64,000 nt of DNA from Paenibacillus sp. V4I3 (GTDB lineage Bacteria; Bacillota; Bacilli; Paenibacillales; NBRC-103111), in assembly GCF_030817215.1 (NCBI RefSeq), contig NZ_JAUSZA010000001.1, forward strand, positions 6,484,501 to 6,548,500, read 5' to 3'. Below, piece after piece: positions 1 through 64,000 of the stretch. Position numbers and translations under genes: made by a program. The stretch's first letter is position 1. The number at the start of each line of letters is the position of its first letter. Below the pieces are notes generated by a model. That model was not told where the DNA came from and did no database searches. It saw only the letters and a program-made list of their open reading frames with translations.

Positions 1-11
1 TTATTTTCACC

Positions 12-902
12 TTAACCCTTAATGCCTGTCATAGATATGCCCTCGATAATATTACGTTGGAGAACAAGATAAACGAGCAGTACGGGCATGACGGCAATAG
101 CAGAACCAGACATCATTAAAGTCCAGTCAGTCACATAGAGTCCCTTAAACGTACTAAGCATCAAAGGTACGGTGAAGTTGTCGGTTGAGCTCAGGAAAAT
201 GACGGGCTTAAAAAAACTGTTCCAATTTCCCAAGAATGAAACTATCGCTAACGAAGCTAGAGCTGGACGAATGAGGGGAACCATGATACGCCAGTAAATT
301 TTCCACATGCTCGCACCATCAACATAGGCTGCTTCTGATAAATCACGTGGGATACCCATAAAAAATTGCCTCAATAAAAATACACCAAAAGCACTGAACA
401 ATGCATCCGGAACAATGAGGGATAAATGCGTATCGAGCCAGCCGAGATTTTTTAAAATGATGTATAGAGGAACGATCGTAACCTGTTCGGGAACCATCAA
501 CATGGAAAGAAACAGGATAAAGAGAACATTACGAAAGGGAAAATCAATTTTAGCAAATGAAAAAGCGGCCATAGAGCATGTTAACAATTGACTCAGTACC
601 ACAATCACAGAAATATAAGCACTGTTTATGTATGCCTTATCAAATGGCATAGCTGTTAGAGATCGGCTAATATTCTCCCACCTCCATGGATTCGGAAATA
701 AGGTCGGCGGCACTTGAAAGATTTGGGCTAAGTCTTTTAAGCCGCTGAATGCCATCCATAAAAACGGGCCAAACATGACTACAGAGGCTAGAATCAACAG
801 AACATGCAGAAGGATGGTTGATACTTTACTACCTATATGGTTGCTCTTTTGTTTACTGGGTACTGTTCTTGCTGGAACTAATTTATGATTTACCGTTTTC
901 AT
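12..902 (-). CDS. Carbohydrate ABC transporter permease (MalG type)
   Basis: This is an inner-membrane subunit of a CUT1-family sugar importer, 296 residues, the usual MalG length. About six membrane segments are visible, the first near residues 29-52. The cytoplasmic EAA loop that docks the ATPase lies near residue 190 (SEAAYVDGASMWKIYWRIMVP). It is the last gene of an operon with the MalF-type permease (12 nt upstream) and the binding lipoprotein. No ATPase is encoded here, which is typical of Bacillota that share an MsmX-type ATPase (established for the family). A ribosome-binding-like AAGGTG after the stop suggests that another gene follows outside the window. The substrate cannot be told from sequence. 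Confidence 0.93.
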   Translation of the reverse strand: MKTVNHKLVPARTVPSKQKSNHIGSKVSTILLHVLLILASVVMFGPFLWMAFSGLKDLAQIFQVPPTLFPNPWRWENISRSLTAMPFDKAYINSAYISVIVVLSQLLTCSMAAFSFAKIDFPFRNVLFILFLSMLMVPEQVTIVPLYIILKNLGWLDTHLSLIVPDALFSAFGVFLLRQFFMGIPRDLSEAAYVDGASMWKIYWRIMVPLIRPALASLAIVSFLGNWNSFFKPVIFLSSTDNFTVPLMLSTFKGLYVTDWTLMMSGSAIAVMPVLLVYLVLQRNIIEGISMTGIKG

Positions 903-914
903 GCGAAATCCTCC

Positions 915-1793
915 TTAATCCGCGTAGTGGACCCATTTGCGTGAAATATAGGTCTGTGCAATGGTGAAAGTCAAAATGATAACAAAAAGCATAGTAGCCG
1001 CTGCCGCACTGCGTCCGAATTGAAAGTTTTTGAAGGCTAGCTCATACAAATGATACACAATCGTATAACTAGCTTTTGCTGGACCACCACTCGTCATAAC
1101 GAAAGCCGTATCGAAGATTTTAAACGAGTCAATAATGCCAATAATGGTAACAAATAAGGTAGTTGGTGACAAAAGGGGCACAGTAATTTTCCAGAATTGC
1201 TGTGACCTCGATGCACCATCGATCATAGAAGCCTCATAGTAATCTCTGGATATTCCTTGTAAACCAGCCAGAAAAATAATCATGTTAAAACCTAATTTTT
1301 GCCAAATGCTCACAATCGCCAAGGATGGCAGGACGAGGTTCAAGTTGGTCAACCATTGTGGACCCTTAATGCCAAACAAGCTATGCAGCAGAAAATTGAT
1401 GATACCGAAGTCACCATTGAGCAGCCACATCCATACAATCGCGACAGCGACAGAGCTTGTAACTACTGGCATGAAGAAAAACAACCGATACATAACACGA
1501 TATCTCACTTTGTTCAAAGCAACAGCGACCAATATCGCAAGAAAAATACCCATTGGGACCGTTAATAAGGAATAATAAAGGGTATTTACTAGAGCCTTCT
1601 GGAAATCAGGATTATGAAAGGCGTAACTGAAATTATTAAATCCAATAAAAGTCGCAGGCTGAAATCCATCCCAATCTAATGTACTTAAAACAAAGGTTGT
1701 GATCAGAGGGATAAGTGAAAAGGAAAGCAGTCCGATTAATTGTGGGGCAATAAAGAAGTACCCCCAGAATGTATTAGAACGTTTTCGGTTCAT
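915..1793 (-). CDS. Carbohydrate ABC transporter permease (MalF type)
   Basis: This is the partner permease of the CUT1 sugar importer, 292 residues with about six membrane segments. The EAA loop is visible late in the protein (YYEASMIDGASRSQQFW), where it should contact the ATPase. The ATG is preceded by GGGGAGG. The gene sits 108 nt after the binding protein and 12 nt before the second permease, so the three genes form one transport operon. Proteins of this size without the large MalF periplasmic loop are the common UgpA/LacF-like form. Substrate is unknown. Confidence 0.93.
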   Translation of the reverse strand: MNRKRSNTFWGYFFIAPQLIGLLSFSLIPLITTFVLSTLDWDGFQPATFIGFNNFSYAFHNPDFQKALVNTLYYSLLTVPMGIFLAILVAVALNKVRYRVMYRLFFFMPVVTSSVAVAIVWMWLLNGDFGIINFLLHSLFGIKGPQWLTNLNLVLPSLAIVSIWQKLGFNMIIFLAGLQGISRDYYEASMIDGASRSQQFWKITVPLLSPTTLFVTIIGIIDSFKIFDTAFVMTSGGPAKASYTIVYHLYELAFKNFQFGRSAAAATMLFVIILTFTIAQTYISRKWVHYAD

Positions 1794-1901
1794 GCAAATC
1801 CTCCCCTATAAATTGTTTCAAAAAAAATAAAAAAGGAGAGACGGAATACAAACATCCTTCCCTCCTTCATGTCACACATTACCGTACATGCATCCTATTT
1901 T

Positions 1902-3260
1902 TTATTTTTTCGCTTTTACTTCGTCGATCTTCTTATTAACACCTTCGCTTATTTTCTTTAATGTCGTCTGAGCATCCTGTTTGCCTAACAACAAGAGGTC
2001 GTAGTTATCTTTCACAATATCAGAAGCTCCAGGAACCCCTGATTCGGAAGGCCATAGGGCATAACCAATCTCACGAGCATCGAGGAAATATTGAGCATGT
2101 GCCGGCTGTGCATTCTTATCCAATACGAGATCATCTACTCCGCTAATCGAAGGAACTGCATTTCCCCCTTTAAGACGGAAGTTTTGACCATCCTTGGAAA
2201 CAAAGTAAGATAGAAACTCATAAGTCTCTTTAGCATGAGCTGTCTTTTTATTCATAACCATGTACGCTGTTGGAATGCCAGCTGGTTCCATTTTTTTGCC
2301 AGTGTTAGTTGGCAGTGGGACAATGTCGTATTTTAAAGAAGTGTTTGCATTAAACTGCGGAACCCACCAACGACCAGCAATTCCAAATCCGACTTGGTTC
2401 GACATGAACATAGCATCTGGGCCTTGTCCTTTAGGAAGTGAACCTGAGAATACGAAGTTTTTGTTCTTTGTGTTTTCCGCAAGATATTGGAATGCTTCAA
2501 CCGTTTTCGGATCCTGATCTCCAATGAATTTGCCATCCTGAGGCTTATCGTAAGCTTTACCTCCGTTTAACGTTACCCATGAATAAACCGGGGATGACCA
2601 ATCTTCAAGTACAAGACCATATTTATTTTTAGACTTTAGCTTTTCCGTTAACTCTTGTAACTTCTTCCAATTCCACTCCCCTGCTTCGTACAATTTCTGA
2701 GGATCGTCGGTGATACCCGCTTCAGTCAATACAGTCTTGTTGTAATACATGACTAACGGATTACAGTCAACTGTGACTCCATATATTTTATCGCCTTTCT
2801 TCGAACCGCCCCATAATCCTTCAGCAAAATCCTCGGCTTTGATTGGGCCATTGCCTACTTTCATCAATGGTGTCAATTCTTCGATTGAACCGTTACTAAT
2901 GAGTTTAACGACAGTTTGATCTCCAGCATAAAATGCGTCTGGCGCAGTACCACCCTGCAGTTGAGTAATGATCTTCTCTTCGTAGCCATCATTCGGTACG
3001 GCTACCAGCTCCCATTTCACATTCGGATGATCTTTGTTATACTGATCTGTCAGTTCGTAAAAGCGCTTTAACTCTCCCGGATTACCCCAAGTACTCCACT
3101 TTAATTTGATAACCTCTCCATTTCCAGCCTTAGGCGCTGGTCCCTTCGTTGCATCTGCTGTCTTGCCGCCTGCCGGTGCAGAAGAGTTGCAAGCAGTAAG
3201 AATCATCGTTAGCATCAGGACGGAGCTGGTTGTTAACCCCCATGTTTTTTTCTTTACCAT
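1902..3260 (-). CDS. Extracellular sugar-binding lipoprotein (solute-binding family 1)
   Basis: This 452-residue protein starts with a lipoprotein signal peptide: basic residues, a hydrophobic stretch, then the lipobox LTAC at about residues 21-24 and a low-complexity Ala/Gly/Lys linker. The mature part has family-1 solute-binding features (KLKWSTWGNPGE near the start, a YYNKTVL segment and a GIAGRWW segment). It should capture an oligosaccharide at the cell surface and deliver it to the two downstream permeases. A cre-like site lies about 90 nt upstream, suggesting catabolite control. Ligand identity cannot be derived. Confidence 0.93.
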   Translation of the reverse strand: MVKKKTWGLTTSSVLMLTMILTACNSSAPAGGKTADATKGPAPKAGNGEVIKLKWSTWGNPGELKRFYELTDQYNKDHPNVKWELVAVPNDGYEEKIITQLQGGTAPDAFYAGDQTVVKLISNGSIEELTPLMKVGNGPIKAEDFAEGLWGGSKKGDKIYGVTVDCNPLVMYYNKTVLTEAGITDDPQKLYEAGEWNWKKLQELTEKLKSKNKYGLVLEDWSSPVYSWVTLNGGKAYDKPQDGKFIGDQDPKTVEAFQYLAENTKNKNFVFSGSLPKGQGPDAMFMSNQVGFGIAGRWWVPQFNANTSLKYDIVPLPTNTGKKMEPAGIPTAYMVMNKKTAHAKETYEFLSYFVSKDGQNFRLKGGNAVPSISGVDDLVLDKNAQPAHAQYFLDAREIGYALWPSESGVPGASDIVKDNYDLLLLGKQDAQTTLKKISEGVNKKIDEVKAKK

Positions 3261-3687
3261 TCTTCCAATCGACTCCTCTCACATAATTAGATATCTCACC
3301 ACTGGAATAAATTGGACTGCTATGAGTTAAACATATTTTAGAATATGATGATAGCGTTTTCAATGAACTTTCCCGAATAGTAGATGGATTTTCTTGATCT
3401 AGTATATATTATTTTCCTTACTCTATTATCGTCGTATTTTGCTGATTAATGCGGAATTTTAGTCGTTATCATTCGACAAATTCTGTGAAAACAATGTCAA
3501 AAAAGTTAAGTTAACCTTAAGAATATGAATGTGGGCCACTACTCAATTTACAATGGAACTTTGACTCTTAAACATCATACAAAGGTGCTCTATCACATAT
3601 TCTATATTCTGGTGCTAAACTCTTATTATTAAATAGATGAGCTAATGACTTCTTCGCATAGGAGCAGCCCAATCCTCATTTTAAAGT
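3261..3687. other. Intergenic region upstream of the sugar ABC operon
   Basis: This 427-base AT-rich stretch separates the minus-strand ABC operon from the plus-strand nucleotidyltransferase. The only recognisable element is the cre-like site listed separately. No additional gene or RNA is supported. Confidence 0.5.
3349..3362. promoter_or_regulatory. Putative cre (CcpA) site
   Basis: TGATAGCGTTTTCA differs from the Bacillus cre consensus TGWAANCGNTNWCA at one position. It lies about 90 nt upstream of the sugar-binding lipoprotein, where CcpA repression of a sugar operon would be expected. This is inference from motif and position. Confidence 0.4.
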
Positions 3688-4833
3688 TTGACTTGTATGA
3701 AGACGTTCAAAAAATTATTAGTCATTGGGGGAATTCACCTGGCAAAACATAATGAAATAAAGTTAAGTCATAAGCTTCAACAAGCTTCCGTGAAAGTCGG
3801 GTCTGCGCGAACTGCAGCGGCTAAATGGGTCATGCAACACGCCAGCCTAGAAGCTTGTTTCCATGGGGCTTATTTCAGCGGCTCGACGGTAGGTCTGCCT
3901 GATGACGCTGAGTTGTCGGTAGCCTCCGATATCGATGTCGTGATCGTTACCACACAGGCTGAGCCCCCACTCAAACTTGGGAAGTTCATCTACGATGGCA
4001 TCCTTGTGGAGGCCACGTATTTGTCTTGGAACGAACTCGCCTCGGTCGATAGGGTTCTGACGTCCTATCACCTTGCAGGCAGCTTCCGCGTGGATTCGAT
4101 CATTGCTGACCCCACCGGACATCTGCGCAAACTGCAAACACAGGTATCTCGCCACTTTGCGGAGCGGATGTGGGTACGTCGCCGATGTGAGAACGCTCGG
4201 CAGAAGATCGAGAACGCGCTACGGGCCATAGATACTTCTGCACCGTTGCACGACCAAGTGACGGCGTGGTTATTCCCGACCGGCGTAACAACGCACATCC
4301 TCCTTGTGGCCGCACTTCGCAACCCTACTGTTCGGCTCCGCTACCTTGCCGCACGCGACGTGCTTACGGAATACGGCCACGCTGACCTCTACCCAGATCT
4401 GCTGAAGCTGCTAGGCTGCGCTCATCTGACCCCCAAGCGCATCGAACATCATCTCGCCAAGCTCGCACTAGTATACGACGCCGCTGCGACCGCGGCCAAA
4501 ACACCTTTCTTCTTCAGCACCGACATCACCGCCACAACACGACCAATTGCAATCGACGGAAGCCTTGAACTCATCCGGGCCGGCTACCACCGTGAAGCGG
4601 TCTTCTGGATCGTCGCAACCTTTGCGCGCTGCCATAAGATATTGGTTGCAGACGCCCCACCGGACCTGCAACGTTTACTCGCTCCAGACTTTGAGGCTAT
4701 CATCGCAGACCTCGGCATCACCTCCACCGATTCCTTAATCCGCCGTGCAGAGGACGTCATGCAGTTCCTACCGAAGCTCTGGGAGACCACCGAGGCAATC
4801 CTATTCGCCAACTCAGGCATCGTGTCTGAGTAG
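3688..4833 (+). CDS. Nucleotidyltransferase-domain protein
   Basis: This protein of up to 381 residues carries a Pol-beta-type nucleotidyltransferase signature: a Gly-Ser step (YFSGST) followed by paired acidic residues in SDIDVVIV, and a further acidic position in ILVEATY. That suits an aminoglycoside-nucleotidyltransferase-like or antitoxin-like enzyme, but no particular substrate is indicated. The start is uncertain: TTG at 3688, ATG at 3697, or CTG at 3739, which is preceded by GGGGGA and would begin at about residue 18. The body is visibly richer in G and C than all neighbours, so recent transfer is likely. It stands alone on the plus strand. Confidence 0.75.
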   Translation: MTCMKTFKKLLVIGGIHLAKHNEIKLSHKLQQASVKVGSARTAAAKWVMQHASLEACFHGAYFSGSTVGLPDDAELSVASDIDVVIVTTQAEPPLKLGKFIYDGILVEATYLSWNELASVDRVLTSYHLAGSFRVDSIIADPTGHLRKLQTQVSRHFAERMWVRRRCENARQKIENALRAIDTSAPLHDQVTAWLFPTGVTTHILLVAALRNPTVRLRYLAARDVLTEYGHADLYPDLLKLLGCAHLTPKRIEHHLAKLALVYDAAATAAKTPFFFSTDITATTRPIAIDGSLELIRAGYHREAVFWIVATFARCHKILVADAPPDLQRLLAPDFEAIIADLGITSTDSLIRRAEDVMQFLPKLWETTEAILFANSGIVSE

Positions 4834-4993
4834 CACTTCCGTTTTCGATAGATCTGCCCTTTCTGTATGCTCGACATACTCTCAACCAGGTTCACACCTG
4901 CTCTTCTCGGTAGTTGTCGCCCGTGAGAATACTGACTAAGACCACCTGCACCCGAAAGGCTAGCCGCAACGAAATAAGCTTCACCACGCTCTA

Positions 4994-5061
4994 CTGCCCG
5001 TTAAATGAATAAAAAAGGAGCTGCTGCAAGGCAAGCTCCTTCACTATTTCCGTTAGTTCAA
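4994..5061. repeat. Dispersed hairpin repeat, copy A
   Basis: This copy has CTGCCCGTTAA at the left, a stem AAGGAGCT / AGCTCCTT around a short loop, and TTTCCGTTAG at the right end. It belongs to a family of about 70-bp intergenic elements found at least nine times here. It may also act as a terminator, because A/T runs flank the stem. Confidence 0.7.
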
Positions 5062-5071
5062 TAACCTAAAG

Positions 5072-5683
5072 TTATTTTTTTAGGTTTGCTTTCATAAGAG
5101 AGGCAATCTTTTGTTCGTCTCCATTCTGAATCCGTTCCAGTTGATTAATGACAAGTTCTTGCCTTTGTACGGAATGGTTTTGACTTAACTTTGCTTTTCC
5201 CTCTATCTTGTTGATTCTTATTTTGAATCCTTGAATCCCTTTATTCAGCCCAGCGATAAAGTCTGCGTCTACCTCTTGCAATCTATATGAACTATCAGGG
5301 GCTTCATACTTCAATACCATTTCATGCAAGGAATCCATTAACTCTTTTTCATCATCAATAAGTTTGACTTCACCGTTTACATGAACTGTTACATAATTCC
5401 ATGTTGGAACTGCTTTATTTGTTTCATACCATGTAGGAGAGATATAGCAATGCGGACCATGAAAAATGGCTAAGACAATTTGATTGCTAATATCCTTCCA
5501 CTGAGGATTCGGACGTGCAAAATGCCCATATAAGTATTTGTTCTCCTTATCCAAAATTAATGGTAAATGAGTAGCAAAGGGTACTCCATTTTGTTGTGAA
5601 AACAATGTTGCAAAGCTATGTTCTTTGATAATGTCGTAAGCGACTTTTATTTCATCAATGTGAAAGTGTGAAGGAATATACAT
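5072..5683 (-). CDS. paiB: PaiB-type FMN-binding regulator
   Basis: This 203-residue protein matches the PaiB family: an N-terminal MYIPSHF, the segment FATHLPLIL, and [12 protein letters not shown] followed by VPTWNYV, which form the FMN-binding split barrel. In B. subtilis PaiB is encoded with PaiA and reduces expression of sporulation and degradative-enzyme genes. The ATG has a GAGGAGG ribosome site. It lies downstream of paiA in the same direction, but a hairpin repeat occupies the 142-nt gap, so coupling to paiA may be altered. The family assignment is firm; the regulatory role is by analogy. Confidence 0.9.
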
Positions 5684-5714
5684 GGTTTTCTCCTCCTCAT
5701 TTGCTCTTATAACA

Positions 5715-5801
5715 AAACTATCCTTTAGCTTAATGATAGTAGGAACAACTGCCGCGTCGGCAAACTGCTTCCTGGATTGCTGAACTAACGTTCGCCGTTA
5801 C
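5715..5801. repeat. Dispersed hairpin repeat, copy B
   Basis: The left end resembles AACTATCCTTTAGCTTAA. The stem pairs AGGAA with TTCCT and TGCCG with CGGCA around CGT, and the right end is TAACGTTCGCCGTTA. This copy sits between paiA and paiB. Confidence 0.65.
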
Positions 5802-5825
5802 ATGAATATCATTTCAGAGAAAATG

Positions 5826-6368
<543 letters not shown>

Positions 6369-6821
6369 TCAATAATTTCTCTTGTTTCCCTTTTTTACAA
6401 ACTCCCAGTCTTTTTCTACATTTTTTCTGACTCTTTGCAGCAGGTTAAAAATCGTTTCTACTTCACTTTCGGAGAATCCAGATAGTGCGACCATATTGGA
6501 ATAATCGTTTTCGCTTTTTATAAAAGGGTAAACAGTCTTCCCTTTCTCTGTAGGAAATAGTTTTTTAATTTTTTGGTTATATTGATCATCATTTTTTTCA
6601 ATAAATCCATTAATCTCCAGTTTCTTTATAGCACGAGCAGCTGTTGTTCGGTCTACCTTTATCATTTCAGCTAACTTTTCTTGAATAATTCCTGGATTTT
6701 CACATATTCGTACGAGGTACAAGTACTGTCCTTTTGTAAGGTCATATTTTTTAAATTCTATATTACTTATAGAATCCAATGCCCTAGCAATCATTCCAAC
6801 CTCACGTAGAATTTCCTTCAT
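6369..6821 (-). CDS. MarR-family transcriptional regulator
   Basis: This winged-helix regulator of about 150 residues has the MarR recognition region (LAEMIKVDRTTAARAIKKLE) followed by a wing (DDQYNQKIKKLFPTEKGK). The start was set at 6821 because GTGGAG precedes that ATG by 8 nt. The reading frame runs further upstream, but that part looks unlike the family. It probably heads a marR-paiA unit and may control it, possibly in response to polyamines or stress; that role is inference. Confidence 0.87.
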   Translation of the reverse strand: MKEILREVGMIARALDSISNIEFKKYDLTKGQYLYLVRICENPGIIQEKLAEMIKVDRTTAARAIKKLEINGFIEKNDDQYNQKIKKLFPTEKGKTVYPFIKSENDYSNMVALSGFSESEVETIFNLLQRVRKNVEKDWEFVKKGNKRNY

Positions 6822-6920
6822 AATTGCAACTCCACTAATATTGTATTTTTCAAACGTCGTAAAAAAATAGTACATCATTTTTGTTGTATTTACAACAAAA
6901 ATTCCTACAGGCTTTTCCAT

Positions 6921-7008
6921 ACTAACCGTTAGCACAACGAAAAAAGCAGGGTCGCTACGACGCCTGCTCGGGTTGTTCTTATGAAGCTATCGTTTCTCGT
7001 TGGTTGAA
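6921..7008. repeat. Dispersed hairpin repeat, copy C
   Basis: The stem AGCAGG-GTCG pairs with CGAC-CCTGCT. CTAACCGTTAG lies at the left and CTATCGTTTCTCGTTGGTT at the right. It lies between the MarR regulator and a small lipoprotein gene. Confidence 0.6.
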
Positions 7009-7044
7009 TAAATCAGATATGGTATTAGCTGATTTAAATCGACT

Positions 7045-7377
7045 TCATCGAAACTCAACAATCATAGCTTTTCGATATTCCCCGTCAAAAAGGACCGCAA
7101 TTACTTTTGATGTATCATTATCTATTACTTCAAATAGCTCACTTCCTTTGGTAAAAACATTCGATTCGAAATCTTTTTTTGGCATTGTTTTTATTTGTTT
7201 TTTAATCGTTCCTAATTGTTCCCCAATCATAGTCAATGGTATGGTTTCTGCAGATGGAAAGTAGTTTTGTCCGTTCCACCTTACAACGGATGGGTAGTCA
7301 GTTTGAACATTAGAACACCCCACTATTAACGATCCAAAAAGAATGAGTGCCAATATTGGTATTATTATTTTTTTCAT
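7045..7377 (-). CDS. Small lipoprotein of unknown function
   Basis: This 110-residue protein has a clear lipoprotein signal (MKKIIIPILALILF, then IVGC at residues 18-21) and a good GGGGGAGG ribosome site. The mature part includes VVRWNGQNYF and a central TIKKQIKTMPKKDFESNVF segment, which look like a compact secreted domain rather than a known enzyme. It is monocistronic, flanked by hairpin repeats C and D. I do not recognise a family with a known role. Confidence 0.75.
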   Translation of the reverse strand: MKKIIIPILALILFGSLIVGCSNVQTDYPSVVRWNGQNYFPSAETIPLTMIGEQLGTIKKQIKTMPKKDFESNVFTKGSELFEVIDNDTSKVIAVLFDGEYRKAMIVEFR

Positions 7378-7470
7378 TAAGGTCCTCCCCCTATTTAGGC
7401 TTTATAACGGAAGATTTCATCAGATTGTTTCAAGTTCCTATATTTTATGCAAGTTTTTTTTCTCAACAAT

Positions 7471-7538
7471 CCTGCCCGTTGAGCAAAGGGCTGCCACGCG
7501 GCAGCCCTTTTGATATTGAACTATCGTTCTCCGTTAGC
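7471..7538. repeat. Dispersed hairpin repeat, copy D
   Basis: This is the clearest copy. An 11-bp perfect stem AAAGGGCTGCC / GGCAGCCCTTT surrounds an ACGC loop (7485-7510). CTGCCCGTTGA lies to the left and CTATCGTTCTCCGTTAG to the right. Confidence 0.75.
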
Positions 7539-7579
7539 AAACTCCTGATTTTACCATGTACAATTCCTTAGACTTTAAT

Positions 7580-7764
7580 TTATAGATTGTTAAATGTAGG
7601 GCGTTTTTCGTTATGGATATCGCCAATCAGAGGTAGGCGGGACAGCATGTTCTGTAGGAATAAAGAGTCCCAAGGGAGATGTTCTGTGATACCTAAGCCG
7701 ACTATATCATATGATTTGGCTGCATCTTGTAATACTCGAATAATGGTTTCCAAACTTGAACCTT
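7580..7764 (-). pseudogene. Arginase-family C-terminal remnant
   Basis: On the minus strand about 61 codons stay open up to the TAA at 7580-7582. They read like the C-terminal end of an arginase/ureohydrolase-family protein (SLETIIRVLQDAAKSYDIVG, then LGITEHLPWD). The frame is closed by a TAG immediately upstream, and an alternative frame (GKSKNSHMDSGGSFIR) continues further upstream, as expected from a frameshift. No metal-binding motifs remain. I take it as a decayed fragment; the family call is from pattern memory and moderately uncertain. Confidence 0.4.
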
Positions 7765-7872
7765 GGGGAAACCTATTCTAATAAAACTGCCGCCTGAATC
7801 CATGTGTGAGTTCTTGGATTTACCCGCAAAATTGATGAACGATCCGTCTTAAAAGTAGATTGCAAAACCATA

Positions 7873-8280
7873 GTGACTCCACTTGATCAACATAATTTAA
7901 ATTTCAGAGGACTCGCTATAGCACTTGAAAAAGAAGGGACTGTTATGGCTCCTCTATGTGGCTGCATGTATCCTTTGAAAAGTTATGAATCCATTGAAAA
8001 GTTCCATTACAGCAGCCTTTATACTTCTATTTCTAAAACGGATTTAACTTCCTTACCATTAGGTGTTTATGTCGATTCGATTCCAGAAGGTATGTATATG
8101 TGCATCACCTTTAAGTGGTCTAAAACCGGATATTACGATCATTTTTGCAAACTAAAAGAAGCCTACGATTTACTAGGCTATCCAACTGAAAATAATGTAT
8201 ACGAAGTTTCGCTTCCAAATAATTATGCTTCTTCAAACGATGAAGACTTTATTACCGAACTCCAAATACAAATAAATTAA
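7873..8280 (+). pseudogene. MerR-type effector-binding (GyrI-like) domain without its DNA-binding part
   Basis: These 135 residues look like the C-terminal ligand-binding half of a BltR/BmrR-like MerR regulator: LGVYVDSIPEGMYMCITFKW, a YYDHFCKLKEAYDLLGY helix, and the ending NDEDFITELQIQI. The expected N-terminal winged helix is missing, and the bases upstream instead hold the minus-strand arginase-like fragment. The GTG at 7873 has no convincing ribosome site. It is probably a 5'-truncated gene, although stand-alone GyrI-like proteins exist. Confidence 0.55.
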
Positions 8281-8650
8281 ACAACAAACCAAAAGAGGTT
8301 AGCTCGTTTTTCTTATTGTTTCGCATGTTTCGATACGATTGCGGCTGGAGTAGCCTGGCCGATAATACTCCGGTGTTCCAGATCACGTTAACGACATTAA
8401 TATTAGTTTAGATGGTTTGAGACGCGCTCAAGGCGACACTTGGACAACTGATTATGTAAGAAGATTGGTTTAGTCGGCATTTGTAAATGTTTCTGCAAAT
8501 ATTTATTTTTCTCCAGGGTTACGTTAGAACCGAACACACCTATATAATCTTTGATGAATGAATTGAGGAAAGTGAAATAAATGAAGTCTTAATTCATTTA
8601 GGTGGCTTTACTGCTGCTTTGACCACCGTTCGCCGTTTCTGCTGGGATTT
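8281..8650. other. Gap with degenerate coding traces
   Basis: No intact gene is supported. One plus-strand frame ending in TAG near 8473 stays open for about 36 codons (including ISLDGLRRAQGDTWTTDY), which looks like an old gene end but is not recognised. Near 8600-8640 a weak version of the hairpin-repeat end (CCGTTCGCCGTT) is visible. Confidence 0.3.
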
Positions 8651-8866
8651 TCAAAAGCGACGATCTAATCCGTCAGATAGCTCTACGATTCGTGTACCCG
8701 ATTGTTTATCCAGAGGTTGCGTAATACCACTTGGGATATATCGAAATACGAACGGAACACAAAGTAGAGAAAGTCCACCGAATATAAGTGATACTGGACC
8801 AAGTCCATCTATGCCTTTACTCGTTAAGGGTTCCTGTATGTTTACCGTATCTTCTTCAGATTCCAT
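8651..8866 (-). CDS. Short hypothetical protein with one membrane segment, possibly a remnant
   Basis: This 71-residue frame has one hydrophobic stretch (SLIFGGLSLLCVPFVF) that could span the membrane and an otherwise polar composition. No ribosome site is apparent before the ATG, and a plus-strand frame overlaps it almost completely. It may be a piece of a larger transporter gene. A terminator-like hairpin lies just beyond its 5' side. Low confidence that it is expressed. Confidence 0.25.
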   Translation of the reverse strand: MESEEDTVNIQEPLTSKGIDGLGPVSLIFGGLSLLCVPFVFRYIPSGITQPLDKQSGTRIVELSDGLDRRF

Positions 8867-8901
8867 GACGAATTAATAATATTTGCGGCACCGGACAAAC
8901 T

Positions 8902-8935
8902 AAAAGCCCGAGGGAAAGCATCACCCTGGGCTTTT
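8902..8935. terminator. Rho-independent terminator-like hairpin
   Basis: AAAAGCCC-AGGG pairs with CCCT-GGGCTTTT around a short loop. A T-run follows on the plus strand and an A-run precedes it, so it could work in both directions. Confidence 0.65.
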
Positions 8936-8984
8936 TTCGCGCTTTTGTTAACCACTTGAATTATTTTTGACATCATCAATGCCA

Positions 8985-9080
8985 TTATTTCTTCTTCTTC
9001 TTTTTTCTGCTGCCATGATTTGGTTTGTTATCTTTTTGGTCTTTAGCGTGATTTTCTTGTTGTTGGTCGTGTGTTGACAT
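8985..9080 (-). CDS. 31-residue Gln/Lys-rich small protein
   Basis: The ATG at 9080 is preceded by AAGGGTGGGG at good spacing. The frame encodes 31 residues: a polar Gln/Asn/Asp-rich body (MSTHDQQQENHAKDQ) and a C-terminal run of six lysines ending in TAA. The composition recalls very small spore-associated or nucleic-acid-binding proteins, but I cannot name a family. The strong ribosome site is the main support. The gene is monocistronic and close to the spore SASP gene. Confidence 0.5.
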   Translation of the reverse strand: MSTHDQQQENHAKDQKDNKPNHGSRKKKKKK

Positions 9081-9081
9081 G

Positions 9082-9330
9082 ATATTAGCCCCACCCTTAG
9101 AGTAATTTTGAAGCATTAATATTGTGTGCATTTAAAGGGTGCAGCTATACAATGAATTCCTCGAACGGCAGCCGCATCGCTTTTGATTGAGCTCTTGTTC
9201 TCCGTTAGTTTAATCCTCTTAATATCAGAATATATGGTCCCTTTACTCATAGGATTTACCTGCAGAGAGAAATTAACAGACAAATTATCAAAATAGCAAA
9301 CAGAGCTAGAAATTTAACTTCAAATTTAAA
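9082..9330. other. AT-rich gap upstream of the SASP gene
   Basis: This stretch contains a partial hairpin-repeat copy (about 9163-9213, right end TTGTTCTCCGTTAGTTTAA) and otherwise nothing that can be supported. The sigma-G-like promoter follows it. Confidence 0.45.
9163..9213. repeat. Dispersed hairpin repeat, partial copy F
   Basis: Only the right half is well kept: GGCAGCC, then CTTTTGATTGAGC, then TGTTCTCCGTTAGTTTAA. This matches the right half of copy D. The left stem arm is degraded. Confidence 0.5.
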
Positions 9331-9361
9331 TGTATAAGATTTCTTTACAATCCACATCCTA
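9331..9361 (+). promoter_or_regulatory. Putative sigma-G promoter of the SASP gene
   Basis: TGTATA (9331-9336) and CATCCTA (9355-9361) are separated by 18 nt, matching the forespore sigma-G pattern. They lie 30 nt before the SASP start codon. Forespore expression is expected for this protein family. Confidence 0.5.
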
Positions 9362-9390
9362 ATATTACACCTAGAGAAGGAGTTGCATAA

Positions 9391-9603
9391 ATGGCTAATA
9401 ACAACAACACATTAGTAGTTCCACAAGCAAAGGCTGCTTTAAATCAGTTGAAGGTTGAAATAGCTCAAGAGCTTGGAATTCCATTCCAACCAAATGCATA
9501 TAACGGAAACCTCGCCACACGCGATGCAGGTGCCATAGGTGGCAATATTACAAAAAGATTAGTGCAAATAGCTGAACAACAACTTTCCAGCTTCCAACGC
9601 TAA
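9391..9603 (+). CDS. Alpha/beta-type small acid-soluble spore protein
   Basis: This 70-residue protein binds and protects DNA in the dormant spore. It shows the family's two signature regions: a helix with the germination-protease site (LKVEIAQELGI) and the DNA-contact segment (GNLATRDAGAIGGNITKRLV). It has a strong GAGAAGGAG ribosome site, a sigma-G-like promoter and a terminator, so it is a self-contained unit. It is direct evidence that the organism sporulates. The family normally has several paralogs, so no specific ssp letter is assigned. Confidence 0.95.
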   Translation: MANNNNTLVVPQAKAALNQLKVEIAQELGIPFQPNAYNGNLATRDAGAIGGNITKRLVQIAEQQLSSFQR

Positions 9604-9635
9604 TCCTTTTTTTGATGTAGGAGCAAGCAAGCACG

Positions 9636-9683
9636 AAAAAGACTACAACCCCCTTTTCTCCTCAGGTGAATGTAGTCTTTTTT
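9636..9683 (+). terminator. Terminator of the SASP gene
   Basis: AAAAAGACTACA pairs with TGTAGTCTTTTT and is followed by further T residues, about 33 nt after the SASP stop. Confidence 0.8.
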
Positions 9684-9827
9684 ATGTTGTGAAGTAATCT
9701 ATATCATATCAGTCTTATTCTTAACAATATGTCCATAAAACTTTCCATTCTTTTCGAAAATAAACATTGTACTATAGGATTAGGTTACCACGAATTCGGA
9801 GTAATATCTTTACAGTTACAGAATCGG

Positions 9828-10595
9828 CTAGCAAATAGCGCTGTTGCTCCGTATGAAATGATATTTGGAACCATATTTCATTTGGGCAAATTTATTAAAT
9901 AACTTTTGTACCATTCCAATTTCGTTATCGGTTAAGTTCATAATGGATATATACTTTTGCGTATTCTGATCCCTTAAAAAATCGTCCCATCTTAAAATTT
10001 GGTTATTTTGAAGAGCTTCGTCCAGGGAAATTTGGATCCATTTCTTTATGCCGCCCGTACATATTTTGAAAGGGTCTGGTATGAAATAGTTCGTATCATT
10101 TACAAGCCCTGGTTTTAACATCAATAAATGCACAGTATTTAAAGCATCATCCATTGCTGAATGGCTTTGCCCTATGAAATGAAGGCCATGATCTTCTAAA
10201 GCTTGTTGCAAGCCTCCTTCAAAAAAACGAGTCATGTCCAATAAATGAGTAGTTACCCATTCATTTTTAATGCGATTCACTTTGCAATCAACTAGTAAAG
10301 TAAAGAAATCGCTGCCGCCCCATGCAATCAATTTAAAATCGTTGCCGCAAAATTTTTTGAATTTCTCTATAACTACCTCAAAAGGCTTACTTTTTAATAA
10401 TGTTTCTTCTGTAATACCGCAAAACTCCAGTGCAAACCTATTTAAAGGAAATTTAGGACGAATAAAGCTTTGAAATGTGTCGACAATTTCCAATTGCTCA
10501 TTTAACTTTACAGCCCCAATTTCAATAGTCTCCATAGGATATATATCGTAGTGTCTCCTACCATTGAACTCCATATCCATAACTATATAATGCAC
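9828..10595 (-). CDS. DEDDh 3'-5' exonuclease (KapD-like)
   Basis: This 255-residue protein has an N-terminal exonuclease domain of the RNase T/DnaQ family: exo I acidic pair in VMDMEFN (residues 5-11), exo II near AWGGSDFFTLLVDC, and exo III with the catalytic His and Asp in SHSAMDDALNT. The layout resembles B. subtilis KapD, an inhibitor of the KinA route to sporulation, but there is an extra C-terminal part of about 60 residues. The activity (exonuclease) is well supported; the sporulation link is only by resemblance. It is monocistronic. Confidence 0.85.
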   Translation of the reverse strand: MHYIVMDMEFNGRRHYDIYPMETIEIGAVKLNEQLEIVDTFQSFIRPKFPLNRFALEFCGITEETLLKSKPFEVVIEKFKKFCGNDFKLIAWGGSDFFTLLVDCKVNRIKNEWVTTHLLDMTRFFEGGLQQALEDHGLHFIGQSHSAMDDALNTVHLLMLKPGLVNDTNYFIPDPFKICTGGIKKWIQISLDEALQNNQILRWDDFLRDQNTQKYISIMNLTDNEIGMVQKLFNKFAQMKYGSKYHFIRSNSAIC

Positions 10596-10985
10596 TCGCT
10601 TTTCACCTCTTACCTTTTCTAATATATGATCTATTTAAATTAAAAAAAGACCATGATTGATCCAGCATATGCCGAACAGACTTGGTCATGGAATTTATTA
10701 TGAGAACCTTCAACCCCGGTTTATCCATGGAAAGAGTGATCCTCACCAGCTCATTCACCCGTGGAATATGAAGATATCATATTCTCATCGATCATTTCAA
10801 GTATTAGGTTTTTCCAGACTTACCAATGTACTAGATGATAGTTAATAAATCCCCTCTTTAGGAAAATCGAATGTGACCCATTTACACATCGCACACGTAA
10901 TATTTCCATTAAGGCTTACAACTAACCATCTCAAGAATGCTGACGATTTGCAGGCACCCCTTGTCTTGTCTTGTCTTGTCTTGAT
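10596..10985. other. Gap with a doubtful short frame and a pentanucleotide repeat
   Basis: A 62-codon plus-strand frame with a TTG start (10657-10845) is open but has no ribosome site and no recognisable family. It may be a remnant (PRFIHGKSDPHQLIHPW). The stretch ends with the TTGTC tandem repeat and the hairpin repeat G. Confidence 0.3.
10961..10983 (+). repeat. (TTGTC)x4 tandem repeat
   Basis: Four perfect copies of TTGTC run in tandem, followed by TTG. This is a short simple-sequence repeat in a non-coding stretch, of the kind prone to slippage. No gene is affected. Confidence 0.8.
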
Positions 10986-10990
10986 TGTTA

Positions 10991-11076
10991 ATTAAGCTAT
11001 AGTTTCCGTTAATAAAACAAGGAGCTGTTGCCGTGGCAAACTGCTCCTTGTTTCGTTTAACTAACGTTCCGCGTTA
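10991..11076. repeat. Dispersed hairpin repeat, copy G
   Basis: An 11-bp outer stem AAACAAGGAGC / GCTCCTTGTTT (11015-11025 and 11043-11053) and an inner stem TTGCC / GGCAA are present. TAGTTTCCGTTAAT lies to the left and TAACGTTCCGCGTTA to the right. Both ends carry a version of the CCGTTA signature. Confidence 0.75.
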
Positions 11077-11115
11077 TTTGGCAATTGAAATATGAATAAC
11101 TTTTATCTGTTATTC

Positions 11116-12606
11116 CTAAGTTGCATTAACGGGTTTCAGAGTTACAATGATTTTCGGTTCTTCTTCGGCCTGACCTACACGTTTAATGAAGAAGGAAAGC
11201 AGCAAACCAACAATTCCGATGCCAACAATAACAAGATAAGAATCATTAATTCCCAGAATAGACGCCTCTTTTATAAGTTCCTTGGAAGCATTCGCCGTTC
11301 CGTTTACCGTCATCAGGTCTACGAGATGAGATTTGGTTCTGGTCGTCATAACCGTGACTAGCAATGCTGTACCTACGCCGCCTGCCACTTGCTTGATAGT
11401 ATTGGAAATAGCGGTACCATGCGCATTCAGTCTGGAAGGCAATTGATTGAGGCCCGCCGTGGTGATTGGCATTAAGAAAAGCGCCATACCGAAGCGTCGT
11501 CCTGTGGACATGAGGACTAAATAAGTATAACTTGTTGAATCCGTCAAATTGATGAATCCAAGTGTGGTTACAATTGTAATTGCCATACCGATAATGGACA
11601 ACCATTTCGCTCCAAACTTATCGAACAGTTTTCCAGCCACTGGCATCATGAACCCCATTAGGAGTGCACCAGGGAGCATAAGTACTCCGGAATCCAACGG
11701 AGTATATCCGCGAGCATTCTGCAAATACAAGGGAAGCAGCATCATATCGGCATACATGACCATCGTAACCGCAATGTTGATTACCGTTGTCAGGGTAAAC
11801 ATGTTGTGTTTGAAAGCCCTAAGATCTAGAAGTGGGCTTTCGATAACCAGTTGTCGCCATGTAAACAATATTAAGGCCACTACACCTACAATAATAGACA
11901 GGACAACTTCTGTACTTGACCATCCCTTGCCACCAGCACTACTGAAGCCGTAAAGAAGGAAACCGAATCCGATTGTTGAGAGAACCGCACCCCACGTATC
12001 AATTTTGGGATAGGTACGTTCGGAGACATTTTTCAGATATACAAAAGCAACCACAATAACGATGAAAGCAAATGGAATGATGCCATAGAAAAGAGTACGC
12101 CATGAATAATGCTCCAAAATATAACCAACTATAGCAGGACCGACAGCAGGGGCGAAAATGATAGACAAACCAACCATTCCCATAGCAGCTCCGCGCTTGT
12201 CTGGCGGATAGATTGTCAGGATGACATTCATAAGAAGCGGCATTAAAATCCCAGCCCCGGCTGCTTGAATCAGGCGGCCAGCCAACAATACTTCAAAGCC
12301 AGGCGCCACGGCTGAAACAATGCTTCCAATGAGAAAAATAATCATGGATGCTTGAAACAGCTCACGCGTCGTAAATCGTTGCATGAGGAACGCTGTTATC
12401 GGAATTAAAACGCCGTTAACCAACATATAGCCAGTGGTCAGCCATTGGCCTGTCGAAGCGGCAATATTAAATTCGACCATGAGCTCCGGTAAAGCAACAC
12501 TCATAATCGTCTGATTCAGAATAGCAATAAATGCCCCCAGAATCATAACAAATAAAAGTGGACCTTTCTTAATAGAACTACTATCAAATGCTGCAATTTT
12601 ACTCAT
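11116..12606 (-). CDS. DHA2-family MFS multidrug exporter
   Basis: This 496-residue permease has about 14 hydrophobic segments, typical of EmrB/QacA-type proton-driven drug exporters. Motif A-like AGRLIQAAGAGILMPL and motif C-like FAPAVGPAIVGYI are visible. The start was set at 12606 because AAAGGA precedes this ATG; the frame extends 28 codons further without support. It is divergent from a TetR-family gene 223 nt away, the classical arrangement for a drug pump and its repressor. Substrates are unknown. Confidence 0.92.
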   Translation of the reverse strand: MSKIAAFDSSSIKKGPLLFVMILGAFIAILNQTIMSVALPELMVEFNIAASTGQWLTTGYMLVNGVLIPITAFLMQRFTTRELFQASMIIFLIGSIVSAVAPGFEVLLAGRLIQAAGAGILMPLLMNVILTIYPPDKRGAAMGMVGLSIIFAPAVGPAIVGYILEHYSWRTLFYGIIPFAFIVIVVAFVYLKNVSERTYPKIDTWGAVLSTIGFGFLLYGFSSAGGKGWSSTEVVLSIIVGVVALILFTWRQLVIESPLLDLRAFKHNMFTLTTVINIAVTMVMYADMMLLPLYLQNARGYTPLDSGVLMLPGALLMGFMMPVAGKLFDKFGAKWLSIIGMAITIVTTLGFINLTDSTSYTYLVLMSTGRRFGMALFLMPITTAGLNQLPSRLNAHGTAISNTIKQVAGGVGTALLVTVMTTRTKSHLVDLMTVNGTANASKELIKEASILGINDSYLVIVGIGIVGLLLSFFIKRVGQAEEEPKIIVTLKPVNAT

Positions 12607-12751
12607 TTCACTTATTCCTTTCAAATTCAATTTCAAACTAATTGACATTATGTTGTATAATAAACTCGATGTAAATAGTATTATATTCATCTATCCTAAT
12701 GATCACAAGCAACAACTTTTTTATAAATGTTTATTAGATGACATTTTCAAT

Positions 12752-12807
12752 AGATTTGTCGTCTATCTATAACATAATCCACAAATCTTGCAGAATTTGT
12801 CGTATAG
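12752..12807. promoter_or_regulatory. Possible operator region between exporter and TetR genes
   Basis: Two direct repeats AGATTTGTCGTCTAT (12752) and AGAATTTGTCGTATAG (12792) lie 40 nt apart. A 7-bp inverted repeat GATTTGT / ACAAATC overlaps the first. This is a candidate binding site for the adjacent TetR protein. Confidence 0.4.
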
Positions 12808-12829
12808 CGCATTGAGAGAAAGGAAGTGA

Positions 12830-13414
12830 TTGCTCCTGTCAAAAAAATCACAACGAATAGACCCGCGTGTACTTCGTACGCGCCAATTGATTCGAGATGC
12901 ATTTATTGAATTACTTCACGAGCTTGAGCTTGAGAAAATAACCGTGAATCGCATCGCGGAGCGAGCGACGATTAATCGTGTCGCCTTCTATCTTCATTAT
13001 CGAGATATTCCAGATATGATCGATAGATTGGCTGAAGATATGATTAACGAAATCCATGCCATCTTGAAGGAAGCTCCGAACCGGCCCGGTTTTAACATGG
13101 AAATCATGATCAAATTGCTTGAGCATATCGCGGAAAATTCGAAATTCTATAAGGTTCTGCTCGCTTCCAGACGTATACCCGTATTTACGGAACGACTCAT
13201 GAAGCTGATCGCTGATTTTATCACCTCTCGAATGAACACGCTTGAGGCATCCTTAACCTTGAACGTTCAAAAAGATATCGCGATCTGGTACGGCTCCTCC
13301 GCCATCATTGGTACCATTGTTTTCTGGCTTCGCAATGATTTACCCTATACACCGATTTTTTTGGCTACACAACTTTCAGAATTGCTCCATCTTCCCCAGC
13401 CAGAATCTCGCTAA
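12830..13414 (+). CDS. TetR/AcrR-family repressor
   Basis: This 194-residue protein has an N-terminal helix-turn-helix of TetR type (VNRIAERATINRVAFYLHY, residues about 36-56) and a C-terminal all-helical ligand domain. The TTG at 12830 follows AGGAAG very closely; a CTG two codons later gives better spacing, so the true start may be 12836. It is divergent from the DHA2 exporter and probably represses it until a drug binds. That pairing is inferred from position. Confidence 0.88.
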   Translation: MLLSKKSQRIDPRVLRTRQLIRDAFIELLHELELEKITVNRIAERATINRVAFYLHYRDIPDMIDRLAEDMINEIHAILKEAPNRPGFNMEIMIKLLEHIAENSKFYKVLLASRRIPVFTERLMKLIADFITSRMNTLEASLTLNVQKDIAIWYGSSAIIGTIVFWLRNDLPYTPIFLATQLSELLHLPQPESR

Positions 13415-13717
13415 CTCCAAGCAATGACCTCTTTCATAGTATACGTACTAGCCGAATGTATTCGTGTCATCACATTTACATATGAATAAACCTTCTATGT
13501 ATTGAGTAAACTACCGTAAAACCTAAATAATGTAAAATAATCCTTTAAGATGGTACTGAACTTAAATGCCACAGTTGTTTAAAAAAGATCCGGACATCTT
13601 GGTCGGTTTTCCTTCTTTTTCAGGGTTTCTGTATTACGCCATTCGTTTTAAATTGTGTGAGTTCAATTCTAACGTGTGGCGATAATTATTGAATCAGGTT
13701 CAAAGGTAGGTAGATTC
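13415..13717. other. Gap before the CBO0543-family genes
   Basis: I see no gene, strong terminator or repeat here. The last bases carry the ribosome site AAAGGTAGG used by the next gene. Confidence 0.4.
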
Positions 13718-14215
13718 ATGCATCTAATTTTAACTTTAGTTACCATACTAGCAGCATGGCGTTGGTCTGACTGGAGGGATTGGAAGCAGTACCACTCCTC
13801 CATGTTGTACGTCGTTGCTGCTGGGTTTTTGTATGAATTCTTGACCTTAGATCAAACACTGTGGGTCTTTCACCCAGATTTCTTTTACAACCAAACTATC
13901 ACAATTATTGTTTATGCTGTTGTCACAATGCCACTTACAATCTTGTTGTATCTATCTAACTACCCCAAAACAATTGGAAAACAAATTCTACATATATGCC
14001 TATGGATCGGTATCTATGTTTCCGTAGAAGTCATATTATTTGTATCAGGCAGGATTACTTATCAAAATGGATGGAACTTGGGTTATTCAGTTCTCTTTGA
14101 TACGATGATGTTTCCAATGATTAAATTACATCACTCTCGGCCACTACTAGCGTACATAATCTCCATTCCCATTGTTTATGGTCTAATACTCTTATTCCAT
14201 ATTCAGCTCCAATAA
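13718..14215 (+). CDS. CBO0543-family integral membrane protein (first of two)
   Basis: This protein of about 165 residues has five or six hydrophobic segments and the family's opening MHLILTLVTILAAWRW followed by the basic WRDWKQYH stretch. The ATG at 13718 was preferred over an upstream GTG (13676) because AAAGGTAGG precedes it and the family usually begins there. A related protein follows 108 nt downstream. The family is common in spore-forming Bacillota; its function is unknown. Confidence 0.78.
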   Translation: MHLILTLVTILAAWRWSDWRDWKQYHSSMLYVVAAGFLYEFLTLDQTLWVFHPDFFYNQTITIIVYAVVTMPLTILLYLSNYPKTIGKQILHICLWIGIYVSVEVILFVSGRITYQNGWNLGYSVLFDTMMFPMIKLHHSRPLLAYIISIPIVYGLILLFHIQLQ

Positions 14216-14323
14216 ATCATGTCTAACGTTGCAAGCATCCATTCGTTTGTTCAATTTCTTTGGTGGTATATACGAACTTGAAGTATTAATAATGATTCCG
14301 ACAACAATAACGAAGAGGTTGCT

Positions 14324-14881
14324 ATGGCCAAGGAAGAATATCTGAAATATATAAGAGAAATGATAAATAATACAGCCGAAGATAGCATCGAGTATGTCAA
14401 AGTGTGGAAAGAGCATGTGTTGTTTACCTGGCAGTGGTGGTTTAGCTTAGTTTTATTCATCGTTCCGATTATTGTTTGGTTTTTTATTAGGAAAAAAAAT
14501 AGCACAGATCGCTTGTTATATCCAGGCATCGTCGTACTGCTCTCGGCGTCCTGGCTCGATTTTATGGGTAATAATTTTGGTTTATGGTATTATCCCTACA
14601 AACTAATTCCGAGTATCCCTCCTTACATTCCCTTTGAAACATTCATTGTTTTTGAGGTGATGCTCTTACTACAGTACAAACCAAAGTCTTCTCCTTTTCT
14701 AAAGGCGCTCGTATTGGGTCTGTTTAACTCATTCGTATCCGAGCCTTTATTAAGTTGGTTAGGAATTTATGTGGTGGTACATTGGAGTAAATTCATATCG
14801 CTACCTATTTACATATTGCTATATTTATTAGCAGATTATTTCTCGAAACGAAACAAAATGAATAATTTGGATGCTCCTTAA
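14324..14881 (+). CDS. CBO0543-family integral membrane protein (second of two)
   Basis: This 185-residue protein has a polar N-terminal helix (about residues 1-30), then five or six membrane segments. The family-like core includes LDFMGNNFGLWYYP and PYIPFETFIVFEVMLL. The ribosome site is GAAGAGG. It is divergent in sequence from the first copy but has the same topology, so the pair probably arose by duplication and may act together. Function unknown. Confidence 0.8.
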   Translation: MAKEEYLKYIREMINNTAEDSIEYVKVWKEHVLFTWQWWFSLVLFIVPIIVWFFIRKKNSTDRLLYPGIVVLLSASWLDFMGNNFGLWYYPYKLIPSIPPYIPFETFIVFEVMLLLQYKPKSSPFLKALVLGLFNSFVSEPLLSWLGIYVVVHWSKFISLPIYILLYLLADYFSKRNKMNNLDAP

Positions 14882-15005
14882 TAAAATGACTCTTTCGTTG
14901 GGTAGCAATTAACGCAAATGTTCAATATTTATCTACACCCATTGTACAGAATATGGAACGTAATAATGGGAATTCTGTGATATTAGAGATTAAATACTCA
15001 CCTTT

Positions 15006-15033
15006 GCCACTTTCAGAAGTGGCTCTTTGTTAT
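15006..15033 (+). terminator. Terminator of the CBO0543 gene pair
   Basis: GCCACTT pairs with AAGTGGC around TCAG and is followed by TCTTTGTTATTT. Confidence 0.6.
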
Positions 15034-15050
15034 TTCTTTGTTCACTCAAT

Positions 15051-15117
15051 CTGCCCGTAATAAATGAACAAAAAAGGAGCATCCGCGAGGCAAGCTCCTC
15101 CACTATCGTTCTCCGTT
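15051..15117. repeat. Dispersed hairpin repeat, copy H
   Basis: CTGCCCGTAA at the left, a stem AGGAGC / GCTCCT, then CCACTATCGTTCTCCGTTAG. Read on the minus strand, the stem is followed by a T-run, so it may also terminate minus-strand transcripts. Confidence 0.7.
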
Positions 15118-15155
15118 AGAGCTTACTACTCTTTGTATTCAAGTTCCTTTTCCGC

Positions 15156-15399
15156 CTATGGGGATCTGTCGAGAACGTACCACCAGTAACCTTTTCGGAA
15201 ACGAGAATAGACATTTAAAGTAACATTGTCCTTTTCGTAGATGATATGGACGCCAAGTGTTTCCTTGTGCCTCCAGCCCCGTTGAGCCAGATAAGCTGTA
15301 ATTTGTTGTTCGGATGGTCCTCTTTGCTAATGAAAGCATCGTCAAGAAAATCGCAAAAAAGATCAAAGTAGACCAGATGGCTATCTTTCTCTTAAGCAA
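15156..15399 (-). pseudogene. Frameshifted small membrane-anchored protein
   Basis: A TTG at 15399 preceded by GAAGGAGGA opens a frame with one membrane anchor (IWSTLIFFAIFLTML), which then runs into an implausible tail. Shifting frame near 15331 gives a sensible continuation (EQQITAYLAQRGWRHKETLG, then VHIIYEKDNVTLNVYSRF, then GYWWYVLDRSP) ending in TAG at 15156. Joined, this is a protein of about 80 residues with one membrane helix and a small external domain. A one-base error in the sequence or a true frameshift would explain it. The family is not recognised. Confidence 0.6.
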
Positions 15400-15438
15400 G
15401 TAGCGTCCTCCTTCTTCTTGCATGCACTCAAATCATTT

Positions 15439-15632
15439 TTAGTTTTTACGTTTAATGTTAAATTTATCATTTTCATTTACTTGTTGTGTTATAAAAAAAC
15501 CATCTTTTGCTAATACCTTTGCTACTTCATTCGTGTTAAAACTGCAATGCCGATTTGATACAACATTAAAAAAGTCTCAGGAAAATCGATTTTTTCAGAA
15601 TCCATTTGCAAAATGCGTACATTTGCTTTCTT
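15439..15632 (-). pseudogene. SAM-dependent methyltransferase remnant
   Basis: On the minus strand, about 65 codons read as the middle of a class I methyltransferase: ILQMDSEKIDFPE, then VSNRHCSFNTNEVAKVL, then KDGFFITQQVNE. The two halves are in different frames and meet at a run of T residues (near 15570), pointing to a homopolymer frameshift. The N-terminal SAM-binding GxGxG loop and the C-terminal part are missing. It is a decayed fragment. Confidence 0.55.
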
Positions 15633-15729
15633 TGATTTTTATAAATTAGCATTCGCGGCATGAATCATTCCATCTGTTCAGAGTAAAAATTCCATTTTAC
15701 TCCTTCGGAGATACAACTTACCTTACTAA

Positions 15730-16257
15730 AGTCCCAACCGTTTAATTTTCCAATGCGATCGTAAAAACTTTTATAATCATGTAGCAGAACAAATTTCAGC
15801 TAAAAATATTACGGCCGTCACACATTCCATAGACATTGTAGGGATTCTCTCAGGACGGGAAGATCTGCAAGTTTATGTGCTAGGCGGCTATTTACATACC
15901 AAAAATCGGTTATTATATGGACCTTCCGTCATTGATAAGCTAAGAGAATTAAGAGCTGATAAGGCATTTATCGGAGCTACAGCTATACAAACTGATGGGC
16001 TTTACTTTCCTTACGAAGATGATGTTTCTGTAAAAAAAGAGATGGCCCGCAGATCGGATCAGGTAATCGTCGTGGCTGATTACACGAAGTTTACAAGCAA
16101 ATCGGTCTATCGTTTAGATTTTGACTTTGTGGATATTTTGATTACCGATCAAGAGGTGCCTAACGAAATAAGAGAAGTACTCCATAATAAAAATATAGCG
16201 ATTATTCAATGTGAAGAGAAAGACAAATACGAGGAGGATAACAAAGATGAGTCTTAA
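15730..16257 (+). pseudogene. DeoR-family regulator lacking its DNA-binding domain
   Basis: From about 15730 one frame stays open through VAEQISAKNITAVTHSIDIV, VYVLGGYLHTKNRLLYGP, ADKAFIGATAIQTDGLYF and VADYTKFTSKSVYRLDF, the sugar-phosphate-sensing DeoR C-terminal domain. The N-terminal winged helix is absent and a stop lies just upstream. Only internal starts such as GTG 15877 remain. The end overlaps the start of the nagA-like gene by 11 nt, so this was once a regulator cotranscribed with nagA. Confidence 0.7.
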
Positions 16258-17242
16258 AATTTTGCACAACGTAAACGTGGTTCAACCAGGCGACTTTGTT
16301 CTACCTGCCACACTTTGGATAAGAAACGGAATTATTGAAAAGCTAGAAAGTGGTCTTTCTTCTCTTCCGGAGGTCGAATATGAACTTATGGATGGTGAAG
16401 GACATTTATTGATACCTGGAATGATCGATGTGCATATCCACGGTGCTAACGGGTTCGATATGATGGATGGCAGTGAGGCGAGTAATCTAGAGGGGCCTTA
16501 CCTGAATCCGAAGCGTAAAGGTATGCAAAATGAACGGTTTTTACGACATCCGAATCTTACTGAAATGAAAGAAATTTTTAACGAAGCAGATGGACTGATT
16601 AAGATGGTTACAATAGCCCCCGAATTACCTGGCGGGATGGAGCTCATCTCTTTTCTGAAAGAAAATGGCGTCATAATCGCCGTTGCGCATTCGGATGCCA
16701 CATACGAGGAAGCAAAGCAAGCCTTTGAAGCCGGAGCAAGTCACGTAACGCATTGTTTCAATGGCATGCGTCCGATTCATCATCGTGATCCCGGTCTGGT
16801 TGTAGCCGCTTTTGAAGAAGAACATGTAAGCCTCCAAGCGATTGTGGATGGCATTCATTTGCATCCTGCGATCGTTCGAATGATGCATCGTCTGAAGGGA
16901 CCCGATGGCATGGTACTTATCACAGATGCTTTACAAGCCATGGGACTAGGTGATGGGAATTATGTGTTCGGTGGCCATCATGTTACGGTTTCCGACGGTG
17001 TGGCGCGACTAGAGGATGGGACTTTAGTCTCCAGTACCGTTACGATGAATGAGGCACTGCGTCTAACCGTTGAAACCGGAATTTCTTTAAAAGACGCGGT
17101 TCAAATGGCTTCAACCACACCTGCACGAATATTAAGCCTTGATACCTTAGGCAGAATCTCCACGGGCCTTGACGCTGATCTTGTCTTGTTAAATGAACAA
17201 TTCCAAGTGCAATGGACAATGATTAAGGGTCATATCATCTAA
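16247..17242 (+). CDS. nagA: N-acetylglucosamine-6-phosphate deacetylase with internal deletion
   Basis: NagA removes acetate from GlcNAc-6-phosphate in the cytoplasm. The start at 16247 has GAGGAGGA. Family motifs are present: PGMIDVHIHGANGFDMMDG (first metal-site strand), LEGPYLNPKRKG, VAHSDATYEEA, THCFNGMRP, and the catalytic Asp in LITDALQA. However the protein has only 331 residues against about 380-395 for the family. The gap falls between MDGSEAS and NLEGPYL, where roughly 55-60 residues of the barrel should be. The frame is preserved, but activity is doubtful. Together with the headless DeoR gene upstream this looks like a decaying amino-sugar locus. Confidence 0.85.
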   Translation: MSLKILHNVNVVQPGDFVLPATLWIRNGIIEKLESGLSSLPEVEYELMDGEGHLLIPGMIDVHIHGANGFDMMDGSEASNLEGPYLNPKRKGMQNERFLRHPNLTEMKEIFNEADGLIKMVTIAPELPGGMELISFLKENGVIIAVAHSDATYEEAKQAFEAGASHVTHCFNGMRPIHHRDPGLVVAAFEEEHVSLQAIVDGIHLHPAIVRMMHRLKGPDGMVLITDALQAMGLGDGNYVFGGHHVTVSDGVARLEDGTLVSSTVTMNEALRLTVETGISLKDAVQMASTTPARILSLDTLGRISTGLDADLVLLNEQFQVQWTMIKGHII

Positions 17243-17302
17243 TGTTTGTAAGAATCAGAGAAATGTACATAGTATTTGGAAATAAAACATTTGTTGAACT
17301 AT

Positions 17303-17371
17303 GCTGCCCATTGAAAAAAAAGAGAAGCCACCGCGAAGCAAGCTCCTCCATTTTATCGTTATCCGTTAGAG
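17303..17371. repeat. Dispersed hairpin repeat, copy I
   Basis: CTGCCCATTGA at the left and TTATCGTTATCCGTTAG at the right. The stem arms AGAGAAGC and AGCTCCTC no longer pair well. It abuts the stop codon of the VOC gene. Confidence 0.6.
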
Positions 17372-17770
17372 TTAAATCATTAAATGTTTCTGACAAATCG
17401 TTATAACGTTAAAGTCGGGGTCTCTCATATTAAAAAACGATACTTGACTTGTCTTATGTATTCCACCATAAATAATTTCAAAGCCAAGCTCCTGAACAAA
17501 TTTAGCTGCTTCATCAATATCATCAGAAGGCATAAAAAACAATGGAGGAGCCGATTGTGGAATTGGAATTTTATCCATTCCGTTTGAATCAATCATTATC
17601 TCCGTTCCATTTGGTAAATGAAATAGATGCAAATGCCCATAATTATCTTTCTCTTCAATTGGTAAACCTAGAAATTTACTATACAACTCTACCGATTTCA
17701 TTAAATCTCTAGACCATAAAATAACAGAGGTAATTTCATTTCTTACTGGATTCTTCACTTCTCCAACCAT
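17372..17770 (-). CDS. VOC-family (glyoxalase/dioxygenase fold) protein
   Basis: This 132-residue protein is a single vicinal-oxygen-chelate domain: ITSVILWSRDLMKSVELYSK at the start, the acidic position in GTEIMIDSNG, and the ending NMRDPDFNVITICQ with the typical DP(D/E)GN-like turn. Such proteins bind metals or hydrophobic drugs, or act as lyases. Nothing here fixes the substrate. It is monocistronic. Confidence 0.8.
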   Translation of the reverse strand: MVGEVKNPVRNEITSVILWSRDLMKSVELYSKFLGLPIEEKDNYGHLHLFHLPNGTEIMIDSNGMDKIPIPQSAPPLFFMPSDDIDEAAKFVQELGFEIIYGGIHKTSQVSFFNMRDPDFNVITICQKHLMI

Positions 17771-17848
17771 TTCTTTACCCCCATTTAGAAGTATTTACCA
17801 ATTCAATATTATATGAACTACTTTTATTTGTAAACGCTTAATTGTTTA

Positions 17849-18715
17849 TCAAATTACCGATGCCCGAATAATAAGAACTTCGTAAGTCGCAGCGACGCCT
17901 CCCGGGGTGCTGAACTTATCTTCATACTCTTTATACATGTTGGCGAACAGACGCCGTGACCCGAAGCCATACGAAGAGGCGGCTTCGGAGGTGCTGGCTC
18001 CCATTGCTTTGACAGATAGAAGGAAATCCCTTGCAGAAGCATACACTTCCGTTTGAACCCAACTTTCACATTGGATATTTGAAAACCCTGTTTCCTTTAA
18101 CAAGCTTTTCCACTGATCTGAAGTTTGAAAAGATAATCCGTGCCGTTGGGGCTCCATGCCGCCAGCACGGTAAACGGCATCAAAAGCTGTGTGCAGCTCG
18201 CGGAACGTATCCGGCCCGAACGTCGCGAATGCTAACAAACTTCCAGTATGAAGCAGTCGGTAAAGGTGCTCCAGCGTTTGTATCGGACAAGACAACCACT
18301 GAAAACAAGCATTAGAAACAATGAGATTGAACGAGGATGAAGGAACACTTGCAGCCCACAATTCGGCATCGGCATGCACAAAGTTAACGCGAGACGGTTG
18401 CCTATTGTTGTAGTCAACAAAGTTTGCAGCATTTGACCTAACACGTTGTTCAGCGGCTTCTATCATTGCGGGCGCAATGTCAAGCGCAGTTATAGACGAA
18501 CATGACCAATGGTTTACCACCATTTCGGTCAGAGTGCCGGTTCCACAACCGATCTCTAGAATATTAGGTTGGTTGCAATCACTCTCACTTGTCCAATCCT
18601 CAAGAGATGTAAGAAGCTTCTTCGCCATGATACGCTGAACATGGGCATGAATATCATATGAACCTGTTGCGCTTCGGTTAAATTGACGTCCTATCGCTGT
18701 TTTCCTACCGATCAT
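17849..18715 (-). CDS. bioC: Malonyl-ACP O-methyltransferase BioC
   Basis: BioC methylates malonyl-ACP so that fatty-acid synthase can build pimeloyl-ACP methyl ester, the start of biotin synthesis. The 288-residue protein has the BioC opening (RQFNRSATGSYDIHAHVQ), the SAM-binding loop ILEIGCGTGTLTE and the post-motif region VSNACFQWLS. It overlaps the bioH-like gene by 11 nt, indicating translational coupling, and is the last gene of the operon. Length is slightly above the E. coli protein. Confidence 0.95.
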   Translation of the reverse strand: MIGRKTAIGRQFNRSATGSYDIHAHVQRIMAKKLLTSLEDWTSESDCNQPNILEIGCGTGTLTEMVVNHWSCSSITALDIAPAMIEAAEQRVRSNAANFVDYNNRQPSRVNFVHADAELWAASVPSSSFNLIVSNACFQWLSCPIQTLEHLYRLLHTGSLLAFATFGPDTFRELHTAFDAVYRAGGMEPQRHGLSFQTSDQWKSLLKETGFSNIQCESWVQTEVYASARDFLLSVKAMGASTSEAASSYGFGSRRLFANMYKEYEDKFSTPGGVAATYEVLIIRASVI

Positions 18716-19436
18716 GCCACCAACCCCTTAGTGATTCAGCCAATTGAGCTTCCCTGCCCAGAAACGGAGCATGTCCGCTTCCATCTATTGTGAGCAACTT
18801 CGCCCGGGGCAATTGCATGAGTAACTCTTCTGCCGCCGAGTAAGGACAAACCTTATCCTCAGTTCCGTGAACAAGTAGAACCGGACAATCGATTTCCGGA
18901 AGTCGGGACAGGCAATCCACACCACGGAGGACTTCAAGACCAGCAATTAGGGCAGATGTTGTCCAATTGCCAATGAGGGGAAGACTTTCCCTGTGACCCA
19001 TTCCCGATTCCGTCTCCGTAAAAACCAGCTGTTGAAACTTTTTTTCTACAGCTTGTCGTTCCTTCCTGATTCCATGGATCATCTGTCTAACGTATCCATC
19101 GGCCCATCCGCGATCCATCTGTTCTTTAGGACGAGTAAATCTAGCTGTTGCCGAGAACAAAAGAAGGCCGTCTGCTAAGTCAAGGGTCGCGAGTCTCAAC
19201 GCCAGTAACCCGCCAAGCGACCAACCTCCTACCAGAATCGGACCACCACCAGAAGAGATGAAATCTTTTGCCGACGTTTCTGTCAAATACAACATATCCT
19301 CTAAGGAATCAACTGTGCTGTAATTTACGGTAACATGGTTAAAGTCAGGAAGTAATTCACGTAGTTGATCGAAGACCTTATCCGACATACTCCATCCAGT
19401 CAGCCATAAGATCGTACCGCTTAGCTCATCTTGCAT
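18705..19436 (-). CDS. bioH: Pimeloyl-ACP methyl ester esterase (BioH-like alpha/beta hydrolase)
   Basis: This alpha/beta hydrolase should cleave the methyl ester to give pimeloyl-ACP for BioF. The triad is readable: Ser in GGWSLGGLLAL, Asp in HGTEDKVCP, His in GSGHAPFLG. The start was set at ATG 19436 (GGGGGTG before it), which overlaps the end of bioF by 16 nt; the frame extends 12 codons further upstream. Position between bioF and bioC supports the BioC-BioH route rather than BioW or BioI. It could alternatively be called BioG/BioV-like by function only. Confidence 0.88.
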   Translation of the reverse strand: MQDELSGTILWLTGWSMSDKVFDQLRELLPDFNHVTVNYSTVDSLEDMLYLTETSAKDFISSGGGPILVGGWSLGGLLALRLATLDLADGLLLFSATARFTRPKEQMDRGWADGYVRQMIHGIRKERQAVEKKFQQLVFTETESGMGHRESLPLIGNWTTSALIAGLEVLRGVDCLSRLPEIDCPVLLVHGTEDKVCPYSAAEELLMQLPRAKLLTIDGSGHAPFLGREAQLAESLRGWWHDR

Positions 19437-20611
19437 GAATCCAACACCCCCATTTGAAACCCGATACTGCAAATTTGCGTAATGGCATCTCTGAGTTCGT
19501 TTAAGGTATGCGAAGCTGACAAAGAGAAGCGGATTCGCGCTGTACCTGCTGGTACAGTAGGCGGACGGATAGCAACTGCAGCGATACCTTCCTTTTCTAA
19601 AGCATTGCTAAATCTTAGGGCCGTATCATTATCTCCAACGATCAATGGTACAATGGGAGAATCTCCTCTACCGACATTAAAACCAGCTTTACATAAAGAG
19701 GAACGAAAAAAATGACTTGTTGACAACAGTTGTTCCCGACGCCAGTGTTCTGTTTGAACCAACTCCAACGACTTTGAAATACCCGCTACGATTGATGGCG
19801 GCAATGCCGTTGAATACATAAGGGGTCTTGCTTTATTGATCAACCACCTGATCAGCGTGCTTGTTCCACAAACATAAGCCCCGTAGACACCGAATGATTT
19901 GCTGAAAGTTCCCATATGAATATCCACGTCATTCTGCAGCCCGAGCTCATAAACCAATCCCTCGCCACGCAACCCGTAAATCCCACCGCTATGTGCCTCA
20001 TCTATCATCAGCATGGCTCCGTATTCCCGTTTGAGCGCAGCTAATTCAAGCAAGTGAGCCTGATCGCCATCCATGGAGAATACCGCATCTGTAATAATCA
20101 ACTTGCGCCGTTTATCACGGTACTTATTTAATAATGCACGCAAATGTTCCAAATCGTTATGACGGTATCGAGCATGTTCAGCACGGCTCATTGCGATCCC
20201 ATCGACTATACTCGCATGATTGAACTGATCACTGAAAACCACATCGCTCCGGCTCACAAGCGCGCCAATGACACCAATATTAGCCATATATCCGTTTGCA
20301 AAGACAAGTGCTGCATCACAGTTCTGCCATTCTGCCAACGCTTTTTCAAGATGTCCATATGGCGGCAGGTTGCCGGTCACGTGCCGAGAAGCGCTGGCGC
20401 CTGCTCCTTCGATGAGGAGTGTATCACGCATTGCTTCTACAATAGCAGGATGCTGAGCGAGTCCCAGATAGTCATTCGAGGACAAGTTGAGCAGCACTTT
20501 TTCCTCTCGCAACGTATAACCACGCCTTCCAGGGACAGGAGCACTCGCACGTAAGTGGCGTTCCAAAGATGCGCGCTCTAAAGCTTCAAGTTCTTTTTCC
20601 AATCCATTCAT
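19421..20611 (-). CDS. bioF: 8-amino-7-oxononanoate synthase BioF
   Basis: This PLP enzyme condenses pimeloyl-ACP with L-alanine. The 396-residue protein has family marks: NLSSNDYLGLAQHP near the N-terminus, GASASRHVTGN, the Asp/His region MIDEAHSGGIYG, and the PLP lysine in TFSKSFGVYG. It lies 12 nt after bioB and overlaps bioH, in a compact operon on the minus strand. Confidence 0.97.
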   Translation of the reverse strand: MNGLEKELEALERASLERHLRASAPVPGRRGYTLREEKVLLNLSSNDYLGLAQHPAIVEAMRDTLLIEGAGASASRHVTGNLPPYGHLEKALAEWQNCDAALVFANGYMANIGVIGALVSRSDVVFSDQFNHASIVDGIAMSRAEHARYRHNDLEHLRALLNKYRDKRRKLIITDAVFSMDGDQAHLLELAALKREYGAMLMIDEAHSGGIYGLRGEGLVYELGLQNDVDIHMGTFSKSFGVYGAYVCGTSTLIRWLINKARPLMYSTALPPSIVAGISKSLELVQTEHWRREQLLSTSHFFRSSLCKAGFNVGRGDSPIVPLIVGDNDTALRFSNALEKEGIAAVAIRPPTVPAGTARIRFSLSASHTLNELRDAITQICSIGFQMGVLDSCKMS

Positions 20612-20623
20612 GTTCAGCCTTCC

Positions 20624-21631
20624 TTACAACGCGTTTATCTCAATTTCAAAGCCCAAATCTTCAATGATTTGATGATCTGCAGAAACGTCTTGGCCTTCAG
20701 TCGTTAAATAATCACCCACGAAGAGTGAATTCGCTGCATATAGAGACAGAGGCTGCAGGGAACGAAGGTTAACCTCACGCCCGCCTGCCACACGAATTTC
20801 TTTAGACGGACAGATGAACCGGAATAAGGCCAATACCTTCAATGCTTGTATTGCCGGCGTACGGCCTGATTGCTCAAGTGGGGTGCCCGGAATCGCATTG
20901 AGGAAATTGATTGGAATCGAATCCGCATCAAGATCGCGCAGCGCATAAGCCATTTCGACAATTTCGCGATTCGTCTCACCCATTCCGATAATGACACCCG
21001 AGCACGGAGACATGCCATGAGTCTTTACCTTTTCTACCGTTTCAACACGCTGATCGTAGGTATGGGTCGTAGTGATGGATGGGTAGTTCGTTTTGCTTGT
21101 GTTCAAATTATGGTTGTATCGGTGGACCCCTGCTTCTGCAAGACGCTCTGCTTGATCGTCCTTCAGAATTCCTAGGCATGCGCAAATTTTGAGCGGCATC
21201 GTTTCACGAATTTCTTTAACTGCGTCCACCACTTGATCCAGTTCCTTATCCGTCGGTCCCTTGCCAGCAGCAACGATGCAATAAGTTCCTGCCTTGCGAG
21301 CCATTGCTTCTCGTGCGCCTGCGAGCAACGTATCTTTGTCGAGCAAAGTATATTTTTTCACCGCAGCTGTCGATACGATGGATTGTGAACAATAGCCGCA
21401 GTCCTCAGGGCACAGGCCGCTTTTGGCGTTGATGATCATATTCAACTTCACTTTTTTTCCATAAAAATGTTTTCTTACCTGAAAAGCAGCTTGCATCAGC
21501 AAAAGTATTTCGTCATTATCGGATTCCAGCACGGCAAGCCCTTCTTCTATCGTTAAACATTCTCCATTAAGCGTTTTTTGGGCAAATGATTGCCACTGCA
21601 AATCGTTTTTGATTTTATTAATCTCATTCAT
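20624..21631 (-). CDS. bioB: Biotin synthase BioB
   Basis: This radical-SAM enzyme inserts sulfur into dethiobiotin. The radical-SAM cysteines are visible in SGLCPEDCGYCSQ, with the family's YNHNLNTSKTNYP and ETNREIVEMAYAL later and the auxiliary-cluster arginine region AGGREVNLR. The length of 335 residues is normal. It overlaps bioD by 8 nt. Confidence 0.98.
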   Translation of the reverse strand: MNEINKIKNDLQWQSFAQKTLNGECLTIEEGLAVLESDNDEILLLMQAAFQVRKHFYGKKVKLNMIINAKSGLCPEDCGYCSQSIVSTAAVKKYTLLDKDTLLAGAREAMARKAGTYCIVAAGKGPTDKELDQVVDAVKEIRETMPLKICACLGILKDDQAERLAEAGVHRYNHNLNTSKTNYPSITTTHTYDQRVETVEKVKTHGMSPCSGVIIGMGETNREIVEMAYALRDLDADSIPINFLNAIPGTPLEQSGRTPAIQALKVLALFRFICPSKEIRVAGGREVNLRSLQPLSLYAANSLFVGDYLTTEGQDVSADHQIIEDLGFEIEINAL

Positions 21632-22355
21632 CCCCTTTTATATGATAGGAAAGTGCCTGTCTGATAGGCGTTAACTGAATGGTTGCTCGGACGGTATGTA
21701 CCAGTAATTCTGTATTCACCTCCCCATACAAGCGGGGAAACCGGCCAAGGACCTTCACTCCGCCGTAACGTTCAATGAGATCTGCGTTCGTACTAACACT
21801 TGGATCGTCATGGGATTCCAGTGCTCCGTCGTTCATAATTACGCCTACGATCGGGATATCGCGCTGCCGCAGTAGCGATACTGTGAGAAGCGTGTGATTA
21901 ATCGTACCCAGACCGGAATGGGATACGACCAGGGCTGGTGTGTGAAGTTCAGAGATCAAGTCAATCACCAGAGAATCCTCTGTCAGTGGTACAGCAACAC
22001 CACCTGCGCCTTCAATCAATAATGCCTCATAACGATTGATTAGTGGTTCGCCTGCGGCGATGAGTTCTTTTATCGTGAGGGTTACGCCTGCATGCTTGGC
22101 GGCTAGGAAAGGGGTAAGCGATGCTTCAAATGTAAAAGGCGCCACGGCCTCTGGGCATTCATCAATACCCGATCTTTTAAGCAAACATTCCGCATCCGTA
22201 ACTCCGCTGCCAAGAAGTGCACCAGACTGGACGGGCTTCCAGACTCCGGCATTCAACCCTTCAGCACGAAACGCAGCGGTAAGAGCTGCGGTCACCATCG
22301 TCTTTCCGACGCAAGTGTCCGTGCCGGTCACAAATAATCCGCGCACTTTGCTCAT
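21624..22355 (-). CDS. bioD: Dethiobiotin synthetase BioD
   Basis: This ATP-dependent carboxylase closes the ureido ring of diaminopelargonic acid. The P-loop is GTDTCVGKTMV at residues 11-21, and the substrate region KPVQSG and the second conserved loop EGAGGVAVPL are present. The 243-residue length is ordinary. It overlaps bioA by 4 nt (ATGA), indicating translational coupling. Confidence 0.97.
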   Translation of the reverse strand: MSKVRGLFVTGTDTCVGKTMVTAALTAAFRAEGLNAGVWKPVQSGALLGSGVTDAECLLKRSGIDECPEAVAPFTFEASLTPFLAAKHAGVTLTIKELIAAGEPLINRYEALLIEGAGGVAVPLTEDSLVIDLISELHTPALVVSHSGLGTINHTLLTVSLLRQRDIPIVGVIMNDGALESHDDPSVSTNADLIERYGGVKVLGRFPRLYGEVNTELLVHTVRATIQLTPIRQALSYHIKGDE

Positions 22356-23713
22356 ATCGGTGATCCACCCTCGGTAACATCAACGATCGATGCTACTAAA
22401 ATATCCGTCATGGCATTCAGCTCATTTTGCTTGCTGACAAGAGGTGGGATGAATACGATAACATTGCCAAGTGGCCTTGTAAGCATTCCAAGTTCTCTAG
22501 CACGCTCGGCTACGCGTACGCCGATACGATCTACCCATTTGTACGGCTCGCGTGACAGCTTATCACGTACGAGTTCGACCCCAATCATTAGGCCCTTTTG
22601 CCGAATCTCACCGACATGTGGCCGTTCACTAAGTGGTGCGAGCTTCTGCTCCACGAATGAAGCTTTTGCAATAACTCCTTCTACCATGTTCCGCTCATCC
22701 AATAGCTTCAGGCTAGCCAAAGCCACAGCACATCCAAGAGGATTGCCCGTGTAGGAATGACCATGGAAAAAAGTTTTCTGCTCTTGGTAATCAGCATAGA
22801 ACGCTCCATACACCTCGTCTGTCGCAAGTGTTGCTGCGACGGGCAAGTAACCACCCGTTAGACCTTTACCGACAACCATCAAATCAGGTGACACACCTTC
22901 TAGATCGCAGGCAAACATAGCGCCCGTCCGCCCGAATCCTGTCGCTACCTCGTCCGCGATAAGTAGCACACGATGTTTGCGGCACAGTGCGGCCATCTCG
23001 TGTAAACAACCTGAAGGCATGACAATTATTCCCCCTGCTCCTTGCACTATCGGCTCCACAATGAGCGCTGCGATCTCATCGCTACGACTCTCGAGCAAAA
23101 TACGAAGAGCGGTTAATGTTGCAGCCATTGCAGCCTCCACCCCGCCTTCATGGCGATAAGCATAAGGATATGGAATGACATGTGAAGGAAATAACATCGG
23201 TCGGAACACATCATGATACAACGGAATAGCACCTACGCTAACCGCGCCAATTGTATCTCCGTGATAAGCTTGATTCATCGTAATAAATGTCTTTTTACCC
23301 TTTTGACCACTATTACGCCAATATTGAAATGCCATTTTGATTGCGATTTCAACACCAGTTGCTCCTGAATCAGAGTAAAACACCTTGTTTAAGCCTTTCG
23401 GTGCTATCTCTACTAGTTTCTGAGCAAGCTCGATGGCAGGTATATTTGCCATTCCGAGCAGCGTAGAGTGGGCGACTCGTCCTAATTGATCTGTGATCGC
23501 CTGATTCAGCTCCGGCACGTTGTGTCCATGTACGTTAAGCCAAACAGACGAGAAACCATCATAGTAGGCACGTCCCTGAACGTCATACAGCTTGACCCCT
23601 TCACCACGTTCAATAATTAAAGGGTCTGATGAATTATAGTCTTTCATTTGAGTAAAAGGATGCCAAAGGTGATCTTTATTTATGGCGGCAAGACGTTCAA
23701 AATGCGTTGACAA
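22352..23713 (-). CDS. bioA: Adenosylmethionine-8-amino-7-oxononanoate aminotransferase BioA
   Basis: This class III PLP aminotransferase makes 7,8-diaminopelargonic acid. Features seen in the 453 residues: WHPFTQMKDY at the start, the cofactor region SDSGATGVEIA, the Asp of IADEVATGFGRTG, and the PLP lysine in VGKGLTGGYLPVA. It is the first gene of the bioA-D-B-F-H-C operon and follows a BirA operator. Confidence 0.97.
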   Translation of the reverse strand: MSTHFERLAAINKDHLWHPFTQMKDYNSSDPLIIERGEGVKLYDVQGRAYYDGFSSVWLNVHGHNVPELNQAITDQLGRVAHSTLLGMANIPAIELAQKLVEIAPKGLNKVFYSDSGATGVEIAIKMAFQYWRNSGQKGKKTFITMNQAYHGDTIGAVSVGAIPLYHDVFRPMLFPSHVIPYPYAYRHEGGVEAAMAATLTALRILLESRSDEIAALIVEPIVQGAGGIIVMPSGCLHEMAALCRKHRVLLIADEVATGFGRTGAMFACDLEGVSPDLMVVGKGLTGGYLPVAATLATDEVYGAFYADYQEQKTFFHGHSYTGNPLGCAVALASLKLLDERNMVEGVIAKASFVEQKLAPLSERPHVGEIRQKGLMIGVELVRDKLSREPYKWVDRIGVRVAERARELGMLTRPLGNVIVFIPPLVSKQNELNAMTDILVASIVDVTEGGSPI

Positions 23714-23739
23714 AGATAATCACCATCCATGAACTTTTT

Positions 23740-23774
23740 ATTGTCAACCAAACTTTTGTATTTAGGTTTACAAT
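23740..23774 (-). promoter_or_regulatory. BirA operator of the biotin operon
   Basis: ATTGTCAACC and GGTTTACAAT form an inverted repeat with a 15-nt spacer, matching the Bacillota BirA box (TTGTTAACC-N15-GGTTAACAA type). It lies 27 nt upstream of bioA and just downstream of a candidate promoter, so biotin-loaded BirA should repress the operon. Confidence 0.88.
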
Positions 23775-23785
23775 TAACTTTAGCT

Positions 23786-23815
23786 ATTCTAGCAGAAGAC
23801 AGACACTGCTGTAAA
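23786..23815 (-). promoter_or_regulatory. Candidate promoter of the biotin operon
   Basis: On the minus strand, TTTACA (23810-23815) and TAGAAT (23786-23791) are separated by 18 nt. The predicted start of transcription falls immediately before the BirA box. Confidence 0.55.
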
Positions 23816-23868
23816 GACAATTTCCTTCTCCATTGATCAGCGCTCTTTCACCTGTTGAAAAATCAAGT

Positions 23869-23892
23869 AGGCCCATGCACAGTTGCATAGGC
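23869..23892 (-). terminator. Hairpin between the levanase and bio regions
   Basis: GGCCTATGCA pairs with TGCATGGGCC (one wobble pair) around a 4-nt loop. On the minus strand TACTTGATTTTT follows. It lies upstream of the levanase stop side and could serve as an upstream barrier; its role is uncertain. Confidence 0.35.
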
Positions 23893-23926
23893 CTCTCACA
23901 GAAGGGTACGTGCGACAACTATATGA

Positions 23927-26914
23927 CTACTGTTTTAAAACGGGCGCACTTACATGATCAAGATTGATATGCCCCCATCCGCCTGTCGAATTATCTACCA
24001 ACTTGACGTAGCAACTTTTTCCGATATACTTCCATGCATCCCACAAATACCTATTATAGGCATCCCAGTTAATTCCTGTTGTCTTTAGCAATTCAGTACC
24101 GGTAGAAGCATCGACAAGGGCTGCATACAAGTTGTTACTATCATTTCCTCCGCCTAGCATGAAGCTGATTTGACCGTTACCGCCTAATGTAAAGGTTTCC
24201 GATTGGAGCACCCCGACTGGGGAATCGCCCCCTACGCCATTATTAAAGCCCCAAAGATGGTAGGTACCCTGGTGGTTAAAAGGTCCTCCCCAGTAGGCCG
24301 CAGCCGATGTAACATCCGCATTATTAAATGCTGTACCGCTCACAATGGTCCATCCAGTCAAGTTTCCAGTTTCAAAGTCATGATTAGTCAAATCCCTTGT
24401 GGCTTGATTATAGGTGATGTTTTGGAACAATGCCGTTCCGTTCCATACATTTAATCCCAATCTCCCACTGCCAAATGATGGATCCGTCACATTATGAACA
24501 AGGGTTCCATTGAAGTAAACTTTAATGCTGGTACCGTCGGCAACTACACGTAGATTGTAATTCGTATTCAACGATAAGGGGGTTGAATATTGCCCCAGGA
24601 CCGTTGCACTATTATTTACAAATTTAAACAATTTTACAACCTGATTCTGAACGTCGACATTCGCCAAATACGCATTTGCACCGGTAGCATCAGAACGGAA
24701 AACCAAAGCGCCTGCGCCTTCCGAAGTTACTTGAATATTAGCCGAATAGTCAACATATCCTGCGGTCTGTGAGCTTAACGTAAATGCATCACCCTCGAAT
24801 AAGCCTTGTTTACCGGATGCAGTGTTGCTCCAAGTTCCATTTTTCGGTACCATCGTCGGTAGATTAGATATCAGTCCAGTAACATTAGAAGTATTTACAT
24901 TCCTGAATTCAGTGCTAGAATTCCAAACATTCAATCCAAAGTAACCGCTCTCATAAGTTGTATCATTAAGATCAAGAGCCAGCGTACTGCCCAAGATGAC
25001 CTTAATATTAGCTCCCGATGTGATTACTTTCAGATGATAATCGGTACTGGTGTTTAGTTGAGTTGCATATTGACCAATTACAGTTGCACTACCATCGCCA
25101 TTTAATTTAAAAAGTTTCACGACATCGTTAAGTGTATCGATATTAGCTACATAACCTTGCGTTGCATTATGGTTAGCTCTAAAAACTAGAGCGCCTGCAC
25201 CCTGGCTGCTGTTCAATAGCTTAATATCAGCTTCGTAGGTGAAATTACCACCCATTTGAGAACTTAGCGTGAAGGCATCTCCACTGCTTCGCCCCCGTTT
25301 CCCCCCAACAGTGTCCGCCCATTTGCCGTTTACATGGATCCAGCCTGACAGATTCGATACAAATGGCGTAGTTCCCATACTCTTATTGATCGGATAGATT
25401 TTCAGATAATTTAATGTTACATTCCCACCGATAGCATACAATTCCATTCCTTGACTGGAACGATCGGGGAAGATTAGACTTGATATGGCCACCTTCCCAT
25501 CATTGCCTAGTGCCTCAATCGATTGCCGATCAACAAAAAATTGCATTTTTACTTTTCCATTAGCATCCGGACTTAGGGGCGCTTCATGTTTGTAGGCGAA
25601 AGTCGAATTAAACCCCGTTACCCCAGAGAAAGAACGATCCACAAACAACTTTGAATTCGTTTTATTATAACTGACCGAAGTAAATTGATTCCCGCTTTTA
25701 CGTACTTTGAATCCGAATTCAGTTGCCGTAGCCGTATTTACCTGGAATTCTGCGACCACTTCAAAGGAATCTCCGGACTTCGATGAGAGGATGTTGCTGC
25801 CTGGTGAAATCGTTGTTGCTCCCCAAGAACTAACTGTACCGCGAAGCGATTGTAATTGATTGACCGGAACTTGCTGCAGCCGTATACCTTCAGGATATGT
25901 CTTAAGCTTTAATTCACGCGGGACGCTCATCGAGCTTCTCCACGTAGATGCCGGAATCGCAGTTGCATAATTCCAATTGTTCATCCAACCGAGCCAAATT
26001 CTTCTTCCGTCTGTTGATGGTATATCACTCCAGCTTACAGCCGCATAATAATCAGGGCCGAAATCATTCCAAAGAATAGTCCCTGCTGGATTGCTGTTGA
26101 TAAAGGTGGTTCCATTAAATTCACCGATAAAATATTGCATACCTGAACCACCTGCTGCTCCACCGTTACCTATACTCACCTCCATAACCCATTTCACATT
26201 AGCCAGATTCCCGTCAACCGCTAAAGGAAACAAATCGGGGCACTCCCATACTCCGCCATGCGAGCCTTGATTAACTCCGAAATCGCTGGCAAAAGACCAG
26301 TTTTTCAGATTCGGTGACGTATATATTTTGACCCTATCATCTGCTGTCAGCGTCATTACCCACTTGTTAGAAGCTGCATGCCAGAACACCTTAGGATCCC
26401 GAAAATTAGCAATCCCCGGATTCGGAATGACTGGATTTCCTGCATACTTGGTCCAAGTTCGACCTTTGTCCGTACTATATGCGATGCTTTGCTGCTGCGA
26501 GGCACCATTATGAGTAAAAATTGCAACCATAGCTTCTGCGCCAAACCCTGCTGTATTATTCCAGTCAACGACCGCGCTGCCAGAAAAAATATCTCCCTGC
26601 GAATCCGGATACAAAGCAATAGGAAGCGTTGTCCAATTAACTAAATCCGTGCTGATTGCATGTCCCCAATGCATCGGTCCCCATACCTCGCCATCCGGAT
26701 AGTATTGGTAAAAGAGATGGTATTCACCTGCGTAATAGACCATTCCGTTTGGATCATTCATCCAATTGGCTGGAGGTGTATAATGATATTGAGGGCGGTA
26801 GGTTTCATCGTAGTAATTATAGTTGGTATCTGCTGCATAAATGGGTATTGAAAAAACAAGCGCGGAGATCATAAAGAAGCAAGCACCTATTAGCATCTTG
26901 AAATAAGTTTTCAT
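23927..26914 (-). CDS. sacC: Secreted multidomain levanase (GH32 + 2x CBM66-like + CBM38-like)
   Basis: This 995-residue fructan hydrolase has a signal peptide (residues 1 to about 27, ending IYAAD). Its GH32 five-bladed domain carries all three catalytic motifs: nucleophile Asp54 in NWMNDPNG, Asp173 in FRDPK, and acid/base Glu224 in WECPD. After the GH32 C-terminal beta-sandwich come two similar modules (about 515-690 and 690-840), each with DAFTLSSQ, GAGALVFR and GLNVWN, resembling the levan-binding CBM66 of B. subtilis SacC. The last 150 residues (NHDFETGNLTGW, FNHQGTYHLWGF) resemble the inulin-associated CBM38. SacC itself is about 677 residues, so this is an enlarged version. A cre site sits in its promoter. 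Confidence 0.93.
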   Translation of the reverse strand: MKTYFKMLIGACFFMISALVFSIPIYAADTNYNYYDETYRPQYHYTPPANWMNDPNGMVYYAGEYHLFYQYYPDGEVWGPMHWGHAISTDLVNWTTLPIALYPDSQGDIFSGSAVVDWNNTAGFGAEAMVAIFTHNGASQQQSIAYSTDKGRTWTKYAGNPVIPNPGIANFRDPKVFWHAASNKWVMTLTADDRVKIYTSPNLKNWSFASDFGVNQGSHGGVWECPDLFPLAVDGNLANVKWVMEVSIGNGGAAGGSGMQYFIGEFNGTTFINSNPAGTILWNDFGPDYYAAVSWSDIPSTDGRRIWLGWMNNWNYATAIPASTWRSSMSVPRELKLKTYPEGIRLQQVPVNQLQSLRGTVSSWGATTISPGSNILSSKSGDSFEVVAEFQVNTATATEFGFKVRKSGNQFTSVSYNKTNSKLFVDRSFSGVTGFNSTFAYKHEAPLSPDANGKVKMQFFVDRQSIEALGNDGKVAISSLIFPDRSSQGMELYAIGGNVTLNYLKIYPINKSMGTTPFVSNLSGWIHVNGKWADTVGGKRGRSSGDAFTLSSQMGGNFTYEADIKLLNSSQGAGALVFRANHNATQGYVANIDTLNDVVKLFKLNGDGSATVIGQYATQLNTSTDYHLKVITSGANIKVILGSTLALDLNDTTYESGYFGLNVWNSSTEFRNVNTSNVTGLISNLPTMVPKNGTWSNTASGKQGLFEGDAFTLSSQTAGYVDYSANIQVTSEGAGALVFRSDATGANAYLANVDVQNQVVKLFKFVNNSATVLGQYSTPLSLNTNYNLRVVADGTSIKVYFNGTLVHNVTDPSFGSGRLGLNVWNGTALFQNITYNQATRDLTNHDFETGNLTGWTIVSGTAFNNADVTSAAAYWGGPFNHQGTYHLWGFNNGVGGDSPVGVLQSETFTLGGNGQISFMLGGGNDSNNLYAALVDASTGTELLKTTGINWDAYNRYLWDAWKYIGKSCYVKLVDNSTGGWGHINLDHVSAPVLKQ

Positions 26915-26952
26915 CGAGTTCTCCTCCCATAGTTTAAAAATAATTCATAAAT

Positions 26953-26966
26953 TGTATGCGCTTACA
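26953..26966. promoter_or_regulatory. cre (CcpA) site upstream of the levanase
   Basis: TGTATGCGCTTACA is a near-perfect palindrome and differs from the cre consensus at one position. On the minus strand it overlaps a TACAAT that could be the -10 box, so CcpA binding would block initiation. Confidence 0.65.
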
Positions 26967-27119
26967 TTTACTAACAAAAGGAGATCTGAATAGCTATTCC
27001 CAGGATAATTTGAGATTTCCCCAAATCGCCTATCAGCTTAAAGCAGACCACCTCATGTTTACTTTCATCACGCAAAGTCAATTAGTCTATTGATCTCTCA
27101 ATCACATTCGATCTACGAT

Positions 27120-29177
27120 TTACTTGAGTTTAAATGAAGCCACAGATTGTTGTAAGACCTTAGCCATATGGGCTAATTCGTTGGAATAGGAAGCAACTTC
27201 TTGGATTGCCGCTGTCTGTTCCTCTGTCGTTGCTGAGATGTGATTGGTTGAACTTGCTGAACTTCCGTATAGATTAGAGACTATCTCCATGTTTTCAACC
27301 ATTTTATGCGTATTCATTTGAATCATTTTTATTTCATTCGTCATTTCGTCGGATTGGCCAGAAACCCCTTCGACTAATTGAAGGATATTCGTGAAGGAAT
27401 CACCTGCCTTTTTCGTAAGCAGCTTCCCTTCTTGAACAGCAGAATCTCCATCTTCCATGGCTTTTACTGCTTTCGAGATATCCTCCTGAATCTCAGTTAC
27501 TAGTGTATCGATCTCCTGATTCGATTTTGTTGAATTTTCAGCAAGAAGACAAATTTCACGAGAAATCACCGAAAATGTTTTTCCATTTGATCCTGCTTCG
27601 GCGGCAATAATACCTGCATTTAAAGCAAGCATTTTCGTTTGCTTAGCAATAGTGGATAGTAAGGTCATAATATGATTGATTTTTCTGGACTTCTCTTCTA
27701 ACTGGCGGACTATTCCAACCGAATCGAGTGAGTTTCGAGAAATCAAATTGATCTGATTTATTGCTTCCGCAATATCCGCTTTTCCTTCAATGGCCGTTTG
27801 CAGCGCGTCCTTTGCTGATTGACTTGCAAGTTCTATTCGTTGCGTAATTTTTTTGATATTCACAAACATGTCTGTTGTTTCTTCAACAGCTTCATCGGTT
27901 AATGAAAGTTGTGTATGCGTACCACCCGCTACTTCTTGAATCGATTGTGCAATTTCTTCTGTTGCTTTCGCGGATTGTTCCGCATTATTGGTTAAAAGAA
28001 CTGAAGTTTCAGATACGCTTTTCGCACTTTCAGATACTTGTAATAAAATGGACTTCAAGTTACTCGCCATTGTATTTAGATTTGTGCCCATTTGGCCAAA
28101 TTCATCGATCGTTTTTATAGGTATAGTTTGGGTTAAATCCCCGCTTGACATCGATTGAGAAAGAATATTTACTTTCTTAATGTTGTTGGTAATGTATAAA
28201 CTGTAGAAATAAATCACCATGACAATAAAACATAACAATACAATAATAATGATAAGCGAGATGATAAAATAATCGTTTAGCTTCTGGTAAAGCTCCTTCT
28301 GCGATATGACGATTGCCAGTTTCCAAGATGTATCTGGAACCGTCTGATAATAAACCTTATTGGAACCTCTATCGTCACTAAAAATGGCATTTCCATTGTT
28401 ATTCGACAGTATTTCTTGGCCAATTTGCGCCAAGCTAAGATTAGAGTCATTCATGATTTGATGATTCGTGGAGTTCTCGTTATCTTTATTAGCAATAAAG
28501 TTCCCATTTCGATCCAACAAAAATGCCCATCCATTTTTACCAACATGAATGTCTGAAATCTTCTGCTGCAAGCTGGTTAAATTGATGTTGGCTGTAACTA
28601 CCCCTTGAAATTTATTATTGTTATAAAAGGGAACTGCCGTCGTTAAAATCATAGCATTGGAGGTTTTATCAAAAAATGGATCCGTCCATACCATAATTTC
28701 CTTTGTATTTTTTCCAAGCAGATACCAATCTTTTTCAGGATAATTATATTCTTTCGTATCATAATCATTGGAAAATAAAATACGACCGTTATCCCGGTAG
28801 GCATAGGAACTGTAATATTGCAAATAATTTTTATACTGATAGGGCTCATACCAAATCCCAACTCCAAAGGTATCCGGGTTTGTGGACAACAAACCTTGAA
28901 TAATTTGAAAATATTTGCCTTTATCAATCTTGTCACCTACAGGTTCAATTGTTCGTGCTAAGCTTTCAGGTATTTTACTGTGCGCTGTTAATATGGTTTG
29001 CATATTGTTGATCGTTGCGTTTAATTGATATGCCATTTTATCTTGGATTTCCGCATTGATCATTTGTTTTGAATAGCTATAACTTAACGCAGACAACACA
29101 AACATAGATAAAATTAACAAAGGTAGAATCGTGACTAGTGTGCGGGTACGTATGCTTTTGAAGCGAAATTTCACCAT
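27120..29177 (-). CDS. Methyl-accepting chemotaxis protein with Cache sensor
   Basis: This is a 685-residue chemoreceptor. A first membrane helix (about 12-34) is followed by an extracellular double-Cache-like sensor (about 35-300, with FGVGIWYEPYQYKNYLQYYS and KNGWAFLLDRNGNF), a second helix near 303-328, a HAMP domain and a cytoplasmic coiled-coil signalling domain. The tip region includes IAKQTKMLALNAGIIAAEAG, close to the usual NLLALNAAIEAARAG. The start lies only 17 nt after the sugar ABC permease, so it is cotranscribed with the transporter. That suggests chemotaxis towards the same sugar, probably one derived from fructan. The ligand is inferred. Confidence 0.93.
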   Translation of the reverse strand: MVKFRFKSIRTRTLVTILPLLILSMFVLSALSYSYSKQMINAEIQDKMAYQLNATINNMQTILTAHSKIPESLARTIEPVGDKIDKGKYFQIIQGLLSTNPDTFGVGIWYEPYQYKNYLQYYSSYAYRDNGRILFSNDYDTKEYNYPEKDWYLLGKNTKEIMVWTDPFFDKTSNAMILTTAVPFYNNNKFQGVVTANINLTSLQQKISDIHVGKNGWAFLLDRNGNFIANKDNENSTNHQIMNDSNLSLAQIGQEILSNNNGNAIFSDDRGSNKVYYQTVPDTSWKLAIVISQKELYQKLNDYFIISLIIIIVLLCFIVMVIYFYSLYITNNIKKVNILSQSMSSGDLTQTIPIKTIDEFGQMGTNLNTMASNLKSILLQVSESAKSVSETSVLLTNNAEQSAKATEEIAQSIQEVAGGTHTQLSLTDEAVEETTDMFVNIKKITQRIELASQSAKDALQTAIEGKADIAEAINQINLISRNSLDSVGIVRQLEEKSRKINHIMTLLSTIAKQTKMLALNAGIIAAEAGSNGKTFSVISREICLLAENSTKSNQEIDTLVTEIQEDISKAVKAMEDGDSAVQEGKLLTKKAGDSFTNILQLVEGVSGQSDEMTNEIKMIQMNTHKMVENMEIVSNLYGSSASSTNHISATTEEQTAAIQEVASYSNELAHMAKVLQQSVASFKLK

Positions 29178-29194
29178 ATTGACAGCCTCTCCTC

Positions 29195-30172
29195 TTACTT
29201 ATCGCTGCGGAGACGATCCAAAAGCACCGCAAGTACGATAACAACACCTGTGATAACGGTTTGCCAAAAGAAGCTAACATTTAAAAGTGTCAATCCATTC
29301 CTAATTACACCCAAGATTAACACACCAATAATGGTCATCTGAATTCGGCCAATTCCCCCAGCTAGACTCGTACCGCCGAGAACAACGGCAGCAATGGCAT
29401 CAAGCTCGGCCATGCTTCCAGCATTCGGCTGACCGGAAATTAAACGCCCTGCAAGAACTACGCCAGCTAATCCCGCACATAAACCACTAATGGCATACAC
29501 ATTAATTAATGTCTTTTCAACCTTAATACCTGTTAATCTCGCTGCCTCTTCATTTCCCCCAATTGCATAAATATGTCTGCCAAACATCGTGTATTTAAGT
29601 ACGATAAACATCACGATATATACACTCAGCATAATGTATATGGGGGTTGGAACCGATAGGATCTTCCCTGATCCAATAAACTTAAAGGGTTCCGAGGCCA
29701 GTATGGTAGGTAATCCCCCGCTAATTACAAAAGCAGCGCCTCTTATATAAGTCATACTGCCTAATGTAACAATAAAGGATGGAAGTTTGGTTCTTGCAGT
29801 CAGAAAGCCATTGATCCAGCCTGCTGCATATCCCACCGCAATCCCAGCGAACATGGCAATAAAAGGGTTAATTCCTTGTTTTGAAAGCAATACGGAAATA
29901 ACGCCCGAAAGTGCGATCGTAGATCCCACAGATAAATCAATCCCGCCAGTCAGAATAACTAATGTCATACCCGCTGCAAGAATTCCGTTGACGGACGATT
30001 GTTTTAATATATTGAGAATGTTCCCCGTATCTGTGAAATTAGGTGCAAAAATAGCGAGTATGATACAAATAGCAACTAACACAATTAACATGCCTAGTTG
30101 ATTCCATATTTTTCTCATGGATAATCCAACATTATGTTTTTTATTAACGATTACTTCCATTCCAGCGCTCAT
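29195..30172 (-). CDS. Ribose-type (CUT2) sugar ABC permease
   Basis: This 325-residue RbsC-like permease has about eight to ten membrane segments and the CUT2 signatures LTGGIDLSVGSTIALSG and AVVLGGTSLAGGIGRI. Its ATG overlaps the end of the ATPase gene by 4 nt. With the ATPase and the binding protein upstream it forms a complete importer. CUT2 systems carry monosaccharides such as ribose, xylose, galactose or fructose; the neighbourhood of levan enzymes favours fructose (inference). Confidence 0.94.
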   Translation of the reverse strand: MSAGMEVIVNKKHNVGLSMRKIWNQLGMLIVLVAICIILAIFAPNFTDTGNILNILKQSSVNGILAAGMTLVILTGGIDLSVGSTIALSGVISVLLSKQGINPFIAMFAGIAVGYAAGWINGFLTARTKLPSFIVTLGSMTYIRGAAFVISGGLPTILASEPFKFIGSGKILSVPTPIYIMLSVYIVMFIVLKYTMFGRHIYAIGGNEEAARLTGIKVEKTLINVYAISGLCAGLAGVVLAGRLISGQPNAGSMAELDAIAAVVLGGTSLAGGIGRIQMTIIGVLILGVIRNGLTLLNVSFFWQTVITGVVIVLAVLLDRLRSDK

Positions 30173-31734
30173 TTGATCTCCCCCGTTGCATAATACATGA
30201 TCTTTTCTTGTGTCGCGTCTTCGCGCCCAAGGTTTGCCCGTAATTTACCCTCATGCATAACAAGTATGCGATCACTCAGCGCCAAAATTTCTGGCAGCTC
30301 AGAAGAAATGACTAACACAGCAAGACCGTTTTTGGCTAATTTACAAATAACTTTATGAATTTCGGTTTTGGCGCCTATGTCGACACCTCTTGTCGGTTCA
30401 TCTAACAAAAGCACTTTAGGCTGGATGGATAACCAACGCGCAAGCAGCGCTTTTTGCTGATTTCCTCCGCTTAAGCTGACCACCTTTTGCTCTTTGTTTG
30501 CCGTTTTAATACCTAATTCTCTTATATACCTGTCAGCTTCATTGCTTATTTGCGACCAATTTAAGAGGGCTGCTTTTCGATATTTATACATTTCAGCCAT
30601 CATAATGTTTTCTTTGACAGACATATTTAGGAATAATCCTTGCTCCTTACGACTTTCTGGAACATGAGCAATACCATAGCGTATAGCATCCTCAGGAGAA
30701 GAGATTTTCACCGATTGACCGTTTATTAGAATTTCACCTGCTGATATTTCCGATAAACCAAAGATCGCTCTGACTAATTCTGTTCTTCCTGCCCCTACCA
30801 ATCCTGAAATCCCAACAATTTCTCCTGAATGCACCTCGAGCGAAATATTCTTTACGTTTTTGTTATCAGATAAACCTTTAACCTCTAAAACCGGCGTTTT
30901 ACCTTTAATCCAGCTCGTATGTGAAGGCGGTTTTTGAAATAAATCGTTTAATTCACGACCAACCATGGTCTTAACAAGATGCTCCGGATTGGTTTCGGCG
31001 ATAGGAATCGATGTAATCCACTCTCCATCACGCAAAATGGTACAGCGATCGGAAATTTTAAAAATTTCATCCATACGATGTGAAATGTAAACAATCGCAA
31101 CACCTTTTTGCTTTAATTCGTTAATAATAATAAACAGCTTATCAATTTCTTTGTGGGTTAATGAAGCTGTTGGTTCATCCATCACTAGAACTTCCGCTTC
31201 TATCGATAAAGCTCTCGCGATTTCCACCATTTGTTGTTGGGCGACACTTAAGGTTGAGACATATGATCTAGGATCTAAATCAGATCCGATTGATTTTAAT
31301 AGGAAATGGGCTCGTTCGTGAACTTTCTTCCAGTCCACCATACCTAACTTATTCTTCGGGAATTTGGTTCCCATCAATACGTTCTCACCGATGGTTATAT
31401 TCGGAGAAAGATTAAGCTCTTGATGAATGACACTAATGCCTTTCTCACGCGCTTCCATCGCATTATGCCATGTGATCGATTTGCCTCGATACATAATCTC
31501 GCCTTTATCTGGACGGTATATCCCTGCCATAACCTTCATAAGCGTCGACTTACCAGCACCGTTCTCTCCCATTAAAGCATGTACTTCACCTTTATGCAGA
31601 TCGATATTTATGTTTTTTAATACGGTGACCCCTGAGAAAGACTTGGAGATCGCTCGCATGCTTAACGCTATTGAGGATTCAGAGGAAATGTTCTTTTCAA
31701 CTTCCGCTTGCACAGCTTCCATGTTCTCACTCAC
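30169..31734 (-). CDS. Ribose-type (CUT2) sugar ABC ATPase, duplicated domain
   Basis: This 521-residue protein contains two ABC domains as in RbsA. The first has Walker A GENGAGKSTLMK, signature LSVAQQQMVEIARAL and Walker B VLVMDEPTA. The second has the degenerate Walker A VGAGRTEL but a good signature SLSGGNQQKALLARWL. It energises the partner permease. It starts 95 nt after the binding-protein stop, a gap that holds a hairpin which may lower its expression relative to the binding protein. Confidence 0.95.
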   Translation of the reverse strand: MSENMEAVQAEVEKNISSESSIALSMRAISKSFSGVTVLKNINIDLHKGEVHALMGENGAGKSTLMKVMAGIYRPDKGEIMYRGKSITWHNAMEAREKGISVIHQELNLSPNITIGENVLMGTKFPKNKLGMVDWKKVHERAHFLLKSIGSDLDPRSYVSTLSVAQQQMVEIARALSIEAEVLVMDEPTASLTHKEIDKLFIIINELKQKGVAIVYISHRMDEIFKISDRCTILRDGEWITSIPIAETNPEHLVKTMVGRELNDLFQKPPSHTSWIKGKTPVLEVKGLSDNKNVKNISLEVHSGEIVGISGLVGAGRTELVRAIFGLSEISAGEILINGQSVKISSPEDAIRYGIAHVPESRKEQGLFLNMSVKENIMMAEMYKYRKAALLNWSQISNEADRYIRELGIKTANKEQKVVSLSGGNQQKALLARWLSIQPKVLLLDEPTRGVDIGAKTEIHKVICKLAKNGLAVLVISSELPEILALSDRILVMHEGKLRANLGREDATQEKIMYYATGEIK

Positions 31735-31779
31735 TCCACCAAATTATTTGTTTATATCTATGACTGAAGACTGAAGAAC

Positions 31780-31815
31780 TACGATGCGGTTCCCGTTAAC
31801 AGGTCCCACATCGTA
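31780..31815 (-). terminator. Hairpin after the binding-protein gene
   Basis: TACGATG pairs with CATCGTA, with adjacent G/C positions also pairing. It sits between the binding protein and the ATPase. Such hairpins commonly stabilise the binding-protein mRNA or attenuate the downstream genes. Confidence 0.5.
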
Positions 31816-31829
31816 ATAAGGATTCAATA

Positions 31830-32828
31830 TTACCAGCCTTTATAGTCTTTTACGTTTTCTGTCGTAACGAAGTCAGTTGGAAGTTTAATTAATGGTTCCA
31901 CTTTTTCACCAGCAAGAACTTTAAATGCCGTTTCAACCGCGATTGTAATCATATTAAAAGGATTTTGTGCTGAGCTTCCAACATAGCTTTTGTTTTCTTT
32001 AAGTGTCGTCACTGCATCCGGAGATCCATCCACACCAACAATAAACATTTCCTTGTCACGACCGGCTTGCTCTGCAGCAATTTTGGCGCCGATACCTGTT
32101 GGATCATTAATAGCAAATACGGCGTCGATTTGCCCTTTACCGTTTGCTTGTAAGATGGTTTCCATCTTAGCAAGCGATGTTTCACGATTACCGTTACCAT
32201 TTTGATTAGCAACGATTTTGATCCCCGGAGCTCCTTTGATCGCTTCCTTAAATCCAGCAATACGATCTGTTACAGCCGATACTGGCGGACCATCCAATAC
32301 GGCAATATTTCCTTTTCCATTCAACCGTTTAACCAAATATTCACCTGCTATTTTTCCTGCTTGAACGTTATCCGAAGTTACACTCGCATTTACGCCACCT
32401 TCAGAAATTGTATCGACAGAAATGATGGGGATACCTGCTGCTTTAGCTTGACCCACTGCTGCTGCAATACCTTTGGTATCTACGGAACTTAGAATAATCA
32501 TACTTACTTTTTTAGTAATAAAATCTTCGATTTGAGCGGTTTGTGTAGCCAAATTATCTTCTGCACTAACGGCGATAACTTCACCACCGTGTTTCTTAGC
32601 AGCTTCAGCTGCCCCTTTGGACATCGCTACGAAGAAAGGATTGCTTAAGTTTTGTACGGTCAAACCAATAACTACTTTTTTCTTTGGTGCCGGATCTGCT
32701 GCTTTAGCTGCGCTGGCTGTTTCTGCTGGCGCCCCAGTTGCTGCTGCGGGTTTTGTTTCCACTGCTTTACCACAAGCAGTAAGTGCAAATACAACAAAGA
32801 GTAACAACATAATCTTCATGTTTTTCAT
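31830..32828 (-). CDS. Ribose-type sugar-binding lipoprotein (paralog 1)
   Basis: This 332-residue protein has a lipoprotein signal (lipobox ALTAC at about residues 15-19), an Ala/Lys/Pro linker, and a periplasmic-binding-protein-like core with VQNLSNPFFVAMSKGA, SVDTKGIAAAV, LDGPPVSAVTDRIAGF, VFAINDPTGIGA and VGVDGSPDAV. It is the first gene of the SBP-ATPase-permease-chemoreceptor operon. A clearly related paralog lies at 37828-38829 beside a two-component system. In CUT2 systems such proteins can also present the ligand to chemoreceptors. Confidence 0.94.
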   Translation of the reverse strand: MKNMKIMLLLFVVFALTACGKAVETKPAAATGAPAETASAAKAADPAPKKKVVIGLTVQNLSNPFFVAMSKGAAEAAKKHGGEVIAVSAEDNLATQTAQIEDFITKKVSMIILSSVDTKGIAAAVGQAKAAGIPIISVDTISEGGVNASVTSDNVQAGKIAGEYLVKRLNGKGNIAVLDGPPVSAVTDRIAGFKEAIKGAPGIKIVANQNGNGNRETSLAKMETILQANGKGQIDAVFAINDPTGIGAKIAAEQAGRDKEMFIVGVDGSPDAVTTLKENKSYVGSSAQNPFNMITIAVETAFKVLAGEKVEPLIKLPTDFVTTENVKDYKGW

Positions 32829-33120
32829 TTTTAATTTCCTCCGAATTTTTATAATTTTTTAACAATAAGTTTGGCGCTAAATCCCCCAAGTGAAGATAGG
32901 CATAAAGACTTTATTCACTTACCTTAACGAACCCTCACCTCCCTTAAAAGAGTGGATGCTTGTTTTTCCGTGTCTTCATCATACCTTCGATCAAAACTAA
33001 AAATAATAGAAAATCTTCTTGCAACTGTTGAAATTTTTCTAATAGGCTGTTTCAGTTGGGTTGAATGACTTTCCCCGGAAGCTGATCCGACTGCTGAAAT
33101 TTTTTCGGGGAATTGCGTTA
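32829..33120. other. Leader of the sugar ABC / chemoreceptor operon
   Basis: This 292-base AT-rich region must hold the operon promoter, but I cannot pin down boxes. Near 33070-33110 TTTCCCC and GGGGAA could form a loose hairpin ending the nuclease/winged-helix transcript. Confidence 0.35.
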
Positions 33121-33801
33121 TTAAAGCCTATTGCTGCGGTACCGCCTTATTGGACCACCAGTTTTGACATCAGGCATCACTTTGCCTTTTTCAACTAGAG
33201 ACTTAAGATATTTTAGTGCAGTATTTCTGTGGATTCCAACTGCTTGAGCTATCGTAATCGGGGAATAGGCCTCTGTCTTATTTTCGATAAATTTGAAAAT
33301 AGCAAGTTCCGTTGGACACAAAGGCGGTTCAATTATATTTGATTCAATCCCCCACTTCGCTAACGCATGCATCATCTGTTGTTGGCAGCGGCGAGGCTGC
33401 TCCAGTATGCTATGCAGTGAAAAGCGAAGCACCTTCCAATCGTCAATTACAAGGTCATTCTGGCGGAACCGGTCATCTGAAAATTTATACGAATCCGCGT
33501 TATAACCATGTGTTCCCTTATCGTCTACTTCGATGCAAATTTTGATGACGGGCGATGGTTTGGCCAAATCCAGGTATCTGAAGCCGTCTTTAAAATCGAT
33601 CACTTCGTACTCAGCAAGCCAATCGTCAAAACTCCCGACAGCGGGCCAAAACACATGGATAATGAATTTCTTTAGTGAAAAACTCAGGCCCTTTTGCAGC
33701 CGCTTACGCCGTTCACCTGTGCACGACTTGATTTGAAATGCCATCCACTTTTCGTATGCAGCACGAAGCTGCAGATTCATTTCACCGTTTATTTTTTCCA
33801 T
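33121..33801 (-). CDS. Nuclease-like plus winged-helix protein
   Basis: This 226-residue protein has an uncertain two-part structure. The middle (about 70-155) resembles a restriction-endonuclease-like/DUF559 fold (VIDFKDGFRYLDLAKPSPVI, then KICIEVDDKGTHGYN, then DRFRQNDLVIDDWKVLRFS), including the E-x-D/K-type acidic residues. The C-terminal 60 residues read as a winged helix (SPITIAQAVGIHRNTALKYL). The start at 33801 has GGTGGAG; the frame extends 26 codons further. It is separated from the upstream kinase gene by a perfect 18-bp inverted repeat and an eight-copy tandem array. Function is unknown. Confidence 0.7.
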   Translation of the reverse strand: MEKINGEMNLQLRAAYEKWMAFQIKSCTGERRKRLQKGLSFSLKKFIIHVFWPAVGSFDDWLAEYEVIDFKDGFRYLDLAKPSPVIKICIEVDDKGTHGYNADSYKFSDDRFRQNDLVIDDWKVLRFSLHSILEQPRRCQQQMMHALAKWGIESNIIEPPLCPTELAIFKFIENKTEAYSPITIAQAVGIHRNTALKYLKSLVEKGKVMPDVKTGGPIRRYRSNRL

Positions 33802-33830
33802 CTTCTTCTCCACCTTGAGGAAATAAAATA

Positions 33831-33868
33831 GCCGCTTGCTCCGGAAATGAATTTCCGGAGCAAGCGGC
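33831..33868. repeat. Perfect 18-bp inverted repeat
   Basis: GCCGCTTGCTCCGGAAAT and its exact reverse complement flank a 2-nt centre. On the minus strand TATTTTATTT follows, so it could terminate transcripts arriving from the kinase/array side, 30 nt before the nuclease-like gene. Confidence 0.85.
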
Positions 33869-33953
33869 GTGTACTTCACGACCTGATAATGGATAATTTA
33901 CTTCAAGTTAAGCAAAATTACAATAGGATTTTTGAAAGAAGCACTACCTTGAG

Positions 33954-34386
33954 CACTAGCGTGCTGCGGCTGACGGATCTGCCGACCTTGCGCACAATTT
34001 TTGTGCGCTAGCGCCCGGTGGCGACGGATCTGCCGACCTTGCGCACAATTTTTGTGCGCTAGCGTCCGGTGGCGACGGATCTGCCGACCTTGCGCACAAT
34101 TTTTGTGCGCTAGCGCCCGGTGGCGACGGATCTGCCGACCTTGCGCACAATTTTTGTGCGCTAGCGTCCGGTGGCGACAGATCTGCCGACCTTGCGCACA
34201 ATTTTTGTGCGCTAGCGTGCTGCGGCTGACGGATCGCCGACCTTGCGCACAATTTTTGTGCGCTAGCGCCCGGTGGCGATGGACCTGCCGACCTTGCGTA
34301 CAATTTTTGTGCGCTAGCGTCCGGTGACGACGGATCTGCCGACCTCGCGCACAATTTTTGTGCGCTAACGTCCGGTGGCGACGGAT
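33954..34386. repeat. Tandem array of 51-bp repeats, eight hairpin copies
   Basis: Eight copies of a 51-bp unit run in tandem. Each contains the palindrome GCGCACAATTTTTGTGCGC, followed by TAGCG, CCGGTGGCGACGGATCTG and CCGACCTT. The palindromes begin at 33990, 34041, 34092, 34143, 34194, 34245, 34296 and 34347, exactly 51 nt apart; copy seven has a point change in one arm. Because 51 is 17 codons, both strands stay open, but no start with a ribosome site exists. The array fills the gap between the sensor kinase stop (34394) and the nuclease-like gene. Confidence 0.93.
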
Positions 34387-34393
34387 TTTACTT

Positions 34394-36172
34394 CTATTCT
34401 ATGACTGGCAGCCAAATATTAACGGTAGTTCCTTTCCCCAATTCACTCTCGAAATGCAGCCCATAGGGATCGCCAAAATGGAGTTTGATTCTTTGATCCA
34501 CATTTTGCACGCCGATACCACTCCCTCGCACAGACGTACGATCTTTTTGGTACATGTTATGGATCTCCTCCGGAGACATTCCAATGCCATTATCGATGAC
34601 CTGAAGAAGAATACGGTCCCCCTTACACATCCCCGTTATTTGAATATGACCTATCCCCGCATTATTTCTTATTCCATGATAAATGGCATTTTCTACTAAA
34701 GGCTGTAAAATAATCTTGATCACCTTATAGGAAAGGATACTCTTATCCACATTGATTTCAAAATCCAATTTAGATTTGTACCGCATTTTCTGGATCGTCA
34801 AATAGTTTTTGATATGCTCGATTTCGTTGAAAATGGAAAGGAATTCTTGTCCTTTACTAATGCTTAAACGGAATAACTTAGCTAAGGAAGCCGTCATAAG
34901 GATTACTTCCTTCGACTTTCCAGTCTCTGCCATCCATATGATTGAATCCAACGTATTATAAAGGAAATGAGGATTTATCTGAGCTTGCAGCACTTGTAAC
35001 TCGCTCTTTCTTTTTAACTCCTGTTCCTTCACATTTTGCAGCATCAGTTCTTTGATCTCTGTCGTCATTCGATTAAATCGATTACTTAAATGTCCGATTT
35101 CATTGGAGCTTTGAATATCAACCTGAATGTCGAAATTCCCCTTCTCTACCTCTTTCATCGAACTTTCAAGATGTTTAATGGGCCTTGAAATACGCAAGGA
35201 TAGAACAAAAGATAGCAACACAGCGATGATAAGAAACCCTATACCTCCAAAAAAAGTATACGTTTGCAACTCATCTTTATTGGAGACTAATTCTTCCACA
35301 TAAGTAACCCCGACAATTTTCCATCCGGTACTTTGCGATGTTTTAATCGTGTACATCCGGCTATTTTTACCTTCTGAAGTCACAAAGCTGCTGCCAGGAG
35401 TACGCATAACTTCAGAGATCAATTCAATTTTCTGATTGTTATTAATTATTTGCTGCTCCGGGTGATAAACAATGTTTCCCTGTGCATCCACTATGAAAAC
35501 ATATCCCCTATTTCCAAGCTTAATCTTGTTGCAAATATCGTTGATGACACTATAATTTAAGTCTACAAGCAGTACGCCGAGCTTTTCATCTCCGACATCA
35601 CTGCTTAGTTCACGACTTAAGGATATCACTGAATTATAGTCGTTAAGAATCATATTTTGTACATGTGAAGAAGAGATAACGACTCTCCCCTTCGCTTCAA
35701 TTGCCTTCTTATACCAGCTTTGTTCCGTTGGATCCACTTGTGGATTTAGTTTAATCTTTTCATTGTAAGGGATAATCTCCCCATTTGTACCAAATATAAG
35801 AATCGACGAAATATCTTTTCTTGTATTCAACACGGTATTCAGTTGGAAGGATATTTTCTGTTTCAAGTCTTCCTTACCGATCGCACCAAGATATACCTGC
35901 TTCAAGAGGTACTCTTTGATATCATAATTGGAAAGAACCATTCGTGAAATATTGTCCATATAATTGATGTAGCTATCTATATTTGAGCTTACTTGTCCCA
36001 TGAGCTGATAGGTATAATCGCGTGAATTTTTTTTCACAGCATCTGTGGAAAGATGATAAGACATCCATGCAATCACCGTAATCGTGACCACAATTAAGCA
36101 TGAAAAAGCGACAGCAATGGTTGACTGGATACTTTTGAAACGAAAAAAGTGTATGATTCGATTTCTTACCAT
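34394..36172 (-). CDS. Sensor histidine kinase, YesM type
   Basis: This 592-residue membrane kinase has membrane helices near residues 17-38 and 298-320 around an extracellular Cache-like sensor. A HAMP domain, a His_kinase domain with the phospho-acceptor in NPHFLYNTLDSIIW, and an ATPase domain (LQPLVENAIYHGI, DNGIGMSPEE, GSGIGVQNVDQRI) follow. It starts 12 nt after its cognate regulator gene. With the adjacent ribose-type binding protein it likely senses an extracellular sugar and signals through the AraC-type regulator. The ligand is inferred from context. Confidence 0.94.
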   Translation of the reverse strand: MVRNRIIHFFRFKSIQSTIAVAFSCLIVVTITVIAWMSYHLSTDAVKKNSRDYTYQLMGQVSSNIDSYINYMDNISRMVLSNYDIKEYLLKQVYLGAIGKEDLKQKISFQLNTVLNTRKDISSILIFGTNGEIIPYNEKIKLNPQVDPTEQSWYKKAIEAKGRVVISSSHVQNMILNDYNSVISLSRELSSDVGDEKLGVLLVDLNYSVINDICNKIKLGNRGYVFIVDAQGNIVYHPEQQIINNNQKIELISEVMRTPGSSFVTSEGKNSRMYTIKTSQSTGWKIVGVTYVEELVSNKDELQTYTFFGGIGFLIIAVLLSFVLSLRISRPIKHLESSMKEVEKGNFDIQVDIQSSNEIGHLSNRFNRMTTEIKELMLQNVKEQELKRKSELQVLQAQINPHFLYNTLDSIIWMAETGKSKEVILMTASLAKLFRLSISKGQEFLSIFNEIEHIKNYLTIQKMRYKSKLDFEINVDKSILSYKVIKIILQPLVENAIYHGIRNNAGIGHIQITGMCKGDRILLQVIDNGIGMSPEEIHNMYQKDRTSVRGSGIGVQNVDQRIKLHFGDPYGLHFESELGKGTTVNIWLPVIE

Positions 36173-36184
36173 GTTTACGCCCCT

Positions 36185-37801
36185 TTACACCATTCTGCGA
36201 TACACAGTCGGGGTCATACCCGTCGCTTTTTTGAAAATTAAATTGAAATAATGGGGGTCCACATAGCCTATACGATTTGCGATTTCGTAAGTCTTCAAAT
36301 CCGTACATTTAAGCAATTCTTTCGCCTTTTCCACACGAATCCGAGTTAGATAACTTATGAAAGTTTCTCCGGTATGGTTTTTGAAAATAAGGCTAAAGTA
36401 ACTTGTGCTTAGAACCAGATACTTACACACCATATCCATGGAAATTTTCGCATCTGCATAATTTCCCTTTATATATTCTTCCGCCTTCAAAGCTTGCATC
36501 TTGCAAAAGTTGTTTCTTGTTTCGAGGATGGAACCTGTGGTATGCAAACAATAATTTTTCAGCCAATCTTCCACTTCATCAAGTGTTTTTAACCCGTAAA
36601 TTTCGGTCAATGGGTTTAAAGATGAGCTATGAAGGGTTTCACGAATCTCAAGCTCATCCAAAACATCCAAAATCGAGACGATGATTTGCTGTATGTGAAT
36701 ATAACAGCGATCCATTGGCAGATAGGATTCCTTCAGATTTTCAATGATTTTCTCAATGATCAATTCTATCTCTTGCTGAGTTCCTGACTTTAAGGTAGTA
36801 GCGAGCTTCCTTTCCCAATGTTTATCGTAAGGAATGCTCTCACCCAGTCCCCCTTCAATGTCGCCGAAATGTATGATCCGATTTTTCCCAAGAAAAAAGC
36901 GATAATCAAGAGCAGATGAAGCCCTTTTATGAGAATGATGAATTTTATTTAGAGAAGAGCAAATATCTCCTACACCAATGGACACTGTAAATTTCAAATA
37001 CTCTCTTACCGATCGATTGATCTCTTCGAAAATTTGTACTGCCTCTTCACGGAGCTTTTCCATATTCTCGCCAGAGAGGATTACAATAGTTTTTTCATTA
37101 TTGTTTTGGAACACGAGTCCGTTCTTTTTTCTTGTAATAATTTCTCCGCTAATATTACACACTGCAAAATATAGCAGTTCACTCTCGCTTTCGGGATAAA
37201 ATCTTTGCAGTTCTCCATGATCATCTACATCAATCACTGCGACTACATAATGGCTTCCCGGTAAATCAATATCCAAATAGGCAAGCTTATCCTCAAGCTT
37301 GCTTTCTCGTAGATCTCCTGTAACCAATTGATTCAAGAACCGCTCTCTTACGAGAGGCAAACTCTCTCTAAGCTGCTGCTTAAGCTTGCTTAAATCCTCT
37401 AGCTTACGATTCTCATCATCAAGATCTGACTTTACCTTGGAGAGGATTTGACATAATTCATCGGCCGTATTCGGTTTCAAAATATAATCATGTACCTTCA
37501 ACTTCACTGCTTGCTGTGCATATTCAAAGTCATCGTAACCCGTAAGTATAATGATTTTGGTCTGAGGATAATGTTCATAGAGATAGCGTGACACTTCTAA
37601 ACCGTCCATCAAAGGCATGTTAATATCCGTTAAAACCACATCGGGTTGAAGCTGTTCGAGGGATTGGAGCACATCACGACCATTTTCAAAATCGCCAACG
37701 ACCTCAAATCCCAGCTCATCCCAGTTTAGACTATCTCGTATTCCCTCTCTTACGTTGTCTTCGTCATCCGCAATGATAATCTTATACATTTCTCTCACCA
37801 C
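36185..37801 (-). CDS. Response regulator, YesN/AraC type
   Basis: This 538-residue protein has an N-terminal receiver (acidic pair in IIADDED, phospho-acceptor Asp in VVLTDINMPLMDG near residue 55, Lys in LKPNTADEL). A long central region is followed by a C-terminal double helix-turn-helix of AraC type (MVCKYLVLSTSYFSLIFKNH, then RIGYVDPHYFNLIFKKATG). It is the partner of the kinase immediately downstream and lies 26 nt after the second ribose-type binding protein. Likely targets are the nearby fructan or transporter genes (inference). Confidence 0.94.
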   Translation of the reverse strand: MVREMYKIIIADDEDNVREGIRDSLNWDELGFEVVGDFENGRDVLQSLEQLQPDVVLTDINMPLMDGLEVSRYLYEHYPQTKIIILTGYDDFEYAQQAVKLKVHDYILKPNTADELCQILSKVKSDLDDENRKLEDLSKLKQQLRESLPLVRERFLNQLVTGDLRESKLEDKLAYLDIDLPGSHYVVAVIDVDDHGELQRFYPESESELLYFAVCNISGEIITRKKNGLVFQNNNEKTIVILSGENMEKLREEAVQIFEEINRSVREYLKFTVSIGVGDICSSLNKIHHSHKRASSALDYRFFLGKNRIIHFGDIEGGLGESIPYDKHWERKLATTLKSGTQQEIELIIEKIIENLKESYLPMDRCYIHIQQIIVSILDVLDELEIRETLHSSSLNPLTEIYGLKTLDEVEDWLKNYCLHTTGSILETRNNFCKMQALKAEEYIKGNYADAKISMDMVCKYLVLSTSYFSLIFKNHTGETFISYLTRIRVEKAKELLKCTDLKTYEIANRIGYVDPHYFNLIFKKATGMTPTVYRRMV

Positions 37802-37827
37802 TATGCTTTCGAAATTTTATGAGAATA

Positions 37828-38829
37828 TTACCAGCCTTTGTATGTTTCTACATTATCTTGGGTAATCAGGTCCACAGGAATTTTAATTAACGATTCTATT
37901 TTTTCACCTTTAAGAACTTTAAAACCCTCATCCATTGCCAATTTAATCATTTCAAACGGGTACTGTGCTGAGGTCGCAACAAAACTTTTCTTTTCTTTCA
38001 GCGCTTTAACGGCATCTGGTGCTCCATCTACACCTACAATAAACATTTCTTTATCGCGACCTGCCTGTTCCGCAGCCATTTTAGCACCAACGCCAGAAGG
38101 GTCATTCGTTGCAAATACAGCGTCAATTTCCCCTTTATTATATGTTTGCAAAATGGTTTCCACCATGGAAGCCGATATTTCACGGTTGCCATACCCATTT
38201 TTTTTAGCAACTACTCTAATTCCTGGAGTAGCTCTAATTGCTTCTTCAAACCCAGCGATACGATCCGTTACAGCAGATACAGGAGGGCCATCAATGACAA
38301 CAACATTTCCTTTTCCATTTAAGCGCTTAACAATATATTCCCCAGCTAATTTTCCAGCAAGAAAGTTATCTGAGGTTACAACCGTGTTCACGCCTCCATC
38401 TGCACCTACGTCAACTGCAATGACGGGGATTCCCGCCGCTCTAGCTTGACTAACAGCACCCGCTATACCTTTGGAATCTACAGCATTTAGAAGAATCACA
38501 TTTACTTTTCTTGCAATAAAATCCTGGATTTGAGCTGTTTGCTTAGCCAAATCACCCTCTGCACTTACTGTGATTACATCAGCACCATGCAGCATAGCAC
38601 CTGCAGTAGCGCCTTTGGACATCGCAACAAAGAATGGATTACTTAAATTTTGCAAAGTAAATCCTACCACGACATCTTTCTCTTTATTTGCCGGTTCTGC
38701 TTTTTCTGTTACTGCAACCGTTGCTTCAGATGTTTTTGAAGACTCCGGTATTTTACTTGAAAAGCATGCTGTAAGCGCAACCAAAGAAAATGCAACAAAT
38801 ACATATGATAATACTTTTATGCTTTTCAT
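37828..38829 (-). CDS. Ribose-type sugar-binding lipoprotein (paralog 2)
   Basis: This 333-residue lipoprotein (lipobox ALTAC near residues 18-22) is closely similar along its length to the ABC-linked paralog 6 kb away (LQNLSNPFFVAMSKGA, VDSKGIAGAVSQARAAGIP, IDGPPVSAVTDRIAGFEEAI). No ABC genes follow it. Instead it heads a YesN/YesM pair and begins 31 nt after levB, so it may be the ligand-presenting part of a sensor complex or feed the other transporter. Both readings are inference. Confidence 0.93.
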   Translation of the reverse strand: MKSIKVLSYVFVAFSLVALTACFSSKIPESSKTSEATVAVTEKAEPANKEKDVVVGFTLQNLSNPFFVAMSKGATAGAMLHGADVITVSAEGDLAKQTAQIQDFIARKVNVILLNAVDSKGIAGAVSQARAAGIPVIAVDVGADGGVNTVVTSDNFLAGKLAGEYIVKRLNGKGNVVVIDGPPVSAVTDRIAGFEEAIRATPGIRVVAKKNGYGNREISASMVETILQTYNKGEIDAVFATNDPSGVGAKMAAEQAGRDKEMFIVGVDGAPDAVKALKEKKSFVATSAQYPFEMIKLAMDEGFKVLKGEKIESLIKIPVDLITQDNVETYKGW

Positions 38830-38860
38830 AATAAACTAGCCCCTAATAATTTTTTATTTA

Positions 38861-40432
38861 CTATTCGACATATAAATCTGATTTCCTTTGAGCACTATCT
38901 TTGTTGAAGCGCTTGATTACAACATTTTTAAAGATCGCGGTGCCGCCTTCCGAAAAAAGGGTAATTCCTTGATCGTTTAATTCTGGGAAAATTTCATTGG
39001 AAAAAACGATGGTTCCATCATCCATAAAGACTTCAATGCTTGTTTTATCGACGAGAATCTTTAAGTGAACGTGCTTCTTACTCACATCAAAGGGTGCCCT
39101 GCTTTCACCATATTTTCCACTCTTGTCAGGCTGACCTGTAAAAGCTCTGTTGACATAAGAGTACCCGCCTTCTGCAAAAACACCTACATCTACATGGCGG
39201 TTTTTGTCTGTTGATTCTCGAAGTCTTAATCCTACACTCTTGATCTCTGACCATGATATATCTGTCTCAAGCTGGTACGCATCTCCTGTTACATGAAGAG
39301 TTTCAGAGCCATTAACCTCTATTTGTTTCAACGAATCCGTTGTATTTGTCAATTGATTCAATGCTTCAATGGGTTGTGAAACCAAACGATACGTATCGCC
39401 ATCATGTTTTAAGTTAATTTGACGAACAATCGAATCCATTCCGTTAAAGCCCTCTTGCAGTGTTGGACTATTATGTGGATAATCCCAATTATTCATCCAT
39501 GCCAAAGCATAACGATGGTTGGGTTTATCTCTGTCTTTCCCTTCTTCAAACGTGACAGCACCATACCAATCAAAGCCGTAATCTAACCACTGAGGGTCAC
39601 TTTGATCAGGGAAAAATTCCTTTCCATTAAAATGTCCAGTCCAATAGGCGTAAGTGTTTGGTTTACCTGTCGATTTACCATTTGCACTGGCACCAAGAAC
39701 CCATTTCATTGTCCCGTCATTCGCTCTCATCAGATAAAGATCAGGGCACTCTACAATTCCGATATTTTCAGTTAAAAAGCCGCTAGTATAGTGCCAATCT
39801 TTTAAATTCTGCGACTCATAAAAACCAATCTTCGTCCCTTCCGCCATTGCCATCACCCACTTACTAGTCTGATGATCCCAGATGATTTTCGGGTCTCTAA
39901 AATCTTTTGTGCCCGGATTCGGGATAATGGGATCGTCACGATAAGAAGTAAACGTTTTTCCTTTGTCCGTACTGTACCACAGATATTGTTCCTGCTTCCC
40001 GCCTTTTGCAGATGGCTGTGTCACGATCGCGACAAGCGCCTCTTTTCCAAAGCCAGCCGTATTTTTCTCGTCCACAACGACTGATCCGCTCCATGTATCT
40101 CCATTTCTGGTTGTATATTTAGGAATGGCCACCCCTTCATCTTTCCAATGCACCAAATCCGTTGATGTCGCATGCCGCCATTCGGTTCCATTTCCGTTCG
40201 GATAATCATGATTATAGAGATAATAGTAATGATACTTTCCATCTAAATAAATCGGCCGCTGAGGGTCGTTTTTCCATTTGTCAGGCGTAGTGAAATGATA
40301 GCTAGCTCGATACGTTGGCAAAACTGAATCGATGGTTTCGTTCTTCAATCCTATCGTCACCAAAATAATGAAACAAATCATAACTACACCTATTCGTTTT
40401 GCTGCTTTCTTATGCTTTGTTGTATAGTTCAA
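38861..40432 (-). CDS. levB: Levan endo-hydrolase LevB (GH32)
   Basis: This 523-residue enzyme is strongly similar to B. subtilis LevB (YveB), the levanase that releases levanbiose. It has YHFTTPDKWKNDPQ with the nucleophile Asp56 (WKNDP instead of WMNDP), FRDPK, and the acid/base Glu in VECPDLYLM. An N-terminal hydrophobic helix (about 14-28) either anchors or exports it. It follows sacB, as in B. subtilis, after a strong terminator, and precedes the second binding protein by 31 nt. Confidence 0.95.
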   Translation of the reverse strand: MNYTTKHKKAAKRIGVVMICFIILVTIGLKNETIDSVLPTYRASYHFTTPDKWKNDPQRPIYLDGKYHYYYLYNHDYPNGNGTEWRHATSTDLVHWKDEGVAIPKYTTRNGDTWSGSVVVDEKNTAGFGKEALVAIVTQPSAKGGKQEQYLWYSTDKGKTFTSYRDDPIIPNPGTKDFRDPKIIWDHQTSKWVMAMAEGTKIGFYESQNLKDWHYTSGFLTENIGIVECPDLYLMRANDGTMKWVLGASANGKSTGKPNTYAYWTGHFNGKEFFPDQSDPQWLDYGFDWYGAVTFEEGKDRDKPNHRYALAWMNNWDYPHNSPTLQEGFNGMDSIVRQINLKHDGDTYRLVSQPIEALNQLTNTTDSLKQIEVNGSETLHVTGDAYQLETDISWSEIKSVGLRLRESTDKNRHVDVGVFAEGGYSYVNRAFTGQPDKSGKYGESRAPFDVSKKHVHLKILVDKTSIEVFMDDGTIVFSNEIFPELNDQGITLFSEGGTAIFKNVVIKRFNKDSAQRKSDLYVE

Positions 40433-40472
40433 GTTGGCACCTCCTCGCCCAGCTGCTGTTTATTCCTTTTGC

Positions 40473-40507
40473 AAAAAAAGAAAACGCCGATTTACATCGG
40501 CATTTTC
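40473..40507 (-). terminator. Terminator between sacB and levB
   Basis: On the minus strand a 12-bp stem GAAAATGCCGAT / ATCGGCGTTTTC (one wobble) surrounds GTAA, followed by seven T residues. It should limit read-through from sacB into levB. Confidence 0.88.
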
Positions 40508-40547
40508 TATTGCATTATTGAGGATGTTTTCATTATTTTTTGTTAAT

Positions 40548-42014
40548 CTACTTCGTGTCAGTCGTTAATTGCCCTTGTGCAAGGATACTATCACCCACAA
40601 CCGAAGTTTTTGAACCATTAATGTTCAACAAGAAACTCGGCGCAAAGGTAGATTTGTGGTCTGCATATAAACCTCTGTTTGTCATGTAACTTGTGATAAC
40701 CACATTTTTACCGTCAGCTTGCGGTACTGCAAAGTGAGAATAAGTCCAGGTAAGATCTTTAGGATCAAGATTCATGTTTAATACAAGTCCGCTGTCATTT
40801 AACGGTTTGTATGTTCCTGTTAAGGAATCGGACACATAGCCTAACATGTAGACATCATTCCCGCCGATTCCATCAATCGTCATTTTGGATCCCCTGGAAT
40901 CTGTGAATAAATACCATTTATCATTCATTTTAAATACGTTGGCACGTTCGATTTCATCTGTTACTGTGTTCGATGCAATTAACGGTTTCATGACTTTTTT
41001 CAACGTATAATCGTCGTTCAATTCAATAATACCTAATGCGCCATTCGCTAACTCAGCAGCACGTTTTTTAGGACCTTGAAGCAATTTATTTTTTTCATCC
41101 TGGAAGAATGGCGTGTTTCCGCCGTAGAAAGCTTTGTTGAAGAGCGATGCCTCTCCTTGATAACCAACTTCCGTTCCTGTGTTAGCTTCGAAAACAAGGT
41201 ATTTATGACCGTTGTCTTCCACATAGTGAGGGTCTCTTAATGTATGATTATCCGAATAGTTCTCCGCTTCGATTCCTTGCATAACATTTTGATAGATTTT
41301 GCCGTCTCCGCCATCAAATATCGATTTGAGATCCTGGGCGCCATCAATTTTAAGCGTACTTTTATCTGGTTGAGATACATTGACTTGAGCTGTTGTTAAG
41401 GTTTGTTTACCATAAAACCCGTGATTGGGGTCCCAACCCTGACGATCTGTATAGAATAAGCGAACTTTTCCATCCGATGTTAAGGTTGCGGATCCTGACC
41501 ATTCTTCTGCTTGATATTTGAGAAAAGGATCGTTAGGAACGAATTTATCGCTATCCTTAAATACTCTTCCAGCATTTTTCCAGCTATCAATAGAAGTATC
41601 GCCTACTTTTTGATAGAACATGTAGACAAATGTGTCCCATCCTCTTTTAGGATCTCCTGCTAAAGCAAAAACGATATTGTAGCCATTATAATTTGCTACT
41701 GTTCCATCAGCGTTTTGCAGTGGCCAGCTATCCCAAACATCGATATCGATCAAGTTGCCCTGCTCATCATAACCTTTTGCCGAAGGAATGTTTTTTATTG
41801 TTGATGCATCGAATTGAGGTGCTTGAAATTGTACACTCTTTTGTTGTTCAGGTATTTTCAGCATATCAGAGCGTGTAATGTGGGAAAAACCATAATTTTC
41901 TTTGTAATCCGCATTGTCTTTTTCTTTAGCAAATGCTTGAGTACCACCTCCTACCAACATTGCTGTTGTCAAGCTTACTGTTGTTGCCCGTTTAACAAAT
42001 TTTTTGATGTTCAT
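40548..42014 (-). CDS. sacB: Levansucrase SacB (GH68)
   Basis: This secreted enzyme transfers fructose from sucrose to build levan. The 488-residue protein has a signal peptide (residues 1 to about 29, ending QAFAK) and all GH68 marks: nucleophile Asp95 in DVWDSWPLQ, the WSGSA segment, the stabiliser Asp in LRDPHYVE and the acid/base Glu in TDEIERANVF. Length and sequence match Bacillus levansucrases. The leader is short (about 150 nt to the upstream terminator) and shows no obvious sacR-type antiterminator structure, so control may differ from B. subtilis. Confidence 0.97.
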   Translation of the reverse strand: MNIKKFVKRATTVSLTTAMLVGGGTQAFAKEKDNADYKENYGFSHITRSDMLKIPEQQKSVQFQAPQFDASTIKNIPSAKGYDEQGNLIDIDVWDSWPLQNADGTVANYNGYNIVFALAGDPKRGWDTFVYMFYQKVGDTSIDSWKNAGRVFKDSDKFVPNDPFLKYQAEEWSGSATLTSDGKVRLFYTDRQGWDPNHGFYGKQTLTTAQVNVSQPDKSTLKIDGAQDLKSIFDGGDGKIYQNVMQGIEAENYSDNHTLRDPHYVEDNGHKYLVFEANTGTEVGYQGEASLFNKAFYGGNTPFFQDEKNKLLQGPKKRAAELANGALGIIELNDDYTLKKVMKPLIASNTVTDEIERANVFKMNDKWYLFTDSRGSKMTIDGIGGNDVYMLGYVSDSLTGTYKPLNDSGLVLNMNLDPKDLTWTYSHFAVPQADGKNVVITSYMTNRGLYADHKSTFAPSFLLNINGSKTSVVGDSILAQGQLTTDTK

Positions 42015-42164
42015 AATCTTACAACTCCTGTTCTATTGTATGTTTTTTTCTCTCCACAATTTATAGTTTAAGGCAAAGGGAAAGTTATGAACATGTCGTA
42101 CATTGATAGATTTGCAGGCTTATATTGATTCAGACGGACGGGGACACTCGATCCAAAGCACAAA

Positions 42165-42211
42165 ATAACCCTTACCGCTTTGATACTAAGTATCAGAGGC
42201 GAAAGGGTTAT
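42165..42211 (-). terminator. Terminator after the solute-binding gene
   Basis: A long hairpin pairs ATAACCCTT with AAGGGTTAT and, inside, TGATACT with AGTATCA. On the minus strand TTTTGTG follows. It separates the sensor/SBP operon from sacB. Confidence 0.8.
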
Positions 42212-42227
42212 GAATCTAAAAAGCCAA

Positions 42228-43508
42228 TTATTTCTGCTCAGCCTTTTTCCAGGATTTTTGGAATTCCTGAAGCAATTGATCGCGGTTAAGCTGTTTGCCT
42301 ACATAAGCTTGCATAGCATAGCCGAACTCTTCTCTTGCCCTCGTAGGAAATTTAAACCAGTTCCAGGGCAATGTTTTCTTATCCTTTGAGTAACGAATAA
42401 TATCGTCCACGAGCGGTCCTGAACGGTCCGTCTCTATATTTTTAAACGCAGAAATAAAATGGAATTGTTCCTTCATAAACGTTTTGCCTTGTTCCGATGA
42501 AACCATCCAGTTTAAGAATTTCTTTGCTTCTTTCTTTTTCTCCGGCGAAGATTCTTTGTTTACAACCCAGTTATTGGATACGCCCACCGGCAAGGCATCG
42601 TTTCTGGCATCATCATTAATCGGAATGGGTAAGAAACCGATACTCATATTCGGCGTTATTTGATCAATCTTAGATTGAGCCCAATTCCCTTGTTTCAGGA
42701 TCGCAGCTTTGCCGGTTGCAAACAAAGCGACTTCGGCATTATAGTCGGTCGTCAGAAAATCTTTATTGCCGTATTGAACGGTCAAATCCAGCATTCGAGT
42801 CAGATCTTCGAACTTTTTGTTCCCTTCGATGGATTGCGTTCCGTCGTTCAAAGCTTGAATAAAAGCGTCTGGGTCATCCTGCTGGGCAAAAGCAATATTC
42901 AACATGAGAATGAAAAACCAACTATCTGAATATCCGACCGCAAAAGGGGTAATACCTGCGGAATGCAGCTTTTCCGCCGCTGCCTTTAATTCGGAGAGCG
43001 TTTTTGGCAGTGTGTAAATACCAGCCTTTGCGAATAAATCCTTATTATAGATAAAGCCGTAGCCTTCTAAATTTACAGGCATCCCGTAAATTTTCCCGTC
43101 CATCTTCATCGGCTCAAGGGCCTCATCAACCACATTTTTCACCCACGGCTGATCGGATAAATCCTCCAGATACCTTCTCCATGCCTTCGCTTCTTCGTAA
43201 CCGCCATTAGGGAAGATATCGGGACCTTTATTTGCTGCAAATCTTGCTTTCAATTCGGCAAGGTAGTTTGCCCCTCCGCCAAAGGTTAAAATATTCATCT
43301 TTACATTCGGATTTTCTTTCTCGTATTCCTTTACCATCTGCTCAAACTCCGTGGAAATTTCCACTTTGGGATTCAGTACCTCCAAAGTGATTTTCTGATC
43401 AGCACTCATTGTATCTATTTCTTTCACCGAACGATTGTCCGCCCAGCAAGAAGAAAGCGCTAGGGTTAGCAACCCAGCTAAAATGTATTGAAAAACCTTG
43501 ATTATCAT
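42228..43508 (-). CDS. Extracellular sugar-binding lipoprotein linked to a sensor kinase
   Basis: This family-1 solute-binding protein of about 426 residues has lipobox ALSSC (about residues 16-20 from the chosen start). The start at 43508 has GAGGGGG; the frame extends six codons further. Family-like segments are TFGGGANYLAELKARFAANK, DIFPNGGY, GYGFIYNKDLF and GKAAILKQGNWAQ. It is the third gene of a kinase-regulator-SBP operon without permeases, so it may act as a sugar sensor partner for the kinase or supply a transporter encoded elsewhere. Confidence 0.9.
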   Translation of the reverse strand: MIIKVFQYILAGLLTLALSSCWADNRSVKEIDTMSADQKITLEVLNPKVEISTEFEQMVKEYEKENPNVKMNILTFGGGANYLAELKARFAANKGPDIFPNGGYEEAKAWRRYLEDLSDQPWVKNVVDEALEPMKMDGKIYGMPVNLEGYGFIYNKDLFAKAGIYTLPKTLSELKAAAEKLHSAGITPFAVGYSDSWFFILMLNIAFAQQDDPDAFIQALNDGTQSIEGNKKFEDLTRMLDLTVQYGNKDFLTTDYNAEVALFATGKAAILKQGNWAQSKIDQITPNMSIGFLPIPINDDARNDALPVGVSNNWVVNKESSPEKKKEAKKFLNWMVSSEQGKTFMKEQFHFISAFKNIETDRSGPLVDDIIRYSKDKKTLPWNWFKFPTRAREEFGYAMQAYVGKQLNRDQLLQEFQKSWKKAEQK

Positions 43509-43522
43509 GATACCCCCTCGTT

Positions 43523-44725
43523 TCATTTACAACTTTTATGAAGCAATCCCAATTCCGTTATTTCCCGGTTTCCCTCCTTATTCCGATATTCAAGAGGCGT
43601 CATGCCAACAATTCGTTTAAACAATTTCGAAAAGTAAGTTTCATCCTGATACCCGAGCTTTAATGCAATCGAGTACATTTTCTCGTCCGTTTGGCTTAAC
43701 CACTGTTTAGCTTGTTTTATTCTTAATTGAATAACGTAGTTGGAGAGGGTCATCCCGTTTTCTTGCTTGAATCGTCGCGAGATATGTTCGCGGCTCAGGA
43801 AGAATCGGTTTGAAAGTTTGTCCAAACTTAACTCTTGCATATAATGTTCATTTACAAAAGCAACAATGTCATGCATGCGCCTGGCATCATCCAAATCCGT
43901 CAAACGGTGTATGGCTCTGAAATTTTGCTCAGCCATTGCCCTTTGCGCAGATTGAAAAGATTGCGGGATCTCTTCCATCGATGTCAGTGGGAGGCCGCTA
44001 ACCAGACGAACGGGAATATCAATATGCTGGGTAATCCATTCCTCTACCGGGAAGAATTGGCCGTGAACAGAAAGTATCACACAGACATTAGGGTCGTTCT
44101 GAAGAGCATAGGCATTCCCCCATTCCCGAGTAACCAGCTCATCCGTCAAATGCTGGAGGTAGGGATCCGAATGATGAGTTTGGTAAAAATATATCAATGT
44201 AAGATCGTATGCGTCCGCATGCGGAAGAGACAAGGCAATTTCGTCGGAATCAAAAAGTTCCCCGTTACATGCCGAGGTAACCCCCTTGTTTAAGCGAAGC
44301 TTCTTAGCCTCTTCATAGACGCCCGACTCTACATTGCTGCGTTCTTCCTCTTCTTTTTTCCAAGATTCTACCGCTCCCGCAAGTGTTTCATTTAGCATTT
44401 CATTTTCGATGGGCTTCAACAAATAATCGAAGCTGCCGTGCTTAATCGCTTTACGCATGAAGGAATAGTCGTCAAACCCTGTAATCAAAATCACTTTTCC
44501 CGGATAAGAATTGGCATCCAACCACTCGATCAACTCTATCCCGTTCTTTTTTGGCATTTTCACGTCTGTCATGATGATTTCCGGACTTTCCAGATCAATC
44601 AACGCTTTTGCCTCTTCACCATTTCTGGCTTCCAAAATGTCGGTAATCCCATGTTTCTGCCACTGTCCCATAAAACGAATAATTTTCCTTACATTGGACT
44701 CATCATCCACGATAAGAGCTTTCAT
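43523..44725 (-). CDS. Response regulator, YesN/AraC type
   Basis: This 400-residue regulator has a receiver at 1-120 (acidic DDES, phospho-acceptor Asp in IMTDVKMPKKNGIEL, Lys in LLKPIENE), a linker, and an AraC-type DNA-binding end (SLDKLSNRFFLSREHISRRF, then LKLGYQDETYFSKLFKRIVG). It starts right after the kinase gene (gap of 4 nt) and precedes the binding protein by 14 nt. It lies just upstream of sacB, which makes sacB a plausible target. Confidence 0.94.
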   Translation of the reverse strand: MKALIVDDESNVRKIIRFMGQWQKHGITDILEARNGEEAKALIDLESPEIIMTDVKMPKKNGIELIEWLDANSYPGKVILITGFDDYSFMRKAIKHGSFDYLLKPIENEMLNETLAGAVESWKKEEEERSNVESGVYEEAKKLRLNKGVTSACNGELFDSDEIALSLPHADAYDLTLIYFYQTHHSDPYLQHLTDELVTREWGNAYALQNDPNVCVILSVHGQFFPVEEWITQHIDIPVRLVSGLPLTSMEEIPQSFQSAQRAMAEQNFRAIHRLTDLDDARRMHDIVAFVNEHYMQELSLDKLSNRFFLSREHISRRFKQENGMTLSNYVIQLRIKQAKQWLSQTDEKMYSIALKLGYQDETYFSKLFKRIVGMTPLEYRNKEGNREITELGLLHKSCK

Positions 44726-44729
44726 TACG

Positions 44730-46511
44730 TCAATCCTCCTTGAGGTAGAGTGGAATCACCAGCTGAACGGAAAACCCTTGTCCCTGCATCGAATCAAGTA
44801 GGATTCCTGCTGTTGGATCATAATTAAGAACCAAGCGGTCATGAATGTTTTTCAAGCCGATATGCTGGGGCGAGTAGTTTCCTTCGTATACCGGCGCGTA
44901 GATTTTATTTTTTAATGCCGTCAGCTCATCATCCGTCATACTGCGGCCGTTATTTTCAACAACTAGATCCAAATATTCACTTCGTATTTCACCGTAAATA
45001 CGCAAGTGGGCATGTTCGAACCCCTCTTCATAACAGTGTTTAAAGAAGTTTTCAACGAGCGGCTGCAAAATCATACTCGGAACTGAAATACCAAGAATGT
45101 CCTTGGGTATGTCGATAGAATAGCTAAAATCGGTTTGAAACCGCTCCTCTTGAAGGTTCAAATACGCTCTTACATAATCCACTTCACTCCGAACTGTGGC
45201 CTGTTGATCCACACGAATGGAGTACCGCATCATTTTGGATAAGGAGACTACCAATTGATATACTCGCGGAGATTCGTTAAATAGGGCAACCGCACCAATG
45301 GATTGGAGAGAGTTGTATAAAAAGTGAGGATTAATCTGGGACTTTAGCGCCCTGTGCTGGTTCTTCCTATTCTCAATCTCCAGCTTGTACTCACGGTCGA
45401 TGTGACGATTGATCCGGTTCATCATTTCCTTGATATGCCTTTCCAGATTGCCGATTTCATCTTCCCTCTTGTCGTCAAACGGAGCATTCATGTTCCCTCC
45501 TTCAATGCTCAGCACTTTTCGGCTAAGCAGCTTGATCGGACGAGTAATCTTGTATGATATGATGGCTATCATGATTAAGCCCAGAACTCCCACGATTACA
45601 CCAACGATGATGTTCGTGTAGGCGGTTTTCCTCACGTCATTAAATAAAAATTTGCTTGAGGTTATCTTAACAAAGTGCCATTGATTTAAAGGTTCCGACA
45701 ACGTTTTGGAAAAGATAATATCGCCATTCGAAAACTGTGCGCCTGCAGCCGACTGATTGATTTTCTTTTGTAATTCTGCTGGAACGGCCTTGCCAATCAT
45801 GGCTGCATCACTTGCATAGACGACATGACCGTCCGAATCGGAAAGCAATACGGACTCTTTATTTTTTTGAAGAAAATGATTAGATATGCGAGCAAATTTG
45901 TCCAAATCGATGTCTATCGTGATAATACCGAGAAATTCTTTCGAAAGGGCGTCCAAGATTTTGTGATGAATTGTCAACACCATCGCTTTATCCGATGGGG
46001 GCATAATTGCTGTATTGTTATAATTTTCAATCTGATGTGGAGGTTCGATTAGAAAGTTAGAATCAGAGTTTATTAGCTTCTGAATAGAGGCTTGTTTCAA
46101 CAAATCCGGCTGCCGCTTACGGGAACTTATCATCGCATTATAAACCGTAAACGAGTTTTTTCCTTCCTCGATGTATAACCGAACCTGCCTAATTTCATTT
46201 CTCATCAGATAAAAGGTTGTCATGCCTTTATAGATTTCAAGCTGATTGAAATAAAGGGACCTTTCGAAGCCTTTTTCGAAAATCATGAACAGGTCAGGAT
46301 TTCGGTATAAAATATACGGAAGATTAACGATGTCATCAAAATATTGCTCCAGGTCTTCGGACGCCTGCCCAATTTGCTCGCGGCTGTTCTCAAGCTCATG
46401 CCGTTCCACATTCTTTTTCGTTTGCTGATAAATCAACAGCATGGACAGAAAATACGGAAGGATAATAAAAACGAGCAGCATGATTAACAAACGGCTTTGA
46501 ATGCTTTTCAC
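44730..46511 (-). CDS. Sensor histidine kinase, YesM type
   Basis: This 593-residue kinase has an N-terminal membrane helix (about 8-27), an extracellular sensor domain with FLGIITIDIDLDKFARI, and a second helix near 296-320. It also has a HAMP domain, the His_kinase motif INPHFLYNSLQSIGAVAL and ATP-binding boxes LQPLVENFFKHCYEEG and HIGLKNIHDRL. It is the first gene of the kinase-regulator-SBP operon. It is a different lineage from the kinase at 34394, as the sensor domains do not look alike. Confidence 0.94.
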   Translation of the reverse strand: MKSIQSRLLIMLLVFIILPYFLSMLLIYQQTKKNVERHELENSREQIGQASEDLEQYFDDIVNLPYILYRNPDLFMIFEKGFERSLYFNQLEIYKGMTTFYLMRNEIRQVRLYIEEGKNSFTVYNAMISSRKRQPDLLKQASIQKLINSDSNFLIEPPHQIENYNNTAIMPPSDKAMVLTIHHKILDALSKEFLGIITIDIDLDKFARISNHFLQKNKESVLLSDSDGHVVYASDAAMIGKAVPAELQKKINQSAAGAQFSNGDIIFSKTLSEPLNQWHFVKITSSKFLFNDVRKTAYTNIIVGVIVGVLGLIMIAIISYKITRPIKLLSRKVLSIEGGNMNAPFDDKREDEIGNLERHIKEMMNRINRHIDREYKLEIENRKNQHRALKSQINPHFLYNSLQSIGAVALFNESPRVYQLVVSLSKMMRYSIRVDQQATVRSEVDYVRAYLNLQEERFQTDFSYSIDIPKDILGISVPSMILQPLVENFFKHCYEEGFEHAHLRIYGEIRSEYLDLVVENNGRSMTDDELTALKNKIYAPVYEGNYSPQHIGLKNIHDRLVLNYDPTAGILLDSMQGQGFSVQLVIPLYLKED

Positions 46512-46725
46512 AAAAAATACTCCTTTTATTTAAAATCACCTAGCTATTATTCTAACCTCTTAGCATTGTGATTTCTTTCACCAATATTTGTAAAGGGATC
46601 CTCCAGCTTTATAAGATTCGGTCTTTGATGAAAAAATCAGTCCGTAACCGAACCTTTATTCCCTTTATTTTCAACTTGTATAAACTCCGCCCCCATCGTA
46701 AGTTGGACAAGGGGGAGGATTCATT

Positions 46726-47211
46726 GTGCACAAACTGTTACTTGCTTACAAATGGCGAAAATTACGGATACGCGTTTGGAATAACCGACTTCAGGAACAA
46801 TTTGTTCTGCTCTCGACCCGATTCGCACCTTCAGTCGTATGTTCACTTCACGTGTCGTGGGGACCTTTTTACGGGGGTTCGGTGATCGCGGATCAGGCAA
46901 TTAAAAAGATAAAAATCTTCGTGCAAATTCCATACGACGGTTTCCTAACGGAAGACGAACAGAGCATAATGAAGCGTTATCGTCTCCGCCGGAAAGAGCT
47001 CCCTTATTTTATCTTGTTCCATGAGTTTTCCCATCTCATGGATGCTTTGTCCCATCTAAAACGTGAAAGCACTAAAGAATACAGGCACTACTTGATCTCT
47101 CGCCAACATATGGTGAAAGCTGTTGCGGATTACCGAAAAGTGTCTTTCGAAGAGCAGGCGGATCAATTCGCTTATAAATGCATACTCGAACATTTCAGAA
47201 ATGCCGGTTAA
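46726..47211 (+). CDS. Small HExxH putative metallopeptidase
   Basis: This 161-residue protein starts with GTG after GGGGGAGG. It has the zinc-protease signature in FILFHEFSHLMDAL (residues about 98-111) and a downstream acidic helix with EEQADQF that could give the third ligand, as in ImmA/IrrE-like or minigluzincin proteins. The first 40 residues are basic. It shares a bidirectional terminator with the convergent GMC gene. Substrate unknown; an inactive structural role is also possible. Confidence 0.72.
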   Translation: MHKLLLAYKWRKLRIRVWNNRLQEQFVLLSTRFAPSVVCSLHVSWGPFYGGSVIADQAIKKIKIFVQIPYDGFLTEDEQSIMKRYRLRRKELPYFILFHEFSHLMDALSHLKRESTKEYRHYLISRQHMVKAVADYRKVSFEEQADQFAYKCILEHFRNAG

Positions 47212-47251
47212 GTTGTCCCATATGAACGTTGGTCGGACTAACTCATCTTTA

Positions 47252-47293
47252 GAAATGCAAACAAGCCGGTTATCCCCGGCTTGCTTGCATTTC
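47252..47293. terminator. Bidirectional terminator overlapping a stop codon
   Basis: An 18-bp stem (one wobble) pairs GAAATGCAAACAAGCCGG (47252-47269) with 47276-47293. The 6-nt loop holds the TAA of the minus-strand GMC gene. T-rich sequence follows on the plus strand, so it also ends the HExxH gene's transcript. Confidence 0.85.
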
Positions 47294-48856
47294 TTTTTTC
47301 TTTGCTTTTTCTTTGATGTAATCAGCCGTGCGCAACGCAAGCGACATGACGGTGTTGGTCGGATTACCGGCACCGGAAGTGACAAAGATACTCGCATCGC
47401 AAACGAACAAATTGGGGATGTCGTGACTTTGTCCATAAGAATTGACGACCGAATCTGCCGGGTTGTCCCCCATTCTGCATCCTCCCATCATATGTGCCGT
47501 ATCCGGAACGATGAACTCCACCTTTCCACTCTCGGCCTCCAATATCGAGCTCATCGTACTTACCGCGTGTTTGATCAGCTTTTGATCGTTCTCCCCGTAA
47601 CTGAACGTAACCTTTGCCCGCGGCAAACCATATTCATCTTTCTCGTCCGTTAAAGTAACTCGATTATTCGGATTCGGCAATACCTCGCCGACCAGTGTGA
47701 CTCTTCCGTAATAATTGTAATCCAGGAGCGCATGCCTAAGTCGGTCGCCCCATACTGGGCCACCCTGTGATTTGGAGACCCCATTTGCGAATTCAACCGG
47801 TCTTGCGCCATGGGCATGAAGTGTATAGCCGCGAACAAAATCGCGGTTCGGGTCTGTCCGGTAATAATCCAATGTCGTCGCAAGTACCGGTGTCCCTTTA
47901 TACAGACGGACCTCGTAATCGAATTTCGCGTACACATCATTACTGCTATGCACCATGATGGATTTTCCGACCATGCCGCTGCTGTTCGCAAGTCCATCTG
48001 GAAACTGCGCGTTTGCCGAATTGAGCAGCAGCCTCGGAGTCTCTACCACAAATGCGCTCAGGATGACCATTTTGGCCTTTTGCTCATACGTTTTACCGTC
48101 ATGAACGAATGTCACGCCTTTGGCCAATCCGTCTTTGCCCATCAACACTTGCGTCACCATGCAATCCGGCAATACCTCGGTTCCTGCCTTGATGGCTTTC
48201 GGAATGTGCACGATCAGTGTGCTGAATTTGGCATCCGGCATGCAGCCCTGATTGCAAAATCCACGGTTGATGCAAGGGGGACGTCCTTCGAACGGGGCGG
48301 ACAAAATGGCCAGAGGAGCAACGGAAGAACGGATCCCCAGCTTTTCGCAACCGTTCATGAACATATATGCGTTCGGACTCAGCGGTTCCCGCTCCGGATA
48401 TGGATAAGGACCATTGAAATGTCCCCAGGGAAAATGTTTGGGTCCGGAGACCGCAATTTCTTTTTCCGTTCGGGTGTAATAGGGTTCAAGATCTTCATAG
48501 CTTATCGGCCAATCTTCGCCTATCCCATCCATCGTCCTTGCTTTAAAGTCTAAATCCTGAAATCGCAAAAAAACGGCTGTAAAGTGGGTCGTTCCTCCGC
48601 CGATGCCGCGGCCGGAATTGTTATGCCCCATCGTGAGCGGATCGTTGCCGGCTACGATTCGCGTATCTTGCCACGCAAGATTTCTCATGGAGAGTTCATC
48701 GCTGGCAAAATCCTTCTGCGGATCACGGAAAGGACCGGCGTCCAGCACGACGACAGATAATCCGGCTTCGCTTAATTCTTTTGCCAATACCCCTCCCGCA
48801 GCACCGGCGCCAACGATGACAGCATCTACTTCTTCATTCACATATTTACGCTTCAT
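47270..48856 (-). CDS. GMC-family oxidoreductase (gluconate 2-dehydrogenase large-subunit type)
   Basis: This FAD-dependent alcohol/sugar dehydrogenase of about 528 residues has the dinucleotide loop DAVIVGAGAAGGVLAKEL at the N-terminus and the FAD-contact region MGHNNSGRGIGGGTTHF. The C-terminal catalytic His/Asn region is AHMMGGCRMG and SGAGNPTNTVMSLALR. The start at 48856 overlaps the end of the small-subunit gene, which implies translational coupling; the long upstream extension is coding sequence of that gene in another frame. It probably pairs with the small subunit and the membrane protein upstream. Substrate unknown. Confidence 0.9.
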   Translation of the reverse strand: MKRKYVNEEVDAVIVGAGAAGGVLAKELSEAGLSVVVLDAGPFRDPQKDFASDELSMRNLAWQDTRIVAGNDPLTMGHNNSGRGIGGGTTHFTAVFLRFQDLDFKARTMDGIGEDWPISYEDLEPYYTRTEKEIAVSGPKHFPWGHFNGPYPYPEREPLSPNAYMFMNGCEKLGIRSSVAPLAILSAPFEGRPPCINRGFCNQGCMPDAKFSTLIVHIPKAIKAGTEVLPDCMVTQVLMGKDGLAKGVTFVHDGKTYEQKAKMVILSAFVVETPRLLLNSANAQFPDGLANSSGMVGKSIMVHSSNDVYAKFDYEVRLYKGTPVLATTLDYYRTDPNRDFVRGYTLHAHGARPVEFANGVSKSQGGPVWGDRLRHALLDYNYYGRVTLVGEVLPNPNNRVTLTDEKDEYGLPRAKVTFSYGENDQKLIKHAVSTMSSILEAESGKVEFIVPDTAHMMGGCRMGDNPADSVVNSYGQSHDIPNLFVCDASIFVTSGAGNPTNTVMSLALRTADYIKEKAKKKEMQASRG

Positions 48857-49448
48857 TTTCCGCCTTCGCCTCCCATGGATCCAATTGTCCGAGCTGTGTA
48901 CGCACGTATCCCCGCGGATAAGCCGGACCCGCATAACCGATTTCAGACCAAACCCGCGGATGGGAGCAGTATGCTTCAACCGTGAGCCGCATCAGTTTTT
49001 CAAATAGTGCCTGCTAAAGCATTCCATTCCAGACCTCCGTCGGTTCCACTCTTGCAGCGCTGATGTCTTGGATTATCTGCTTTTGTTGTTCGGTGTTCAA
49101 TTCCGTAAAAGAAACGGAGTACTTATGTTGTGATGTTTGTTCTATCGCCTTCAGTCCTTGCCGAATCAATTCTGGCGCGGCTGGCACGCCGGCTCTTCTT
49201 TGCCCTTCGCCAGGTGACGAATACAAGATTTGATCGAAATGACCAATGACAAACTCAAGCGAGTCCGGTGAATCGTCGTTCACCAACAAACTGCAAAGGT
49301 AGCGTAATATTTCAACTTCCTGTTCGTTTAGAAACTGATAACCCGCAATTGGATGCGTCCGCGAAGTTACGATTTGCTGCGTATGATCATCCCACTCATC
49401 CTTTTCGTCCAGGACGTTAAAGGAAGGGTACCGCGTTTTTACGTTCAT
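48846..49448 (-). pseudogene. Gluconate 2-dehydrogenase subunit 3-like gene with in-frame amber codon
   Basis: The first 144 codons encode a subunit-3-type protein (YPSFNVLDEKDEWDDHTQQI, FLNEQEVEILRYLCSLLV, FTELNTEQQKQIIQDISAAR). A TAG at 49014-49016 follows VWNGML, after which the same frame continues for 55 codons with a family-like ending (EAYCSHPRVWSEIGYAGPAY, then PRGYVRTQLGQLDPWEAK) to TAA at 48846. One CAG-to-TAG change would explain it. The ending overlaps the GMC start. It is either a nonsense mutation or a read-through case; family assignment is fairly firm. Confidence 0.75.
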
Positions 49449-49488
49449 ATCTGCTTCCGTCCTTCATCCGTTTTGTATGCGTTCATGA

Positions 49489-49884
49489 TCACGATCTCCA
49501 AAAGACCGCGATAAGTCCAAGCACGCTGATGGCGGTAAACATCATCGGGAGCGTAACTGGCGGTCCGATGAGGAAGTTGCGAAGCGCCCAACCGCCAACA
49601 CGGACACCGACTCCCCGGACATGAAAATAAAACCCGATTAGTCCGGAGACCACCCCAAACCACATCAGGATCTGAAACAAAGCACTTAACCAAGAAACGT
49701 TATAGATCGTAAGAGCGAGTCCAATCACAAAAAAAATCGGCGAAGAAATGACCGGAAGCCACATCGCCTTATGGTGAAAATTTTGCCGGTAATGAAACAT
49801 CGTCACCTGAATCCCCACCAGCATGAAAGCCAAGCTGACAAACAGAATTAATATTCGTGCAATGGGCCAAGCATGCCAAAACAT
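49489..49884 (-). CDS. Four-helix membrane protein of a GMC dehydrogenase cluster
   Basis: This 131-residue protein has four hydrophobic segments and conserved-looking polar marks (WHAWPIARILI, VTMFHYRQNFHHKAMW). Such proteins are often encoded with gluconate-2-dehydrogenase-like GMC enzymes in Paenibacillus, and could anchor or pass electrons for them; that is inference. It is the first gene of the membrane protein - subunit 3 - GMC group, 40 nt upstream of subunit 3. Confidence 0.75.
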   Translation of the reverse strand: MFWHAWPIARILILFVSLAFMLVGIQVTMFHYRQNFHHKAMWLPVISSPIFFVIGLALTIYNVSWLSALFQILMWFGVVSGLIGFYFHVRGVGVRVGGWALRNFLIGPPVTLPMMFTAISVLGLIAVFWRS

Positions 49885-50016
49885 GGATCTCCCTCATTTC
49901 TTATGTAAGGTTTTCGATGACCATAGCATATCCAGCATCCAGAAAATTCATCCAAGAGTGGTCATAATATACAGGGTTGGCAACCATACTAAGATAAAGG
50001 CAAGGAGGTCGACAAA

Positions 50017-50178
50017 ATGAATGGGATAACGGAAGAGATGCAAGTCCAGCAACTCCCGAAAGGAACCGGCCAACCTTACGAAATTGTGCCATCTTATGTA
50101 TTTTTGGCATCGGATGACTCGTCTTATATTTCCGGGCAATTCATTCACGCCACCGGCGGTGTTATTGTGAACGGCTAA
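50017..50178 (+). pseudogene. SDR-family C-terminal fragment
   Basis: An ATG after AAGGAGG opens a 53-codon frame whose last 40 residues match the C-terminal end of a short-chain dehydrogenase of the YhdF/YdaD type (GQPYEIVPSYVFLASDDSSY, then ISGQFIHATGGVIVNG). The Rossmann fold and catalytic Tyr-x-x-x-Lys are missing. It is a truncated remnant that by chance or selection kept a start and ribosome site. The enolase-superfamily gene follows at 24 nt. Confidence 0.7.
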
Positions 50179-50201
50179 ATAAATCTGGGAGGTATCACTC
50201 C

Positions 50202-51320
50202 GTGCAGATTCGCAAAATTGAAACATTTCCACTCTTCTACCGTATTCCCAAGCCATATGGCGATGCCAACGGTATCAAATCGTACCGAACGTGCTATCTG
50301 ATTCGTATAACGACCAATACAGGCGTCGAAGGCTGGGGGGAGTGCGACGATTGGCTGCCAACCTTGCACAAAGGTTTTCATGAGCGAATCATTCCCTATT
50401 TGATCGGCGAGTCGATCTTCAACAGAATAAAAATGGTGCAGGTCATAAAAAAATGGCACTCCCGCGCTGCTGCTGCCGTTAGTATGGCATTAACCGAAAT
50501 TATGGCGAAAATATGCGGGGTATCCGTGTGTAACCTGTGGGGCGGCAAGTTTCGTGATAAAGTGCCTGTATATGCCTCCTTTCAGTCCTATTCGGAAGAT
50601 ATGGACTGGCAAAAGCATTCTCTGACGGCTGTTGAAAAGGCAGTAAATCAAGGATATAAAGAGGTCAAGCTAAAAATAGGCGGAAAATCAATTGTTGAAG
50701 ATCAACAGCATATCAACTTGGTGCAGTCATTGTTACAAGGAGAAATGAAGCTGGCTTTGGACGCCAATCAAAGCTATGACATAAGTGCTACCCTTCAATG
50801 GCGGCCTTTTTTGGAAGCCTGGCCCAATCTGCTTTGGCTTGAAGAACCGCTGGAGATAAAGCAAGTTTCTAATTACGCACTACTAAGAAACCGTTTGGTT
50901 GTACCATTGGCCGGCGGTGAGAATATCAAAACAACGAAAGATTTTATTCCCTTGCTTACACAGCGTGTCCTCGATTTCATCACTCCCGATCCTCTCCATA
51001 TGTCCGGGATCGATGTTTACAGAGAAACATTAAGTCTAGCTAGAAGTTTTGGCATTCGCATAACTCCGCATACTTATGACGGCGCCTTATCGCGTCAATA
51101 TGCCCTTTTCGCTCAAGCTAGCCTGGAACCGTGGAGTAAAATGAAATCGGACTCCATCGAGCCCGTGGAATGGGATGTAATGGACAACCCTTTTACTGGA
51201 TTGCTTCCAATTCAACCTTCGAACGGAGAAATAACAATTCCAGACGGTTGTGGAATTGGGCTCGAAATTGATCTTGAAATGCTTTCATTTTATCGATGGG
51301 ATGGAAGTAGTTATACGTAG
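50202..51320 (+). CDS. Mandelate racemase/muconate lactonizing enzyme family protein
   Basis: This 372-residue enolase-superfamily enzyme starts with GTG after GGGAGG. Active-site marks: Lys-x-Lys in EVKLKIGGKS, metal ligands Asp in LALDANQSYD, Glu in LWLEEPLE and Glu in AGGENIKT, and a His region in ITPHTYDGALS. Together these suit a sugar-acid dehydratase or an epimerase. The specific substrate cannot be read; the nearby GMC dehydrogenases make an aldonate plausible (inference). Confidence 0.9.
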   Translation: MQIRKIETFPLFYRIPKPYGDANGIKSYRTCYLIRITTNTGVEGWGECDDWLPTLHKGFHERIIPYLIGESIFNRIKMVQVIKKWHSRAAAAVSMALTEIMAKICGVSVCNLWGGKFRDKVPVYASFQSYSEDMDWQKHSLTAVEKAVNQGYKEVKLKIGGKSIVEDQQHINLVQSLLQGEMKLALDANQSYDISATLQWRPFLEAWPNLLWLEEPLEIKQVSNYALLRNRLVVPLAGGENIKTTKDFIPLLTQRVLDFITPDPLHMSGIDVYRETLSLARSFGIRITPHTYDGALSRQYALFAQASLEPWSKMKSDSIEPVEWDVMDNPFTGLLPIQPSNGEITIPDGCGIGLEIDLEMLSFYRWDGSSYT

Positions 51321-51472
51321 GTAAAAGTCCTATTGGTTCCGGCTCCTGTCTGAGATATAACCTCCTTTAATGTTGTTGCTTTTCTTCCACAGTTCCGGGC
51401 TGCGTGCTAAGTCCCCACCTTTGGGGTCGGACTTCAGCTGTTAACAGAGCGCGGTGCCAAGCCCACGTAAAG

Positions 51473-51496
51473 AGACACTTTCGTTGGAAAGTGTCT
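51473..51496. terminator. Hairpin between convergent genes
   Basis: A 10-bp perfect stem AGACACTTTC / GAAAGTGTCT surrounds GTTG, between the enolase-superfamily gene and the convergent LysM-GMC gene. No strong T-run follows, so termination is likely but not certain. Confidence 0.5.
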
Positions 51497-51532
51497 AGGT
51501 CTATTGCCAATCAAATCGGCCAGGAGGCTTTT

Positions 51533-53221
51533 TCATTTCGTTTTCGGCTGCATACCCGCCTGCCGAATAATATGATCAGCCGTACGAATGGCGAGCGCAA
51601 TCGTAGTCAAAGTTTGATTTTCGGCTCCGATGTAAGGTAAAGCACTGTTGTCGGCCACATAGAGGCCGGAGACTCCGTGGATTTGCCCGTATTGGTTAGC
51701 GACGGAAGTATTGGGATCGTCACCAATTCGGCATGTGCCTGAGTCATGATGCAAATCGCCGAGCGGGGTCAAGCAAATGGGCGGTTTGCCATTCTTGGAA
51801 ATCAGACGTACGCCCGTATCCTTGGCAATGCGCTTTATCCCTTCTGTCATTTGGCCAACGACGTTCCTATCGGTCTCACTCAAGGAGAAATGAACCTTTA
51901 TTTCAGGGACACCGTACTCGTCTATTTTGTCAGGATTCAGGGTAATCCGATTTTCGTATCTCGGTTCAACTTTACCATAACCATAGAAGTTGACCGTTGT
52001 TTCACCTGTAAACGGTCTTTCAATGGTAACTGGATACCAGTAGAAAGCTTCCGGCCCAGTCATTAGCACGGAGTAAGGAGTATCCGGTTTTTGCGGTATC
52101 ATAATATTCAAGGGACCCCATGGGAAAGGGAAATCAGTTGTAGATATCGTTCCTGTTGCTTGCACAAAGGTTTGATTCGTCAAGAAGTGTCCCAGCGCTC
52201 GGTGTTTAAATCCCGAATATAGCAGCAATCGTGGCGTCTCAAAAGTACTCGCGCTCAAAACAACTGTTTTGGCTTTTAGGGTATAAGCGGTTTTATCCGG
52301 GGAAACGACCTTGACTCCCGTGACTTTTCCGTTGTCATGGAGAATCTGCGTGGCACGTGCGTTGATCGCCAAATCGAAAGGCCTATGATGCAGCGCTCTG
52401 GCAAGCAAAGAAATGGAACTCGTAAACATGTCGGTATGAAGCTGTCCGAAAGATTGGGGTACGATATCAGCCGCAAGCGGAAGAGGTGCCGCTTTGGAAT
52501 AACCGCGCAGCCACAACCGTTCCAGTAAAATATCCGTGAACGAAGCCCCTTCCGCAAATGCTCCGGTGACATTCATAACTTGTTCTGCAATGCCGTAATA
52601 GCTTTCCATCTCCTGAACAGGTATAGGCCATTTCGCCAGATCCCACGGATGCATCCGGGGAGTAAATGCATACCAGAATAAAGTTCTGCCACCCAGCGCA
52701 AAAAGCTGCCTGGCTCCCGGATATTCTGGCATAGCACCCGGCAGCGGCTTGGATAAGTGACTAAAATAAGCTACGAGTCGCTCTTGGTTCAACGTCGTCA
52801 GATTTCGGGCATGCGTCGGGATCACCTGGTCTCCACGCTCAATGATGCCAATTCGCTTCTTTTGCTTTTTCCATTGTTCGCATAATCTCCATAGGACAGA
52901 TCCTCCGCCGGCTCCGGTGCCGATGATCAGAACATCATATTCCTGCTGAGCCATCTGGGAGAGCGGCGTGAGGGGGATCCAGTTATTCAGAGGTTCCGTC
53001 GGTACAACCGGGCAAGTCGGAATGGAGCCAGCCGTAGCGGCTCTCGATTGGATTTCACTGTTCGATTCAATTGCAGAAGGAAGATAAACCGATTTGCCGG
53101 TGATGTCCAGATCCGGATGTTCAATATGTGGATTAAGCGAAACGAGTTCTTCAACGGGTAAACGGTTTTTAATCGCGATTGCTCTAAGTGTTTCATGCTT
53201 GTTTGATACCCATATTTTCAA
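51533..53221 (-). CDS. GMC-family oxidoreductase with N-terminal LysM domain
   Basis: This 562-residue protein has a LysM module at residues 1-50 (KHETLRAIAIKNRLPVEELV, then LNPHI, then GKSVYLPS), a Ser/Ala/Pro linker, and then an FAD-dependent GMC domain: YDVLIIGTGAGGGSVLWRL near residue 95, the FAD loop ALGGRTLFWYAF, and a C-terminal DLHHDSGTCRIG and AENQTLTTIALAIRTADHI. No signal peptide is visible, so how the LysM module would meet cell-wall or spore-cortex glycan is unclear. It stands alone on the minus strand. Substrate unknown. Confidence 0.85.
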   Translation of the reverse strand: MKIWVSNKHETLRAIAIKNRLPVEELVSLNPHIEHPDLDITGKSVYLPSAIESNSEIQSRAATAGSIPTCPVVPTEPLNNWIPLTPLSQMAQQEYDVLIIGTGAGGGSVLWRLCEQWKKQKKRIGIIERGDQVIPTHARNLTTLNQERLVAYFSHLSKPLPGAMPEYPGARQLFALGGRTLFWYAFTPRMHPWDLAKWPIPVQEMESYYGIAEQVMNVTGAFAEGASFTDILLERLWLRGYSKAAPLPLAADIVPQSFGQLHTDMFTSSISLLARALHHRPFDLAINARATQILHDNGKVTGVKVVSPDKTAYTLKAKTVVLSASTFETPRLLLYSGFKHRALGHFLTNQTFVQATGTISTTDFPFPWGPLNIMIPQKPDTPYSVLMTGPEAFYWYPVTIERPFTGETTVNFYGYGKVEPRYENRITLNPDKIDEYGVPEIKVHFSLSETDRNVVGQMTEGIKRIAKDTGVRLISKNGKPPICLTPLGDLHHDSGTCRIGDDPNTSVANQYGQIHGVSGLYVADNSALPYIGAENQTLTTIALAIRTADHIIRQAGMQPKTK

Positions 53222-53378
53222 CGGCTTTCACTCTCCATCCTAGATATGATTGCTCATAACGTTTCAAAGTTATAACCACCATACATATACTATAATGTTG
53301 AGGCTGAGCCATTATGTATTCTAATAACAATAAGAACAAATCTTTCGGATCATTTATATTTCATTCAGACATAGTCCT

Positions 53379-53699
53379 TTAATCGATTTGGATAAGCACT
53401 TTACCTTCTTCTATTTTGATAGGGTATGTTTTTAAAGCGATGCATACCGGTCGGCGTTTAGCTGCACCGGTAGGGATGTCAAAACGACCGTTATGCTTCG
53501 GGCACTCAATAACATCATCCATAACCAAGCCGGTAGCCAAATGAACTCGTTCATGCGTACAGTATCCATCGGAGGCGTAGTAAATACTGTTTGCCGTACG
53601 GTAAATGGCAAATGTCCGATCCTCATAATCAAAGCGTATGACATCCTCCACATCGATATCCTCCGCAGCGCATGCTTCGATCCACTGTTCGATACTCAT
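53379..53699 (-). CDS. Rieske [2Fe-2S] ferredoxin, MocE type
   Basis: This small Rieske protein of about 106 residues has both cluster motifs, Cys-x-His in DGYCTHERVHL and Cys-x-x-His in IECPKHNGRFD. The start at 53699 has GGAGAG. It follows the desaturase-like gene by 37 nt. In rhizopine-catabolising rhizobia MocE is the electron carrier for the desaturase-fold MocD, and the same gene pair is present here. It is the last gene of the cluster; no ferredoxin reductase (MocF) is encoded nearby. Confidence 0.88.
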   Translation of the reverse strand: MSIEQWIEACAAEDIDVEDVIRFDYEDRTFAIYRTANSIYYASDGYCTHERVHLATGLVMDDVIECPKHNGRFDIPTGAAKRRPVCIALKTYPIKIEEGKVLIQID

Positions 53700-53736
53700 T
53701 GTTCTTCTCTCCATTAGCTCGTATTTTAGTTATCGT

Positions 53737-54849
53737 TTAACTTACCGCTGTTTCATTAGAAACTGCTGCATTTACGTCAGATTCCTGCCTGATACCGAAC
53801 AAATAAGGACGCGCGGTGTCCGGTAATGGTCGATCGATCACATAGGCTGGGTTTTCCTTTTGTCTGATCAGCGCTGTAATCACTTCTTTCAAAGCAGCCA
53901 AAAGACTCGGGCTTGCAGCTGGACAGTCGTGCTTCATCTCTTGATGAAGCTTAGGCAACGCGTGATAGGGAACCATTGGAAACATGTGATGCTCGGTATG
54001 ATAGTTCATGTTCCAGTACAGAAACCGGAATATCGGATTCATATAGACGGTACGGGTGTTCAGTCGATGGTCGAGAACATCCTCATGCAGTCCCAGATGC
54101 TGTGTGATACCAAAGAGAAGGACGACAACGCCTCCATAGAACGACGGCAAAAAGATGTACATAGCTGGCAGTATGCTTTGGGTATATATACTAGCTGCAA
54201 TGACGCCAAGTATGATGAACACGTATATACGTGCTTCCCAAAACGTTTTCCCATGCTCCGAAGCAGGAATATATTCTCTTTCCTGTTTGTCCAGCAGGCC
54301 GAAAAAATGTAAGATAAATCGTTTGATCTCAACAGGACCGCCATACAAATGAAAGATTTGCATGAGGATGATTTTCCAGACTGGAGGTCGCTCTGTAATG
54401 ATCTCCGGATCACGGCCGACGATGATGGTGTCCGTATGGTGACGGGCATGACTCCATCGCCAAGGCGTTGCCGAACGTAAAACCATGAAGGAAGCGATCT
54501 GGTAAATGACCTCGTTCATCCATGGTGTCTTAAAGGCTGTTCCATGTCCGCACTCATGCCACCTGGAATCGCCCGGTGTCGCATAAAGGATGCCATATGC
54601 CAGGAAGGCGGGAAACGCCCACCATGTGCCCCATGTTTGATAAGCGATAAAACCCAGTACAGCAAGAGAACCGAACCAGATGAATGTGTCCCTGATTGCA
54701 GGACCGTTCTTTCTTTTCATTAACTCTTTCATGCGCTGACGGGGGATTGGACTCGTATACCACTCGGCTGTCGCGAGTCCTCTCTCTTGCGCGCGCTGAT
54801 TCTCGGGTCCGGTAATGCTGTAGTCTCTTTTTTGCGGATTCGTAGCCAT
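53737..54849 (-). CDS. Fatty-acid-desaturase-fold oxygenase, MocD type
   Basis: This 370-residue di-iron membrane enzyme has the three His boxes HECGHG, HARHH and HTEHH and several membrane helices. Although annotated as fatty acid desaturases, proteins coded with a MocE ferredoxin and Gfo/Idh plus isomerase genes correspond to MocD, required for rhizopine (O-methyl-scyllo-inosamine) use in Sinorhizobium. It lies between the TIM-barrel isomerase (38 nt) and the Rieske gene. A true lipid desaturase remains possible. Confidence 0.88.
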   Translation of the reverse strand: MATNPQKRDYSITGPENQRAQERGLATAEWYTSPIPRQRMKELMKRKNGPAIRDTFIWFGSLAVLGFIAYQTWGTWWAFPAFLAYGILYATPGDSRWHECGHGTAFKTPWMNEVIYQIASFMVLRSATPWRWSHARHHTDTIIVGRDPEIITERPPVWKIILMQIFHLYGGPVEIKRFILHFFGLLDKQEREYIPASEHGKTFWEARIYVFIILGVIAASIYTQSILPAMYIFLPSFYGGVVVLLFGITQHLGLHEDVLDHRLNTRTVYMNPIFRFLYWNMNYHTEHHMFPMVPYHALPKLHQEMKHDCPAASPSLLAALKEVITALIRQKENPAYVIDRPLPDTARPYLFGIRQESDVNAAVSNETAVS

Positions 54850-54887
54850 GAATGAGTCCTCCTTTGCCTGTCATATGATTCGACTAA

Positions 54888-55790
54888 TTAACAGCCATTC
54901 TTTTTTAATTTGTCATCAAGGAATTTCTTCGCGCGCGGGATGTCCTGCTCATCCAGATGCTCGATAATAATGGGGATATTCGGATGAAGCTTGGAAAGCC
55001 TTTGCAGATACAGGTCATAATTCAGAATGCCCAGACCGGGAGCTGGAAGCTCTACCGCCCCAGCGCCTCGGAACGTATGCGATTCAACAGCGTCTATCGT
55101 GGCGTGCTTCTCAGAGGTGTCATCAGCGGGTTTGCAATCTTTAGCATGCGCAATTTTGATTTTGTCGCCGAGCATATTGAAAATGCGGTTAAGCTCATCA
55201 TCTACATGATGAATATTGCTATCTGTAAAGTAGTTAGTTGGGTCCATCAGCAGTCCGAGACCCGGATGATTCACGTCGGAAAACAAGCGGGCCAACTGGT
55301 TGACCGATCCGATGACATTGTTCACGTAGTTCTCTACCAGAAAAACTGAACCGTGATCATAAGCGAATTTTGCCAGCTCCTCCAACTGTCTGCACACTTC
55401 CTCATACGCTTCCTCGGTGCCATTCTTCTCATCCCACACCCAATCGCTTTCCGTATGGTAGGTACCCGTCTCGCTGATCACGTAGGGGGTGCCTAGATCA
55501 CGGGCAAACTTTAATAGCGTTTTCAATCCGAATAGATTATGTTCCCGTTTCTTCGGATCCGGATGAATAATGTTGGTGTAGCCTGAGATGCAGACGATTG
55601 GCAAGTTAGCGTCTCTGAATGCGTCGCGGATCGTATGACATTTTTCTCGTGTAAGCGACTCAAATGAAAGATCCATATCCTTGAAAGACAGGTCCAGCTG
55701 AACGGAGGAGAAACCGTCCCTTTGAATTCTCGAAATCGACTCCGCTAACGTATAAGGATAATACCCATTGAAAATACCTACAGAAATCAT
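54888..55790 (-). CDS. Sugar phosphate isomerase/epimerase (TIM barrel, MocC/IolE-like)
   Basis: This 300-residue AP-endonuclease-2-type TIM barrel has metal-site candidates: Glu in YVISETGTYH, Glu in FLVENYVNN, Asp in GLLMDPTNYF, His in KIAHAKDCK and Glu in IIIEHLDE. It overlaps the Gfo/Idh gene by 4 nt, so the two enzymes are made together. Such proteins isomerise or dehydrate inositol- or sugar-derived ketones. The MocC/IolE comparison is by family and context. Confidence 0.9.
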   Translation of the reverse strand: MISVGIFNGYYPYTLAESISRIQRDGFSSVQLDLSFKDMDLSFESLTREKCHTIRDAFRDANLPIVCISGYTNIIHPDPKKREHNLFGLKTLLKFARDLGTPYVISETGTYHTESDWVWDEKNGTEEAYEEVCRQLEELAKFAYDHGSVFLVENYVNNVIGSVNQLARLFSDVNHPGLGLLMDPTNYFTDSNIHHVDDELNRIFNMLGDKIKIAHAKDCKPADDTSEKHATIDAVESHTFRGAGAVELPAPGLGILNYDLYLQRLSKLHPNIPIIIEHLDEQDIPRAKKFLDDKLKKNGC

Positions 55791-56923
55791 GATTTAATGC
55801 CTCCTTTATAAGTGTAAGATTGATATTGGCTTTCTATCTCTGTAATTGCAACCGTACGCTGTTCGGCAATGGACTTATAACATGCATCTACAAGAGCCAT
55901 CGTTTTCAGGTTGTCCCGGCCGCCGATTTCTGGCTCGCTGTCCGTCTCGACCGCGCGCAACAGCTGCGCCATCGTTCCTTGAAACGCGTCCGGGAACCAG
56001 ACCCCGTCCCATTGGGGTCGATACCATTGATTAGGCGACTGCTTCGTTGTGAATTCAAGTGTACTTGGGGTTCGTTCGGGATACGACGGCCAGCCGATGT
56101 ACCCTTGGGCGATGCCATCTAGTCCCTCAACTCTCCATTTGATATATTGATCTTTCTCAGCACCCTCACCCGGCCAAGCCCACACATCATCTAAACTGGT
56201 GGCTAACAGCTCACTGCCATACTGGAACGTGTATTGGGAAATTCCGTCAATATGTTTAAATGGCGTCCGAGGATCTCTGCGCGTAACGGCGGTGATCTTT
56301 TCCGGATCTCCGAATAGATAACGGAAAATATCGATATGATGGATACCCATATTGAGGATTTCAATGTGCTCATACTTATGCAGGAACTCCTGCCAATGAG
56401 GAATTGCCCGCATTTCGATCGTTGCGAGGACGGGTTCGCCGAGATATCCCCTGTCTAGTATTGTTTTCAGCGCTCGCATTGACTGGTCGTAACGCATGTT
56501 GGAATTGACGGCGATTTGGATGCCGGCCCTTTCACAGAGTTCAACAATTTCATGAGCTTCGTGAGCATTCATAGCCAGCGGCTTTTGGCACAGAATTCCT
56601 TTTATGTGTTTCTGCTTAACCGCTTGTTGAACAACTTCCAGCTGCCGATCCGGGGGGATCGCGATATCCAGAATCTCAATCAGCGGATCCTCTATCAGCT
56701 CTTCCCATGTTCTGTATACCTGCGGGATTTGTCGCAATTCTGCTACAGCCTTGGCGTTTTCAAACGTTCTTGAGCTAATCGCGTATGGGTTAAATCCAGC
56801 ATCCCGATAAGCCACTAGATGGCAGTCCCGCATAATGAAACCGGAACCGATGCAGCCAATCCGATAATCTTTGCGCTTTGGCATTTCCGGATCGATATGT
56901 AAGTTTAAATCAATTGTCCCCAC
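55787..56923 (-). CDS. Gfo/Idh/MocA-family oxidoreductase
   Basis: This 378-residue NAD(P)-dependent dehydrogenase has the Rossmann loop RIGCIGSGFIMRDCHL near residue 22, the family's catalytic-lysine region LCQKPLAMNAHEA and a downstream substrate region with NMGIHHIDIFRYL. It probably oxidises an inositol, inosamine or sugar. It heads the core moc-like set (dehydrogenase, isomerase, desaturase-fold enzyme, ferredoxin). An AAGCGCTT core resembling part of a cre site lies about 40 nt upstream. Confidence 0.93.
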   Translation of the reverse strand: MGTIDLNLHIDPEMPKRKDYRIGCIGSGFIMRDCHLVAYRDAGFNPYAISSRTFENAKAVAELRQIPQVYRTWEELIEDPLIEILDIAIPPDRQLEVVQQAVKQKHIKGILCQKPLAMNAHEAHEIVELCERAGIQIAVNSNMRYDQSMRALKTILDRGYLGEPVLATIEMRAIPHWQEFLHKYEHIEILNMGIHHIDIFRYLFGDPEKITAVTRRDPRTPFKHIDGISQYTFQYGSELLATSLDDVWAWPGEGAEKDQYIKWRVEGLDGIAQGYIGWPSYPERTPSTLEFTTKQSPNQWYRPQWDGVWFPDAFQGTMAQLLRAVETDSEPEIGGRDNLKTMALVDACYKSIAEQRTVAITEIESQYQSYTYKGGIKS

Positions 56924-56991
56924 AAGATATTCCTCCTTCTTAGACCTTTATTTCAATTGAAGCGCTTTCTACTATTCGTTCTGACACCCCC

Positions 56992-57984
56992 TTATTTAGT
57001 GGATTCTATCCATAAGCAGGTCGTAAAACCAATTTCTTCTCCTGCCCGGATGCCCTTAACGCCTGTCAGTTCATGCTCATAGGATAGATTAAACGCATCC
57101 GTGACGTATGTGTACGGCTCTAGCGAAAAAGCCGATGCCCAATTTGGACGGAATAACACGACAAAAGGAAATTGACGATCGATCTGGTATGCAATCGCGT
57201 ACCCGCGATCTTTCATTTCAATGCGGCAAATTCGATCCTCAACCCCGTGATCGAAAGTCAACAGTGAACAACCTGACTGCGGATAGTTTGAGATCTGGAC
57301 GCCATCGCTCAAGGTTCGGCTGAAATGTGTAATTTCTGGCCTGCCCGTCACGAATGCTTCATTCGTCACAGGCCATTCCTCTGTCACCGGAACCTTCAAA
57401 ACAAGCTCCTCTCCGTTATCAAAAGGGACTGAAAAATAAGGATGCAGTCCGAAAGCAAAGGGTGCTTCGTCCTCCCCTTCATTCAGAATCGTTCCGTTCA
57501 AGTATAAACGCCCCTCATAGAGGCGGTATGTGAGTGTGAAAGAAAGTGGATGAGGGAAATAAGCTAGGATATCCGGATTCAACCCATAACGGAAACGGCT
57601 GATCACAAAAGCGCCGTTCTCGTTCGTTGCCCCGTATTCAAGAACTTCCCATGCTCTGGAGCAAATTTCGCCATGCAAATGATTAGAGGGCGGCTCGTTC
57701 AAAGGTAAGCTATACGTCCGTCCGCGAAATGAAAACCGACCATTCTTCACCCGATTGGGTGGAAACAAGATCGGAGTGCCGTATTTGAAATCGGCGAATG
57801 GCTCACTTTTTAACGAATGCAAACTCACTGGCGGCAAAATGACCGAATGTCCACCGCTTCCGAAATGAAAGAGATTGTTTCCTACCTCCGGTATAATTTC
57901 CGCGGTTGCATCGCTTCGTGCATCGTTTAGTACAATGACCTTGAATCCTTCTTTCATTAATGGTACCGCGGAATATCGACTCAT
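56992..57984 (-). CDS. Aldose 1-epimerase-family protein
   Basis: This mutarotase-fold protein of about 330 residues has catalytic-type residues in NHLHGEICSRAW, FGLHPYFSVP (His) and FSLEPYTYVTDAFN (Glu). The start at 57984 follows GAAAGGGTGG; the frame extends 23 codons upstream. It lies 68 nt before the Gfo/Idh gene and is probably transcribed with the moc-like cluster, which suggests that the pathway's substrate has a sugar-like hemiacetal or that a sugar conjugate is handled. Confidence 0.9.
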   Translation of the reverse strand: MSRYSAVPLMKEGFKVIVLNDARSDATAEIIPEVGNNLFHFGSGGHSVILPPVSLHSLKSEPFADFKYGTPILFPPNRVKNGRFSFRGRTYSLPLNEPPSNHLHGEICSRAWEVLEYGATNENGAFVISRFRYGLNPDILAYFPHPLSFTLTYRLYEGRLYLNGTILNEGEDEAPFAFGLHPYFSVPFDNGEELVLKVPVTEEWPVTNEAFVTGRPEITHFSRTLSDGVQISNYPQSGCSLLTFDHGVEDRICRIEMKDRGYAIAYQIDRQFPFVVLFRPNWASAFSLEPYTYVTDAFNLSYEHELTGVKGIRAGEEIGFTTCLWIESTK

Positions 57985-58446
57985 GATGCACCACCCTTTC
58001 CAATACTCATCATAGAGATCATTTTTGTCTGGCATATGCGATGAGCAGCGCAATATTCGAAGGCAGCTTTTACGCTGAACTGATGTCCAAAATACGATGT
58101 GCGTTATAGCTTAACAGCAGCATCCCTCCGAATGCGGCTATTGTTCCGTAAGATATATTTGACAATTGCTGTTACGACGAACATAGAAGTTATTACAATA
58201 GTAACATGGCACTTTCTGGAATTATATAGGTGTATCCTACTGTAACTGCTGCCTTTGCTGCACATACAGACTTTGTACAGGTTATGCAGCAGCCAGTGCA
58301 GTTACTGCTGGAATTGGGATGTCCATGTTAGAAAACATTACTTATCGACTGATATTTGTGGTTTTGCGTCATGTTTAGTCACATGGTACAACCAAACAAC
58401 ATATATCATATACCAAGCGTTATTTGTTTGAAGGAGGAAGGTAACT
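57985..58446. other. Divergent intergenic region
   Basis: This gap lies between the mutarotase gene and the LDH-like gene. An 8-bp inverted repeat GTAACTGC (58242-58249) / GCAGTTAC (58298-58305) is present with further CAGCAG/CTGCTG self-complementarity inside. No gene is supported. The GAAGGAGGAAGG ribosome site of the next gene ends it. Confidence 0.4.
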
Positions 58447-59415
58447 ATGGCTTGGAAACCGAGGAAAGTCGCTATTGTCGGGATGGGATTAGTTGGTTCA
58501 AACTGTGCTTACGCCATAATCAATCAATCCGTTTGCGAAGAATTAATGCTTATTAATCGCACACCAGAATACGCATTGGCTCAAGCATTAGACCTGTCTC
58601 ACTGCATGGACTTCACTCACTCGCGAACCCAAGTATTTGCGGGCAATTACGATCAATGTGGGGATGTGGACGTTGTGATTCTGACACCCGGGGCAAGCAT
58701 GAACAAAGTTCAAAACCGTCTTGATCTAATGGAATCTTCCATTCATATCATGAAGGATATCGTTCAACCGATCATGCAAAGCGGGTTTAACGGAATCTTC
58801 CTTGTTGCCACAAATCCTGTAGACATCATTACATATACCGTATGGAAATTATCCAGTCTTCCACGAAATCGTGTGATCGGAACAGGCACCTCCATCGATT
58901 GTTCACGGCTGAAAATGATCTTATCCGAAATCTTTCCAGTCGAACCGAAGAGCGTACAAGGGTATGTACTCGGTGAACATGGTGACTCCCAGTTCGTGGC
59001 TTGGTCACACGTAACCATTGGCGGTAAACCGCTGCATCAGATCATAAGCCAGCATCCGCACCGATTCGGTCTCGTCGATCTTGACCAATTGGAGCAACGG
59101 ACCAAACTGGCTGGATGGGAAATATTCAACCTTAAAGGATCCACTTCTTTTGGTATCGGCAATGCATTGGCTTTCATCACTCGATCTGTGTTAAATGACG
59201 ATCACAAGATTATCGCCGTGTCCGCGATCTTAGATGGAGAATACGGTGAGAGAAGCGTATGTGTTGGCGTTCCGGCCATCATATCTCGAGATGGCGTAAA
59301 GGAAGTAGTTGAGCTACATCTCGATAATATGGAACAAGAGAAATTTCGTTACTCCTGCAGCGTAATTCGTAAGCACCTTCTTCAAGCGTCTATTATCGAC
59401 AGTCACTATCAATAA
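58447..59415 (+). CDS. Lactate/malate dehydrogenase-family protein with altered substrate loop
   Basis: This 322-residue NAD-dependent 2-hydroxyacid dehydrogenase has the Rossmann loop VAIVGMGLVGSNCAYA, the Asp/Arg pair in GTGTSIDCSRLK and the catalytic His in GEHGDSQF. The mobile loop, normally GANQKPGETRLDL in lactate dehydrogenases, reads GASMNKVQNRLDL: the specificity Gln is replaced by Met while the second Arg is kept. So lactate may not be the substrate. It is monocistronic, divergent from the moc-like cluster. Confidence 0.88.
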   Translation: MAWKPRKVAIVGMGLVGSNCAYAIINQSVCEELMLINRTPEYALAQALDLSHCMDFTHSRTQVFAGNYDQCGDVDVVILTPGASMNKVQNRLDLMESSIHIMKDIVQPIMQSGFNGIFLVATNPVDIITYTVWKLSSLPRNRVIGTGTSIDCSRLKMILSEIFPVEPKSVQGYVLGEHGDSQFVAWSHVTIGGKPLHQIISQHPHRFGLVDLDQLEQRTKLAGWEIFNLKGSTSFGIGNALAFITRSVLNDDHKIIAVSAILDGEYGERSVCVGVPAIISRDGVKEVVELHLDNMEQEKFRYSCSVIRKHLLQASIIDSHYQ

Positions 59416-59421
59416 AAGAGA

Positions 59422-60642
59422 TCATCCAATGGTTTTGGCTTCCCTACGCATTAACATGATCATCAAAACGATGCTTACGACGGACGATATGATGATCAAG
59501 ATGAAAGGCAGCCTGGGATCGATGGTATACGTCCATCCGCCGATTATGCCAGATGGAGAGATGCATAGTAAGACAAGAACTTGCAGAATCGAAAACATTT
59601 TGGCACGTTGTTCGTCATCAATGGAATTTGCGACAACCGCCTCCAGATAGGGGCTGGAAATAATACTGCCAGCAGCAGCAAGCATTGTACTGACTATCAC
59701 CAGGGTAATTTGCCCCGGGGCAACAGCAATTAAAATAATTTTTGACACGATCGCAAGTGAAAATCCCCATATCATGTAACCTTGTGCCTTATTCTCCTTT
59801 AAGCGCGGGACAACGAGGAACATTAATGCTAGCATTGCTAAGGAGGATACCGCCGGGAATATTGAAATGAGTGCGTCGCTAATATCCAAAGCTTCAACAA
59901 GATAAATCGAGAGATATGTATTTTGCAAAGTCACTTGAAAATTAAAGGAAATGTACACACCAAAGACAATCATTAACGCCCGGTTTGACAGGATGGTCTT
60001 AACCGTATCGATATAAGATTGTAAGGTGTCCTTCAGGTTATAAGATGCGCTCTCTTTTCTTTTTCGGATTCCAATCTCCGTCTCATGAGTGGCGAAGTTT
60101 CGGGCGAAGAACATCACCGTTAAGCTAACGCAGAAAATGGCGTACATAATGCGCATTGCAGGGATAAGCGTGAAGTGGTTAACTAGCAGTCCACCCAGCG
60201 GAGCGAACAATCCCCCGATCACCCCGATGAGTTGCAGAATTCTAAATACATTAGACCGATCATTTTGAGCGGTATCTTCGACCAACAAACAGTACCATGC
60301 TGTATTAGGCACCCTAAGGAAACTGTTAAATACGGCGGCACTAAGAAAATACCAGAAATTTTGCGATACAGCCCAGATGAGTGCGGCGGCACTCCAACTT
60401 ATAAGATCGTAATAGAGAAGAGCCCGGCGCCTACCCATCCGGTCCGTAAGGTATCCACTGATGAAAGAAGTAAAGATCTGCATAATCAGTCCCACCGAAG
60501 TAATAAAACCGATTTGTCTCTCACTGACTCCCAATTGGAACATATATACTGTCGCATACGTCGTAAGCATACTGTACGGTAAAATAAACATCGGTTCATA
60601 AATTAAGCAGCCTCTAGCATTCCCTTGAATTTTCTTAAACAC
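59422..60642 (-). CDS. MFS transporter
   Basis: This 12-segment major facilitator protein of about 406 residues has motif A SGYLTDRMGRRRALLYYD between segments 2 and 3. The start was set at GTG 60642 because AGGAGG lies 6 nt before it; the frame extends 20 codons further. It converges on the LDH-like gene with a 6-nt gap and no clear terminator between. Substrate unknown; an organic acid or sugar is plausible. Confidence 0.87.
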   Translation of the reverse strand: MFKKIQGNARGCLIYEPMFILPYSMLTTYATVYMFQLGVSERQIGFITSVGLIMQIFTSFISGYLTDRMGRRRALLYYDLISWSAAALIWAVSQNFWYFLSAAVFNSFLRVPNTAWYCLLVEDTAQNDRSNVFRILQLIGVIGGLFAPLGGLLVNHFTLIPAMRIMYAIFCVSLTVMFFARNFATHETEIGIRKRKESASYNLKDTLQSYIDTVKTILSNRALMIVFGVYISFNFQVTLQNTYLSIYLVEALDISDALISIFPAVSSLAMLALMFLVVPRLKENKAQGYMIWGFSLAIVSKIILIAVAPGQITLVIVSTMLAAAGSIISSPYLEAVVANSIDDEQRAKMFSILQVLVLLCISPSGIIGGWTYTIDPRLPFILIIISSVVSIVLMIMLMRREAKTIG

Positions 60643-60733
60643 ATGAATCCTCCTAAACATTCCAATGGTAGATTTTAATATTCCTACATTAATTATAAGC
60701 ATTAACTCAAGAACATCATATATCTTCTATTAA

Positions 60734-60788
60734 GAAAAAGGAGCACTGCCTCAAAGCAAGCTCCTCCACTACATTCTCTGTTAGCCTA
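60734..60788. repeat. Dispersed hairpin repeat, copy J
   Basis: AAGGAGC at the left, GCTCCTCCACTACATTCTCTGTTAGCC at the right; the stem is GGAGC / GCTCC. The left CTGCCCG end is missing. This is the only copy outside the 5-17.4 kb stretch. Confidence 0.6.
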
Positions 60789-60806
60789 ATATTAAAGAAA
60801 TTAAAG

Positions 60807-60847
60807 AGGACCTTTTACCGGCTCATCAACCGATAAAGGTCCTTTTT
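60807..60847. terminator. Terminator-like hairpin
   Basis: AGGACCTTT pairs with AAAGGTCCT, with CCGG / CCG pairing inside, followed by TTTTT on the plus strand and CTTTAATTTCTTT on the minus strand. It probably ends the minus-strand surface-protein transcript. Confidence 0.7.
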
Positions 60848-60884
60848 CTACAAAATTAGTAAATCAACGGGAATGCATGAAATT

Positions 60885-61421
60885 CTAAAGAAGCTTAACA
60901 ACGAGTTCACTGAGATAATTGCTTGTAGATACTCCTTTGGGAGGTGTAAATTCGAATTCTACAGACTCGGCATATTTGCCGCCGTAATAACTAACCTGCA
61001 TGGGCATTGGGGTGTGTCCTTCAGGTACCCATCTAGCTGTTGCCTTGTACCGACCAATCGGAACATTATCAATACCTGCGCCGCCTTGAATCGGACCTCC
61101 GCGTTTCGTTATTGATTTACCTGCACTGCCGTCAAGCAGCGGACCGACAGGCGTCAGCGTCAATTCCAGATCGCTCATATCAAACTCCGGCAGAGAATCA
61201 TCAAATGATGAAAAGAACGGATAGATATAGATTTGCCCGTCAAATTTGCTCCAAGTAAAGTCACGAGCGGCTCCAGTACTACCCGTGAGCGGAAGATCAC
61301 CGTCAGCGCTCAAATGGAAAGTGAAATTTTTTCCGTTAAACGATTTGGTCAAGTCAGCACCCATCCGCCAGGATGTGGCCATTTGGGGCAATTCTCGCCT
61401 GTTGGAATATTCCAGTCTCAA
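60885..61421 (-). pseudogene. Separated 3' part of a surface-protein gene
   Basis: This 178-codon frame begins inside the end of the stalk-domain gene without a ribosome site. It reads like a secreted beta-rich domain (FTFHLSADGDLPLTGSTGAA, FDGQIYIYPFFSSFDD, VPIGRYKATARWVPEGHTPM). The junction with the upstream frame falls right after the point where the copper-amine-oxidase N-domain should continue, so a frameshift or small deletion near 61420 probably split one gene. An independent gene with an unusual start cannot be excluded. Confidence 0.5.
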
Positions 61422-62229
61422 TCCATTTTACCTCAAAGCCAAGAGTTTCGAATAATTTACGGAAAGGGACCAGCGTAGAACCATCCTTCAGTATTGGCCT
61501 TGCATCATCAAACTGAAGCTCTTGTCCTTTGAAAAACACATGGATCATCGGACTATCCACTGGAGCAGGAGCTGGCGCCGGGCTTGGCGTCGGAGTCGGC
61601 GATGAAGAAGGTGTTGGTACAGGTGTTGGTGAGGTTGAAGTTCCCCCCGTTGTCATCGGATTTTTATATTTTATCGGTTTGGAAACAACCGTACCTTGCG
61701 GCGTCCCAATTTCCAACACATAATACTGAGTCTCCTTGATCGTGCCGTTATCGCTCGCGTACAATTCGAAGGTAAGCTCACCTTCGAATTCACCAACTGG
61801 TTCTTTTACATCCTTACGAAAACCCGGGTTGATGATGCTACTTTCATGGTAGATACCACTTGCTGTTGTAGCGGTTTTGTTCTGCACAATGCCGAGCAAC
61901 CACCCAGTTGTCACGTTGTTTGTTCGCCATACCCCTTGATAATTATCCTTACCATATGCATCCGTTGAACGCAGTACGACGGAATTGATAACCGTCTTCT
62001 GAGCAAGGCTTAGAAGCAGCTTGAAGTGACCATTCTTGCTCCCCTCAGGCGTAAAATCCGCCGAACCGACAACGTCAGACGCCGTATCAAGTAGGCTGAA
62101 TTCCTTAATCTGAACGCCTGTAGGCGGTGTCTCACCAAAAGCGCTAGCGATTCCGCCAAACGCCAAGCAGCCTGCCAACAGAAGAGTTACTACAGAAGTT
62201 TGTTTTCGTTTGTTGAATCTTAATATCAT
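61354..62229 (-). CDS. Secreted protein ending in a truncated copper amine oxidase N-domain (stalk)
   Basis: This 291-residue frame has a signal peptide (about 1-31, ending ASAFG), a beta-rich region, a Pro/Thr/Ser linker (TPSSSPTPTPSPAPAPAP, near 205-225), then the stalk domain IHVFFKGQELQFDDARPILK followed by LVPFRKLFETLGFEVKWI. That domain normally continues past this point, but the frame veers into an unrelated tail and stops. Likely the 5' part of a gene broken by frameshift, with its 3' part in the next frame. Confidence 0.7.
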   Translation of the reverse strand: MILRFNKRKQTSVVTLLLAGCLAFGGIASAFGETPPTGVQIKEFSLLDTASDVVGSADFTPEGSKNGHFKLLLSLAQKTVINSVVLRSTDAYGKDNYQGVWRTNNVTTGWLLGIVQNKTATTASGIYHESSIINPGFRKDVKEPVGEFEGELTFELYASDNGTIKETQYYVLEIGTPQGTVVSKPIKYKNPMTTGGTSTSPTPVPTPSSSPTPTPSPAPAPAPVDSPMIHVFFKGQELQFDDARPILKDGSTLVPFRKLFETLGFEVKWIETGIFQQARIAPNGHILADGC

Positions 62230-62268
62230 TCTTTCAGTTCTCCTTTTCTGAACATATTTCCGTCCCGG

Positions 62269-62439
62269 TTAAGGTCCCTCCGGTTTTGCCTCCGGCTTAG
62301 CTGCAAACATCGCTCCTGATTTCGCGGCTGAAGCCATCTCTGGCTTCGCTTCCGGCTTTGCGCTTACTGTTGTTGGAACAATTGCTGCAAGCAACGCAGC
62401 CCCCAACATCCATTTCAGTGCTTTGTTCATTTTGTTCAT
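62269..62439 (-). CDS. Small secreted Lys/Pro/Glu/Ala-rich peptide
   Basis: ATG 62439 follows GGAGG with 8-nt spacing. The protein of about 56 residues has a signal peptide (KWMLGAALLAAIVPTTVSAK) and a short mature part with two KPEAKPE repeats separated by an Ala-rich segment. After cleavage only about 30 residues remain. Function unknown; it could be a secreted peptide or a cell-surface remnant. It sits 39 nt upstream of the stalk-domain gene in the same direction. Confidence 0.6.
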   Translation of the reverse strand: MNKMNKALKWMLGAALLAAIVPTTVSAKPEAKPEMASAAKSGAMFAAKPEAKPEGP

Positions 62440-62593
62440 TGTTATAACCTCCATAAAATGAATTTACTTACTACATTCATCTTACAGCGAGTGCACTCCC
62501 GTTTCATGAGACATGGCAGGGAAATGCATAGGGAAGATTATAGAATCAAACGGGAAGTAATCTGGGAATCGCTGACATAGGTGATAAAATGGA

Positions 62594-62634
62594 AAACACC
62601 TCCCGAATCGCTTAGAACGATTTGAGAGGTGTTT
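62594..62634 (-). terminator. Terminator of the pspA operon
   Basis: AAACACCTC pairs with GAGGTGTTT, with inner AATCG / CGATT pairing. On the minus strand TTTTCCATTTTAT follows, about 40 nt after the pspA stop. Confidence 0.8.
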
Positions 62635-62674
62635 GATGTTAAGGCGATCTCCTGGAATCGGTTTTATATCGTCG

Positions 62675-63343
62675 TTATATTGCTTTTCTTGCTTCCTTTA
62701 GTCTCTCAAGCTCCTGCCTTACATCTTCTTTGAAGGCTAGATCCGGAACGCTAATCGTTGAGGCGCTAACCATTTGGTTCACCCTAAGCGTTGCAGCGGC
62801 TTTAGCTTCTAACTGCCAGATATGTTCCTCCATTCTAATGAAGTTTTTCCGAATGTTCTCGGCATCAAGCGAGTAAATCGTACTATTCACGTTTTGAATG
62901 GCATGAGCTGTATTTGTTCTGGACAAGTAGAATAGCTTTTTGTTTCCCAGCTCGTCATATAGCTCCATCAACTTTTTCAACTGGTCTTCTAAAGCCAAAG
63001 TCTGCTGCTTCATAGCCTCATATTGCTCTCGGTACACCTTAAGCTTTCTCTCACTTGTTAGCTTCTCCTCCACTGCCATCTGCGCAATTTCTTCCTCATT
63101 CCGGTCGATGGCGATATTCGCTTGGCGGATGCGCTTCTGAACAATATGATCCAGCTCGGTGATCATGACTTCATACTTCCGTTCGGCGATCAGCTGATTC
63201 GATAATGCAAGCTTCGCTTCGGCGATCTTTTCTTCCAGTTCCCTAATATATTGCTTAACCATAATAAGCGGGTTTTCCATCTTATCAAGTACCTCATTGA
63301 TGTTAGCCATAGCGATATCGTTCACACGTTTAAAAATGCCCAT
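62675..63343 (-). CDS. pspA: PspA/IM30-family membrane-stress protein
   Basis: This is a coiled-coil protein of about 222 residues with the family start MGIFKRVNDIAMANINEVLD and MENPLIMVKQYIRELEEKI, then long heptad helices. PspA proteins form oligomers that bind stressed membranes. The start at 63343 has AAGGAGG. It overlaps the upstream membrane-protein gene by 14 nt, so the two are coupled. The promoter upstream carries phased direct repeats, suggesting control by a two-component regulator. Confidence 0.93.
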   Translation of the reverse strand: MGIFKRVNDIAMANINEVLDKMENPLIMVKQYIRELEEKIAEAKLALSNQLIAERKYEVMITELDHIVQKRIRQANIAIDRNEEEIAQMAVEEKLTSERKLKVYREQYEAMKQQTLALEDQLKKLMELYDELGNKKLFYLSRTNTAHAIQNVNSTIYSLDAENIRKNFIRMEEHIWQLEAKAAATLRVNQMVSASTISVPDLAFKEDVRQELERLKEARKAI

Positions 63344-63650
63344 TTTCCTTATCCTCCTTAAGTAGGTTTCGTTCCCATTGGTCCAAGGCGAATGCCCGCT
63401 GCGCAGATGGCGCATTATACATGACGGAATGCTCGTCCGTAATGAAAGTTGGCAGAACCAAGTGGTTTATATCGGTTCTTCTTTTTTTGATTTTCTTCCA
63501 AAATACCCATGCAATGATAATAAGTAAGAGTCCGATTGCAATAACAAGGATAGGTCCACCATGGAATTCGTGGTGATAATGACCATTTGCAAATCCCTCT
63601 GAGAACTGGTTACCGGCGTTAAACCGGCCTCCCGGATTTTCATGCCTCAT
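63330..63650 (-). CDS. His-rich single-pass membrane protein upstream of pspA
   Basis: This protein of about 106 residues has a polar N-terminal segment with NGHYHHEFHGG, one membrane helix (ILVIAIGLLLIIIAWVFW, about residues 34-51) and a basic cytoplasmic tail (KKIKKRRTD). The start at 63650 has GGAGG; the frame extends 33 codons further into the promoter. It could recruit PspA to the membrane, as LiaI does for LiaH, or sense metal through its His cluster. Both are inference. Confidence 0.8.
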   Translation of the reverse strand: MRHENPGGRFNAGNQFSEGFANGHYHHEFHGGPILVIAIGLLLIIIAWVFWKKIKKRRTDINHLVLPTFITDEHSVMYNAPSAQRAFALDQWERNLLKEDKENGHF

Positions 63651-63692
63651 GCCCTCCTCCGCCTTTCCTCTCGTATTTTTCTTACATGTTGA

Positions 63693-63768
63693 AGTATAGA
63701 CCCGGTTTCTTAAAAGACAGTTAAAACCAACTGAAAGACGGTTGAACATTGACTGAAAGTCTGCTGAA
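63693..63768 (-). promoter_or_regulatory. pspA-operon promoter with six 11-bp direct repeats
   Basis: Read on the minus strand from 63768: TTCAGC, TTCAGT, TTCAAC, TTCAGT, TTAACT and TTAAGA begin every 11 bp (63703-63768), and TATACT (63693-63698) lies 15 nt after the start of the last one. This is the arrangement of an activator binding on one helix face upstream of a -10 box, like PhoP/OmpR-family sites. Confidence 0.7.
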
Positions 63769-63835
63769 AAAAAGCCCTTATTTTCTGTTTCCTAGCCTTG
63801 AAACAACCTAGCTCCCATGCCGGGCCAACTCATGC

Positions 63836-63863
63836 AATAAGCTGGCGAACTCGCCAGCTTATT
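63836..63863 (+). terminator. Terminator-like 13-bp hairpin between divergent promoters
   Basis: AATAAGCTGGCGA pairs perfectly with TCGCCAGCTTATT around a 2-nt centre, followed by TTTGTC on the plus strand. It lies between the two divergent promoters, where no gene ends, so it may insulate them or end antisense transcripts. Confidence 0.75.
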
Positions 63864-63899
63864 TTTGTCTTCAGTGAACGCACATTACCTTGAGATTCT

Positions 63900-63953
63900 T
63901 TCAGCAAACATTCATTTAATACTCAAGTTAAGTTCAGTTTTGGCTTTTATACT
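63900..63953 (+). promoter_or_regulatory. Divergent promoter with matching 11-bp repeats
   Basis: TTCAGC (63900), TTCATT (63911), CTCAAG (63922) and TTCAGT (63933) are spaced by 11 bp. TATACT (63948-63953) lies 15 nt after the start of the last one, the same geometry as the pspA-side promoter. The ribosome site AAAGGTGG (63980-63987) follows. Confidence 0.65.
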
Positions 63954-63997
63954 GTCCATGTAAGATAACTTGCTCGAAGAAAGGTGGCACAACAATT

Positions 63998-64000
63998 TTG
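63998..64000 (+). CDS. Possible start of a plus-strand gene cut by the window end
   Basis: AAAGGTGG at 63980-63987 is followed after 10 nt by TTG as the last three bases. The true start may be this TTG or a codon beyond the edge. The promoter architecture suggests co-regulation with pspA, for example a two-component system. Confidence 0.3.

Follow-up and report, generated by a model that had tools for sequence, protein, structure and literature searches.

The window analysed here is a stretch of 64,000 nucleotides, genome positions 6484501-6548500, from the 8.17-Mb single-contig genome of Paenibacillus sp. V4I3, and two divergent promoters lie near its right-hand end. The leftward promoter precedes a gene for a small His-rich protein (63330..63650, minus strand; 106 aa from the ATG at 63650), with one membrane helix predicted by eye and no Pfam match, and a gene for a PspA/IM30 family protein of 222 aa (62675..63343, minus strand). 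The latter matched PF04012 with 97.5 bits, where the gathering cut-off is 33.9, over residues 2-218 of 222, placing it within the family. The locus had been read beforehand as an operon for a His-rich membrane protein and PspA behind an array of repeats, and this gene reading is upheld. The right-hand gene contributes its first codon to the window (63998..64000, plus strand) and continues past it. A response regulator had been expected here; instead, the gene encodes a 321-aa NAGPA phosphodiester glycosidase (PF09992; L005:1998-2963) and is followed by a gene for a GT2-GtrA protein (L005:2969-3979). The right-hand neighbour was therefore discarded as a candidate regulator.

Upstream of the His-rich gene, six hexamers are arrayed on the minus strand (63708..63768): TTCAGC (63768-63763), TTCAGT (63757-63752), TTCAAC (63746-63741), TTCAGT (63735-63730), TTAACT (63724-63719), and TTAAGA (63713-63708). 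We predict that this array is a tandem site for a PhoP-like regulator. The predicted -10 element of the His-rich/PspA promoter, TATACT (63693..63698, minus strand), starts 15 nt past the start of the last box. On the NAGPA side, four boxes occupy 63900..63938 of the plus strand, TTCAGC (63900-63905), TTCATT (63911-63916), CTCAAG (63922-63927), and TTCAGT (63933-63938), and the predicted -10 element of the right-hand promoter, TATACT (63948..63953, plus strand), again starts 15 nt past the start of the last box. Recomputing these features from the sequence gave 11 bp at every step of both arrays and 15 nt to both TATACT elements; the box letters, phase, and spacing in the original prediction were exact to the base. 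The last box of either promoter stops 9 nt short of the -10, leaving it uncovered, and a consensus promoter scan of the window found a -35/-10 pair at neither TATACT. The stretch between the divergent promoters holds a hairpin that resembles a terminator and has a T tail (63836..63863, plus strand), although this is a weak call, with one such hairpin found versus 0.7 expected in shuffles. A transcript end would be unexpected at this place, and the hairpin may be a relic of a lost gene.

We scored arrays by a box matrix combined with a -10 term. The PspA-side array scored 49.5 and the NAGPA-side array 37.5, while 200 dinucleotide shuffles of the entire window peaked at 28.3. A second matrix, trained on boxes from elsewhere, gave 46.6 and 36.8 for the two arrays (the shuffle maximum belongs to the full matrix, not to this one), and the reversed window returned nothing. 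When three boxes were sought loosely, with as many as 3 mismatches, the window showed no excess (9 matches versus 9.2 expected). Genome-wide, at 1 mismatch, two boxes with a -10 were found 24 times versus 26 in the reversed control, which is no excess; three boxes were found 26 times versus 7 in the reversed control, and three boxes with a -10 were found 10 times versus 0 for the reversed pattern. The signal resides in arrays of at least three boxes and is clearest when a -10 follows the three. The pattern TTMA-N7-TTMA-N11-TATAMT was uninformative, as 14 of its 22 matches belong to another, unrelated promoter family, approximately TTCATNTGGCATTAAT followed by TATAAT (L010, L012-L015, L017-L019, and L023-L028; match at 1501-1532).

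Homologs of the His-rich protein were found in 7 of 98 other genomes (8 of 99 when the present genome is counted). The PspA-side array stands upstream of the operon in all seven relatives, and in six it is intact, all six boxes being present and TATACT keeping its 15-nt spacing. The His-rich promoter of genome G044 has weaker boxes, of which a stricter scan counts three. In relative L086 four boxes remain in register, boxes 5 and 6 are gone, and a -10-like TATAC begins 19 nt past the start of box 4. The original prediction had been staked on relatives that keep the pspA operon also keeping the boxes and their phase; six of the seven do, and L086 does so in part. In five relatives of the same genus, the ORF upstream of his-rich/pspA is different each time, and the array is retained. 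When seven promoters were aligned, five box positions had a majority identity of 0.94 compared with 0.65 for the spacers (p 2e-8; L086 omitted from this count), and the -10 was invariant across all seven. On the other side, a NAGPA match was found in 12 of 60 genomes, the present one included, and an array of at least three boxes was found upstream of none of the 11 other homologs, two of which have a weak pair. Because the array is missing before these 11 homologs, the NAGPA-side half of the pair is lineage-specific. The NAGPA protein is 65-68% identical to homologs outside the genus versus 61-64% inside it; since the out-of-genus homologs are closer, this hints that the gene was acquired recently or horizontally.

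These patterns bear on two ways of discounting the arrays. T-rich tracts at an 11-bp phase can bend DNA, and the phased boxes might accordingly reflect bent DNA or chance repetition with no specific protein involved. However, it is the box positions, CAG included, that are conserved relative to the spacers across the seven promoters, and the reversed controls yield few matches or none. We rejected this explanation on the shuffles, the reversed controls, and the box conservation; the conservation pattern largely refutes it already, and we find it scarcely credible. A doubtful reading, though one with points in its favor, holds that the PspA-side array is the sole functional one and that the NAGPA-side array is a recent accident or a new recruit. 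Consistent with this, none of the 11 NAGPA homologs has an array of three or more boxes, the PspA-side array stays with his-rich/pspA despite changed neighbors in five relatives, and the NAGPA side has just four boxes, two of them weak. Yet the NAGPA-side score lies well clear of the maximum from the 200 shuffles (37.5 versus 28.3), its TATACT spacing is exactly 15 nt, and NAGPA and the GT2-GtrA protein could suit an envelope regulon.

Besides the two in the window, arrays were found at 12 further places in the genome, some of them weak, using pattern matches, a matrix scan of the stretches around those matches, and inspection by eye. Six boxes precede each of a gene for an RND/MacA-like adaptor with ABC parts, a gene for a predicted secreted protein of 366 aa, and a truncated HtrA gene; eight boxes precede a gene for a predicted secreted protein of 561 aa. 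A YkcB-type GT39 gene has five boxes, which overlap its annotated start and lack a good -10. Four boxes precede genes for an ApbE protein, a PrsA/SurA-like foldase (with CATAAT), a YceI protein (poor -10), a PepSY_TM protein, and a beta-lactamase-fold hydrolase (poor -10). Three boxes and a weak fourth precede an OmpR-family response regulator gene with its kinase gene, and an amino-acid permease gene has a weak array of three. The -10 is poor or displaced at the GT39, YceI, hydrolase, and permease sites. The predicted targets are mostly envelope-related, the amino-acid permease being an exception. The HtrA gene (L006:3925-4230, genome about 5157924-5158229) is cut to 101 aa, and its homology to the G044 HtrA spans just residues 26-113 of 300; its six-box promoter is intact, with the last box at L006:4337.

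Among the pattern matches of the genome, the sole response regulator gene behind a TTCAG array was the one at 490581-491285, which adjoins a histidine kinase gene, and we took its product as the candidate regulator. The protein matches OmpR/PhoB-type models and structures over its full length and has both the receiver and the winged-helix domain. The arrays likewise have the features of OmpR/PhoB sites, namely direct repeats, a helical-turn (11-bp) phase, and an adjoining -10 at 15 nt. The geometry of the window promoters had been taken as a sign of this family, and both the geometry and the class of regulator were guessed rightly, an OmpR-family gene lying behind a similar array. Among the best 25 of 104 matches to named NCBIfam equivalogs (MtrA, PhoB, YycF, BaeR, CpxR, and others), none reached its cut-off; the regulator scored 205.8 for MtrA, where the cut-off is 300, and 205 for PhoB, where it is 296.2. 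Among the matches from a scan of named genomes, its nearest relatives are in Paenibacillus sp. Root444D2 (99%) and in Soil750 and P. alba (96% each). Its own promoter deviates in the present genome, with TTTAGG as the fourth box and GATACT at 16 nt. At L069 (genome 1061188-1061219, minus strand), two TTAAG-type boxes and TATAAT stand upstream of a different response regulator gene, which is perhaps a paralogous autoregulated system.

The association of the array with this regulator recurs across genomes. At least three phased boxes lie directly upstream of the regulator gene in 30 of 30 loci (the best 30 of 72 matches, present genome included; 28 were assessed by an automatic filter, L106 and L116 by reading). 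The regulator very probably also controls its own gene. The original prediction had one regulator, perhaps encoded just beyond the window, governing the PspA module and itself; the array before its own gene in all 30 loci supports self-control, but the location was wrong, the candidate gene lying 6.06 Mb from the window along the contig, or 2.1 Mb should the contig close into a circle. G044 carries the genes for the regulator, the kinase, HtrA, the His-rich protein, and PspA side by side, and arrays precede those for the regulator, HtrA, and the His-rich protein. Across 99 genomes, the pattern of three boxes with a -10 matched in 70, while the reversed pattern gave two matches in all. With the regulator called present at E 1e-60, the pattern matched in 62 of 72 genomes that have it versus 8 of 27 that do not (p 1.4e-7, uncorrected for shared descent); outside the genus, the figures were 33 of 43 versus 7 of 26 (p 1e-4, likewise uncorrected). 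In a partly overlapping sample of 299 genomes of the class, with the regulator threshold at E 1e-75, matches occurred in 22 of 57 genomes with the regulator versus 10 of 242 without it (p 5e-11, again with shared descent uncorrected), and the reversed pattern matched 5 of the 299. Under the strict pattern, no array was found in 10 of the 72 regulator-bearing genomes of the 99-genome set and in 35 of the 57 of the class sample.

A scan of named bacterial genomes returned at least 578 proteins related to the regulator, and the analysis covered the 80 best loci. These include Paenibacillus, Cohnella, Brevibacillus, Neobacillus, and Thermoactinomyces, and also Desulfotruncus, Desulfosporosinus, Moorella, and Alicyclobacillus. 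The 80 loci hold 97 arrays with a -10, compared with 0 in reversed sequences, and in 33 of the 80 such an array lies no more than 200 bp upstream of the regulator gene and on its strand. An ORF was assigned to 93 of the 97 arrays (four have none assigned); 35 precede the regulator and 15 precede a YkcB-like GT39 gene, identified by a sequence pattern. An array with a -10 was present at 58 of 69 loci with at least 63% identity, and thus missing at 11, versus 2 of 11 loci with at most 50%. We call the former orthologs, although at least L230, one of two copies in P. prosopidis, could be a paralog. Dropping the -10 raised the counts to 60 of the 69 ortholog loci (reversed control, 3) and to 6 of the 11 paralog loci, with nine arrays of three boxes (reversed control, 1); because of the latter count, related regulators may use related boxes. 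Of the 69 named ortholog loci, 60 were parsed and 9 were not, and 45 of the 60 have at least three boxes, on either strand, upstream of the regulator. The -10 spacing was 15 nt in 90 of the 97 arrays, a tally biased towards 15 because the scan covered spacings of 14-16 only and subtracted 2 bits at 14 or 16.

Repeats with an 11-bp phase occur in several known systems, and TTCATA-type 11-bp repeats are those of B. subtilis YclJ. In a phmmer ranking against solved structures, the best relative of the regulator was M. tuberculosis PhoP (E 2e-53). PhoP binds TCACAGC-N4-TCACAGC, with a strict 4-bp spacer, as a tandem dimer; its binding is tighter on triple and quadruple repeats, and its cooperative dimers extend to trimers and tetramers on longer repeats (PMC4832192). 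Within a footprinted region, TGTTTCAGC has been assigned as a PhoP repeat (PMC3413638). The present arrays share with these sites the 11-bp head-to-tail phase (7-bp boxes plus a 4-bp spacer) and the CAG(C) core, whereas the 5' half of the box is TTT here and TCA in PhoP sites. Three base-contacting residues of PhoP, N212, E215, and Y217, are kept in the regulator, and three are changed (V213 to I, S216 to V, Y220 to S). N212 and E215 were reported to contact the CAGC part of the box, while V213, S216, and Y220 mainly contact the 5' part, which Y217 also touches (PMC4832192). We infer that the kept residues match the shared CAGC and the changed residues match the differing 5' part, although the kept Y217 contacts the 5' part. 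Further differences from PhoP are arrays of up to 8 boxes, targets predicted to serve envelope protection, and a different phylum. By pairwise ranking the regulator is a relative of PhoP; we do not claim membership in PhoP proper, because recognition residues and box letters differ in part and the assignment uses pairwise ranking only.

Three other systems were compared by their boxes and targets. The Streptococcus CiaR box, NTTAAG-N5-TTTAAG, resembles the present sites in its 11-bp direct repeats and in having htrA as a target, but it has TTAAG instead of TTCAG, and its published consensus is of two boxes (PMC4938410). B. subtilis CssR, with the box TTTTCACA, controls htrA and htrB, is autoregulated, and has a putative box at prsA; its CACA contrasts with CAG(C/T) here (PMC6749698). 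Clostridioides difficile RR_1586 has a repeated DRTTAAGNWWW, an 11-nt direct repeat, and binds upstream of its own operon, though with a TTAAG core and other targets (PMC6222199). By analogy with these descriptions, the mode of action here would resemble that of PhoP, CiaR, CssR, and RR_1586. As models, we rejected MprA, whose motif in C. glutamicum is TKTTAAGAAM (PMC12113857), and Streptomyces CutR, whose motif is TAWATAAA (PMC12802291). In the open-access literature, covered mainly as titles and abstract openings and with subscription papers mostly outside its scope, we did not find a description of the present regulon.

Our main reading is that a single OmpR/PhoB-family regulator, the PhoP relative encoded at 490581-491285, uses the two arrays as activator sites and that its regulon concerns the envelope and includes PspA; we give this reading a probability of roughly 0.8. 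It draws on the observed geometry, recurrence, and conservation of the arrays, on their link to the regulator gene, and on the kinship with PhoP. It is unlikely, in our estimate, that another OmpR-family protein of this genome, whether a paralog or one resembling CssR or CiaR, occupies the boxes, with the PhoP-like regulator as just another target. The repeat letters of CiaR, CssR, and RR_1586 (DRTTAAG) are similar, HtrA is a target in the CiaR and CssR systems as it is here, and three-box arrays appear at 6 of the 11 paralog loci once a -10 is no longer required. Against these points stand the array before the PhoP-like regulator in all of the best 30 of 72 loci, its presence with relatives in other lineages such as Desulfotruncus and Moorella, the contrast between 58 of 69 ortholog and 2 of 11 paralog loci for arrays with a -10, and a CAG core that fits PhoP and not the CssR or CiaR boxes. 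Repression by the regulator on these arrays strikes us as highly improbable. Some family members do repress from sites over the core promoter, and Streptomyces CutR is described as both repressing and activating (PMC12802291), but both window promoters leave the -10 uncovered, 9 nt beyond the last box, and the lack of a consensus -35/-10 pair at either TATACT fits dependence on an activator.

Under the main reading of a PhoP-like activator, binding, activation rather than repression, dependence on phosphorylation, and a stress signal are what we infer. The kinase would sense an envelope or secretion fault, as the targets suggest, and the regulator would become phosphorylated. Each TTTCAG(C/T)-like box would then take up one phosphorylated monomer, building a head-to-tail row along the array in 11-bp steps. 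The monomer closest to the promoter, lying about where a -35 element would be expected, would recruit RNA polymerase to TATACT, a class II activation suggested by the geometry, and boxes farther upstream would add cooperativity. In this way the regulator would activate its own gene, the His-rich/PspA operon, and further genes for the envelope and for secretion quality. PspA and the His-rich protein would form one arm of the response, beside the foldase, the protease (a remnant here), the exporter, and cell-surface glycosylation. On sequence grounds, the arrays make up a genuine regulon whose activator is of a known type, and most likely the sensor-regulator pair switches on an envelope-protection program that includes PspA. 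More tentatively, and with less than even confidence, we propose a single ancient envelope/secretion-stress regulon spanning Bacilli and the Desulfotomaculum/Desulfosporosinus/Moorella lineages, in which a PhoP-like regulator polymerizes on 3-8 boxes and box number is a tunable gain; in Paenibacillus, PspA, HtrA, a MacA-type exporter, and YkcB-type glycosyltransferases would come under one switch.

Known routes of PspA control include LiaR, SigW, and PspF. In B. subtilis, LiaR (with LiaH) and SigW control PspA-family genes, LiaR being a NarL-type regulator with inverted repeats and SigW a sigma factor. Control of a PspA-family gene is shared with the present case, but the route suggested here is of the OmpR type, unlike those of LiaR, SigW, and PspF. 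The analysis also offers a proposed binding site, a promoter rule, and a target list for an uncharacterised two-component system found in many Bacillota. Arrays in our scans range from 3 to 8 boxes, and this range suggests, by analogy with the tighter binding of PhoP on longer repeats, that array length may set affinity or gain. Natural promoters with 3 to 8 boxes provide material, in a soil bacterium and not a pathogen, on how box number relates to the response of a PhoP-type activator. At L210 of Paenibacillus glycinis, an eight-box array lies on the minus strand approximately 145 bp before the regulator, where it precedes a YkcB-like glycosyltransferase gene divergent from the regulator gene.
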